A stretch of DNA of 44,293 nt from an uncultured Lysobacterales bacterium (GTDB lineage: Bacteria > Pseudomonadota > Gammaproteobacteria > Xanthomonadales > SZUA-36): positions 1-44,293 of the forward strand of contig CALBDB010000100.1 in assembly GCA_937927755.1 (NCBI GenBank), given 5' to 3'. The notes beneath the pieces were generated by a model. It was given only the letters and a program-made list of their open reading frames with translations, did not search any database and was not told the origin of the DNA. The stretch's first letter is position 1, and every line of letters begins with the position of its first letter. This document shows, in pieces, positions 1 to 44,293 of the stretch. The translations under genes were made by a program, and so were the position numbers.

Positions 1-2197
1 TCATTGATTTACCTGTTATTATGAAGTCAGCTGCACTGTTAGCCAACTCACTGGCGCCACTCACCGTCATGGATACATTTGCCGCAGCAAGCACCGGTGC
101 ATCATTGATACCATCACCCACCATCAACACGGTTTTGCCTGCTTCCTGCAAGGATTCCAGGAACTCCATTTTCATTTTCGGGCTCTGCTCCGCATGCCAG
201 GAATCGATACCGGTGCGATGCGCCACCGAAGCAACGGCCTGGTGCTGGTCACCCGACAGGATTATCAGGTCCAGATCCCTGGCACGCAAAGCAGATAAGG
301 CACCCGTTGTTCCTTCCCGTAAACCGTCATCCAGGTCAAAACGGGCTATCCAGCCGGCCCCGTCTGCCAGCCATACCCTGCCCAATTCGCCGCCGTATTC
401 CTGTGTCTCGATATTTGTAAATGTTTCATTACCAAGGCGGTAACGGGTATTAACCACCCTGCCCTCTACGCCATTCTCATGATTCCAGATATCACGGACA
501 TCATCACGGTTGATCTTAATATGCGAAAAAGCTTTTGCTACCGGGTGTGACGAGTCTATTTCCAAAAGCGCTGCAATATGAAGGGCACGCTTTTCGTCAT
601 ACTCATCACGATCGGGATTGAGAACAATGTTGACTATTGACGGCAAACCAGAAGTCAATGTACCTGTCTTGTCAAAAACGATGGTATCAACACTGCTAAT
701 AGCCTCAAGCGCCGCACCCCTGGTTAGCAGGATGCCCTGTTCCAGCAATGCCCTGCTTGATGAAGCGATGGCCGCAGGCGTTGCCAGTGATAACGCGCAA
801 GGGCAGGAAATGACCAGCACGGCCAGTGTCGCGGGGAATAGCATGGTGACATCCATTATCAACCACCAGACCGCAGTCAGTCCGGCGATGCTTAGTACAA
901 CGGCCACGAACCAACCAGCATAACGCTCCGACAGCCGTGCATAACGACTTCGATATGTCTGTGATTTCAATAACATACGGCCCATTACTGACACCGTTGA
1001 GTTATCCGGGTCCTCGGACACCTCCACTTCGACTGTCTGTGACTGGTTGATACTACCTGCGATCACCTTGTCACCATGCTGTTTGGCGACAGGTCTTGAT
1101 TCGCCGGTCAACAGGGCCTCGTTTGCCTCTGTTTCACCGCTAATGACCAGCCCGTCAGCCGGGAATGTCTGCCCTGCCCTCACCCGCACCGTGTCAGATT
1201 TGCGCAAATCCGATGCCGGAACCTGCTCGGATTGGCCGTCCCTGATCAGCTCCGCCCACTCCGGCAGCAAACGTGCGAGGGCCAGGCCGGTCTGTAAATT
1301 ACGGTGACGGATGACCAGCTCTGCGTACCTGCCCAGTGACAGAAAGAATATAAACATGACCACCGAGTCAAAATAAACATGGCCGCTGCCGGTCAGAAAA
1401 TTAATACAGCTCATGATAAACGCAACGGAAATGGCCAATGCAACCGGGACATCCATACCCACTTTGCGGTTGCTCAAGCTACGCCAGGCACTGGTGTAGA
1501 ACACGCTGCCTGAATAGAGCAGAACCGGCGTAGTTACAATCAGGCTTATCCACTGCAGGAAACGCTCAGAGCCTTCCGAAATCCCCATCGAGTCACCGGC
1601 GTACAAACCCACGGCGTACATCATGACCTGCATCATTCCCAGCCCGGCCACACCAAGTCGCTTGAGCGCATTGCGACGTTCTTCCTGCCTGCCCATGGCC
1701 TCTGAACCCGCCAGCGGCAAATGCGGGCGGTAGCCGACACCGGACAAGATGGCTGCAATTTTACTGAGGCGTAATTTTTCCGGTTGCCAGTTGATAAGCA
1801 CAAACCCGGTCGCTACATCCACCTGGACCTGGTCAATACCCTGGCGTGCTTCCAGTTGGCTCCTGATCAGCCATGCACAAGCCGCGCAACGGATACCTTC
1901 CACCTGCAGCAGCAATTCACGGCGCCCGTCTTTGAGTTGACTGCCCCAAAGTGATTCGCGCTCATCGAAACGTTTCCACGAATCTTCGATCCCGCTGTCC
2001 TCATCGGAGGGCTTGAGTGCAGCCTCTGTGCGGAACTGGTAATAGCGTGACTGGCCGGACTCCAGGATCAAAGTGGCAACAGCTTCACAGCCACTGCAGC
2101 AAACGGGCTGCAACTCACCATCCGCCTCGACAGTTAGCTTGCATGTTGTTGGAACGGGTTCCCCGCAATGGAAGCACAACAGGGTGTTCTCTGCCAT
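1..2197 (-). CDS. ccoI: CcoI/FixI-type copper-translocating P1B ATPase, 3' end off the window
   Basis: This inner-membrane P1B-type ATPase exports copper and is needed to assemble the Cu-containing cbb3 oxidase encoded just upstream in the same operon. About 732 codons are visible with no stop, so the C-terminus lies beyond position 1; family members run a little over 800 residues. From the N-terminus I see a Cys-rich metal-binding domain (CFHC near residue 8, then VCCSGC), an HMA domain with CAAC near residue 103, the transmembrane CPC motif (SCPCALSLATP, near residue 465), the phosphorylated Asp in DKTGTLT (near 508) and the GDGIND hinge (near 695). The extra Cys-rich N-terminal domain and the position after ccoN-ccoH favour CcoI over the general copper exporter CopA. 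The ATG is 5 nt after the ccoH stop. Confidence 0.95.
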   Translation of the reverse strand, partial: MAENTLLCFHCGEPVPTTCKLTVEADGELQPVCCSGCEAVATLILESGQSRYYQFRTEAALKPSDEDSGIEDSWKRFDERESLWGSQLKDGRRELLLQVEGIRCAACAWLIRSQLEARQGIDQVQVDVATGFVLINWQPEKLRLSKIAAILSGVGYRPHLPLAGSEAMGRQEERRNALKRLGVAGLGMMQVMMYAVGLYAGDSMGISEGSERFLQWISLIVTTPVLLYSGSVFYTSAWRSLSNRKVGMDVPVALAISVAFIMSCINFLTGSGHVYFDSVVMFIFFLSLGRYAELVIRHRNLQTGLALARLLPEWAELIRDGQSEQVPASDLRKSDTVRVRAGQTFPADGLVISGETEANEALLTGESRPVAKQHGDKVIAGSINQSQTVEVEVSEDPDNSTVSVMGRMLLKSQTYRSRYARLSERYAGWFVAVVLSIAGLTAVWWLIMDVTMLFPATLAVLVISCPCALSLATPAAIASSSRALLEQGILLTRGAALEAISSVDTIVFDKTGTLTSGLPSIVNIVLNPDRDEYDEKRALHIAALLEIDSSHPVAKAFSHIKINRDDVRDIWNHENGVEGRVVNTRYRLGNETFTNIETQEYGGELGRVWLADGAGWIARFDLDDGLREGTTGALSALRARDLDLIILSGDQHQAVASVAHRTGIDSWHAEQSPKMKMEFLESLQEAGKTVLMVGDGINDAPVLAAANVSMTVSGASELANSAADFIITGKSM

Positions 2198-2202
2198 GAT
2201 CT

Positions 2203-2448
2203 TCAGTCTGGACGGGGTCCGGATTCGTCGCCTTCTTCTGGCTCGGCTTTGAGGCCGCTGTTCAGGCGCTGGTACTCTTTATTATCAATCACCAGGTGAT
2301 CCGGATTGCTGATCGCCAGCCACAGTGTAAAAAAACCTGCAACCACCGCAGCTGCCGGTAGCGCAATGATGAACCAGGGCCAGAATTGTTTGTACCAGGG
2401 CAGATTATGACCGGGCACAGGATTGGGTTTTCTATTTAGCTGGTTCAT
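2203..2448 (-). CDS. ccoH: FixH/CcoH-like cbb3 oxidase assembly protein
   Basis: This is a short (81 aa) single-span membrane protein. One hydrophobic segment lies at about residues 23-47, and it is followed by a VIDNKEYQRLN stretch. That stretch resembles the conserved VVDDYYKEGLAIN-type region that follows the membrane helix in FixH/CcoH proteins. In other bacteria CcoH is needed for stability and assembly of the cbb3 complex. This copy is shorter than classical FixH (about 150-180 aa), so only the membrane anchor and its adjoining conserved segment seem to be kept, followed by an acidic tail. It lies between ccoG (12 nt upstream) and ccoI (5 nt downstream), the usual CcoGHI order. The assignment rests on this order together with the short motif. 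Confidence 0.8.
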   Translation of the reverse strand: MNQLNRKPNPVPGHNLPWYKQFWPWFIIALPAAAVVAGFFTLWLAISNPDHLVIDNKEYQRLNSGLKAEPEEGDESGPRPD

Positions 2449-2460
2449 CAGGTTCCGGAA

Positions 2461-3837
2461 TTATTCAAATGGCAATAGGAAACGGGTGCTCACAATACGC
2501 TCGATCACCGGCTCTTCCACGGTCGAGAACCGCACATCAACCTTCAGTGAACCCCGGCCGGCACTTGCCGGCGCCTGCATACGCATAATGAAGTTACCGA
2601 CCTCTTCCGGCTCAAGAACAGGCTCCGGGGATACAAACAAGACAATGTCTTCATTGTTCAGCACTTCGATATTGTATCGATGGGTCTTGAAATCCATGTT
2701 GATCAACTTGAGCGTGTAGACGTTCTCTACCCGGTTGTCCGGTAGTTCACGATACAGGGCATTACGGTCACGCAACACATCGGCGCGCAGCAATACACGG
2801 TTATTCACCGACCACAGCACACCGGCTACCAGGGTCAGCAACAGGACCAGGTAAACAAAAATACGCGGACGGAATACGTGGGACTCCGCCCCGCCAAGCT
2901 TGTGCTCGGTGGTGTAGCTGATCAGCCCCCGGTCATAGTCCATCTTGTCCATGACCTGGTCACAGACATCAATACAGGCTGCGCAGGCGATACATTCGAT
3001 TTGCAGGCCCTCGCGTATGTCGATACCCGTCGGGCACACCTGTACACAAAGCGTACAAGCAATACAATCACCCAGCCCTTTCTCAGACGGGCTATCGCTT
3101 TTGCCCCTGCCGCCCCTCGGCTCACCGCGTTTTTCGTCGTAAGCAATAACAAGGGTATCCTTGTCAAACATCGCACTCTGGAAGCGCGCGTAAGGACACA
3201 TGTATTTGCATACCTGCTCACGCAGGATACCGGCGTTACCGTAGGTGGCAAAGCTGTAAAACAGCAGCCAGAAGGTCTCCCAGGAACCCAGTTGCAGGGT
3301 AAATACGGAATGGCCCAATTCACGGATCGGTGTGAAGAAACCCACGAAGGTAAAGCCGGTCCAGAGTGCAAAACTGACCCACAAAACCTGCTTGGCGGTT
3401 TTCCGAAAGATCTTGTTGCCATTCCAGGGCGATGCATCCAGCTTCATACGCTTGTTGCGGTCGCCTTCAACCCAGCGCTCCATCCACAGAAATACTTCCG
3501 TCCAGACAGTCTGCGGACAGGCATAACCGCACCACAGGCGACCGGCGACCGCTGTCACAAAAAACAGTGACAAACCGGCGATGATTAACATCAGGGCCAG
3601 GAAAATAAAATCCTGGGGCCAGAACGTCAGGCCAAATATGTAGAACTTACGGGCCGGCAGGTCGAACAGGACCGACTGGTGTCCATTGAAATTCATCCAC
3701 GGGAGTATGTAATACAAACCCAGCAGAACGATGACAGCGAGCTTGCGCAAACGCGCGAATTTTCCCTGCACATCCCTTGGGTAGACTTTTGGGTCTTTGC
3801 GGTACAGCGTATCAACTGCACCTTTATTTTGGCTCAT
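2461..3837 (-). CDS. ccoG: Cytochrome c oxidase accessory protein CcoG (RdxA/FixG family)
   Basis: CcoG is a polytopic membrane ferredoxin-like protein of 458 aa. It is thought to act as a cupric reductase during delivery of copper to the cbb3 oxidase. Two [4Fe-4S] motifs are clear: Cys258, 261, 264 and 268 followed by Pro, and Cys282, 285, 288 and 292. There is also the conserved CGYACPQ motif at about 103-109 and CKYMCPYARFQ near 210. Membrane spans occur in the first 210 residues and near 325-345, and the C-terminal part looks like an Ig-like periplasmic domain. The start codon overlaps the preceding 119-aa gene by 4 nt (ATGA), which suggests translational coupling. ccoH follows after 12 nt. 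Confidence 0.96.
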   Translation of the reverse strand: MSQNKGAVDTLYRKDPKVYPRDVQGKFARLRKLAVIVLLGLYYILPWMNFNGHQSVLFDLPARKFYIFGLTFWPQDFIFLALMLIIAGLSLFFVTAVAGRLWCGYACPQTVWTEVFLWMERWVEGDRNKRMKLDASPWNGNKIFRKTAKQVLWVSFALWTGFTFVGFFTPIRELGHSVFTLQLGSWETFWLLFYSFATYGNAGILREQVCKYMCPYARFQSAMFDKDTLVIAYDEKRGEPRGGRGKSDSPSEKGLGDCIACTLCVQVCPTGIDIREGLQIECIACAACIDVCDQVMDKMDYDRGLISYTTEHKLGGAESHVFRPRIFVYLVLLLTLVAGVLWSVNNRVLLRADVLRDRNALYRELPDNRVENVYTLKLINMDFKTHRYNIEVLNNEDIVLFVSPEPVLEPEEVGNFIMRMQAPASAGRGSLKVDVRFSTVEEPVIERIVSTRFLLPFE

Positions 3838-4193
3838 TGCCAGTTCTCACCATCAAGATCAGGGTTGGAACGCGAAGGATCTTTAATCTTGGGTATCGAG
3901 CGCCTGCCTTCACCTTTCGAATGCCCGCGGTCGGGGCCGGTACGTATCATGAACATCGTCAATGCGGATGCCAGCAGGCAAATAAAGTAAAGAAACGCAA
4001 ACGCCAGTCCATAGGCTAAACGGACACCAATATCGTATTCATCTGCCCATGAACTGACCATATCCAGAGGGTTTACCAGGCCGAACAAAACAAAAGCCCC
4101 GGCTGCCGCCGATAGAAATGCGATCCATAAAACGACAGCCCAATCGCGCTGCCGCATACTCCACCGCCGGTTAACCGGGTGCTCGGTTGTCAT
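3834..4193 (-). CDS. Uncharacterised 2-TM membrane protein between ccoP and ccoG
   Basis: I do not recognise this 119-aa protein as a named family. It has a short basic N-terminus with Trp residues, two hydrophobic segments at about residues 19-43 and 58-84, and a hydrophilic, highly charged C-terminal tail of about 35 residues (KGEGRRSIPKIKDPSRS). Its ATG directly follows the ccoP stop codon and its stop overlaps the ccoG start (ATGA), so it is translated as part of the cbb3 oxidase and assembly operon. No cysteines or histidines are placed as an obvious metal site. A role in cbb3 biogenesis or stability is inferred from position only. Confidence 0.85.
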   Translation of the reverse strand: MTTEHPVNRRWSMRQRDWAVVLWIAFLSAAAGAFVLFGLVNPLDMVSSWADEYDIGVRLAYGLAFAFLYFICLLASALTMFMIRTGPDRGHSKGEGRRSIPKIKDPSRSNPDLDGENWQ

Positions 4194-5087
4194 CTACTTT
4201 GACAGGCTCAGGACATAGGCCGCGAGCAGGCGGCGCCGGTCTTCACTCAACAAGTCTTTGTATGCGGGCATATTGCCATTACGTCCCTGGATCAGCGTGG
4301 TTCTGATGGCTTCCGGTTCGCCGCCGTACAACCAGATATCGTCATTGAGCCGTGGTGCGCCAAGCGCCTGGTTACCGCTACCGTCAGGCATATGACAGGC
4401 TACGCAGAACATGTCAAAAGTCTGCTTTCCATTCGCCGCCATGGCCGCATCTGCTTTCTGACCTGACAGGCTCTGCACATAAACGACCAGGTCGCTGATG
4501 GCATTGTCATCCAGGTGACCCACCAGTACAGGCATGGCGCCCTGACGACCATCGGTAATGCTCTGCATTACGGTGTCAAAACTGTCACCGTACAGCCAGT
4601 CATCGTCCCTGAGGTTCGGGAAACCACGTGCACCGCGGGCATCCGAGCCGTGACACATCGAGCAATTGTTCGCAAACAACCTTTGACCGGTCGCGTTGGC
4701 CTCGGCGTCGGCCATCAATGTCTCGTTATCCATCTCGCGATAACGCGAAAAAATGGCTTCCTCGACCTCCGCAGCGGCGTTCATTTCCGCTTCGTATTGC
4801 CCTTCCTGGGACCAGCCCAGGTAGCCGCCAATATTGCCAAGCCCGCCAAACAGGAACATGTAGACAAAGGCGAAAATTATCGTGATATAAAACAACTGCA
4901 ACCACCAACGGGGCAAGGGATTATTCAGTTCAACCAGATCCTCATCCCATACGTGGCCGGTTGATCCGGTCTCATTGTCTTTGTCACGGTTGGAAATTCC
5001 CTTGGTCCACCGCAGTAACCAGAGGCTCGCGAGGATGGTAAAAACGGTAATGATTACAACATACCAATGCCAGAAACTACTTAACAT
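4194..5087 (-). CDS. ccoP: cbb3 cytochrome c oxidase subunit III, diheme cytochrome c
   Basis: CcoP carries electrons to the CcoN/CcoO core of the cbb3 oxidase on the periplasmic side. The protein has two membrane segments (about residues 5-26 and 61-83). They are followed by two cytochrome c domains with heme motifs CSMCH (142-146) and CVACH (228-232) and candidate distal ligands Met185 (GAMPV) and Met273 (GNMPA). I start at the ATG at 5087 (297 aa) because AAAGGG lies 8 nt upstream. An in-frame GTG three codons earlier lies too close to that site. The start overlaps ccoQ by 11 nt, and the next gene begins immediately after the stop. Confidence 0.96.
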   Translation of the reverse strand: MLSSFWHWYVVIITVFTILASLWLLRWTKGISNRDKDNETGSTGHVWDEDLVELNNPLPRWWLQLFYITIIFAFVYMFLFGGLGNIGGYLGWSQEGQYEAEMNAAAEVEEAIFSRYREMDNETLMADAEANATGQRLFANNCSMCHGSDARGARGFPNLRDDDWLYGDSFDTVMQSITDGRQGAMPVLVGHLDDNAISDLVVYVQSLSGQKADAAMAANGKQTFDMFCVACHMPDGSGNQALGAPRLNDDIWLYGGEPEAIRTTLIQGRNGNMPAYKDLLSEDRRRLLAAYVLSLSK

Positions 5088-5289
5088 GATCTTCACCCTT
5101 TCCCGTTAACCGGGCCTCGTCGTTTGAGCCGTCAAACCCAGGAACCTGGCCAAAGTCTTCTTCCAGTGGCAACATGCTTGCTTCGCGGAAGGCCGGTTTA
5201 CGTTTCCGGCTCCACGCCCAAATCCATAAACCTGCAAAAGAGACCATCAGGATAATTAAAATCGCACCTCGGAGCAGATTGATATCCAT
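5077..5289 (-). CDS. ccoQ: CcoQ/FixQ small subunit of cbb3 oxidase
   Basis: This 70-aa single-span protein has a hydrophobic helix at about residues 6-25, then a basic SRKRK stretch and an acidic hydrophilic tail. That is the usual architecture of CcoQ, which stabilises the cbb3 complex and the CcoP interaction. The start chosen is the ATG at 5289, one nucleotide after the ccoO stop, with AAGGAG 11 nt upstream. A longer reading frame starting at 5310 would overlap ccoO by 20 nt. CcoQ sequences diverge strongly, so the call relies on size, topology and the ccoN-O-Q-P order. Confidence 0.9.
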   Translation of the reverse strand: MDINLLRGAILIILMVSFAGLWIWAWSRKRKPAFREASMLPLEEDFGQVPGFDGSNDEARLTGKGEDHVK

Positions 5290-5290
5290 G

Positions 5291-5902
5291 TCAGCGTCCA
5301 CTCCTTGCAAGGCCCAGACCCTGCAGATAGGCGATTACAGCATCCATTTCTGTCTTGCCTTCCACCGCCGCAGGAGCGGCCGCGATGTCCTCGTCGGAGT
5401 ACGGATCTCCCAGTGTTTGCAGAGCCCGAAGTTTCTTTTGCACCAGCTGGCCGTCAACGGGGTTGTCCGCCAGCCAGCCGTAGCCCGGCATATTGGATTC
5501 GGGCACAACATCGCGCGGGTTGTTCAGGTGTATGTAATGCCATTCATCGCTGTAGCGTCCGCCAACCCTTGCCAGGTCAGGACCTGTTCGCTTGGAACCC
5601 CACTGGAAAGGCCGGTCATAAACGGATTCACCGGCTACGGAATACGGCCCGTAGCGTTCGGTTTCGCTGCGGAACGGCCTGATCATCTGTGAGTGGCAGT
5701 TGTAGCAACCTTCCCTCACGTATACGTCACGGCCCGCCAGTTGCAGCGCCGGATACGGCTTCACACCTTCCGTCGGAGTCCGTACCTGGTCGAGGAATAT
5801 CAGCGGCAGGATTTCAACCAGCCCACCGAGGCTGACAGCAATGATGATGAAGACTGCCATCAGGCTGATATTTGTTTCTAACTTTTTGTGTCCTTTGCTC
5901 AT
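5291..5902 (-). CDS. ccoO: cbb3 cytochrome c oxidase subunit II, monoheme cytochrome c
   Basis: CcoO is the membrane-anchored monoheme cytochrome c that passes electrons from CcoP to CcoN. The 203-aa product has one N-terminal membrane helix (about 12-36) and a heme-binding CYNCH motif at 66-70 in the typical context [16 protein letters not shown] choose the ATG at 5902 over an upstream start because it forms an ATGA overlap with the ccoN stop and has GGGGAG 7 nt upstream. ccoQ starts just after the stop. Confidence 0.97.
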
Positions 5903-7320
5903 GCGTGCTCTCCCCAATCTGCAGGTTCGGAGGCTTTGATTGGCGTCATCTCCTTACTGCCAAGCGTCTTCCAGGTATTCCAGGCAAAGAAGAACATACC
6001 GCTGAGGAACAACAGGCCGCCCAGCATCCTGACAAGATAATAAGGATTGGTAGCCACCAGGCTTTCGATAAAGGTGTAAGTCAGCGTGCCGTCTTCATTG
6101 AATGCGCGCCACATCAGGCCCTGCATCACGCCGGCGATCCACATGGAAGTGATATACATCACGACACCGATGGTGGATGTCCAGAAATGGATATCGATGG
6201 CCTTGATGCTGTACATCTTCTTCTCGCCGATCAGGCGCGGTATCAGGCAATAAAGCGAGCCGATGGTCATCATGGCAACCCAGCCGAGGGCGCCCGAATG
6301 CACATGGCCGACGGTCCAGTCGGTGTAGTGACTCAGGGCGTTGACCGTTTTGATTGACATCATCGGTCCTTCAAACGTGGACATGCCATAGAAGCTCAGG
6401 GCGACGATCATGAACTTCAGTACCGGATCGGTGCGCAGCTTATGCCAGGCGCCCGACAGGGTCATGATGCCGTTGATCATGCCACCCCAACTCGGCGCCA
6501 ACAGGATAAGCGAGAACACCATGCCCAGTGATTGCAGCCAGTTTGGCAGCGCCGTGTAGTGAAGGTGATGCGGGCCGGCCCACATGTAGATGGCGATCAG
6601 TGCCCAGAAGTGAACGATCGAAAGCCGGTATGAATAGACCGGGCCTTCTGCCTGCTTCGGTACAAAGTAGTACATCATTCCCAGGAAGCCGGCGGTCAGG
6701 AAAAAGCCCACGGCATTGTGCCCGTACCACCATTGCACCATGGCATCGACAGCACCTGTATATATCGGATAGGACTTGCCGAACTCAACTGGAAGGGACA
6801 GGTTATTGACGATATGCAACAGGGCGATGGTCAGGATGAATGCCCCGTAAAACCAATTGGCCACGTAAATATGACTGACCCGGCGTTTGGCTACCGTTCC
6901 GAAGAACAGGATCGCATATGCTACCCAGACAATGGTGATCAGGATATCAATCGGCCATTCGAGCTCCGCGTACTCCTTACCCTGGGTAAGCCCCAGTGGT
7001 AACGAAACGGCCGCGGCTACGATGATGAGCTGCCACCCCCAGAACACGAAACTGGCCAGCTTGTCTGATATCAGGCGCACGTGGCAGGTTCTTTGCACCA
7101 CGTACAGGGACGTACCGATCAGGCCACTGCCGCCAAAGGCGAAAATAACCGCGTTGGTATGCAACGGTCGCAAGCGGCCATAAGTCAGCCAGGGTATGTC
7201 GAAATTCAATTGCGGCATCCATAATTGCGCAGCAATAATGACGCCCACAAGCATCCCAACAATGCCCCAGAGAACGGTCACTACGACGAACTGTCTAACA
7301 ACTTTGTCGTTGTATGTCAT
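5899..7320 (-). CDS. ccoN: cbb3 cytochrome c oxidase catalytic subunit I
   Basis: CcoN is the heme-copper catalytic core that reduces oxygen to water and pumps protons. It has 473 aa and 12 predicted membrane helices. The expected metal ligands are visible: His54 for the low-spin heme b, His201 ([11 protein letters not shown]), His251 and His252 (AGPHHLHY) for CuB, and His339/His341 ([11 protein letters not shown]) for the hemes. The length fits the family. The gene begins only 37 nt after the stop of ygfX on the same strand. I saw no convincing FNR-type palindrome in that gap, so the cco genes may be read through from the sdh genes or from a promoter inside ygfX. Confidence 0.98.
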
Positions 7321-7357
7321 GATTGAGTTCTTCCCTCACTTTTAAAAACAAAGCGAC

Positions 7358-7786
7358 TCAGCTGAACAAATCTTGCCGAAGCCACATATTCAGACGTCGA
7401 AAATCGCCTGCTCCCTTTTGCTGAGCAGCCAAAATCAAGAGGTTACGGCTTACGCCATCGGTACTGATTCGCAAAACTGCAAGCCGGTGCGTGGACCATT
7501 GCTGACCGACCAGAACCCCCCCAATCGTATCTCTGCGATTGGATTGTAACCTCACCTTTCCATCAGGAAAAATGACCGATGTCAATTTTCCGGCTTGAAC
7601 TTTACAAATTTTTAATATAAGAATGCCCCACGCTGCTACAAGCAACAGGCTCGTCAATAAAATTAACAGGATCGGTCGGGGACTTAGTGCTGCCGCCAAA
7701 AGCGCCAGCAGTGAAATCATGGCCAGCGGACCCACAAAACTTCCTGTTGTAGCAACGGTCAGATTTAAAGGTCTGTTATGCAACAT
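7358..7786 (-). CDS. ygfX: YgfX (CptA) family membrane protein, partner of SdhE
   Basis: This 142-aa protein has two closely spaced hydrophobic segments near the N-terminus (about residues 15-34 and 38-58), followed by a soluble domain containing GKVRLQ, VGQQW and RRLNMWLR-like stretches. This is the YgfX layout. In E. coli YgfX (CptA) was proposed to be a toxin acting on cytoskeletal proteins, with SdhE (CptB) as the cognate partner; later work places SdhE primarily in flavinylation. The start overlaps the sdhE reading frame by 11 nt, the conserved coupled arrangement. Sequence conservation in this family is low, so genomic position carries much of the assignment. Confidence 0.88.
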   Translation of the reverse strand: MLHNRPLNLTVATTGSFVGPLAMISLLALLAAALSPRPILLILLTSLLLVAAWGILILKICKVQAGKLTSVIFPDGKVRLQSNRRDTIGGVLVGQQWSTHRLAVLRISTDGVSRNLLILAAQQKGAGDFRRLNMWLRQDLFS

Positions 7787-8024
7787 TGCTTATCGTGTTT
7801 ATCAGTCTCAGCAAGGCCGGGTCGGTGGGTAAATTTCTACCTGATACCCAGTCGAATAATACATCATCTTCCTGCTCAAGAAACGTTTCCATCTCCGGCC
7901 AGTCACCATTTTCCAAAGCCCTGGCGTGCCGGGCGAAAAAAGCTTCCAGCAGTACGTCCAGTTCCTTCATTCCACGCCGGCTTTTCCAGCGCAGTTTCTT
8001 CACCCTGTCCTGCCCGCCTTGCAT
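7776..8024 (-). CDS. sdhE: SdhE, FAD assembly factor for succinate dehydrogenase
   Basis: SdhE promotes covalent attachment of FAD to SdhA. The 82-aa product carries the family hallmark RGMKELD at residues 17-23, including the RGxxE signature, and the WPEMETFLEQEDDVLFDWV segment typical of the five-helix fold. The ATG is 14 nt downstream of the sdhB stop, which places sdhE directly behind its client complex. Its last codons overlap ygfX. Confidence 0.95.
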   Translation of the reverse strand: MQGGQDRVKKLRWKSRRGMKELDVLLEAFFARHARALENGDWPEMETFLEQEDDVLFDWVSGRNLPTDPALLRLINTISNVA

Positions 8025-8038
8025 GACACCCGTCGCGT

Positions 8039-8824
8039 TTAAGCGCCGTGTCTTTCCAGCAGCATCTTCTTGGTCTCGGCAATCGCCTTTGCCGGGTTCA
8101 GACCTTTCGGACAGGTTGAGGTGCAGTTCATGATGGTGTGGCAGCGATACAGGCGGAAAGGATCATCCAGTTCGTCGAGACGGTGACCAGTGTCCTCGTC
8201 GCGGCTATCCACCAGCCAGCGGTAGGCCTGCAACAGGATAGCCGGACCAAGATAACGGTCACCGTTCCACCAGTAACTCGGGCACGATGTCGAACAGCAC
8301 GCACATAATATGCACTCGTACAGACCATCCAGCTTTTCGCGATCTTGCTGCGACTGCAAGCGCTCCTGGTCAGGCAGTGCGACACTTTGGGTCCGGATCC
8401 ATGGCTTGATACTGGCGTACTGTGCGTAAAAATGCGTCATATCCGGCACCAGGTCCTTGACCACCTGCAGGTGCGGCAACGGGTTTACTTTGACATCGCC
8501 CTTGATGTCGTTAATCGATTTTGTGCAAGCCAGTGTATTTGTGCCGTCGATATTCATCGCGCAGGAACCGCAAATACCCTCACGGCATGAACGGCGGAAT
8601 GTCAGTGACGGATCGATTTCGTTTTTTATCTTTAAAATGGCATCCAGAACCATTGGGCCGCAATCGTCCAGGTCGATCTCGTAACTGTCAATGCGCGGAT
8701 TGTCGCCCTTGTCCGGGTCCCATCTGTACACGTGAAAGGTCTTTGTATTGGATGCGGTCCCGGGCGCTTTAAACTCCTGGCCTTTGAGCGGGCGGGATTC
8801 AGCAGGCAATCTTAATTCGAGCAT
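8039..8824 (-). CDS. sdhB: Succinate dehydrogenase iron-sulfur subunit
   Basis: SdhB links the flavoprotein SdhA to the membrane anchors of complex II. The 261-aa protein has an N-terminal [2Fe-2S] domain with [13 protein letters not shown] and a later Cys in LACTKS. Its C-terminal domain carries [12 protein letters not shown] and [17 protein letters not shown] for the [4Fe-4S] and [3Fe-4S] clusters. The start has AGGA 7 nt upstream. The N-terminus is about 20 residues longer than E. coli SdhB. It lies 12 nt after sdhA, and sdhE follows after 14 nt. Confidence 0.98.
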
Positions 8825-8836
8825 GGATTTTTCCTG

Positions 8837-10627
8837 TCAATAAACACGTGGTTTGGGCGGGACAACTTCGACATCATCGGTCAGCGTGTAAAGATGCACC
8901 GGGCGAAAATCTATGGACACTCGGCCCGCCTCGTCCATACCGGCCAGCGTGTGTTTCATCCACTTTTCATCGTCACGCTCCGGGTAATCTTCACGTGCAT
9001 GCGCGCCGCGGCTTTCCTTGCGGTTCTCTGCACCAAACATGGAGACCATCGCGCAACCCAGCAGGTTGCGTAGCTCGAGGGTTTCCACCAGGTCGGAGTT
9101 CCAGATCATCGAACGGTCACTGACTTTGACACCTTCAAACTTCGCATACACATCTGAAATCAGGCTGCAGCCTTCCGCCAGCACCTCACCCGTGCGAAAT
9201 ACCGCTGCGTTGTTCTGCATGACCTGTTGCAAGTCTTCCCTGATGCCGGCTGCACTGTGTTTACCATCCGCATGACGTATACGGTCAAAGTCGGCAAGCA
9301 GTGAATCAACCACTTTTTGATCCAGGTTTTCATGCCGCTGATTGGGTTTGATCACTTCTGCACAGCGATGGGCCACGGCGCGACCAAACACGATCAGATC
9401 AAGCAATGAATTTGAGCCCAGGCGGTTGGCGCCATGGACGGAAACACAGGCCGCTTCCCCGATGGCAAACAGGCCGGGTACAACTGAATCAGGGTTGCCG
9501 TCCTTAAAATGCACAACCTCGCCGTGGTAGTTGGTCGGAATGCCGCCCATGTTGTAATGGCAGGTGGGAATGACCGGAATAGGTTCCTTTGTCACATCCA
9601 CGCCTGCAAAAATTTCCGCGCTCTCGGCAATACCCGGCAGGCGCTTGTTGATGACATCGGCACCGAGGTGCTGCAGGTTCAGGTGGATATGGTCCTTCTT
9701 GGGGCCGACCCCCCGCCCTTCCCTGATCTCGATCGTCATCGAACGGCTGACCACGTCACGTGAAGCCAGGTCCTTGGCATTTGGTGCGTAGCGTTCCATG
9801 AAGCGCTCGCCTTCCGAGTTGGTCAGGAAACCGCCCTCGCCACGAACACCTTCAGTGATCAGAACGCCCGCTCCGTAAACACCGGTCGGATGGAACTGGA
9901 TGAATTCCATATCCTGTAAGGGCAGCCCGGCGCGCAACACCATGCCATTGCCGTCACCCGTGCAGGTGTGAGCCGATGTGCAGGAAAAATAGGCCCGGCC
10001 GTATCCGCCGGTGGCCAGGATCACCGCATGCGCCCTGAACAGGTGCAGCGTGCCCTCTGCAAGATCCCACGCCAACAGGCCGCGGCAGACACCGTCATCG
10101 TCCATTAACAGGTCCAGCGCAAAGTACTCAATAAAGAACGTCGCATCGTGTTTCAGGGACTGCTGATACAGTGTATGCAGAATTGCGTGGCCGGTCCGGT
10201 CGGCTGCCGCGCAAGTCCGCTGGGCCGTACCTTCACCATAATGCGTGGTCATGCCACCAAACGGACGCTGATAGATTTTGCCGTCTTCGGTGCGTGAAAA
10301 CGGCACACCGTAATGTTCCAGCTCGATCACGGAGGGAACGGCTTCCCGGCACATGTATTCGATGGCGTCCTGGTCGCCCAGCCAGTCCGAGCCCTTGATG
10401 GTGTCGTACATATGCCATCGCCAGTCGTCTTCGCCCATGTTGCCGAGTGCCGCTGACATACCGCCCTGCGCCGCCACCGTGTGGCTGCGTGTGGGAAACA
10501 CCTTTGAGATACACGCGGTTTTCAAGCCGGTTGCCGCAAGACCCATGGGTGCACGCAGCCCCGCCCCACCGGCGCCAACCACAATGACATCATATTTGTG
10601 TTCTGTTAAAGAATAATCATTACTCAT
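8837..10627 (-). CDS. sdhA: Succinate dehydrogenase flavoprotein subunit
   Basis: SdhA oxidises succinate to fumarate. It is 596 aa, the normal family length. The FAD-binding GAGGAGLRA motif is near residue 17, and the [16 protein letters not shown] segment contains the His that carries covalent FAD. RMFGGMT-like substrate-site context appears as [19 protein letters not shown], and [21 protein letters not shown] is the catalytic capping region. The C-terminus ends in VVPPKPRVY, typical of bacterial and mitochondrial SdhA. Two nucleotides separate it from sdhD. Confidence 0.99.
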
Positions 10628-10629
10628 GG

Positions 10630-11010
10630 TCAGGCTCCCAGTACCAGCTTCAGGCTTGCGATGGCACTGATTAAAAATGCGGTGAGACAGGCAAAACGCA
10701 CAAAGACCAACAGCGTGAATTCGAGCGCGGGTACATGTACATAATCTTCAATGACAACCTGCAGACCCAAATGCGTGTGATAGAAAACAGCACCTGCCAA
10801 CAGGATGGCCATACCCGCGTTGATTGGCGATGACATAGCCGCGGTAGCGGTTGCGTAATCTGCTCCGGCAAGTGACACACCCATCCACAATACCCAGCCT
10901 GTCGCCAACAACAGGACCAGGGCTGAATAACGCTGCGACCGCCAATGATGCGTGCCGCCCCCGGAGGCGCCTTTGCCCCGAACGCGGGCCAGTGGATTTT
11001 GCATGTTCAT
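10630..11010 (-). CDS. sdhD: Succinate dehydrogenase membrane anchor subunit D
   Basis: This is the small membrane anchor of complex II and, with SdhC, forms the heme b and ubiquinone site. The 126-aa product has three hydrophobic segments. The [15 protein letters not shown] stretch contains the candidate heme-ligand His and the conserved Asp-Tyr of the quinone site. The ATG at 11010 overlaps the sdhC stop (ATGA); a second ATG lies two codons later. The upstream extension of the same frame only overlaps sdhC and was not used. Confidence 0.93.
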
Positions 11011-11393
11011 AAGCCTGCCACCAAAACGATCACCGTGAGCAGTACCGAGCCGATAATGGCCAGCCAGCCACTGAGCCGAACCTGCGGCATTTCCATCATC
11101 CAGCCTGCATCCCATATCAGGTGGCGGATGCCGCCAGCCAGGTGGAAGCTGAAACTGAAAACACTGGCGGCAATGACGAGCTTACCGAGTCCGCTGCCCA
11201 GCCACGCGGCCAAGCCGGCATATGCCTGTTCGCCGCTCGCCAGCGCAATTAACCAACACAATAATAGAGGCGCTGTCACGACCGACATGAAAACACCGGT
11301 CAGACGGTTCAGGATGGAAAGCGCCGAGGTGATCTGGAACCTGTAATAGGGCCCCAGCATATACGGCGACATCGGGCGTTTGGCAGAACTCAT
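11007..11393 (-). CDS. sdhC: Succinate dehydrogenase cytochrome b556 subunit C
   Basis: SdhC is the second membrane anchor of complex II. It has 128 aa and three membrane helices. SILNRLTGVF is the classic quinone-site Ser/Arg segment, and SFHLAGGIRHLIWD contains the heme-axial His. I use the ATG at 11393, preceded by AAAGG 9 nt upstream; a TTG three codons earlier is possible but less likely. The stop overlaps sdhD. The gene follows the small SDHAF4-like gene by 34 nt. Confidence 0.96.
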   Translation of the reverse strand: MSSAKRPMSPYMLGPYYRFQITSALSILNRLTGVFMSVVTAPLLLCWLIALASGEQAYAGLAAWLGSGLGKLVIAASVFSFSFHLAGGIRHLIWDAGWMMEMPQVRLSGWLAIIGSVLLTVIVLVAGL

Positions 11394-11427
11394 TTTTGAC
11401 AACCTTTAATCTACTAACGACGTTGGA

Positions 11428-11613
11428 TCAGAAATCGCTACAGCGACCAGCTTTTTCCCAGTCACCATAGCGCGTAGGCTCAGGACCTTTTGGGCCGCCC
11501 ACTTCGACAGGCGCCGGGGTTTCAGTGCCCTCTATGTCCGGGTGCTTTGCTTGTTTTGTGGGACCACTTGATTGCACCAGAGGTGTTTTTAACTTCAGGT
11601 TTTCCATACCCAC
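11428..11613 (-). CDS. DUF1674 (SDHAF4-like) succinate dehydrogenase assembly factor
   Basis: This 61-aa soluble protein ends in GGPKGPEPTRYGDWEKAGRC followed by SDF, the defining C-terminal motif of DUF1674. Its eukaryotic member SDHAF4 binds flavinylated SDHA and limits reactive oxygen before complex II assembly. The N-terminal half is Pro, Glu and Thr rich and probably disordered. It is the first gene before sdhCDAB on the same strand, which fits a role in complex II assembly. The start is probably the GTG at 11613 (AGGA 7 nt upstream); an ATG two codons later is the alternative. Confidence 0.88.
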   Translation of the reverse strand: MGMENLKLKTPLVQSSGPTKQAKHPDIEGTETPAPVEVGGPKGPEPTRYGDWEKAGRCSDF

Positions 11614-11628
11614 TCACTCATCCTGACT

Positions 11629-11656
11629 ATTTTGCAACGTCTGAGTTTAACGTCAA
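11629..11656 (-). promoter_or_regulatory. Candidate sigma-70 promoter for the sdh array
   Basis: On the minus strand TTGACG (11656-11651) is followed after 16 nt by CAAAAT (11634-11629). This matches the -35 box well and the -10 box at four of six positions. It lies just upstream of the SDHAF4-like gene, in the divergent gap shared with ygfZ, and would give a very short leader. The assignment comes from pattern alone. Confidence 0.4.
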
Positions 11657-11764
11657 AGGCGAAATCGTGCGAGTCTGGCAATGTCTCTTTCAGGACATGG
11701 ATTTTTGTGTTTTAGGTTAATATGTCCCATTGACCCAGGCAGCCAGACCAGGACTTCGAAAAAG

Positions 11765-12577
11765 ATGATTGCACTCCCTTACCTGTCGGTAGTCCGTTTC
11801 AGCGACGCAGACGCCGGCGGTTTTTTACAAAACCAGCTCAGCGCTGACGTGCTGGCATTGGGCAACGGTGAATCCACCTTTGCGTGTTACTGCGAACCCA
11901 AGGGCCGGGTACTGGCCCTGATGCTCGTTTGCCGGATTCAGGAAAGCTATTACGCAGTGCTTTCCAGCAGCCTGGCCGAGGCCATTGTCGAACGCTTGCG
12001 GATTTACGTGATGCGATCAAAAGTCAGCATCGACGTGTTAAGCGAACGCACGGTGTCTGGACTTCACAGCGATGATATGCCGGAGCCGGCACAGACCTCC
12101 AGCCCCACAATTCCGGTACCAGGCAGCGATCGTTACTTCCTGCTTACTGAACATGATATGGCAACAGCCACCGATGCAAGCCTTGTGGCTGCCTGGATGA
12201 CCTCAGAATTGCAACGGGGCATCACCTGGCTACGCCCGGAAACCAGCGGTGAGTTTTTGCCGCAGATGCTTGGTTTCGACGAGTTGGGCGCCGTTAATTT
12301 CCGCAAGGGCTGTTACCCCGGCCAGGAGATCGTCGCCCGTACGCATTACCTCGGCAAGGTCAAACGCCATCCGCGCGTGTTGAATACCACGACAGGTATC
12401 TGTCCTGGTTTGCTTGAGAAGGTTCAGGTAACAAGTGGTGGAAAAGCGTACGACGCGATCGTTGCAGACTGCGTACAAAGCTCCGGTGGTGCCTGTTTGT
12501 TTGTGGTTACCAGGATGAACCCGGATCTTGCTGCCGAGAAGGTTGAATACGGCGGAAAAGCCGAGGCCGTATTGTAG
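11765..12577 (+). CDS. ygfZ: YgfZ/GcvT-domain folate-binding protein
   Basis: YgfZ is a tetrahydrofolate-binding protein related to GcvT. It supports maturation or repair of certain Fe-S enzymes, including the tRNA methylthiotransferase MiaB. The hallmark KGCYPGQE is at residues 181-188 in the context NFRKGCYPGQEIVARTHYLG. The start is taken as the ATG at 11765 (270 aa), which gives the family N-terminus IALPYLSVVRFSDADA; an upstream extension to 11681 adds nothing family-like. It is divergent from the sdh array. The TAG stop at 12575-12577 lies within a REP-like repeat. Confidence 0.93.
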   Translation: MIALPYLSVVRFSDADAGGFLQNQLSADVLALGNGESTFACYCEPKGRVLALMLVCRIQESYYAVLSSSLAEAIVERLRIYVMRSKVSIDVLSERTVSGLHSDDMPEPAQTSSPTIPVPGSDRYFLLTEHDMATATDASLVAAWMTSELQRGITWLRPETSGEFLPQMLGFDELGAVNFRKGCYPGQEIVARTHYLGKVKRHPRVLNTTTGICPGLLEKVQVTSGGKAYDAIVADCVQSSGGACLFVVTRMNPDLAAEKVEYGGKAEAVL

Positions 12578-12599
12578 GAGCGACGCTCGCGTCGCGATT
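12574..12599 (+). repeat. REP-like palindromic unit
   Basis: A 26-nt unit beginning GTAGGAGCGACGC and ending in GTCGCGATT matches both arms of the inverted pair at 26988-27065. It sits at the end of ygfZ, and its second to fourth bases form the ygfZ TAG stop. This repeat type (GTAGGAGCGACGC...) is a familiar extragenic palindrome in gammaproteobacteria. Confidence 0.85.
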
Positions 12600-12676
12600 A
12601 TGTTCAGGATGAACGGTATATCGCGATAGAGCACAGGGATGTGCGGCGCGATTGCGTCATTGTTGCACTGCCTAAA

Positions 12677-12700
12677 AATCGCCGCGGGACGCGCCTCACC
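12677..12700 (-). repeat. Degenerate inverted REP-like arm
   Basis: The stretch AATCGCCGCGGGACGCG followed by CCTCACC resembles a decayed inverted copy of the unit at 12574-12599. The pair would bracket the convergent gap between ygfZ and the methyltransferase gene. The match is imperfect, with several indels. Confidence 0.45.
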
Positions 12701-12711
12701 AGAGGTTGGCT

Positions 12712-13515
12712 TTATGCTTGCGCTACGATGTAACACACCCAGCCCGGGTCGGCATCCCCGATCTCTGATGGTGAATAAATCCCATTACCTTCATTGTTTT
12801 TCTCGTCCGTCCCTTCCCAGTAAATATCTACGCGCGAAAATCCGGCTTCGTATAATATCTCGCGTATTTCAGGCAGGGTCCACAAGCGCCATCTGTAGCT
12901 GAAGGCTTTGTCCATCCGGGACTTGTCCGGAAACTCAAAATGGATGTGGCAGGTCATGCAGGAATCTATCGGATTGAATTCTGCCTGTTCCCAGATATAA
13001 GTGAAATCGTTGCCGTCCTCGTCTTTGCAATCGCGTGGTTCCGTCAGGTTCATCGGCGCCTCGTAACCGCCATAAGCATCCAGAAACAGAATCCCGTCTG
13101 ACACCAGTCCATCGAGCGCACTGGCAAAGTACTCGCGCAGGTCTTCCCGCTTAAGAAACAGGTAATAGCTGAAGTTCATGGCGAGGATGATGTCGGCCAG
13201 GCCGGGACGTGTTTGTATCACATCCTCGTTCAGCAACTCGATACGTTCTGACTGGTCATCGTCCAGTTCTGCTAGATTGTATAGCCTGCCCCATTCCAGC
13301 ACATCCCTGTCAAGGTCAACACCGACGGCGTGGTGGCTGTCATCCCGGGTCACCCACTCACAGGCAGTGTTGGCCGTGCCGCAAAAATCCTCGCGTAAAA
13401 ATATTGCCGGGCGGTTGCGCAGGTCGGACCAGGTTTGTTCGACAAAATCGAGTTCGGCCTCCACGTCCTGGACCGACTGCTGGTAAAGCGCGTGGCAGTC
13501 AGCATATTCCGACAT
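12712..13515 (-). CDS. Class I SAM-dependent methyltransferase, substrate unknown
   Basis: The 267-aa protein has a Rossmann-type methyltransferase core. LREDFCGTANTACEWV takes the place of the usual glycine-rich motif I, GVDLDRDVLEWG is the acidic motif II, and ADIILAMNFSYYLF and DGILFLDAYGGYEAP are the later core strands. This REDFCGT-type family is widespread in bacteria but its substrate is not known to me. The start is set at the ATG at 13515 (AGGG 7 nt upstream, 13 nt after the ispG stop); the longer frame would run back into ispG. It is the last gene of the rluC-ispG block and converges with ygfZ. Confidence 0.85.
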   Translation of the reverse strand: MSEYADCHALYQQSVQDVEAELDFVEQTWSDLRNRPAIFLREDFCGTANTACEWVTRDDSHHAVGVDLDRDVLEWGRLYNLAELDDDQSERIELLNEDVIQTRPGLADIILAMNFSYYLFLKREDLREYFASALDGLVSDGILFLDAYGGYEAPMNLTEPRDCKDEDGNDFTYIWEQAEFNPIDSCMTCHIHFEFPDKSRMDKAFSYRWRLWTLPEIREILYEAGFSRVDIYWEGTDEKNNEGNGIYSPSEIGDADPGWVCYIVAQA

Positions 13516-13528
13516 GGATTGACCCTGT

Positions 13529-14767
13529 TCAGGTACCGGGGCTTGGATATTTTTCCGAAACATATTTATCAATCATGGCGAGGAATTCGGCCGTCAAATT
13601 GTCGCCCCTGAGTGTCGCGGCCTTTTCCCCGTCAATAAACACCGGTGCCACCGGTGATTCGCCCGTACCCGGCAAACTGATCCCTATATCGGCCTGGCGG
13701 CTCTCCCCGGGGCCATTGACGATACAACCCATCACTGCGAGGCTCAGGTTTTCAACCCCTGCATAGCGGAGTTTCCATTCGGGCATCCGTTCGCGGACGT
13801 GATCGGTTACATCACGTGCAAGCGACTGGAAAAAGGTGCTCGTGGTTCGACCGCAGCCGGGACAGGCCGTCACCATCGGCGTAAAGGCGCGCAGCCCCAT
13901 ACTCTGCAACAACTCCTGTGCAACAATCACCTCGTCGGTGCGGGGCTGTCCCGGTTCCGGCGTCAAGGAAATACGGATTGTTTCACCGATACCCTCCTGC
14001 AACAACACGGCCAGTGCTGCGGTTGAAGAGACAATGCCCTTGCTTCCCATGCCCGCCTCGGTAAGCCCAAGGTGCAATGGATAAACACAACGATTCGCCA
14101 GTTCCCTGTACACCAGGATCAGGTCCTGCACGGCACTCACCTTGCAGGACAGGATAATCCTGTCATGCGCGAGGCCCAGTGCTTCCGCCTGCGCGGCACT
14201 TTCAAGCGCGGAACGGATCAATGCTTCGCGCATTACCGCATCGGCCGTTTGCGGATTGCTGCGTTTACCGTTGGCATCCATCAGCCTGGCAAGCAAACGC
14301 TGGTCAAGGCTGCCCCAGTTCACACCGATGCGAACCGGTTTGTCGTGTTCAATGGCAAGCCCGACGATGGTTGCAAATTGATCATCGCGCTTTTTGCCAA
14401 AACCTACATTGCCCGGGTTGATGCGGTACTTGGCCAACAGGCGCGCGCACTCCGGGTACTTCTGTAACAGCGTATGACCGTTGTAATGAAAGTCACCGAC
14501 AACAGGCACCTTGCAGGACATCATCTCCAGGCGTTCCATGATGCCGGCGACCGATGCGGCGGCGTTCTCTGTGTTAACGGTAATACGAACAAGTTCGGAA
14601 CCCGCGCGCGCCAGTTCGACGATTTGCCTGGCGGTTGAATGTATGTCCTCAGTATCCGTGTTGGTCATGGATTGCACCACCACCGGATGCAGAGAACCGA
14701 TTAATACACCGCCGACATCAACCGTTGGGGTCACCCGCTGAGCGCGTGTTTCAATTTCTGTACTCAT
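13529..14767 (-). CDS. ispG: IspG, 4-hydroxy-3-methylbut-2-enyl diphosphate synthase
   Basis: IspG catalyses the penultimate step of the MEP isoprenoid pathway and carries a [4Fe-4S] cluster. The TIM-barrel part starts with [20 protein letters not shown]. The C-terminal cluster domain supplies the cysteines in [10 protein letters not shown] and [10 protein letters not shown]. The start is taken as the ATG at 14767 (412 aa), 7 nt after the pgsA stop; the family N-terminus begins near here, and the upstream extension overlaps pgsA. The protein is slightly longer than E. coli IspG, mostly at the C-terminus. Confidence 0.96.
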
Positions 14768-14774
14768 GAGCGCA

Positions 14775-15383
14775 TTACCCGGAAGATGAATCCTGGTCGG
14801 ATTCAAGGTCATCACCACGATTCATGATCGGCCAGGCAGCGTGCAGGTAAACCCACATGGACCACAACGTCAGTGCAGCTGCAAGGTAAAGCAGCATCTC
14901 GCCAACAAGCAGGACAGGCAGACCAAATAAGTCTGCCTCGAATAACAGGCAGCTGATCGCCGTCATCTGAAATATGGTTTTCAATTTGCCGAGCAATCCT
15001 ACCCTGACCGTGCCGCGTTCACCCATTTCAGACATCCATTCCCGCAGCCCGGATATCGCAATTTCCCTCCCGATAATGATAGCCGCAGACAGGGTAAAAA
15101 ATATCTCGGGAAATATTATCTGTGGTGGTGTTTGCACCAGCAGTACCAATGCCGTTGCAACCATCAGCTTGTCTGCCACCGGATCAAGGAATGCACCAAA
15201 CTTTGACATCAATCCCATGCGCCGCGCCAGGTAGCCATCGGCCCAGTCTGTAATCGCCGCTGAAATAAATACCACGGCGGCTGCAAAACTCGCCCACGTG
15301 TACGGCAAATAGAAAACTAAAACCAACACTGGAATCAGCGCGATTCGCAACAGTGTCAGCATCATCGGAAACGTCATTGGCAT
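14775..15383 (-). CDS. pgsA: PgsA, phosphatidylglycerophosphate synthase
   Basis: PgsA joins CDP-diacylglycerol to glycerol-3-phosphate, the committed step to phosphatidylglycerol. The CDP-alcohol phosphatidyltransferase signature is complete: Asp46, Asp49, Gly50, Ala53, Arg54, Gly63, Asp67 and Asp71 in [20 protein letters not shown] and LDPVAD. Several membrane helices surround it. The C-terminal 20 residues are acidic. The start is at 15383, with a second ATG two codons later. It follows uvrC on the same strand after a 71-nt gap, the same pairing as in E. coli. Confidence 0.95.
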
Positions 15384-15454
15384 GGATTGGGCCCACTCGG
15401 AGTTATACCGCCATTATCGCAGACAACCGAGCATTATTGCAGGGGAAATCGCCC

Positions 15455-17290
15455 TTAATGCAGCGCCTTGAAGATTCGCTCCGCCAATTGCCGGTTGATA
15501 CCGGGGATGCCCGTCAGTTCTTCCACTCCCGCCTTGCGAACACCCTGCAAGCCACCGAAATGTGTCAGCAAGGCACGGCGCCGGCGTGCTCCGACACCTG
15601 GTATGTCTTCCAGCACCGAGTGCACAACGGCCTTTTGACGACGTCCACGGTGACCGGTGATGGCGAACCGGTGGGCTTCATCCCTGACCTGCTGCACCAG
15701 GTGCGAGGCGGCGGACTCGGGGCCCGGTTGCAGGCTGTGCGGGGCAACCTGCAGCACCCATTCCTCGTAGCCCGCGCGTCGTGACGGGCCCTTGGCAACG
15801 CCCATCAGGGGGATGTCACTGAGGCCGCAATCAGCCAGTACTTCCATGGCGACACCCAGTTGCCCCTTGCCGCCGTCCACGAGGATCAGGTCAGGCATGT
15901 GGCCGTCTTCCTTTTGGAGCTTTCTATACCTGCGCCCCAGCACCTCGCGCATCGCCGCGTAATCGTCTCCGGGGGTAAAGCCTTTCAGGTTGTAACGCCG
16001 ATAGCGGGATTTAACCGGACCATCGATACCAAACACCACGCAGGAGGCGACGGTCTTGTGACCGGATGTATGTGAGATATCAAAGCACTCAATGGACTGC
16101 GGTATCTCGTCAAGGTCGAGCAAACCGGCCAGCTCTTCAAACTGCCGGCCAATACGTGATGATTCCGAACTGCGCATGTGCAGCGCATTCAGCGCATTTC
16201 TACCTGCCAGCTCCAGCCATTGCTTGCGGTGGCTGCGTGGGCGTGGCTGCAAATGGACCTTGCGCCCGATACGCTCACTGAAAACTTCCTCGAACAGGCC
16301 TTGCTGCTCCACCGGATGGGAAATGATCAATTCTGGCGGCGGCCTCCGGTCTCGATAGTACTGGCCAAGAAACGCCTGCAACACTTCGGCATCTGCGTGC
16401 CCCTCTGCCTGGGTCGGGAAATAATCGCGTTGTCCGAGGCTGCGGCCACCGCGCACCGATATTACTTCGATGGCACAGGTGCTTCCCAACCTTGCCAGTG
16501 CGATGATATCCAGATCGCCGTTGCCCGACGAAACAAACTGGCGGGCCTGCATCTGCTTCAAATGATTTATCTGGTCGCGGTAATGGGCCGCCTGTTCGTA
16601 GTGTTGCGCAGCGGCGGCTCTTTCCATGCGCGCGATCAGGCGTGTAATTACCTTCTGGCTGTGTCCACGCAAAAACAGCAGTGCGTCCTCCACCTGGCCG
16701 GCATATTCGGCGGGGCTTACCCTGCCAACGCAAGGTGCGGTACAGCGCTTGATCTGGAACTGCAGACAGGGGCGCGAGCGATGGCTGAAATAACTGTCTT
16801 CACAGTTTCGTAAAAGGAAAAGCTTCTGGATCAGGTTGATGCTTTCACGCACCGAGCTGGCGGAGGGATACGGACCGAGATATCGCCTGCCCTTATCTTT
16901 TCCGCCGCGGTGAAATGCGATCCTTGGATACTCGTGATCGGTGCCCAGCATGACCCAGGGATAACTCTTGTCATCCCGCAATAGCACGTTGTAGCGCGGC
17001 TTGAGCGACTTGATCCACTCGTTCTCAAGCAGCAGCGCCTCGGCCTCGGTGCGGGCCAGGCTGACCTCGATAGACCGGATGCGCGCCACCATGCGCATGA
17101 TTCGCTCGATCTTTGGCCTGGCATCAAAATAGCTGGAAACCCGTTTGCGCAAATTGGCGGCCTTGCCGACATACAAGGCAGTGCCATCCGAATCACGCAT
17201 CAGGTAAACACCGGGACCGGCAGACAGGCGGCGGGCAAATTTCCTGCCGTCAAAACCCGCCTCGGCCTGCTTCAATCCGGCATCACTCAC
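15455..17290 (-). CDS. uvrC: UvrABC system protein C
   Basis: UvrC makes both incisions in nucleotide excision repair. The 611-aa protein has the N-terminal GIY-YIG nuclease (GPGVYLMRDSDGTALYVGKA, about 25-45), a Cys-containing segment (RPCLQFQIKRCTAPCVG), a UVR motif near 205-235, the RNase H-like C-terminal nuclease (ECFDISHTSG, LILVDGGKGQL) and a helix-hairpin-helix pair (IPGVGARRRRALLTHFGG, IPGINRQLAERI). The start is a GTG whose GTGA overlaps the stop of the upstream phosphatase gene. Unlike in enterics, the uvrY-type regulator is not upstream; the GacA-like gene lies about 14 kb away. Confidence 0.97.
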   Translation of the reverse strand: MSDAGLKQAEAGFDGRKFARRLSAGPGVYLMRDSDGTALYVGKAANLRKRVSSYFDARPKIERIMRMVARIRSIEVSLARTEAEALLLENEWIKSLKPRYNVLLRDDKSYPWVMLGTDHEYPRIAFHRGGKDKGRRYLGPYPSASSVRESINLIQKLFLLRNCEDSYFSHRSRPCLQFQIKRCTAPCVGRVSPAEYAGQVEDALLFLRGHSQKVITRLIARMERAAAAQHYEQAAHYRDQINHLKQMQARQFVSSGNGDLDIIALARLGSTCAIEVISVRGGRSLGQRDYFPTQAEGHADAEVLQAFLGQYYRDRRPPPELIISHPVEQQGLFEEVFSERIGRKVHLQPRPRSHRKQWLELAGRNALNALHMRSSESSRIGRQFEELAGLLDLDEIPQSIECFDISHTSGHKTVASCVVFGIDGPVKSRYRRYNLKGFTPGDDYAAMREVLGRRYRKLQKEDGHMPDLILVDGGKGQLGVAMEVLADCGLSDIPLMGVAKGPSRRAGYEEWVLQVAPHSLQPGPESAASHLVQQVRDEAHRFAITGHRGRRQKAVVHSVLEDIPGVGARRRRALLTHFGGLQGVRKAGVEELTGIPGINRQLAERIFKALH

Positions 17291-17763
17291 GGTTTGAAAC
17301 TTTCCTCGACCTCCTGCAACAACCCTGCCGTGGCGGAATCCAACAGTTCACACATGTAGTTAAAGCCGTCGATCCCGCCGTAGTACGGGTCTGGAACCTC
17401 CGCTGGATGCCCTTGCGGATGATAGTTCATCATCAACGCCAGTTCCGCTTTCGAATTTTCAGGTCGAATCATACGTAAGTCTTCGAGGTTGCTGCGGTCC
17501 ATCGCAACGATCAGGTCGAAACTGTGGAAATCGCGGGTACTGACTTTGCGGGCTCGCAAATGTGCGATATCGACACCAAATTTCAATGCGGTATCAACAG
17601 CCCGCGTGTCCGGTGCATGGCCGATGTGGTAACTATGGGTGCCGGCGGAGTCAATCGAAACGCGATCCCTGTGAGGGGATTGCTCCAATGCACGTGCGAA
17701 AAAGCCCTCCGCCGACGGTGAGCGGCAGATATTACCCATACAAACAAATAATATATTATTCAT
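17287..17763 (-). CDS. Low-molecular-weight protein-tyrosine phosphatase
   Basis: The 158-aa protein has the catalytic P-loop CMGNICRS with Cys8 and Arg14 (CX5R) and the general acid Asp125 in VPDPYYGG, so it should be active. LMW-PTPs of this type act on tyrosine-phosphorylated kinases and on envelope polysaccharide enzymes. No tyrosine kinase or capsule cluster is visible here. It lies between kdsB (15 nt upstream, AT-rich gap) and uvrC (GTGA overlap), so it is probably co-transcribed with LPS genes. The substrate cannot be inferred. Confidence 0.93.
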   Translation of the reverse strand: MNNILFVCMGNICRSPSAEGFFARALEQSPHRDRVSIDSAGTHSYHIGHAPDTRAVDTALKFGVDIAHLRARKVSTRDFHSFDLIVAMDRSNLEDLRMIRPENSKAELALMMNYHPQGHPAEVPDPYYGGIDGFNYMCELLDSATAGLLQEVEESFKP

Positions 17764-17778
17764 ATTTTTATATACTTA

Positions 17779-18561
17779 TTATGATATTTTACTTTCAAAA
17801 TATTGGCGCACCCGTTCGAGATCATCAGGGCTATCGATACCTGCCGGGATAAATTCGCAGGCCCTGGCCATGGCGATCCGGCCGCCCTGCTCCATCACCC
17901 GCAGCTGTTCGAGACGCTCGGTCTTTTCCAGCGGGGTGGGCGCACAGGAAGTGTAGCGGCGCAATGCCGCCAACCGGTAGGCATACAGACCCAGGTGTCG
18001 CTTCCATTCCACACCTTTGGCAATTGCCTCGCATACTTCACCATAATCCCGTGCATACGGTATCGGGGCCCGGCTGAAATACAGGGCGCACTCATCAGCA
18101 CCCGTAACCACTTTGACCGCATTGGGGTTTTGAACTTCGCCGGCATCGGTGATTGGCCAGTACAGGCTTGCTACTTCGCAGTCCGTGCGCCAATCAAGGA
18201 GTGCCGCCACCTGGTCAAGACATGCCGGCGGCATCAGCGGCTCATCGGCCTGCAAATTCACAACCCGCATGTCATCCGGCCAGTTAAGCAAATCAGCGCA
18301 CTCGGCAATCCTGTCGCTGCCGCTCTGGTGGTCGGACCTTGTCAGTACCGCCTTCGCACCAAATGACTCAGCCGCGTTGACGATACTTTCATCGTCCGTG
18401 GCAACAACAACGGATTCCGCCGCCGATTCCATCGCGCGCTGCCACGCGTGCTGCAGCATCGGCTTTCCGGCAAGATCAAGCAAAACCTTGCCCGGCAGGC
18501 GTTGCGAGGCGAATCGTGCCGGAATGACAATGTTGTAGGAGCCGGATTTGGCTGTGGTCAT
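17779..18561 (-). CDS. kdsB: KdsB, CMP-Kdo synthetase
   Basis: KdsB activates Kdo with CTP for attachment to lipid A. The 260-aa product has the cytidylyltransferase N-terminus IPARFASQRLPGKVLLDLAG, the LQADEPLMPP motif and a HLGLYAYR segment characteristic of KdsB. The ATG overlaps the lpxK stop (ATGA), so the two LPS genes are coupled. Confidence 0.96.
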   Translation of the reverse strand: MTTAKSGSYNIVIPARFASQRLPGKVLLDLAGKPMLQHAWQRAMESAAESVVVATDDESIVNAAESFGAKAVLTRSDHQSGSDRIAECADLLNWPDDMRVVNLQADEPLMPPACLDQVAALLDWRTDCEVASLYWPITDAGEVQNPNAVKVVTGADECALYFSRAPIPYARDYGEVCEAIAKGVEWKRHLGLYAYRLAALRRYTSCAPTPLEKTERLEQLRVMEQGGRIAMARACEFIPAGIDSPDDLERVRQYFESKIS

Positions 18562-19580
18562 ATTTTATCCCCGGTCAACTTCGCCATGTGTTCTTTCAGT
18601 ACCTGTTCAAATTCACCGGTCAGGACCGTGCTGACCGGGACGTACCAGGCATTCTGCAATCCAAGCGGACGGCACTTAACCGCATCTTTCTCCGTCATGA
18701 TAATGGCAGAGCCGGCTTTAATCGAATCAAAGTCCGAGGCTGCAAAGGGATGATGATCCGGAAAAACCTGCCGGCTCGTTTCAATCCCGAGGGATTCCAG
18801 CATCAGGAAGAAACGCTCCGGGTTACCGATCGCCGCCACTGCATGAAGTCCGGTTCCCGTATGCAAATTCCGGAAATCTTCCACAGAATATTCATGCGCT
18901 TCATCAAGGGAGCGCACCACGTCCGCACGCAATTCCATGACATTAATGGCCAGTTCTTCAGGTTTGTCCCGCCATTTACCGTTTGTAACGACATAATCAA
19001 CCTTTGCCAGTCGCCCGGCCGGTTCACGCAGCGGCCCTGCCGGCAGCAGGCGGCCATTACCGAACCCGCGCTCACCATCGACCACGCAAATTTCAACATC
19101 GCGGTCCAGATCTGCCTGTTGAAGGCCATCATCCGACACGAGCAGGTCGAGGTCCATGTCAGCCAACTCCCTGAGCGCGTCAATGCGTCTGTGAGCAACC
19201 ACCACCGGGGCCGAGGTTCGCTGCGCCAGCAATACCGGCTCATCACCGCACGCCCGGGTATCACTGTCGGTACGCACAAGCAGTGTTTCCTTGCTATCCC
19301 GACCGTAACCGGTGCTGGCAATCCCTGGCTTCAAGCCCAACTCGACGGCGAGTTCACACAACCGAATAACCAGCGGCGTCTTTCCACTGCCGCCCGCAGT
19401 CAGGTTACCTACCACGATCAACGGCACGCCGGGGTGATAGTTGCGGGGTTCTCCGCTTGCGCTTTTTTGAGTGCGCTGGTACGCAAGGCGGTATAGCGGT
19501 TCCAGCATACGCAAATACCAGGGTGGGTGGCTGTCGCCATACCAGTGCCGGAGCAGCCAGTTTTCAATCGCCGCGCGCAT
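18558..19580 (-). CDS. lpxK: LpxK, tetraacyldisaccharide 4'-kinase
   Basis: LpxK phosphorylates the lipid A precursor at the 4' position on the inner face of the inner membrane. The 340-aa protein has an N-terminal amphipathic/membrane-associated segment, a Walker A motif GGSGKTP with Lys67, and the family motifs LLVSDDGLQ and VVDGERGFGNG. TMTEKDAVKC-type residues appear near the C-terminus as MTEKDAVKCRPL. It lies 12 nt after msbA and overlaps kdsB. Confidence 0.97.
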   Translation of the reverse strand: MRAAIENWLLRHWYGDSHPPWYLRMLEPLYRLAYQRTQKSASGEPRNYHPGVPLIVVGNLTAGGSGKTPLVIRLCELAVELGLKPGIASTGYGRDSKETLLVRTDSDTRACGDEPVLLAQRTSAPVVVAHRRIDALRELADMDLDLLVSDDGLQQADLDRDVEICVVDGERGFGNGRLLPAGPLREPAGRLAKVDYVVTNGKWRDKPEELAINVMELRADVVRSLDEAHEYSVEDFRNLHTGTGLHAVAAIGNPERFFLMLESLGIETSRQVFPDHHPFAASDFDSIKAGSAIIMTEKDAVKCRPLGLQNAWYVPVSTVLTGEFEQVLKEHMAKLTGDKI

Positions 19581-19592
19581 AGCGAATGGCCA

Positions 19593-21353
19593 CTAATCCT
19601 GATTCCCGAACTGGGTCTGATACAAGCTCGCGTAGGCCTTTCCTTTTGCCAGTAACTCTTCGTGTGTGCCCTGTTCTACTACCCTGCCCTCGCGTAAAAC
19701 GATGACCTGGTCTGCATTCTCAATCGTGGACAACCGATGGGCAATAACCAGTGTAGTGCGGTTTTTCATGACTTCTTTCAACGCATCCTGGATAACCCGC
19801 TCTGATTCCGAGTCGAGCGCGGAAGTCGCCTCATCAAGGATCAGGACCGGCGCATCTTTCAGCAGAGCCCTGGCAATTGCCAGGCGCTGTCGCTGACCAC
19901 CTGACAGCAGCGTCCCGGTCTCGCCCAGCCGGGTGTCGAGACCTTCGGACAGTTGCTCGATAAACTCCATTGCATGCGCTGCCGTTGCGGCATTCACTAT
20001 AGCTTCAGGGTCTGTATCTGCCAGCGCACCATAGGCGATGTTTCCGCTGATCGTGTCGTTGAACAGTACAACGTCCTGGCTGACCAGGGCGATCTGCTGC
20101 CGCAGATTTTCCAGTTGATAATCCGCAAGTTCGCGCCCATCGAGCAATATGCGGCCTTCATTATGTATATAGAACCGGGGTAATAACCCTGCCAGCGTGG
20201 TTTTACCACTGCCACTGTGACCCACCAGGGCGGTCACACTGCCTGCCGGAAATCGTAAATTGATGTTTTCAAGTACAGCCTGCTCACTGTTCTCATACCG
20301 GAAACCGACATTTTGAAATTCGATTTCACCCTTGGCGCGCTCAACCGTATACGTGCCGCTGTCAGTTTCCTTTTCACCGTCAATGACGACAAATATGCTT
20401 TCTGCTGCTGCAATACCCTTTTGCATTTGCGACTGCACGGTTGTCAGCCTCTTCAGCGGTGGAATGGTCGCTACCATGGCAAAAAAGATCGAGGTGAATG
20501 TGCCGGCCGTAATATGGTCCAGCATACTAGGCCGGGTCGCGATCAGCATCAATGTCACCATTGCCAGGCCGGCAGCCAGTTGCACCATCGAGGAGCTGAG
20601 CATGTGGGTTGCAACCATACGCATATGCAGGCGGCGCGTGCGTTCGTTGACCCGCTCGAAGCGGGCTTTCTCGGTCTCCTGCCCCTCAAATACCTTGACC
20701 ACGCGCTGACCGATAACAGCCTCTTCCGTCACATGGGCGACATCGCCCATTGAGTCCTGGATTCTGCGGCTGATCTTGCGGAATTTGCGACTGATAAAGG
20801 TAACAACAAATGCAACCACCGGCACCAGCAATAATAAAACAGCCGTCAGCCGGGCGTTGATACTGAGCATCACGATAACCAGGTAGATCAGAAGCATGAT
20901 GTCGCGGAATGCCGAGATGACCGCCTTGGTCGCCGCATGTGCTACCTGTTCACTGTTATAAGCCAGTTTTGATATCAAAAATCCGGGGGAATTCTGATCA
21001 TAAAAAGTGGCGGGCTGATGCAGGTAACTGGCAAACAGTTCCTTGCGCAAATCGGCCACCACCCGCCGGCCGGTCCATTCCATGCCGTAGGCACCTGAGA
21101 AATGCCCAATGATGCGCAGTATCACGACACCCAGGATGCCCATCGCCAGCCACATACCATATTCCGCATCCTTGGCGACAAATACACGGTCAATCAAGGG
21201 CTCGACAAACCGGATAAAGACCGCCTGCATGGCAGCATCCAGACTGACACCGATGATACCCACCGCGAACATCCACCAGTATTTCCTTGTGTAACCCCAC
21301 AGGCGTCTGTAGACGACGCCCGGAGCGATTTTATTAGCCGGTGCGACTTTCAC
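19593..21353 (-). CDS. msbA: MsbA, lipid A exporter ABC transporter
   Basis: MsbA flips the lipid A-core across the inner membrane. The 586-aa protein is a complete half-transporter: a six-helix membrane domain in the first 320 residues, then an ATPase domain with Walker A GHSGSGKTTL (near 377), Q-loop LVSQDVVLFNDT, signature LSGGQRQRLAIARALL and Walker B LILDEATSALDSES. The start is a GTG overlapping the exbD stop (GTGA), with GAGGAAGA just upstream. lpxK follows after 12 nt, as in many gammaproteobacteria. Confidence 0.95.
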   Translation of the reverse strand: MKVAPANKIAPGVVYRRLWGYTRKYWWMFAVGIIGVSLDAAMQAVFIRFVEPLIDRVFVAKDAEYGMWLAMGILGVVILRIIGHFSGAYGMEWTGRRVVADLRKELFASYLHQPATFYDQNSPGFLISKLAYNSEQVAHAATKAVISAFRDIMLLIYLVIVMLSINARLTAVLLLLVPVVAFVVTFISRKFRKISRRIQDSMGDVAHVTEEAVIGQRVVKVFEGQETEKARFERVNERTRRLHMRMVATHMLSSSMVQLAAGLAMVTLMLIATRPSMLDHITAGTFTSIFFAMVATIPPLKRLTTVQSQMQKGIAAAESIFVVIDGEKETDSGTYTVERAKGEIEFQNVGFRYENSEQAVLENINLRFPAGSVTALVGHSGSGKTTLAGLLPRFYIHNEGRILLDGRELADYQLENLRQQIALVSQDVVLFNDTISGNIAYGALADTDPEAIVNAATAAHAMEFIEQLSEGLDTRLGETGTLLSGGQRQRLAIARALLKDAPVLILDEATSALDSESERVIQDALKEVMKNRTTLVIAHRLSTIENADQVIVLREGRVVEQGTHEELLAKGKAYASLYQTQFGNQD

Positions 21354-21772
21354 TCTTCCTCGGCTCGTTCGGTTGCGATAGACAGGCGGCTAAAACCAAG
21401 CTGTGCAGTAACATCCATGGCCGTAACCACAAAGTGGTGCGGGGTTGCGGCATCGGCCCTCAGTATCACCGGAATATTGCGTTCCTCACCCGCAGCCTCG
21501 ATAAAAGCCGCTCGCAGGGTTGCCGGCGTGACATCGATCAGTTGCCTGTCGTTGAGGTAATACTGACCGTTCTGATCAATCACCAGCTCAAAGCTGTCGG
21601 GCTGTTCCTGGAGAACAGAAACGTTCTCCGCTTCCGGCAGGTCTACCTTCAATACCGCCTGGCGCTCGAAAGTAGTACTGACCATGAAAAAGATCAGCAA
21701 AAGGAAAACCACGTCTATCAGACTGGTCAGGTTGATCTCGGGATCTTCGGGGATGGATGATCTTAGCTGCAC
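21350..21772 (-). CDS. exbD: ExbD/TolR family proton-channel protein
   Basis: This is a 140-aa biopolymer transport protein with one membrane helix (about 19-35). The helix carries the essential protonatable Asp20 (INLTSLIDVVFLLLIFFM), and a periplasmic domain follows. With ExbB it forms the motor that uses proton motive force. The partner is usually TonB, but no tonB is seen nearby. The gene is 3 nt after exbB and its stop overlaps the msbA start. Confidence 0.94.
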   Translation of the reverse strand: MQLRSSIPEDPEINLTSLIDVVFLLLIFFMVSTTFERQAVLKVDLPEAENVSVLQEQPDSFELVIDQNGQYYLNDRQLIDVTPATLRAAFIEAAGEERNIPVILRADAATPHHFVVTAMDVTAQLGFSRLSIATERAEEE

Positions 21773-21775
21773 TTC

Positions 21776-22414
21776 CTATTCCCCGGGATATGAAAAATCT
21801 TCGGTTAAAGCATGACCGCGCTCAATGGCGTCGATCAGGCTGATTGCCTTTTGCTCCATCGAGACCACGTACTCAGACACCATGCCACGGAAAAAGCGGT
21901 AGAAGAAATAGCTGGGAATTGCGACAGTCAAACCGGCTGCGGTGGTTATCAGCGCCTGTGAAATTCCGCCCGCCAGCACATTGGCGTCGCCAACACCTGA
22001 AATCATAATCACGGAAAACACCTTGATCATGCCAATGACTGTACCGAGCAAACCCAGCAGCGGGGAAATACCGGCTATCGTGCCCAGGGTGTTCAGGAAA
22101 CGTTCGAGGTCATGGACCACATGACGGCCGGTGTCTTCAACGGCCTCTTTGATGACCTCCCTCGATCGTTTACGGTTGACCAATGCGGATGCGTAAATGC
22201 GCCCCAGCGGCGAGCCATTGCGCAGTTCAGTAAAATGACGCTGATCCAGTTCGTGCCTGTCGGCCCAATCCTCGACCGTTGCATTCAGCCCTTCCGGTGT
22301 CACCTTGCTTTTACGAAGTGTCCAGAAACGCTCGATTATGATGGCCACAGCCAGTGTAGAGCACAGCAAGATGGGCGCCATCAGCCAGCCGCCGGCAACG
22401 ATAATTTCCAGCAC
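21776..22414 (-). CDS. exbB: ExbB/TolQ/MotA family proton-channel protein
   Basis: The 212-aa protein has an N-terminal membrane helix, a cytoplasmic region with basic residues, and two further helices (about 108-135 and 150-178). The helices carry the family motifs LGTIAGISPLLGLLGTVIGM and AGGISQALITTAAGLTVAIP. The start codon is GTG, preceded by AAAGGAG 9 nt upstream. ExbB rather than TolQ is favoured by the exbD-msbA context and the absence of tolA/tolB/pal. Confidence 0.93.
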   Translation of the reverse strand: MLEIIVAGGWLMAPILLCSTLAVAIIIERFWTLRKSKVTPEGLNATVEDWADRHELDQRHFTELRNGSPLGRIYASALVNRKRSREVIKEAVEDTGRHVVHDLERFLNTLGTIAGISPLLGLLGTVIGMIKVFSVIMISGVGDANVLAGGISQALITTAAGLTVAIPSYFFYRFFRGMVSEYVVSMEQKAISLIDAIERGHALTEDFSYPGE

Positions 22415-22500
22415 GCGGTTTCACTCCTTTGATTGTTGCTGATCGGGATAATACCTTATGTATTGGGTGCGCGGTACTTTTGCTAACGTAGCGCAGACCC

Positions 22501-22520
22501 AGGGTGGGCAGGCCCACCCT
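22501..22520. repeat. GGTGGGC hairpin between comEC and exbB
   Basis: A 9-bp perfect inverted repeat AGGGTGGGC / GCCCACCCT with a 2-nt spacer lies in the 147-nt gap between comEC and exbB, extended by one further C:G pair. No T-run follows on the minus strand, so it is not a clear terminator. Similar GGGTGGGC hairpins are common intergenic palindromes in proteobacteria. Confidence 0.6.
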
Positions 22521-22561
22521 GTGCCCGAAATCGTTGCGCAAGAATTCATTTTTAAAGAAAT

Positions 22562-24877
22562 TCAGGTGCCATCTGGACAAGCATCGAATGCCGGCCAACG
22601 CCAAATGGCATTTCTGGTTGTTCTGGCAGATTCAGCAACAAATCTTCCGTTTCCATCTGTGGTAATTCTTATACCGCCGCAATCAGCGGTATTCGGTGTC
22701 CGGGTATTTGCTTCTGAATAACGGCCGATCACGTCATCACGCGGAAAATCAAAGCGGTTATTGAAGCCGGCGGAAATCAGCGCTAGCGAAGGGCTGACAG
22801 CATCAAGGAACGACTGCGAGGAAGATGTCGCGCTACCGTGGTGGGGAACGGTAAGAATCTTGTGTGGCTCAAGCCCGGTTTCGACCAGGCGTTTTTCCAC
22901 GGTATGACTGATATCTCCGCTTAACAGCAGGCTCAGGCCAGGACCGGTCACGCTTACCACGCAGGAACTGTCATTGCCCAGGTAGGGCAACCCCGTTGAC
23001 GGATGCAGGATACTGAATTGCAGGTGGCCTGCTGCCCAGGTATCCGGAGCAACACAAGGTTGAATTCCTGTATTCGCTGCCGGCAGGTTGGCCATGTAGT
23101 CTGAATCAGGATATACAGTGCGAAGACGCGCCAGCCCGCCGGCGTGGTCAAGGTCTGCATGGCTGGCAATTACCAGGTTTGGCGACCTGCCCGTGGCCTT
23201 TATCATTGGCTGGATGGTACCGGCGACCATGTCCCAACCGTCCCCGCCGGCGAGACCGTTTCCGGGTCCCGTGTCATATACCACCTGGTAATCCCTGGCC
23301 GTCAACAGGACCGACAGCCCCTGCCCCACGTCAAGGAAATCCAGTTGAGTCTCCGTGTTACCAAGCCGCGCACCCGCAGGCAGCAACATGGGAATCATCA
23401 AAAGCAAACCAACGTAGCGGCCGGGAATTCCGCGCGGCAGCAGGCATATCGCTGCGCCCAGCATCGCGAGCAGTGTGGATACCAGGCCCGGGGCACGGGT
23501 CGAACTGAATACGGCTGGTTGCAGGGCTGCCAGTTGCTCCAGGAACAGAAACAACCAGTGTGCGATGTTACCGGCGATTGCAAGCAGCCATTCCGACCAA
23601 GGTCCCGGCAACCACAGCATCGGCAAAGCGATCAGGATCAATGGCACCATCAGCATGCTGACAACCGGAATCGCAACCAGGTTGGCCAGCAACCCTGGCA
23701 AACTGGCTTGCTGGAACCAGTACATTCCCAATGGCGCCATGACCAGCGAAATACCAAGCTGGGCAAAGATTACCCTGCGCCAGGCCGGCATGGGGCCGTG
23801 GCGCGGGATAAACAGCATCATCAGCACGGCAACGGCGACAAATGAGAACCAGAATCCCGCACGCAACGGCGCCAGGGGGTCGAGCACCACCACCAGGCCC
23901 ATTGCAATCAACCAGGCCAGCATCGGGTGAACGTTGCGCCTGCTCAGCATCACCACGGTGGCTACCGTGAGCATGACCAGTGCGCGCCGGGTGGAAACCC
24001 CAAAACCGGCCAGAGCCGAATAGGCCAACGCCGCCGACCATGCCGTCAACCAGGGGATGATTGCCGCGAAACGCTGCATCGAACCGTTAAGAAAAAACGC
24101 CACTGCCAGCCGGCCAGGAAAGAACCCTAGTGCCGCCGCCAGGCCGACGTGCAGGCCTGAAATGGCCAGCAGGTGACCTGTCCCCGTGGCTGACAAAACC
24201 CCCCGCTCACGTGCGTGCAGGCCCCGCCGGTCAGCTATTGCCAGCGCAGCCAGCACGCCGAACTCAGGAGCATCACCAGCCTTTTCAGAAAGCTTTACCA
24301 ACACCCGTTCACGCCAGGCTTGCAGATCGAATATCGCCGGCGCCTGCAGCAGAGCATTGCCCTCAGGCCGAACATACGCCAGGGCCTCGATTCCGTCGGC
24401 GAAGAACCATCGCTCTGAATCGACCCCGTGAAAATTTACCCGTCCCCTGGGTGATCGCAGCTCCAGGTTCAATCTCCATCGCTCGCCGGCTTTAAGCACC
24501 GGAACATCATCAGCGGACCCTCCCCTGCCCTTGTACCAGTTAACACGCAACTTCGAGGGCAGAGATGCTGTGCTGCTGTCGGACTCAAATACAAAACTCA
24601 CCAGGTCACCCCTTGACTCCGGCAAGCTGGCGATCACACCGCTGATTTGGTGCCCGGAATCGGTCATAGACGTTGGCAGGCGGTTTGCAAGGCGTTCGTT
24701 GATCGACAAGGTGGTGAGCAGGAAAAACGCGGGAAAGACACAATAGGCTCTTAAACCGGAGTTGGTTGCCACTATGAAAGTCGGGATAAGCAAAACAAGC
24801 GCGGCAACCGGGGGTAGAACTGAATCGAACAGGAACGGCGCAACCGCTCCCAAAATGAGCAGAGCCCAGAATTTCAA
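22562..24877 (-). CDS. comEC: ComEC/Rec2 family DNA uptake channel
   Basis: This is a 771-aa inner-membrane protein with all three expected parts. They are an N-terminal region with two membrane helices and an OB-like domain (about 1-200), the multi-span competence domain (TGTGHLLAISGLHVGL near 225-245), and a C-terminal metallo-beta-lactamase-like domain (LDFLDVGQGLSVLL, SHADLDHAGGL, VPHHGSATSSS). ComEC transports single-stranded DNA into the cytoplasm during transformation. The start is probably the TTG at 24877, with GAGGGGGG close upstream. It follows lolD by 29 nt. The comEC-exbBD-msbA-lpxK order is conserved in many gammaproteobacteria. Confidence 0.93.
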   Translation of the reverse strand: MKFWALLILGAVAPFLFDSVLPPVAALVLLIPTFIVATNSGLRAYCVFPAFFLLTTLSINERLANRLPTSMTDSGHQISGVIASLPESRGDLVSFVFESDSSTASLPSKLRVNWYKGRGGSADDVPVLKAGERWRLNLELRSPRGRVNFHGVDSERWFFADGIEALAYVRPEGNALLQAPAIFDLQAWRERVLVKLSEKAGDAPEFGVLAALAIADRRGLHARERGVLSATGTGHLLAISGLHVGLAAALGFFPGRLAVAFFLNGSMQRFAAIIPWLTAWSAALAYSALAGFGVSTRRALVMLTVATVVMLSRRNVHPMLAWLIAMGLVVVLDPLAPLRAGFWFSFVAVAVLMMLFIPRHGPMPAWRRVIFAQLGISLVMAPLGMYWFQQASLPGLLANLVAIPVVSMLMVPLILIALPMLWLPGPWSEWLLAIAGNIAHWLFLFLEQLAALQPAVFSSTRAPGLVSTLLAMLGAAICLLPRGIPGRYVGLLLMIPMLLPAGARLGNTETQLDFLDVGQGLSVLLTARDYQVVYDTGPGNGLAGGDGWDMVAGTIQPMIKATGRSPNLVIASHADLDHAGGLARLRTVYPDSDYMANLPAANTGIQPCVAPDTWAAGHLQFSILHPSTGLPYLGNDSSCVVSVTGPGLSLLLSGDISHTVEKRLVETGLEPHKILTVPHHGSATSSSQSFLDAVSPSLALISAGFNNRFDFPRDDVIGRYSEANTRTPNTADCGGIRITTDGNGRFVAESARTTRNAIWRWPAFDACPDGT

Positions 24878-24906
24878 TGATCCCCCCTCGTGTTACTTAC
24901 AACTGT

Positions 24907-25596
24907 CTATAAAGGTTTCAGACACCCCAAATGCAATTCAAAACGCTGATTCATCTTCGCAGCAAGACGCATATCGTGCGTCACCAGTATCAGGCTTGTA
25001 TTCAGCTCGCTATTAAGCTCAAGCAATTGCTCGAATACATGGTTGGCGGTGCGCTCGTCCAGGTTACCGGTTGGTTCATCACCCAGCACCAGGCCCGGGT
25101 TACCCACCAGAGCACGCGCCACGGCTGCACGTTGACGTTCGCCTCCCGACAACTCACCGGGCTTGTGATCAAGGCGCTGACCAAGACCCACCTTTTCCAG
25201 TAAGTCGTTGGCGCTCCTGGCTGCCGTTGCAACGGGTTCACCGCGGATCAGCAGCGGCATCGCGACATTCTCCAAAGCGGTGAACTCCGGCAACAGGTGG
25301 TGGAACTGGTAGATAAAACCCATCCGCGAATTGCGCAAATCGCTGCGCTCGCTGTCACTCAGTTTCCACAGTGATTGCCCATCCACTATAACTTTCCCGT
25401 TGTCGGGTTTGTCCAGGCCGCCCAGGATATGCAGCAAGGTGCTTTTGCCTGCACCCGACGCCCCCACGATTGCCAGGGAGGTACCAGCGGCAACCTCGAG
25501 GTTGACGTCCTTTAGCACCTCCACTCTTTTCGGCCCCTGCCGGAACCCCCGGCTGATCCCCTGTGCGCTGATCATGATGCTTGCCTTCTCACTCAT
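24907..25596 (-). CDS. lolD: LolD, ATPase of the lipoprotein release complex
   Basis: LolD powers extraction of outer-membrane lipoproteins from the inner membrane and their transfer to LolA. The 229-aa ABC protein has Walker A GASGAGKST (Lys51), Q-loop FIYQFHHLLPEFTALENVAMP (the LolD-type sequence, here partly quoted), signature LSGGERQRAAVARAL and Walker B LVLGDEPTGNLD. The first ATG overlaps lolC by 8 nt and has GAGG upstream. An ATG at 25575 has GAGAAGG 8 nt upstream and gives an N-terminus closer to E. coli LolD in length, so the true start may be there. Confidence 0.95.
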   Translation of the reverse strand: MSEKASIMISAQGISRGFRQGPKRVEVLKDVNLEVAAGTSLAIVGASGAGKSTLLHILGGLDKPDNGKVIVDGQSLWKLSDSERSDLRNSRMGFIYQFHHLLPEFTALENVAMPLLIRGEPVATAARSANDLLEKVGLGQRLDHKPGELSGGERQRAAVARALVGNPGLVLGDEPTGNLDERTANHVFEQLLELNSELNTSLILVTHDMRLAAKMNQRFELHLGCLKPL

Positions 25597-26836
25597 AGCG
25601 CAAGGCCTCTGCCGGATCGGTCCTGGATGCTCTCCAGGCAGGGTACAGGGTTGAAATCAAGGACATGACCAGCGACATCATTGCAAACGCGAAGACATCC
25701 GAGCGGCGCAGATCGGACGGCAACTCGGTGATGTAATAAATATCCGCAGGAAACAGCGCGAAACCAAACAGGCGCTCAAGAAATGGCACCACGGTTGCAA
25801 TGTTCTGGGCCAGCAGAATACCTCCAACAACACCCAGCGCGGTGCCGATAACCCCAATCAGGCTGCCCTGGACCACGAAGACCCGTAAAATGGTGCCCGA
25901 GTGGGCGCCCATGGTTTTGAGGATGGCGATATCGGATTGCTTATCCGTCACCACCATCACCAGCATTGAAATGATGTTAAATGCCGCCACGGCAATGATC
26001 AGCGACAGGATCACCCACATGACGGTTTTTTCGGTGCGCACGGCCTGGAACAGGTTCCCGCGCTCCTGGGTCCAGTCCCTTACCCGGTAGGCGCCATCCA
26101 TTTCACTTGAAATTTCCCGTGCCACCCGCCAGGCGGAATCCAGGTCTTCCAGCTTGAGCCGAATGCCGCCGATTGAGTCCTCGGGCATCCGCAACAACCT
26201 GGCCGCATCCCCGATATTGATCATCGCCAGGCCAGTATCATTTTCGTGCTCGCCAAACTCGAACATGCCGACAACGGTAAAGCGCCGCATCAACGGGCTC
26301 GCGCCCAATGGGCTTGCCTTGAGCCGTGGCGCTATGACGGTGACCTTCTCGCCCAGCCCAACCCGCAAACGCATTGCAAGGCCAATACCGAGTACTATTC
26401 CGTATTCACCGCTGCGCAATTCCGTGAGATCTCCGCTGACCATGCTGGTAGCAACATCGGACACGCTCGACTCATAATCCGGATCAACACCGCGAACCAG
26501 GGCAGCGCTTGAACCATTGGACTGCAGCCAGGCGCCAACCTCGATATAGGGTGCCGAGGCGATGACGTCGCCGCGTGCATTGACCTGCTCGATCACCTCC
26601 CGCCATTCATCGAGCGGCCGGTCGAGCGGCTGAATGGTCGCGTGCGAAATCGCACCGAGGATACGTGCACGCAACTCCTTTTCAAACCCGTTCATGACCG
26701 AGATCACCGTAATCAGCGTGGTGACACCAAGCGCTATCCCCAGCATGGAAGTCAGGGAAATGAACGATATAAAGTGGTTTTGCCGCTTGGCTCGCAGATA
26801 GCGCAAGCCAATGTAGGCGGATAGTGGTTTGTACAT
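25589..26836 (-). CDS. lolC: LolC/LolE-family lipoprotein-releasing permease
   Basis: This is the membrane part of the Lol lipoprotein release transporter. The 415-aa protein has the MacB-like layout: a first helix (about 25-50: FISLTSMLGIALGVTTLI), a large periplasmic domain (about 55-265), and three more helices in the last 140 residues. The N-terminus AYIGLRYLRAKRQNHFISFI is typical of LolC/E. Only one such permease is encoded here. It therefore either pairs with a LolE elsewhere or works as a LolF-type homodimer. Confidence 0.93.
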   Translation of the reverse strand: MYKPLSAYIGLRYLRAKRQNHFISFISLTSMLGIALGVTTLITVISVMNGFEKELRARILGAISHATIQPLDRPLDEWREVIEQVNARGDVIASAPYIEVGAWLQSNGSSAALVRGVDPDYESSVSDVATSMVSGDLTELRSGEYGIVLGIGLAMRLRVGLGEKVTVIAPRLKASPLGASPLMRRFTVVGMFEFGEHENDTGLAMINIGDAARLLRMPEDSIGGIRLKLEDLDSAWRVAREISSEMDGAYRVRDWTQERGNLFQAVRTEKTVMWVILSLIIAVAAFNIISMLVMVVTDKQSDIAILKTMGAHSGTILRVFVVQGSLIGVIGTALGVVGGILLAQNIATVVPFLERLFGFALFPADIYYITELPSDLRRSDVFAFAMMSLVMSLISTLYPAWRASRTDPAEALRYE

Positions 26837-26929
26837 GTGGGAATTAGACCATAACGCAAATCACTCAACCAGTTGAATTTGGCATAAGCCATGTAAGCAT
26901 TTGACCATACCCCACGCCAACCCCGTCGG

Positions 26930-26946
26930 CCCGGACTTGATCCGGG
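26930..26946. repeat. CCCGGACTTGATCCGGG extragenic hairpin
   Basis: A 6-bp inverted repeat CCCGGA / TCCGGG with a 5-nt loop lies in the rluC-lolC gap. The core GGACTTGATCCGGGATC is a widely seen extragenic repeat in proteobacterial genomes. Confidence 0.6.
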
Positions 26947-26987
26947 ATCTGTTTTTCTCTCATGCACCACAACGGAATGAAATAACT

Positions 26988-27065
26988 GTAGGAGCGACGC
27001 TTGTGTCGCGATTGAGCCGGATTTACACCTGGTTCAAAAAATCGCGACGCGAGCGTCGCTCCTAC
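26988..27065. repeat. Inverted pair of REP-like units (BIME-like)
   Basis: Two 26-nt units, at 26988-27013 and 27040-27065, face each other around a 26-nt centre. The left arm starts GTAGGAGCGACGC, and the right arm is its inverted copy ending GCGTCGCTCCTAC. They differ at only two positions (TTGTGTCGCG versus TCGCGTCGCG). RNA from either strand would form a long stem-loop. It lies 17 nt beyond the rluC stop, between rluC and lolC. Confidence 0.9.
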
Positions 27066-27082
27066 GGTTTTTCTTTTATCGA

Positions 27083-28012
27083 TCAGGGCAATTTCTCCAA
27101 TAATTGGCTTAACTCGTCAGGCAAGGGGGCACTTACCACCTGCTGCTCCCCGTCGGCCGTGTAAAACCGCAGCTGATGGGCGTGCAGGAACATCCGCTTG
27201 ACGCCCTTTGATTTCCAGAATTTCTGCCGTGCCGCCGCTGAATACCGCCGGTCACCCACAAGCGGCGCACCGAGGTGTGCGGCATGAACGCGGATCTGGT
27301 GGGTGCGGCCGGTATGCAGTTCCGCCTCGGCAAAACTGCACCCACTGTAAAGTTGCAACAGTCGAAAAGTAGTGTGCGCGGCCTTTCCCCCGGGATCCGC
27401 CCGCATGAAGTGTTCGCCCGATCGCTCGTACTTGCCGATCGGTTCGTCAACTTCAATTCTCTCCTGTTCCAGTTTCCCATCCAGCAGGCACAGGTAACGT
27501 TTTTCAACCTGGTTGTTCTTTATCTGTGCATTCAATTCACGCAAGACATCTCCATCCAGCGCGAGCAACAGGCAGCCGCTGGTTTCACGATCCAGCCGGT
27601 GAACGAGGTCGACATTTGATCCGGGACGTAGAGCACGCACGACATCGACAACACCCCATGAAAGACCACTTCCTCCATGCACCGCCATGCCGGCTGGCTT
27701 GTTTACAACCATGATCCCGTGGCTCTCATAACAGACAGACCGGCCGATTAACTCCATCACCGCCGGGGGAATATCACCGGATTTCCTTTCACGAACGGAA
27801 GCCGGGGGAACACGGACGATGTCACCGGTTTCAAGACGCGTGGCCGGTTTTGCCCTACCGCCATTTACCCGGACCTGTCCGGTTCGGATAATGCGGTAGA
27901 TCACGGAACGGGGCAGCCCCTTTAGCCTGGCGCTGAGAAAATTATCCAGCCTCTGGCCATTACGATCCCGCGTTACTTCAACATAATTGACCGTGGAACT
28001 TACCTTATTCAT
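27083..28012 (-). CDS. rluC: RluC, 23S rRNA pseudouridine synthase
   Basis: RluC makes pseudouridines at three sites of 23S rRNA (955, 2504 and 2580 in E. coli). The protein has an N-terminal S4 RNA-binding domain (RLDNFLSARLKGLPRSVIYR) and a catalytic domain with the nucleophile Asp141 in VHRLDRETSG. The ATG at 28012 (309 aa) is chosen because it places the S4 domain at the same distance from the N-terminus as in E. coli RluC; a start ten codons earlier is possible. It is divergent from rne, as in E. coli. Confidence 0.95.
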   Translation of the reverse strand: MNKVSSTVNYVEVTRDRNGQRLDNFLSARLKGLPRSVIYRIIRTGQVRVNGGRAKPATRLETGDIVRVPPASVRERKSGDIPPAVMELIGRSVCYESHGIMVVNKPAGMAVHGGSGLSWGVVDVVRALRPGSNVDLVHRLDRETSGCLLLALDGDVLRELNAQIKNNQVEKRYLCLLDGKLEQERIEVDEPIGKYERSGEHFMRADPGGKAAHTTFRLLQLYSGCSFAEAELHTGRTHQIRVHAAHLGAPLVGDRRYSAAARQKFWKSKGVKRMFLHAHQLRFYTADGEQQVVSAPLPDELSQLLEKLP

Positions 28013-28042
28013 TGCAAATTCACTAAACAAACCCCAACTCAT

Positions 28043-28430
28043 TGATAGAAAATGAAAAGACTGCTATATTGTCGCGGCAATGGATTCGCCCTGCCGAATT
28101 GTTCTCCGGAACCGCCTGATTATCTCACCTAAGCCGTGCTTTAAATTGGCCGGGCTCCCCGGATACAGCAACAGTTTACACGTTGATTCACGGGCAGAAC
28201 TATCGAATTCACCTGCTGACTGATAGCAGGAAAGACGTATTTTTGATGGCAGACCGACAAGCTGCCATCGGAGGACCTGACCAGAATAGTGCTGGTCTGG
28301 CTATGAAAACAAAATTTGGTACCCCCGGCAAAGATGCAAGACATCGCCGGGTCAGCTCAGTGGAAACATGGTGCAGAAAAGCCGTGTTAGTCCACCGCCG
28401 CCCCGTACCGGGGTGCCTGAGGACATTACA
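28043..28430 (+). promoter_or_regulatory. Structured rne leader and rluC/rne divergent region
   Basis: This 388-nt gap holds the promoters for divergent rluC and rne. It contains a series of hairpins on the rne side: CCTGCT/AGCAGG (28212-28230), GATGGCAG/CTGCCATC (28245-28269, 8 bp perfect), GACCAG/CTGGTC (28279-28297), CCCGGC/GCCGGG with an inner GATG/CATC (28324-28351), and CCCCG/CGGGG (28401-28413). In E. coli a structured rne leader lets RNase E control its own mRNA. A similar role here is inferred from position and structure, not from sequence identity. Confidence 0.6.
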
Positions 28431-31166
28431 ATGAAAAGAATGCTGATTAACGCAACTCAGCCAGAAGAGTTGCGTGTGGCAATTGCCGAGGGTCAACACC
28501 TGTTTGACCTTGATATAGAAGTACCGTCACAGGAACAAAAGAAATCAAACGTTTACAAGGGCAAGATCACGCGGGTTGAACCGTCGCTCGAGGCATGTTT
28601 TGTCGAGTTCGGCTCCACCCGGCACGGCTTTCTGCCGCTCAAGGAGATTTGCGAAAGCAGTTACTCCAAAGATCTATCAAGGAAAGGCGGAAAATTAGCC
28701 ATACGTGACGTCGTCAAGGAAGGCCAGGAGATCATTGTCCAGGTCGAAAAAGAGGAACGTGGCAACAAGGGTGCCGCCCTGACAACCTATATTTCCCTGG
28801 CAGGTCGTTACCTTGTCCTGATGCCGACCAACCCGTCTGCGGGTGGCGTATCAAGACGCATCACCGGTAATGACCGGGACCATTTGCGAGAGCAGTTACA
28901 GAAAGTCACCACCCCGGACAACGTAGGCATCATAGTACGCACCGCCGGTGTTGGAAGGGACGCGGACGAATTGCAATGGGACCTCGATTACCTGCTGCAA
29001 TTGTGGTCAGCCATCGAGCAGGCCGCCGCAAACCGCCCTGCCCCTTTCCTTATTTACCAGGAGAGCAACCTGTTCATTCGTGCGCTCCGTGACCACCTCA
29101 GAAATGATATCGGCGAAATACTGATAGATAACGAAACCGTCTACAACGACGCGCGGGAATTCATCCAGCAGGTCATGCCGCATAATCTGAACAAGCTCAA
29201 GTTGTACAGCGACCAGGTTCCGCTTTTTAACCGCTACCAGATAGAAAGTCAGATCGAATCTGCATTTGCACGCACCGTACACCTGCCATCCGGCGGTGCG
29301 GTCGTGTTCGACCATACCGAGGCCCTGCTGTCCATCGATATCAACTCGGCCCGTGCAACCAAGGGATCGGATATCGAGGAAACGGCATACAACACCAACA
29401 TGGAATCCGCCTACGAGATTGCGCGCCAGTTGCGCCTGCGTGACCTGGGCGGCCTGATCGTTATCGATTTCATTGACATGACCAGCCGAAAGCACCAGCG
29501 CGAAGTCGAGGAATGCCTGCGGCGTGCGATGCAGATCGACAAGGCACGTGTGCAGATCGGACGTATCTCGCGGTTTGGGTTGCTCGAAATGTCCCGCCAG
29601 AGGTTGCGGCCATCACTGGGTGAATCCAGCCAGGACACCTGCCCGCGTTGTGAGGGACACGGTACGATCCGCAGCGTGGAATCCCTCGCCCTGTCCATTC
29701 TCCGGCTTGTCGAAGAAGAGGTCATGAAGGATTATACCGGTCAGATTATTGTCCAGGCGCCTACCGAGGTGATCAACTTCCTGCACAATGAAAAGCGCGC
29801 CGCGCTGGCAGAAGTTGAGTCACGCCACCGGGTGCCGATCGTGATGCTTGCCAACCAATACCTGGTAACACCGCATTTTGAAATCCTGCGTGTCAGAAAG
29901 TCTGATATTTCAGATGATCCGAGCTATTCCCGAATTGACCACCCTGAAGCACAGGTAATTGCGAACGAACGCTCGCAGGCCAACGCCATCGCAGTACCGG
30001 CACCGGCAGTCAAACGCATAGTGCCCGACCGCCCTGCGCCTCCACGGAGCGAAGAAAAAGCCCCGGGCCTGTTCCGCCGCATGGCCAATATTCTTTTCTC
30101 ACCCCCAAAAGTGGAAGAAAAGAGCAAACCGGTGCAAAGCAGGAAAAAGACAGTCAGAAAGGGCGATGCGCAAAGCAGGCAACAGGCCGAAAAATCTTCT
30201 GGCCAGCAATCCAGGCGAAGAACCACCAAGAAGCGCGCCAGCAAAGACAACCAGCCTGGTAGCCAGAAGAACCTGCAACAAAAGAATCAGCAAAGCCAGA
30301 AAAAACGCACAAGTAAAAAGCGGCCATCAAAGAAGACACAGCAAAGCAAGGCTCAGAAGCCCAAGGCCAGCCCGGACACCACTAAATCGAATCTGCCAGT
30401 CGAAACCGGTACCGGCAGGCAGTCGGCAAACCAGGCGGACACAAAGTCACCTGCCGGCGCTGAACAGCAAAAACCCGAGCAAAAGGAAAGTGGCAACCGC
30501 AGCAGGGGTGGACGCAGGAGAAGATCCCCCTACAAGACCGGTGGCTCAAAGCCACGCCAGGAACGTACTGATTCAGCACCCGTGACAGTAGACGACACCG
30601 GGGGCCGGCCACAGACTTCAGCGGGCGACAAATCGACTGAAGAAAAGTCCAAGCCCGTAGAAGTTGCAAAGACCGATACGAAGCCTTCAGATACCAGCAC
30701 GTCCAAACCTGATACACACAAACCCGAGCCGAAGGAATCAATGCCGGTTAAGACCGGAAGACCCGAGCCGAAGTCAACCGATTCGGAACCCGTTCAACAG
30801 GCTGGAAAAACACCGCCTGTGATTGAGGACAAAACCAAAGAAGAATCATCTGCCGGACCAAAATCGGAAGATACTGCTGGGAAAGAGGCAAAAACCAGCA
30901 AGCGTTCTCCAAAGAAAAAATCGGCCTCCAAAAAGGCAAGTAAGAAAACGGCCACCAAAGCTGCACCACAGAAAGCAAAAAAAGAAGCGTCGAAATCTGG
31001 GACACCTTCAAGCAAAGGGCCGCAAAAAGAGCCCTCAAAGGCAGAAGATAACAAGGTAGATTCGCCAAAAGCGGAAGCGGCCAAGGCGCCCGCGCCACGC
31101 CCGACAAGTGTGCTGGAAAAAGACTCAAAAGGTATTTATACGCTGAAGCCACCACCATCGGAGTAA
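28431..31166 (+). CDS. rne: RNase E
   Basis: RNase E is the essential endoribonuclease for mRNA decay and for rRNA and tRNA processing, and it scaffolds the degradosome. The 911-aa protein has an S1 domain (about 38-120), the catalytic DNase I-like region with Asp303 ([12 protein letters not shown]) and Asp346 (IVIDFIDM), and the zinc link Cys404/Cys407 (CPRCEGHG). All four residues are at E. coli numbering. [11 protein letters not shown] (about 546-556) looks like the amphipathic membrane-targeting helix, and RGGRRRR near 690 is an arginine-rich RNA-binding patch. The remaining C-terminal half is Lys, Ser, Gln and Pro rich and disordered. The ATG at 28431 has GAGGA 7 nt upstream; the frame open from 28368 is leader. 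Confidence 0.98.
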
Positions 31167-31195
31167 CACGCACCGATTGATCATTACTCACTCGC

Positions 31196-31227
31196 TAACG
31201 GCCAGGCATTCCTGGCCGTTACGTTTT
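31196..31227 (+). terminator. Rho-independent terminator of rne
   Basis: An 11-bp perfect stem (TAACGGCCAGG / CCTGGCCGTTA) with a CATT loop is followed by CGTTTTT, 29 nt after the rne stop. Confidence 0.93.
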
Positions 31228-31271
31228 TGCAGCAATCAATATAACTGCTTCATACCCGGCCAACCCAAGAA

Positions 31272-31913
31272 TCAGGCAGCATCCACCAGGCCATATCGCA
31301 TGGCCATTCGCACAAGTTCAACTTCGCTCCTTGCACCAAGCTTACCCAATATCCGGTATTTGTAGGTTGAGACCGTTTTGGGGCTCAAGCACATCAATGA
31401 AGCAATATCCGGAATCCGACGTCCATCTGTTATCTTGAGCATTACCTCCATTTCACGTGCCGACAGATCTTCGAAAGGCGATTCCCCCGAACCGGCGGAA
31501 AGCATGGACAAAGCAAGTTGCTTGGCAGCTTCACTGCCGATATATCGCTGACCGGCGGCCACGGCCCTGATGGCCTGTAGTAGCTCACCGGCGTCGCAGT
31601 CCCGGGTCAGGTATCCGCTGGCCCCTGCCCCGAGCAACCTCGCCGGATAAGGTGCCTTGGCATGCACTGCCAACACTATGATTTTTGCGTCCGGATGTGT
31701 ACGTTTGAGTTTTCGAATTACCTCAAAACCTGTCAGTCCAGGTAAATTGACGCTGAGAAGAATGACGTCCGGACGCATCTGCCTGCACCGGTTATGGGCC
31801 ACCTCCTGCGATGATGCTTCATTGATTTTTGTAATCTCGCTGCTTTGGTCAAGAATATGCCGCAACCCCGTTCTGACAAGCGCCTGATCGTTAACGATTA
31901 GAATTTGAATCAT
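31272..31913 (-). CDS. GacA/UvrY-like LuxR-type regulator with degenerate receiver
   Basis: The 213-aa protein aligns along its whole length with GacA/UvrY response regulators: a receiver domain (about 1-120) and a LuxR-type helix-turn-helix (LSAREMEVMLKITDG to LSPKTVSTYKYRIL, about 149-200), ending GLVDAA like GacA. The receiver site is altered. The acidic pair DD at 8-9 is Asn8-Asp9, the phosphoacceptor Asp54 is Ser54 (DVILLSVNLPG, codon AGC), Thr82 is Ala and Lys104 is Arg (SGYLTRDC). It is therefore unlikely to be switched by BarA/GacS-type phosphorylation. The DNA-binding part looks intact. AAGGGGGG lies just upstream of the ATG. No kinase gene is adjacent. Confidence 0.9.
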   Translation of the reverse strand: MIQILIVNDQALVRTGLRHILDQSSEITKINEASSQEVAHNRCRQMRPDVILLSVNLPGLTGFEVIRKLKRTHPDAKIIVLAVHAKAPYPARLLGAGASGYLTRDCDAGELLQAIRAVAAGQRYIGSEAAKQLALSMLSAGSGESPFEDLSAREMEVMLKITDGRRIPDIASLMCLSPKTVSTYKYRILGKLGARSEVELVRMAMRYGLVDAA

Positions 31914-32253
31914 GTTCTCCCCCCTTGGATCGATTCTATTTTATGTTGATATTTTCGTGTCTGACCCTTTCCACTTATAAAACCCGCGTTCCCATCATGC
32001 CGGATATGACATGACTGAAATAAAACGTAGGTTTATTAACTATAGACAGAGGATTTGCTTTCGTCGACCGGGGAAAACAGAAAATACGATTACGGGCAAA
32101 TTTCCTACAGGATTTTCATCACTTTGAGGTCAGAAATGGCCCGGGAGACTGCGCAGGCTGGTACCTGGCGCGACAAACAGTCCTCGAACATAACTTGATT
32201 TATACAAATTTTGTGCGATGCTTAAGTGGCGAGCATAAGCCCGGAGGGGATTT
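31914..32253. other. Divergent intergenic region
   Basis: This 340-nt gap must hold the promoters of the divergent GacA-like gene and the methyltransferase gene. It is AT-rich near 31930-32070. I saw no convincing operator palindrome, RNA gene or short gene in it. Confidence 0.5.
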
Positions 32254-33057
32254 ATGAGCAAACCGCACTTGGTACCGGAGGTAACCGATGCATACGTCCA
32301 TATGCACGAAACATATCTCGTGCCAGCCATCTATGCTCAATGGGCTCACTGGTTAGTTGATCTCGCTAAAATCGAACTGGGTCACGATATGCTGGATGTT
32401 TGCTGTGGGACAGGTGTGTTGGCCCGGGCGGCCAAACTGGAAGCCGGTCCAAGTGGGCAGGTAACCGGGCTCGATCCCAGTGAAAAGATGCTGGAGTCGG
32501 CCCGCCGTAATTCTGAAGGGATTGACTGGAAACAAGGCGAAGTCGACGCACTGCCCTTCGAAAACAACCAGTTTGACCGCGTGATGTGCCAGTTCTCCCT
32601 GATGTTTATCCCCTGTCGCATTGCGACGATCAAGGAAATGCTGAGGGTATGCAAACCAGACGGACGGGTTGTGCTGGCTGTCTGGGCGCCAATGAACCAC
32701 TCCAAGGCCTATTGTGCCCTGATAGACCTGATAAAGAGACATGCCGGTCTACGTACGGCATGGAAGGTGTCTTCGCCATGGTCACTTGGCACTCCCGGTA
32801 CAATGGACGCATTACTGCTTACCACCGGCGTCAATGAATATCACTGCCATGAACGTGTTGGCCAGGCCCGCTTCCCTTCCATGAAATCGTTTATAGACAC
32901 TCACCTTCAACTTGTCGGTGAATTGGAAAACATGGACGCTGATGTTTATCAGGGACTATTAAGCGCGGCTGACACGGAGCTTCACCAATTTCTGCTCCCC
33001 AACGGACAGCTGGTCGCAAAGCTGGATGCGAACATTTTTATTTTAAGTTGTGATTGA
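32254..33057 (+). CDS. Class I SAM-dependent methyltransferase (UbiE-like fold)
   Basis: The 267-aa protein has a type-11-like methyltransferase core. Motif I is LDVCCGTGVLARAA (about 47-60), followed by GLDPSEKMLESARRN (motif II), DALPFENNQFDRVMCQFSLMF (partly conserved motif IV region) and MLRVCKPDGRVVLAVWAP. The C-terminal 110 residues form a less conserved cap. Such proteins methylate small molecules or lipids, but nothing here fixes the substrate. The ATG has GGAGGGG about 4-6 nt upstream. It is divergent from the GacA-like regulator. Confidence 0.88.
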   Translation: MSKPHLVPEVTDAYVHMHETYLVPAIYAQWAHWLVDLAKIELGHDMLDVCCGTGVLARAAKLEAGPSGQVTGLDPSEKMLESARRNSEGIDWKQGEVDALPFENNQFDRVMCQFSLMFIPCRIATIKEMLRVCKPDGRVVLAVWAPMNHSKAYCALIDLIKRHAGLRTAWKVSSPWSLGTPGTMDALLLTTGVNEYHCHERVGQARFPSMKSFIDTHLQLVGELENMDADVYQGLLSAADTELHQFLLPNGQLVAKLDANIFILSCD

Positions 33058-33571
33058 GATGTGCCCTGCCCGGGTCAACAAATTTTTCTTACTTACATAA
33101 CAATCCACACACAGAACCCACCTTTTGCAGACCCGCCTGATCAAACGCAGCATCACTGTGCGTGTCGAATAGCGGGGTACTGGCCTCGTAGGCAGATGAG
33201 TTATTTCTGAGAACCCCAATTTAAGAGTACGCCAGTTACCAGTGTGTCAATGCAGATAGTGCAGTCTGTGTCAGGGGCTTGTGGAAGGGCTGCTTTGGGG
33301 GTGCGGATTCAACCGGCCAATATCGGCCTTTCAAGCCGCCCATAGACCAGGACGATATTCAAGAGAAGAAGTTCATTGTTGCGTCCACCAGATGTTTGTA
33401 TTGGTGGAGGAGTTGATTTCTTGAATCCAAGTCGTGCGCCATTAGAGTTGATATAGATCAATAAAAACTACCTTTTTTCTGCTAATTAACAACCGGGGTT
33501 TTTTTTGCTACCGATTTGCTACGCCTGTCTGTGGGTAGCTCGATTTTTCTCTTTATATCATATGGTTATAA
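33058..33571. other. Gene-poor region before tRNA-Ser
   Basis: About 514 nt contain no reading frame that I can support. Visible details are an inverted repeat CCACCA/TGGTGG near 33389-33411, a T-run (33498-33506), and a direct repeat TTTGCTAC at 33504-33511 and 33515-33522. The region lies immediately 3' of the tRNA-Ser gene, a position where integrated elements commonly leave scars, but no integrase fragment could be shown. Confidence 0.45.
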
Positions 33572-33662
33572 TGGCGGAGAGGGTGGGATTCGAACCCACG
33601 ATGGGCTACAAACCCATGCCGGTTTTCAAGACCGGTGCATTCAACCGCTCTGCCACCTCTCC
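33572..33662 (-). tRNA. tRNA-Ser (anticodon UGA)
   Basis: On the minus strand the 91-nt gene begins GGAGAGGTGGCAGAGCGGTT and ends CCTCTCCGCCA. The acceptor arms GGAGAGG/CCTCTCC pair over 7 bp. The anticodon loop CTTGAAA gives UGA, reading UCA and related Ser codons. There is a long variable arm (typical of tRNA-Ser), the T-loop GGTTCGAATCC, and an encoded CCA end. Confidence 0.97.
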
Positions 33663-33872
33663 TGAATCGGGCGGTGCGTATTGAGACGCGCAGAATACAG
33701 AAAAACCGTCCCGTATTCCACCCCTGCACACAGGCATATGACAGTTGCCATAAAATTGGGTAAGGTATCGTCACGTTTTGTTCAATTTCATGTATGACGG
33801 TATTGAACTAACTTAAAAAAGCCATATCTATGTACATTACTGATATTCACAAAATGGAGCTATGCCCAACGT

Positions 33873-34547
33873 ATGAACCAGACACAATTTAGAACTGCCA
33901 CCGTACAGCCCGTATCGGCTGTCGAGATGAACAAGGTGCTGCGAAATACCTATGCCCTGCTTTCCATGACACTGCTGTTCTCTGCAGTCATGGCCGGGGT
34001 TGCCATGGTATTTAACTGGCCTTACCCGGGTCCTCTCATCGTGCTGGCAGGTTATTTTGGCCTGCTGTTCCTGACCACCAAGCTGCGTAACAGTGCCTGG
34101 GGTATCGTGTCCGTGTTTGCCCTGACCGGCTTTATGGGGGTCACACTCGGGCCCATCATCAACATGTATCTGTATAGGTTCGGCAACGGCAGCGAGATCG
34201 TCATGATGGCCCTTGGCGGCACCGGCGTCATATTCCTGGCCATGTCCGGCCTGGCCTTGACCAGTAAACGGGATTTCTCCTTTATGGGCAAGTTTCTGGC
34301 CATTGGTATCCTGGTGGCCTTTCTTGCGGCGATCGGCAACCTGTTCTTCCAGTTGCCGGCGCTCGGACTGGCGGTCTCCAGCATGTTCATCCTGTTGATG
34401 GCCGGCCTGATCCTGTTCCAGACGCAGCAGATCGTGCGCGGCGGTGAAACCAATTACATCATGGCCACGGTTACGCTGTTCGTCAGCCTTTTCAATCTGT
34501 TTACCAGCCTGTTGCATATCCTTGGATTTGCCTTTGGTGACGATTGA
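33873..34547 (+). CDS. yccA: YccA-like Bax inhibitor-1 family membrane protein
   Basis: The 224-aa protein has seven predicted membrane helices after a short soluble N-terminus (MNQTQFRTATVQPVSAVEMN). The family region VLRNTYALLSMTLLFSAVM and the C-terminal LFNLFTSLLHILGFAFGDD are typical of bacterial BI-1/YccA proteins. E. coli YccA binds FtsH and moderates its proteolysis of membrane proteins such as SecY. The gene is monocistronic, bounded by tRNA-Ser and a terminator shared with serS. Confidence 0.92.
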   Translation: MNQTQFRTATVQPVSAVEMNKVLRNTYALLSMTLLFSAVMAGVAMVFNWPYPGPLIVLAGYFGLLFLTTKLRNSAWGIVSVFALTGFMGVTLGPIINMYLYRFGNGSEIVMMALGGTGVIFLAMSGLALTSKRDFSFMGKFLAIGILVAFLAAIGNLFFQLPALGLAVSSMFILLMAGLILFQTQQIVRGGETNYIMATVTLFVSLFNLFTSLLHILGFAFGDD

Positions 34548-34565
34548 TAAACCTGGCCCTGAAGC

Positions 34566-34599
34566 AAAAAAAAGACCCGCTGCAAGCGGGTCTTTTTTT
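34566..34599. terminator. Bidirectional terminator between yccA and serS
   Basis: The stem GACCCGCT / AGCGGGTC with a GCA loop is flanked by an A-run on the left and a T-run on the right. It can terminate both yccA (plus) and serS (minus). Confidence 0.93.
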
Positions 34600-34631
34600 G
34601 GCTGCAATATCTTAATGCGAGCGTTGACGGA

Positions 34632-35909
34632 TTACAGGGTAATCAACTCCTGCCCGCCCATGTATGGCTGCAGCACCTCGGGGATTCTCACCGAGCCGTC
34701 CTGCTGCTGGTAGTTCTCCAGTACCGCGATCAGCGTCCGGCCAACAGCCAGGCCTGAACCATTCAGGGTATGAACCAGCTCGTTTTTGCCGCTTTCCGGG
34801 TTACGCACCCGAGCTTTCATACGGCGCGCCTGGAAGTCGCTGCAGTTGCTGCATGATGAAATTTCGCGGTAGGTGCCCTGCCCCGGCAGCCAGACCTCGA
34901 TATCGTAGGTCTTGCACGCCGAGAACCCCATATCACCTTTGCACAGCACGATGGTCCGGTAAGCCAGGTTCAGTTTCTGCAGTATTATTTCTGCGTTGCT
35001 GATCAGTTCCTCGTGCGCAGCTTTGGAATCTTCTGCGCGGACAATATGTACGAGTTCCACCTTCTCAAACTGGTGCTGGCGGATCATGCCACGCGTATCC
35101 TGCCCGGCAGAACCTGCTTCGCGGCGGAAACACGGTGTCTGCGCCACGTATTTGAGCGGCAGGTCGTCGGCTGCAAATATCTGGTCTGCCGCCAGGTTGG
35201 TGACCGGCACTTCAGCCGTTGGCACCAGGTAGCGGGGCGGGTCATCGGTGGTTGCAAAAGCATCGTCCGAGAACTTGGGCAACTGGCCGGTGCCCTGCAT
35301 GGTTTCCCCCTTTACAAGGTAAGGCACATAGACTTCCGTATAGCCGTGTTCCTGCGTGTGCACATCCAGCATGAACTGCGCCAATGCGCGGTGCAATCTT
35401 GCAAACGATGATTTCAGCAGCGTGAAGCGGGCGCCTGCCAGCTTTGCCGCTGCTTCCGAGTCCATCATGCGGTGCAACTCGCCCAACTCAACATGGTCGC
35501 GGGGCTCAAACTCAAAGGTGGGCACCACGCCCCATTTGCGCAGTTCAACGTTTTCACTCTCATCCGCTCCCGCCGGGACATCTGATGCGGCCAGGTTCGG
35601 CATATCAAGCAGCCAGTCGGCCTGCTCGTCACGAACCTGTCTGAAAGAAGCCTCGGCGGTTTTGAGCTGATCACCGAGTTCCGCGACAGCATCCAGCAGC
35701 GGCTGGATATCTTCACCTTTCGCCTTGGCCTGACCGATGGACTTGGCGTTTGAGTTGCGTTTGCTTTGCAACTCCTCCACTTCCATTTGCAATGCCTTTC
35801 GGCGGGCTTCCAGGGCCTCGTAAGCTCCGGCATCGAGGGCATAACCCCTCGTCTCCAACGCCGCAACGGTCGCGTGGAGGTCGTTTCTGAGAATAAGCGG
35901 ATCAAGCAT
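34632..35909 (-). CDS. serS: Seryl-tRNA synthetase
   Basis: SerS charges tRNA-Ser and, where needed, tRNA-Sec with serine. The 425-aa class II enzyme has the N-terminal coiled-coil arm (about 28-100) that contacts the long variable arm. Motif 2 is [20 protein letters not shown] with QFEKVEL after it, and motif 3 is [20 protein letters not shown]. The length is normal. It lies about 40 nt downstream of lolA on the same strand, with the terminator described at 34566-34599 behind it. Confidence 0.98.
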
Positions 35910-35949
35910 GTTGTGTTCTACGGATTATGAATTGCGGAATTGTAACACT

Positions 35950-36597
35950 TCATTCGGGCTGGGTTGGCACCCCGACGACATCTGTTCCTTCAGGTGCTGA
36001 GAAAGAAAACAACAGCGAATCTACAGGCCGATTTTTGAGTATGTTTTCAAAGTTTATTTCAGTCCGTTGCCCAAAAGCGTCTTCCATGACCATCAGCCGG
36101 ATTCCATTGCCGTCCAGGCCCAACAGGATGCGCTCAAATTCCGACTCGCTTTGCTGGCTCCTGAGTTCCAGCAACATCATATTTTCATAATCGCCCAGCT
36201 CGTTCACATGAAACTGCGAATCCAGCTGGGAAATGTCGGCCAGGATCATCAGGGGCGAATCCGTTGCCTGGTCGGACTGCGGCTTGACCGTAACCTGTTG
36301 CAGGGATTCATCGTGGATCCAGATGTTTGTACCATCAGCAACAATTGTCTCGGGAAAGTCCCCCAGGTAAACCCAACGCAGTTTGTCGGGGGTCTGCAGC
36401 CAGACCTTGCCCGAAGTCCTGTCCTGGACCCGGCCATCCTGGGATTTAACAATTTGATTGAAGTCGGCCTGGAAGCTGTCCAGTCCGCTGGCGAAACCTT
36501 CAAGTGCGGTACGTGCCGGACCGGCATCCTGGGCGAATACGTTGAACGCTGCAATTCCAAAAGCCACGACCAATGCAATTCGATGCCCGTATTTCAT
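35950..36597 (-). CDS. lolA: LolA, outer-membrane lipoprotein carrier
   Basis: LolA ferries lipoproteins through the periplasm from LolCDE to the outer membrane. The 215-aa precursor has a signal peptide (MKYGHRIALVVAFGIAAFNV, cleavage probable after FA near residue 22). It is followed by the LolA fold with FQADFNQIV, GKVWLQTPDKLRWVY and a QRTEINFENI segment near the end. The ATG at 36597 is favoured by GAGGG 7 nt upstream; a TTG two codons earlier overlaps the ftsK stop. The ftsK-lolA-serS order matches E. coli apart from a missing rarA between lolA and serS. Confidence 0.95.
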   Translation of the reverse strand: MKYGHRIALVVAFGIAAFNVFAQDAGPARTALEGFASGLDSFQADFNQIVKSQDGRVQDRTSGKVWLQTPDKLRWVYLGDFPETIVADGTNIWIHDESLQQVTVKPQSDQATDSPLMILADISQLDSQFHVNELGDYENMMLLELRSQQSESEFERILLGLDGNGIRLMVMEDAFGQRTEINFENILKNRPVDSLLFSFSAPEGTDVVGVPTQPE

Positions 36598-36599
36598 GT

Positions 36600-38921
36600 T
36601 CAATCCCTCGGCGGAGCAGGCGCCAGGACCTCGCGCTGACCGTTGTGTTCGGGCTGCGAGACCACGCCGCTGGCCTCCATCTCCTCTATGATACGGGCCG
36701 CGCGGTTATACCCTACCCTCAGGTGGCGCTGAACGCTGGAAATCGAAGCACGCCTTGATGTCGTCACCCAGGCGACTGCCTCATCGTAAAGCTCATCGAC
36801 ATCACCGGCCGCTTCTTTCGGAATACCGCGGTCATTGATGCTCATGCCATCGGTGGTCAGTTGCTCCTCTTCGAGTATCTCTTCAACATAATTCGGTTCA
36901 CCGAGAGACTTCAGGTATTTGACTACTGCATGCACCTCGTGATCGTCAACAAAAGCGCCGTGTACACGTTCGGGTATCGCCGTTCCTGGCGGCATGTAAA
37001 GCATGTCACCATGGCCCAGTAACTGCTCTGCACCCATCTGGTCGAGAATGGTGCGTGAATCAACACGTGACGATACCTGGAACGCAATGCGCGTAGGGAT
37101 GTTTGCCTTGATCAACCCGGTGATGACGTCCACGGACGGCCTTTGTGTTGCGAGTATCAGATGAATACCCGAAGCTCGCGCCTTTTGCGCCAACCGGGCT
37201 ATCAACTCATCGATCTTCTTGCCAAGGATCATCATCATGTCGGCAAGTTCGTCGACGATGACTACGATATAAGGCAGATGCTCCAGGTCGGGCGCTTCCG
37301 CGTCCGGGTTCATTTCATCGGGCATGAACAGGGGGTCTTTCAGCGGCGTTCCCGCCTCAATCGCATCGCGTACTTTCTTATTGAAGCCAGCAAGATTTCT
37401 AACCCCTGCCATTGACATCAAGCGGTAGCGGCGTTCCATTTCTGCAACGCACCAGCGCAGGGCATTGGCTGCCTCTTTCATATCGGTAACTACCGGCGCC
37501 AGCAAGTGCGGTATATCGGCATACACCGATAACTCCAGCATCTTCGGGTCGACCATGACCAGCCTGACTTCCTCTGGCCCGGTCTTGTAGAGCAGGCTCA
37601 GAATCATGGCGTTCAAAGCAACCGATTTACCCGAACCCGTGGTGCCCGCCACCAGCAAGTGAGGCATCTTGGCAAGGTTCGCCACGATGGGGCGCCCGGA
37701 AATGCTTTTACCCAGCGCAAGTGTCAAAGGCGCACTCGATTTGTCGTAAACATCTGAGCGCAGAATTTCCGATAGAAATACCATTTGCCGCGTGCTGTTC
37801 GGTATTTCCAGGCCGATGGTGGATTTGCCGGGAATGACTTCGACCACGCGCACCGAAACAATACTGAGCCCCCGCGCAAGATCCTTGGCCAGGTTCATGA
37901 TCTGTGCGGATTTTACGCCGGCAGCCGGTTCCAGCTCAAAACGGGTGATTACGGGGCCCGGATGAACGGCGACCACGTGAACCTCGACACCAAAATCCGC
38001 CAGCTTGAGCTCTACCTGCTTTGACAGGGCCTTAAGTGCTTCCTCGCTGTAACCCGGTGGTTGGTCATGCGGCTCATCGAGTATATCCAGAGGCGGCAAT
38101 GAATTGGCCGGCATGTTTTTGAATAAAGGCCGTTGTTTTTCCTTGACGACACGCGTGCTGGCCTGTTCATCCGGAACAGAAATCTGCGGCTCGATCCTGG
38201 GTGCTGTTCTGCCCTGCTGCCTGACCGAGTCCGTCTTGCGCACCTCCTCGCGCTTGGCCCGTGCACGCCGCCCTGCAAACCAGTCGCGTGCGCTGGCGAT
38301 ACTGGCCAACAGCCAGTCCAGCAGGTCTAGTGTTATTCGGCCGGTCACATCCATCACGTGGAACCAGGACAGGCCGGTGAACAGGGTGATACCAACCAGG
38401 CTCATCGAAAACAGGAATAGTGTAGACCCCAGCAATCCGGTTAACTCGCGTATAGGAGTTGCAACCACATCACCAATCACACCGCCTCCGCCTGCCGGCA
38501 TGCTTCCGGCCGGTGGTATCAGGTGCATATAAGCCAGGCCGGTTGAAGACAGTACAAACAGTGCCAGGCCGGTAATAATTGCAACAGCTTCAATCGCGCC
38601 GGTTTCAGACGCGGCCGCTTTCTTGGTCCAGACTCTCCAGCCCGCGTAGATCGTTATCAGTGGAAGCAGGTAGGCGATGTAGCCCATCAAACCCAGGAAT
38701 GCATCTGAGATCCAGGCGCCCAGCACACGTCCGACGTTTTGAACATGATCCGAATTCGTTGTATTAAAGGGCCCTGGATCATTCGGATCATAGGTATATA
38801 AACAGGCGACCAGGTAGACTGCGACAAGGATCGAAAGCAAAAACGCACTCTCTTTCAGGTGGTGCGTCAACCGGGACGGTGCTTTTGCTACTTTGATGGG
38901 TTTCTTACGAGCCTGCGCCAA
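36600..38921 (-). CDS. ftsK: DNA translocase FtsK
   Basis: FtsK pumps DNA at the division septum and activates XerCD at dif. The 773-aa protein has four N-terminal membrane helices (about 25-180) and a short linker (about 200-290, much shorter than in E. coli). The RecA-like motor has Walker [14 protein letters not shown] (near 425) and Walker [13 protein letters not shown]. The C-terminal gamma winged helix ends [20 protein letters not shown]. The start is a TTG with AAGG 9 nt upstream, and no in-frame ATG occurs before the first membrane helices. It is divergent from trxB. Confidence 0.97.
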
Positions 38922-40188
<1,267 letters not shown>

Positions 40189-40203
40189 GCAGCCGGTTTT
40201 GCA

Positions 40204-40902
40204 GTGATTCCGATTCTATCAGCAGACCCGGAATCACCTTTTCCGCCTTCAGAGCAGGCCCTGGAGTATCCCCCGGGTCTGCTTGCGGCTGGTGGAGACC
40301 TGTCCCCTGCCCGCCTGCTCAACGCGTATCGCCATGGCATATTTCCCTGGTACTCGGAAGATGAACCCATCCTGTGGTGGTCACCGGCGCCGCGCTGTGT
40401 CCTTCTTCCCCAATCTGTCCATGTTTCGCGCCGCCTGAAGCGGCGTTACAACCAGGGCCGCTTTTCACTGACCGTCGACCGGGCATTTGAGGAGGTTATC
40501 AATGCCTGCGCCGCGCCGCGCCATGACCACGATGGAACCTGGATCACGCGGGACATGCAGGCAGCCTATGTCAGGCTGCACGAGCTTGGCATAGCCCACT
40601 CGGTGGAAACCTGGGTGGACGGTGAAATGAGCGGAGGTATTTACGGCCTGGCGCTCGGCCGGGTGTTCTTTGGTGAATCCATGTTCAGCAGATTTACCGA
40701 TGCGAGCAAGGTCGCACTCGTGGCGTTGTGCAAACAGCTACAGCAATGGGATTTCACCCTGTTGGACTGCCAGGTCAACAATCCGCACCTGGTAAGGATG
40801 GGGGCAATAGAGATTTCCCGTACTGAATTTAACAGCTACCTGGAAGACACCAGTGATCCCTGTCACTGGGGGCGTGATTTCATCTGCGATAAACGCTGGT
40901 AA
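40204..40902 (+). CDS. aat: Leucyl/phenylalanyl-tRNA-protein transferase
   Basis: Aat adds Leu or Phe to N-terminal Arg or Lys of proteins, creating an N-degron for ClpS/ClpAP. The 232-aa protein has the family motifs [60 protein letters not shown] and the C-terminal [11 protein letters not shown]. The start is GTG. It is co-directional with trxB, an association also seen in E. coli, although no clpS or infA is present here. Confidence 0.96.
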
Positions 40903-40913
40903 ACCTGACCGGC

Positions 40914-41945
40914 CTATTCAGAATCCCCCAGCATGATGTAAATATAGGTGATCATATCCTGTTGCGCGGTGCTGCCGGGGTCTGAAATATAGTGTTCCCA
41001 GGATACTTCCCCCTGGTTCAATCCGTGGGCCGACATATAAGCAGCGAGCTTTTCGTAGGTTGGCATCATCCTGTCATAGGCACCGTGGTGCACTGCCCTG
41101 ATGGCAGAGCCCGATGGCGACATACCTGCGCTGATTTTGCCGGTTAATTCGGCTGGCACAAAGTCGACGGGAATGGCCGCATCAAAATGGTAGCCGCCTT
41201 CTTCCCACGCACGCGTGATTGCCATTGGTGAGCCGGTCATGCTGATCCCGGCCTGGTTGATAAAAGCGCTGATCTCCGCATACGCATCCGCCATGACGAG
41301 TGCTATGTCGGCCGGGTCCTGGCTGCTACTGGTAGTCACGTACAAAATATCCTGCGCGGCGACCTCCACCCGGCTGATTTCCAACTCGCTGAAATCGGAC
41401 GCAGGCAAGGATTCGGCAAAACGCTTCAGGTTGGCAAGCCCCTTCTCGTAGTCACCACCCACCCAACGGTCAAATAACAGGCCAAAGTATCTCGCCAGGA
41501 AGGAATCCAAAAATTTGCCACCCTCGGTCAGATCGGAATCAAAAAACCAGGTAACCCGGGTAGCGTCACCCGCGGGTTCCAGTATGAAACCGGTATCCGC
41601 GATGCCCTGTGCGTCAAAATCCAGCTTTATGTTTATTTGCTCATAGGGCTTGCTGGCAACTATCTCCTGCCAGCCGCTGCCAACCAGGTGTGGGTCCCCG
41701 ATCCAACTCATTCGTGCCCCGACACCTGATTCGGGCCCGCTAATGACGAACTCAGCATCTGGATCACGGTCGGCCCACGGCGACCATTGGTTGAAATAGC
41801 GGTAACCATTCAACAACTCAAACATCATGGCCGTGGGCCTTTCTATGGTTACAGACCTTTCGACATGAACCTGTTTTGGCAACAGGTAGCCTGCAACGAC
41901 AAATATCGCAAACAAAAGCATTGCAAAAAAGGCCACTTTTCTCAC
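40914..41945 (-). CDS. Membrane-anchored SRPBCC-GyrI-like fusion protein
   Basis: The 343-aa protein starts with one hydrophobic segment (about 4-22: VAFFAMLLFAIFVVAGYLL). An SRPBCC/polyketide-cyclase-like domain (about 26-170; VERSVTIERPTAMMFELL, FNQWSPWADRDPD) follows, and then a GyrI/AraC effector-binding-like domain (about 188-341; AVHHGAYDRMMPTYEKLAAY). Both domains bind small hydrophobic ligands in other proteins; no DNA-binding domain is present. The start is GTG with AGGA 7 nt upstream. The function is unknown. It is convergent with aat, with 11 nt between the stops. Confidence 0.85.
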   Translation of the reverse strand: MRKVAFFAMLLFAIFVVAGYLLPKQVHVERSVTIERPTAMMFELLNGYRYFNQWSPWADRDPDAEFVISGPESGVGARMSWIGDPHLVGSGWQEIVASKPYEQINIKLDFDAQGIADTGFILEPAGDATRVTWFFDSDLTEGGKFLDSFLARYFGLLFDRWVGGDYEKGLANLKRFAESLPASDFSELEISRVEVAAQDILYVTTSSSQDPADIALVMADAYAEISAFINQAGISMTGSPMAITRAWEEGGYHFDAAIPVDFVPAELTGKISAGMSPSGSAIRAVHHGAYDRMMPTYEKLAAYMSAHGLNQGEVSWEHYISDPGSTAQQDMITYIYIMLGDSE

Positions 41946-42001
41946 GATATTTTCCTGTTATTTGCGCGGACTATTCAGGTTAAGAGCGGGGCGATGACAG
42001 G

Positions 42002-42763
42002 TCAAGACCGATCCTTGTCGGACATCCCAGATTCAGGTTCGTCACTACCCAACAATTCGGGTTCGGCAGGTGATACTTCATGTGATGATTGTTCCGGCGG
42101 GGTCTCTTTCAACGGAAACCACTCCGGAACACTGTCATCATCCTCCCATGCATAGCGCTTGAGCGGCGTGATGTCCCAGCGCCGGAACGCTATAGCCATA
42201 GCAACACCCAATATGGCGCCAGCCAGGTGTAACTCCCAGGACATGTTCGGCCGGATCGGCAGGACACCCCAAACCATTGACCCGTATAAAAACCAGACCA
42301 TGACGGAAACCGCTACCGAACGCATATCCAGGCGCAATATCCCGCTGATAAATACGTAGGCCAGCAAACCATAGACAAATCCGCTCGCACCAAAATGCAG
42401 GCTTGGCCGCCCTACGACCCAGGCCAGCAAACCTGACCCCAACCAGATTACCGGGATGACACGGATCGAAGATGCCGGGTAGAGATAGAGTATGGCAGTC
42501 AGGCTGATCAGCAATGGCAATGAATTGGATAGCAGGTGCTCCGGACCGCTATGTAGCAGGGGCGCGGTAAAAACACCGACCAGGCCCTCAAACTGCCGTG
42601 GGCGCAAGCCAAAACGCAACAGACCGAGACCCAGCACACTGTCCACGATCAGGATGACCCATAACAGACCCACTGTGAAAAGAGCGATTTTTATTGCAAG
42701 CGCAAAATTACGCTGCGCCCTGGGCGAGGATATAAAACGCGGATCCGGCTTTCCCAGTTGCAT
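42002..42763 (-). CDS. Rhomboid-family intramembrane serine protease
   Basis: The 253-aa protein has six membrane helices and the catalytic dyad Ser127 (FGASGFVYG) and His179 (SWELHLAGAILG). Asn80 in HLLSNS is the usual oxyanion residue, so it should be active. The last 55 residues are hydrophilic and acidic (EDDDSVPEWFPLKETPPEQ). Substrates are not evident. It starts 7 nt after plsC on the same strand. Confidence 0.92.
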   Translation of the reverse strand: MQLGKPDPRFISSPRAQRNFALAIKIALFTVGLLWVILIVDSVLGLGLLRFGLRPRQFEGLVGVFTAPLLHSGPEHLLSNSLPLLISLTAILYLYPASSIRVIPVIWLGSGLLAWVVGRPSLHFGASGFVYGLLAYVFISGILRLDMRSVAVSVMVWFLYGSMVWGVLPIRPNMSWELHLAGAILGVAMAIAFRRWDITPLKRYAWEDDDSVPEWFPLKETPPEQSSHEVSPAEPELLGSDEPESGMSDKDRS

Positions 42764-42770
42764 ATCAGGA

Positions 42771-43514
42771 TCAGCGTAATTCTTCGGGCAGTGCAGAGGC
42801 GATCGTATCCCGGGTCTGGGTCATCAGGCCGAGAATATCTCCAGCTTCCCTCCTGCCATTAATATCGACTGCCGGGTGGATGACCATGCGAATTTTGCCG
42901 GGAAAAATCAAAATAGACCTGGGTTTTTGTATGTTGCGGGTGCCAATAACAGTAACGGGTAAAATTGGCAGGTTCTGGTCGGCCGCGACACGGAACGCTC
43001 CCTTTTTGAACGGCAGCATTTTACCGTCCGGGCTACGGGTGCCCTCCGCAAAAAACAGCAGGCCGACACCATCCCCTACCCTGTCCAGTGCATCGGTCAC
43101 CGCCTTTCGCGCCTGTTCAGGGTTGCTCCGGTCGACGAATATATGACCTGCCTTTTCACAGCCAATGCCAACACCGGGTATCTTTCTCAGTTCCGCTTTC
43201 ATAACCCATTTCAGATCCAGCTTCAGCCAGCCATACACGAGAAAAATATCGTACAAGCCCTGGTGGTTGCAGACCACGACAAACGACTTGCCGGGCTCTG
43301 CGTTTTCAGCGCCTTCAACCTCAACCCGTACGGGTGTCAGCCAACAAATCAGTCTCGCCCAATTCGATGCAATATACCGGCTTGCGAATTCCGGATTCCA
43401 GATTATCGCCGCCACCATGGTCAACCACCCCGACAACAGGGTAAGTAACAGGCCGATCGGGTAAAACACCAGAAAGGCGTAAAGTTGATATGGCCAGAAA
43501 GCGATGCGTTTCAT
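42771..43514 (-). CDS. plsC: 1-acyl-sn-glycerol-3-phosphate acyltransferase
   Basis: PlsC makes phosphatidic acid from lysophosphatidic acid at the inner membrane. The 247-aa protein has the catalytic HX4D motif NHQGLYD (His84, Asp89), the FAEGTRS motif (157-161) and a VPVIG-type PVTVIGTRN motif near 186-194, after an N-terminal membrane segment (about 10-38). The rhomboid gene follows 7 nt after its stop. Confidence 0.94.
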   Translation of the reverse strand: MKRIAFWPYQLYAFLVFYPIGLLLTLLSGWLTMVAAIIWNPEFASRYIASNWARLICWLTPVRVEVEGAENAEPGKSFVVVCNHQGLYDIFLVYGWLKLDLKWVMKAELRKIPGVGIGCEKAGHIFVDRSNPEQARKAVTDALDRVGDGVGLLFFAEGTRSPDGKMLPFKKGAFRVAADQNLPILPVTVIGTRNIQKPRSILIFPGKIRMVIHPAVDINGRREAGDILGLMTQTRDTIASALPEELR

Positions 43515-43595
43515 AGGTGATCGAATCTGTCGAAAAGTCTCAGCCTAACGATTGGCTGCTGCGGTTGCAATCACCGTGCAAAATGTTCGTCATGC

Positions 43596-43629
43596 AATAA
43601 AAAAGGGGGTGCAAAGATGCACCCCCTTT
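43596..43629 (-). terminator. Rho-independent terminator of hsp20
   Basis: On the minus strand the 12-bp stem AAAGGGGGTGCA / TGCACCCCCTTT with a 4-nt loop is followed by a T-run, 27 nt after the hsp20 stop. Confidence 0.92.
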
Positions 43630-43656
43630 GATACCCAGGCAGACTCATGAAGCAGA

Positions 43657-44154
43657 TCAGGCTGCCTTGTCTGCCTTACCTTTGGCTTTTTTACCACCAG
43701 GAGTTTGTTCAACATCCAGGAGGCGGGTCTCAGACTTGCCGATCGTTATCGTGCGGGGCTTCATCGCTTCGGGAAGCTCACGCTCAAGATCTACATGCAG
43801 CAGACCGTTTTCGAGGCTGGCACCGACGACTTTTACGTGGTCGGCGAGATTGAAGCGACGCTCAAATGAGCGCGTGGCAATACCACGATGCAGGTACTCA
43901 CCCTGCTCTTCTGTCTCATCAGCACGCTTGCCGATAATCAGCAAACGGTTCTGCTCGGTAGTGATTTCAAGATCATTCTCGGAAAAACCGGCTACAGCCA
44001 TGGTTATCTGGTAATGGTCTTCACTGGTTGAGCGAATGTTGTAAGGAGGGTAACTGTTACCCTGGTCCTGCCGGTTGGCTGAATTCAACATTGAAGCCAG
44101 GCGGTCAAAACCAACTGAAGTTCTGTATAGCGGTGCAAAATCAAATGTAGTCAT
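43657..44154 (-). CDS. ibpA: Small heat-shock protein, IbpA/Hsp20 family
   Basis: This is an ATP-independent holdase that binds unfolding proteins during heat stress. The 165-aa protein has the alpha-crystallin domain (about 35-125) with YPPYNI, YQITMAVAGFSENDLEI, YLHRGIATRSFERRFNL and the closing GLLHVDLERELPE, all typical of the IbpA group. The C-terminal tail is unusually Lys rich (GGKKAKGKADKAA) where IbpA has an IxI motif region; ITIGKS near 142 may serve that role. The ATG at 44154 is chosen because AAAGGAG lies 9 nt upstream; a start eight codons earlier would lie inside that leader. Confidence 0.94.
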   Translation of the reverse strand: MTTFDFAPLYRTSVGFDRLASMLNSANRQDQGNSYPPYNIRSTSEDHYQITMAVAGFSENDLEITTEQNRLLIIGKRADETEEQGEYLHRGIATRSFERRFNLADHVKVVGASLENGLLHVDLERELPEAMKPRTITIGKSETRLLDVEQTPGGKKAKGKADKAA

Positions 44155-44159
44155 TTCCG

Positions 44160-44180
44160 TATTCTCCTTTAGAAGCAATA
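44160..44180 (-). promoter_or_regulatory. ROSE-like RNA thermometer over the hsp20 ribosome binding site
   Basis: The leader just before the hsp20 ATG can fold as TATT-G-CTTC / GGAG-AATA around a TAAA loop. The stem buries GGAG of the Shine-Dalgarno sequence, with one U.G pair and a single bulged G (44176) in the TTGCT context. This is the hallmark of ROSE thermometers found upstream of ibpA-type genes. Heat melting would free the site. A second hairpin, CTTCCA/TGGAAG, lies upstream at about 44193-44216. Confidence 0.8.
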
Positions 44181-44252
44181 TGGTCTAAATAAAAACTTCC
44201 ACCAATATGGCTGGAAGCTACCTGTGGCCCCCGAAGGCCGCCACGTAAACTT

Positions 44253-44281
44253 ACATGGGGATAGTGTTTATTGAGTTCAAG
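44253..44281 (-). promoter_or_regulatory. Sigma-32 heat-shock promoter of hsp20
   Basis: On the minus strand CTTGAA (44281-44276) and CCCCATGT (44260-44253) are separated by 15 nt, an essentially exact match to the RpoH consensus (CTTGAA, CCCCATNT). The predicted transcript starts near 44246 and has a leader of about 90 nt. Confidence 0.92.
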
Positions 44282-44293
44282 GCCACCTGTAGG

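Follow-up and report, generated by a model that had tools for sequence, protein, structure and literature searches.

A GacA/UvrY-type response regulator without its phosphoacceptor aspartate in a lineage of uncultured Lysobacterales bacteria

Here we report that the GacA/UvrY-type response regulator of an uncultured Lysobacterales bacterium, encoded in a 44,293-nucleotide stretch of DNA that was analysed as a whole (the window), has a receiver domain without the phosphoacceptor aspartate. As read from aligned orthologues, this loss is a trait of its clade. GacA-type regulators are understood as phosphorelay-driven. Its sequence and those of its relatives make it very probable that the gene is a conserved, functional orthologue working independently of phosphorylation. 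Our best explanation as a whole, which we hold to be fairly probable, is that a GacA orthologue was made stepwise into a pseudo-receiver regulator that binds DNA without phosphorylation and is controlled through its level. If true, a near-universal global regulator of the order would have left two-component control in preserved steps. One locus gives close relatives before, midway through and after the loss, so that natural orthologues could reveal what replaced phosphorylation.

Protein, locus and orthology

The minus strand of 31272-31913 translates into a 213-aa open reading frame without an internal stop, and the same frame of the plus strand is not open. The translation reads MIQILIVNDQALVR...DVILLSVNLPG...IVLAVHAK...GYLTRDC...LSPKTVSTYKYRI...GLVDAA. 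Its aligned site residues are N8, D9, S54 (codon AGC), A82, Y101 and R104, which confirms the changes at positions 8, 54, 82 and 104, with Asp9 kept, that a sequence-only reading of this DNA had described. Pfam places Response_reg at residues 4-116 and GerE at residues 150-204. The top NCBIfam model is UvrY/SirA/GacA (NF007018) with 233 bits, the runner-up scoring 133; together with the position of the gene, this bears out the membership of the GacA/UvrY line claimed in the same reading. The score is under the curated cut-off of 280 bits. Since nine of the ten relatives scanned with the model are under it too (210-255 bits, eight of these nine with Asp54; the tenth passes with 285), the shortfall would mostly reflect the lineage rather than the lost residues.

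A predicted structure of the protein (mean pLDDT 88.4) contains both the receiver and the HTH fold. The top PDB matches of the model, among them LiaR, VraR, EvgA and RcsB, are full-length response regulators of the LuxR type. By this model the window protein is a pseudo-receiver protein, i.e. a receiver fold minus the phospho-Asp. Aspartate-less receivers are a known class in which Ser is a common replacement (15%; available text of PMC4395418), and pseudo-receivers make up about 6% of a representative bacterial receiver set (available text of PMC12632262).

The features of the locus are listed in the table below. In the family, rne adjoins gacA in 26 of 32 loci, the window included, and in the remaining six the contig stops less than 1 kb from gacA on the rne side. 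Outside the family it adjoins gacA in 10 of 21 order loci, facing it in nine and running parallel to it in one (G040). Of 397 order genomes, 378 contain a relative at E<=1e-42; at E<=1e-38, seven of 39 family genomes are without an orthologue, and one (G001) gives a fragment only. The window genome holds a single match at E<=1e-38; relaxing the threshold to E<=1e-20 adds one weaker match. Judged from similarity and synteny, the window gene is the order's GacA/UvrY-type regulator, at its usual site beside rne.

The sequence-only reading had seen in it a paralogue, detached from uvrC and perhaps antagonistic to a true GacA. The gammaproteobacterial arrangement has uvrC directly downstream of uvrY/gacA. 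Among the order stretches read, which differ in length, uvrC stands beside the gacA orthologue in none, so its distance is no special sign here; it does adjoin the gacA homologue in an outside locus (L005). A paralogue displaced from uvrC is ruled out by synteny, as the gene occupies the same rne-side locus as gacA elsewhere in the order. The search for a canonical gacA elsewhere in the genome gave no second match at E<=1e-38, which leaves antagonism to a true GacA without an evident partner.

Table. Features of the gacA locus and related genes in the window
Feature	Position	Strand	Basis or remark
pgsA and uvrC, gacA not alongside	14775..17290	-	
rne (RNase E), convergent neighbour of gacA	28368..31166	+	
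Terminator-like hairpin, rne-gacA gap	31196..31221	+	scan: 2 in the stretch vs 1.4 expected
gacA orthologue with aspartate-less receiver (N8 D9 S54 A82 Y101 R104), 213 aa	31272..31913	-	ORF, NCBIfam, Pfam, alignment
LuxR/GerE-type DNA-binding domain, residues 147-211	31281..31475	-	mean identity 0.91 in genus
Receiver domain, residues 1-120	31554..31913	-	fast evolving in clade, purifying selection kept
Codon 54, AGC (Ser) where the phosphoacceptor Asp is expected	31752..31754	-	alignment
Promoter-like TCGACG-N17-TATAGT of gacA	32039..32067	-	scan: 3 found vs 1.4 expected
Upstream element TGTAGGAAATTTGCC	32095..32109	-	TGTAGG-like element conserved in genus

Loss of Asp54 and the order of changes

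The alignment of orthologues upholds the lost Asp54. Position 54 is non-Asp in all ten genomes of the window's genus (g1), with Ser in nine and Asn (AAC) in one, so none of the close relatives inside the genus carries the Asp54 that, in the sequence-only reading, would have pointed to a sequencing error or a decaying copy. The nine Ser codons, that of the window included, are AGC five times and AGT four times, and this use of two codons by nine genomes rules out a sequencing error at codon 54. The sole genome read from genus g9 has Ala54 (GCC). Asp54 is found in all 21 other family members, in all 21 order genomes of the first set and in a further 60 of 60 order genomes, hand-picked among the matches listed and not randomly drawn, which all have T/S82 and K104 and in seven cases E8; this amounts to 81 of the 81 other order genomes read (21 + 60).

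Position 104 is R, L or M in the 10 of 10 readable non-Asp54 members, and K104 is kept in 20 of the 21 family members with Asp54, among them eight of the nine that combine Asp54 with A82. The fragment from G001 ends at about residue 74 and counts for codons 8, 9 and 54 only. Asn8 was seen in the window genome alone, the other nine genus members having Asp8, so it is not a clade feature and may be a private change or an error. Four of the nine A82 members with Asp54 are altered in the acidic pair, Asp9 being replaced by Ser in two (DS; G035, G061) and by Glu in two (DE; G022, G028). These changes in relatives with Asp54 suggest that outside the non-Asp54 clade, too, phosphotransfer may have become weaker.

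On a tree computed without the site columns and excluding G001, T82A is a single change that spans 19 rows, and nine members of this A82 clade keep Asp54. Within the clade the tree gives two losses of Asp54, one in g1 and one in g9, as g9 groups with the Asp54-bearing genus g14 (support 91/89); a single clade of the non-Asp54 rows was not rejected (p-AU 0.31). Long branches met at the outgroup of this tree, far from the A82 clade. By its topology, T82A preceded the loss of Asp54, in an ancestor that still had the aspartate.

The constraint on the two domains differs along the same lines. With G001 and L005, the outside locus, excluded, receiver branch lengths divided by HTH branch lengths give 3.4 for the genus, 2.8 for the remaining A82 members, 1.06 for T/S82 family members and 0.78 for the remainder of the order; in the tree of this rate test the genus and the A82 group each form one clade, and the family does not. 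When columns were bootstrapped 100 times with the topology fixed, the ratio of the genus or of the other A82 members never came to or below the T/S82 value. The T/S82 family ratio is 1.38-fold that of the rest of the order (2 of 100 bootstraps <=1), a slight shift present already in T/S82 family members. With the catalytic part of RNase E as the yardstick, the values for the genus, the other A82 members and the T/S82 family are 3.83, 3.30 and 1.74 for the receiver and 0.96, 1.11 and 1.82 for the HTH, given as mean pairwise distances, which are non-independent, over nine, nine and seven genomes, respectively, the last being chosen from the 12 T/S82 family members by availability of the rne part. 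Against RNase E, the receiver of the A82 clade has therefore evolved about twice as fast and its DNA-binding domain about half as fast. As the A82 members with Asp54 already show the faster receiver and the slower HTH, this shift began before Asp54 was lost.

Over 36 pairs within the genus, median pN/pS reaches 0.26 in the receiver and 0.07 in the HTH; most of these pairs are saturated at synonymous sites. On these values we reject a pseudogene; the gene is under selection, and the receiver still under purifying selection.

Upstream signals and searches for partner components

The promoter scan of the window was not significant by itself, so the putative gacA promoter rests on conservation in the genus. 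In all ten genus members a TGTAGG-like (GTAGGAAAT-type) element precedes the -10 by 64-65 bp; they also share GTCGAC (8 of 10) and a CTATAGT-like -10 upstream of gacA. Leader length ranges between 66 and 125 nt, though the spacing from the element to the -10 is constant, and the leaders carry two to four GGA motifs; in Vibrio cholerae, CsrA is reported to bind the mRNA of VarA, the GacA orthologue (available text of PMC6550530). The exact sequence TGTAGGAAATNNRCY has a single match in the window genome, upstream of gacA. A count made without a shuffled control, which covered 18 of the 21 further family members with Asp54, found a GTARGWAA core no more than 300 bp from the start codon in 11 of these 18 and in none of six order members from other families. 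Its presence before so many relatives with Asp54 indicates that the upstream element is older than the loss of Asp54 and did not arise as compensation for it.

Two other readings of the element were rejected. Against a regulon motif, four of the six exact matches in the genus precede gacA, the other two loci being mutually dissimilar. As a GacA box it fails because the sequence before gacA in the window agrees with the box in at most 7 of 12 letters. Separately, two genus-g8 relatives with Asp54 (L114 and L123, in G031 and G034) have a 10/12 match to the box about 95 bp ahead of gacA, a placing that would be consistent with autoregulation in these relatives. The box is not enriched (4 sites vs 6 for the reversed pattern), and Rfam models over these four sites and the csrA stretch found one tRNA and nothing else.

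The sequence-only reading had also called for a search for gacS/barA. With up to 12 candidates scored per genome, in drafts of many contigs, none of 61 genomes had a protein over the cut-off of the BarA model, the draft window genome included. The three Hpt domains of the window genome belong to one hybrid kinase and one 1,723-aa open frame; the kinase (G000:C102, L077:1884-4616, minus strand) has two receiver matches and an Hpt, with no membrane sensor part visible by eye. Four g11 genomes, with Asp54 and A82, have two Hpt matches each, inside one open frame of 1,800-2,000 residues. A GacS-type kinase may therefore have been absent already in relatives with Asp54, and as the g11 relatives have no Hpt outside one very long frame, the loss of the kinase would not coincide with that of Asp54. 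Among eight hybrid kinases compared, five from other families of the order can be aligned to one another, in most cases over their length, and a second large ORF with receiver-like letters (by eye) flanks three of the five. None was taken as GacS, since in each of the seven that were scanned the best BarA-model match starts at or after position 262.

Downstream, CsrA is encoded in one copy in the window genome and is present in 9 of 10 genus members. The RsmZ model gave nothing over its cut-off in 61 genomes, a weakly informative result as none of 14 controls passed either. An RsmZ-like match at G000:C138:635-759 (29 bits, cut-off 44) was rejected because, by eye, it runs across a hairpin resembling a terminator and across dispersed-repeat copies. 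On that contig (L130), such copies with TGTAGGAGC-like ends crowd intergenic regions beside CxxCH-motif ORFs.

Proposed mechanism, alternatives and known systems

The sequences show that T82 changed to Ala once, in an ancestor still with Asp54, that Asp54 (to Ser or Asn in the genus, Ala in g9) and K104 were then lost, and that the receiver accelerated and the DNA-binding domain tightened. With Asp54, Thr82 and Lys104 all gone, the phosphoryl switch would be unable to work in its ordinary form. In the mechanism that we propose, the protein would accept no phosphate from a GacS-type phosphorelay, and unphosphorylated it would dimerise and bind its old DNA targets; continued binding of these sites is suggested by the tight HTH. 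The protein would be active once made, and its activity would be set mainly by the amount made, via the conserved promoter element and the GGA-motif leader. The available text of PMC4682653 reports that phosphorylation raises UvrY binding in vitro only about two-fold, which makes phosphate-free binding not far-fetched. The same source gives a roughly 35-fold lower in vivo binding of UvrY to csrB in E. coli without BarA, and cites SirA D54A as losing CsrB expression. Taken singly, control of activity through expression has in our view an even chance of being right. The entire course, a stepwise exit from two-component control (T82A and the constraint shift, then loss of Asp54 and K104 once or twice) to an expression-controlled, phosphorylation-independent GacA upstream of Csr, is put forward tentatively, at slightly short of even.

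The main rival to expression control is that a ligand or the redox state would control the protein directly: the degenerate pocket or Cys175/Cys106 would sense a signal and alter dimerisation, as with RitR, HP1021 or JadR1. Cys175, in the HTH, follows the clade closely (10 of 10 non-Asp54 members and 8 of 9 A82 members with Asp54, against none of the 12 T/S82 family members or of the 21 order genomes in the first set), and pseudo-receivers controlled in such ways are described in PMC12632262, as far as its available text goes. Yet Cys175 also occurs in 1 of the 60 further order members, which have T/S82; Cys106, two residues past position 104, is shared by relatives competent for phosphorylation (all 12 T/S82 family members, 54 of 60 further order members); and no linked sensor or ligand gene was seen, so that we regard this control as unlikely. 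A role in a heterodimer with, or as an antagonist of, another response regulator of the NarL type could draw on the 34 receiver matches in the window genome and on BldM and WhiI, the atypical regulators of a paper on response-regulator heterodimers (available text of PMC4125116). The lack of a second E<=1e-38 match and the strongest constraint falling on the DNA-binding domain make it improbable.

That Ser54 is a new phosphorylation site for a Ser/Thr kinase would agree with the Ser in nine genus members, but T82 and K104 are lost as well, and Asn in the tenth member and Ala in g9 rule out Ser phosphorylation as a clade-wide need; we give this very little weight. Decay towards loss of the gene is scarcely credible: the roughly two-fold acceleration of the receiver relative to RNase E and the Asn8 of the window would suit it, and nine full-length ORFs in the genus, the low pN/pS of both domains and the conserved promoter speak against it. 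We retain the phosphorylation-independent, probably level-controlled regulator as the preferred reading.

Neither GacA nor UvrY is named in the main text of the pseudo-receiver review PMC12632262, as far as available, and among the matches listed from open-licence literature, seen in part, we found no description of a GacA without its Asp or of such a lineage. Aspartate-less receivers are thus already known, and an Asp-less GacA in this lineage appears undescribed in that literature. Like GacA, UvrY, SirA and VarA, the window protein is a receiver with a GerE HTH over its full length, matches their NCBIfam model best and is the order's positional orthologue; unlike them, it is without the phosphoacceptor Asp, Thr/Ser82 and Lys104, has no uvrC neighbour and no cognate GacS found in the draft genome, and scores under the model cut-off. 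With RitR, ChxR, HP1043 and BldM it shares a receiver without the phospho-Asp or other key pocket residues and a DNA-binding output that is kept, and it differs from them in its separate origin within the GacA line, with Asp54 relatives and a T82A intermediate preserved. Close counterparts are the Asp54-bearing A82 relatives of g2, g11 and g14 in the same family, which have the same locus, A82, the shared shift of constraint and mostly Cys175, and which, unlike the window protein, retain Asp54 and, in all members except one, K104.
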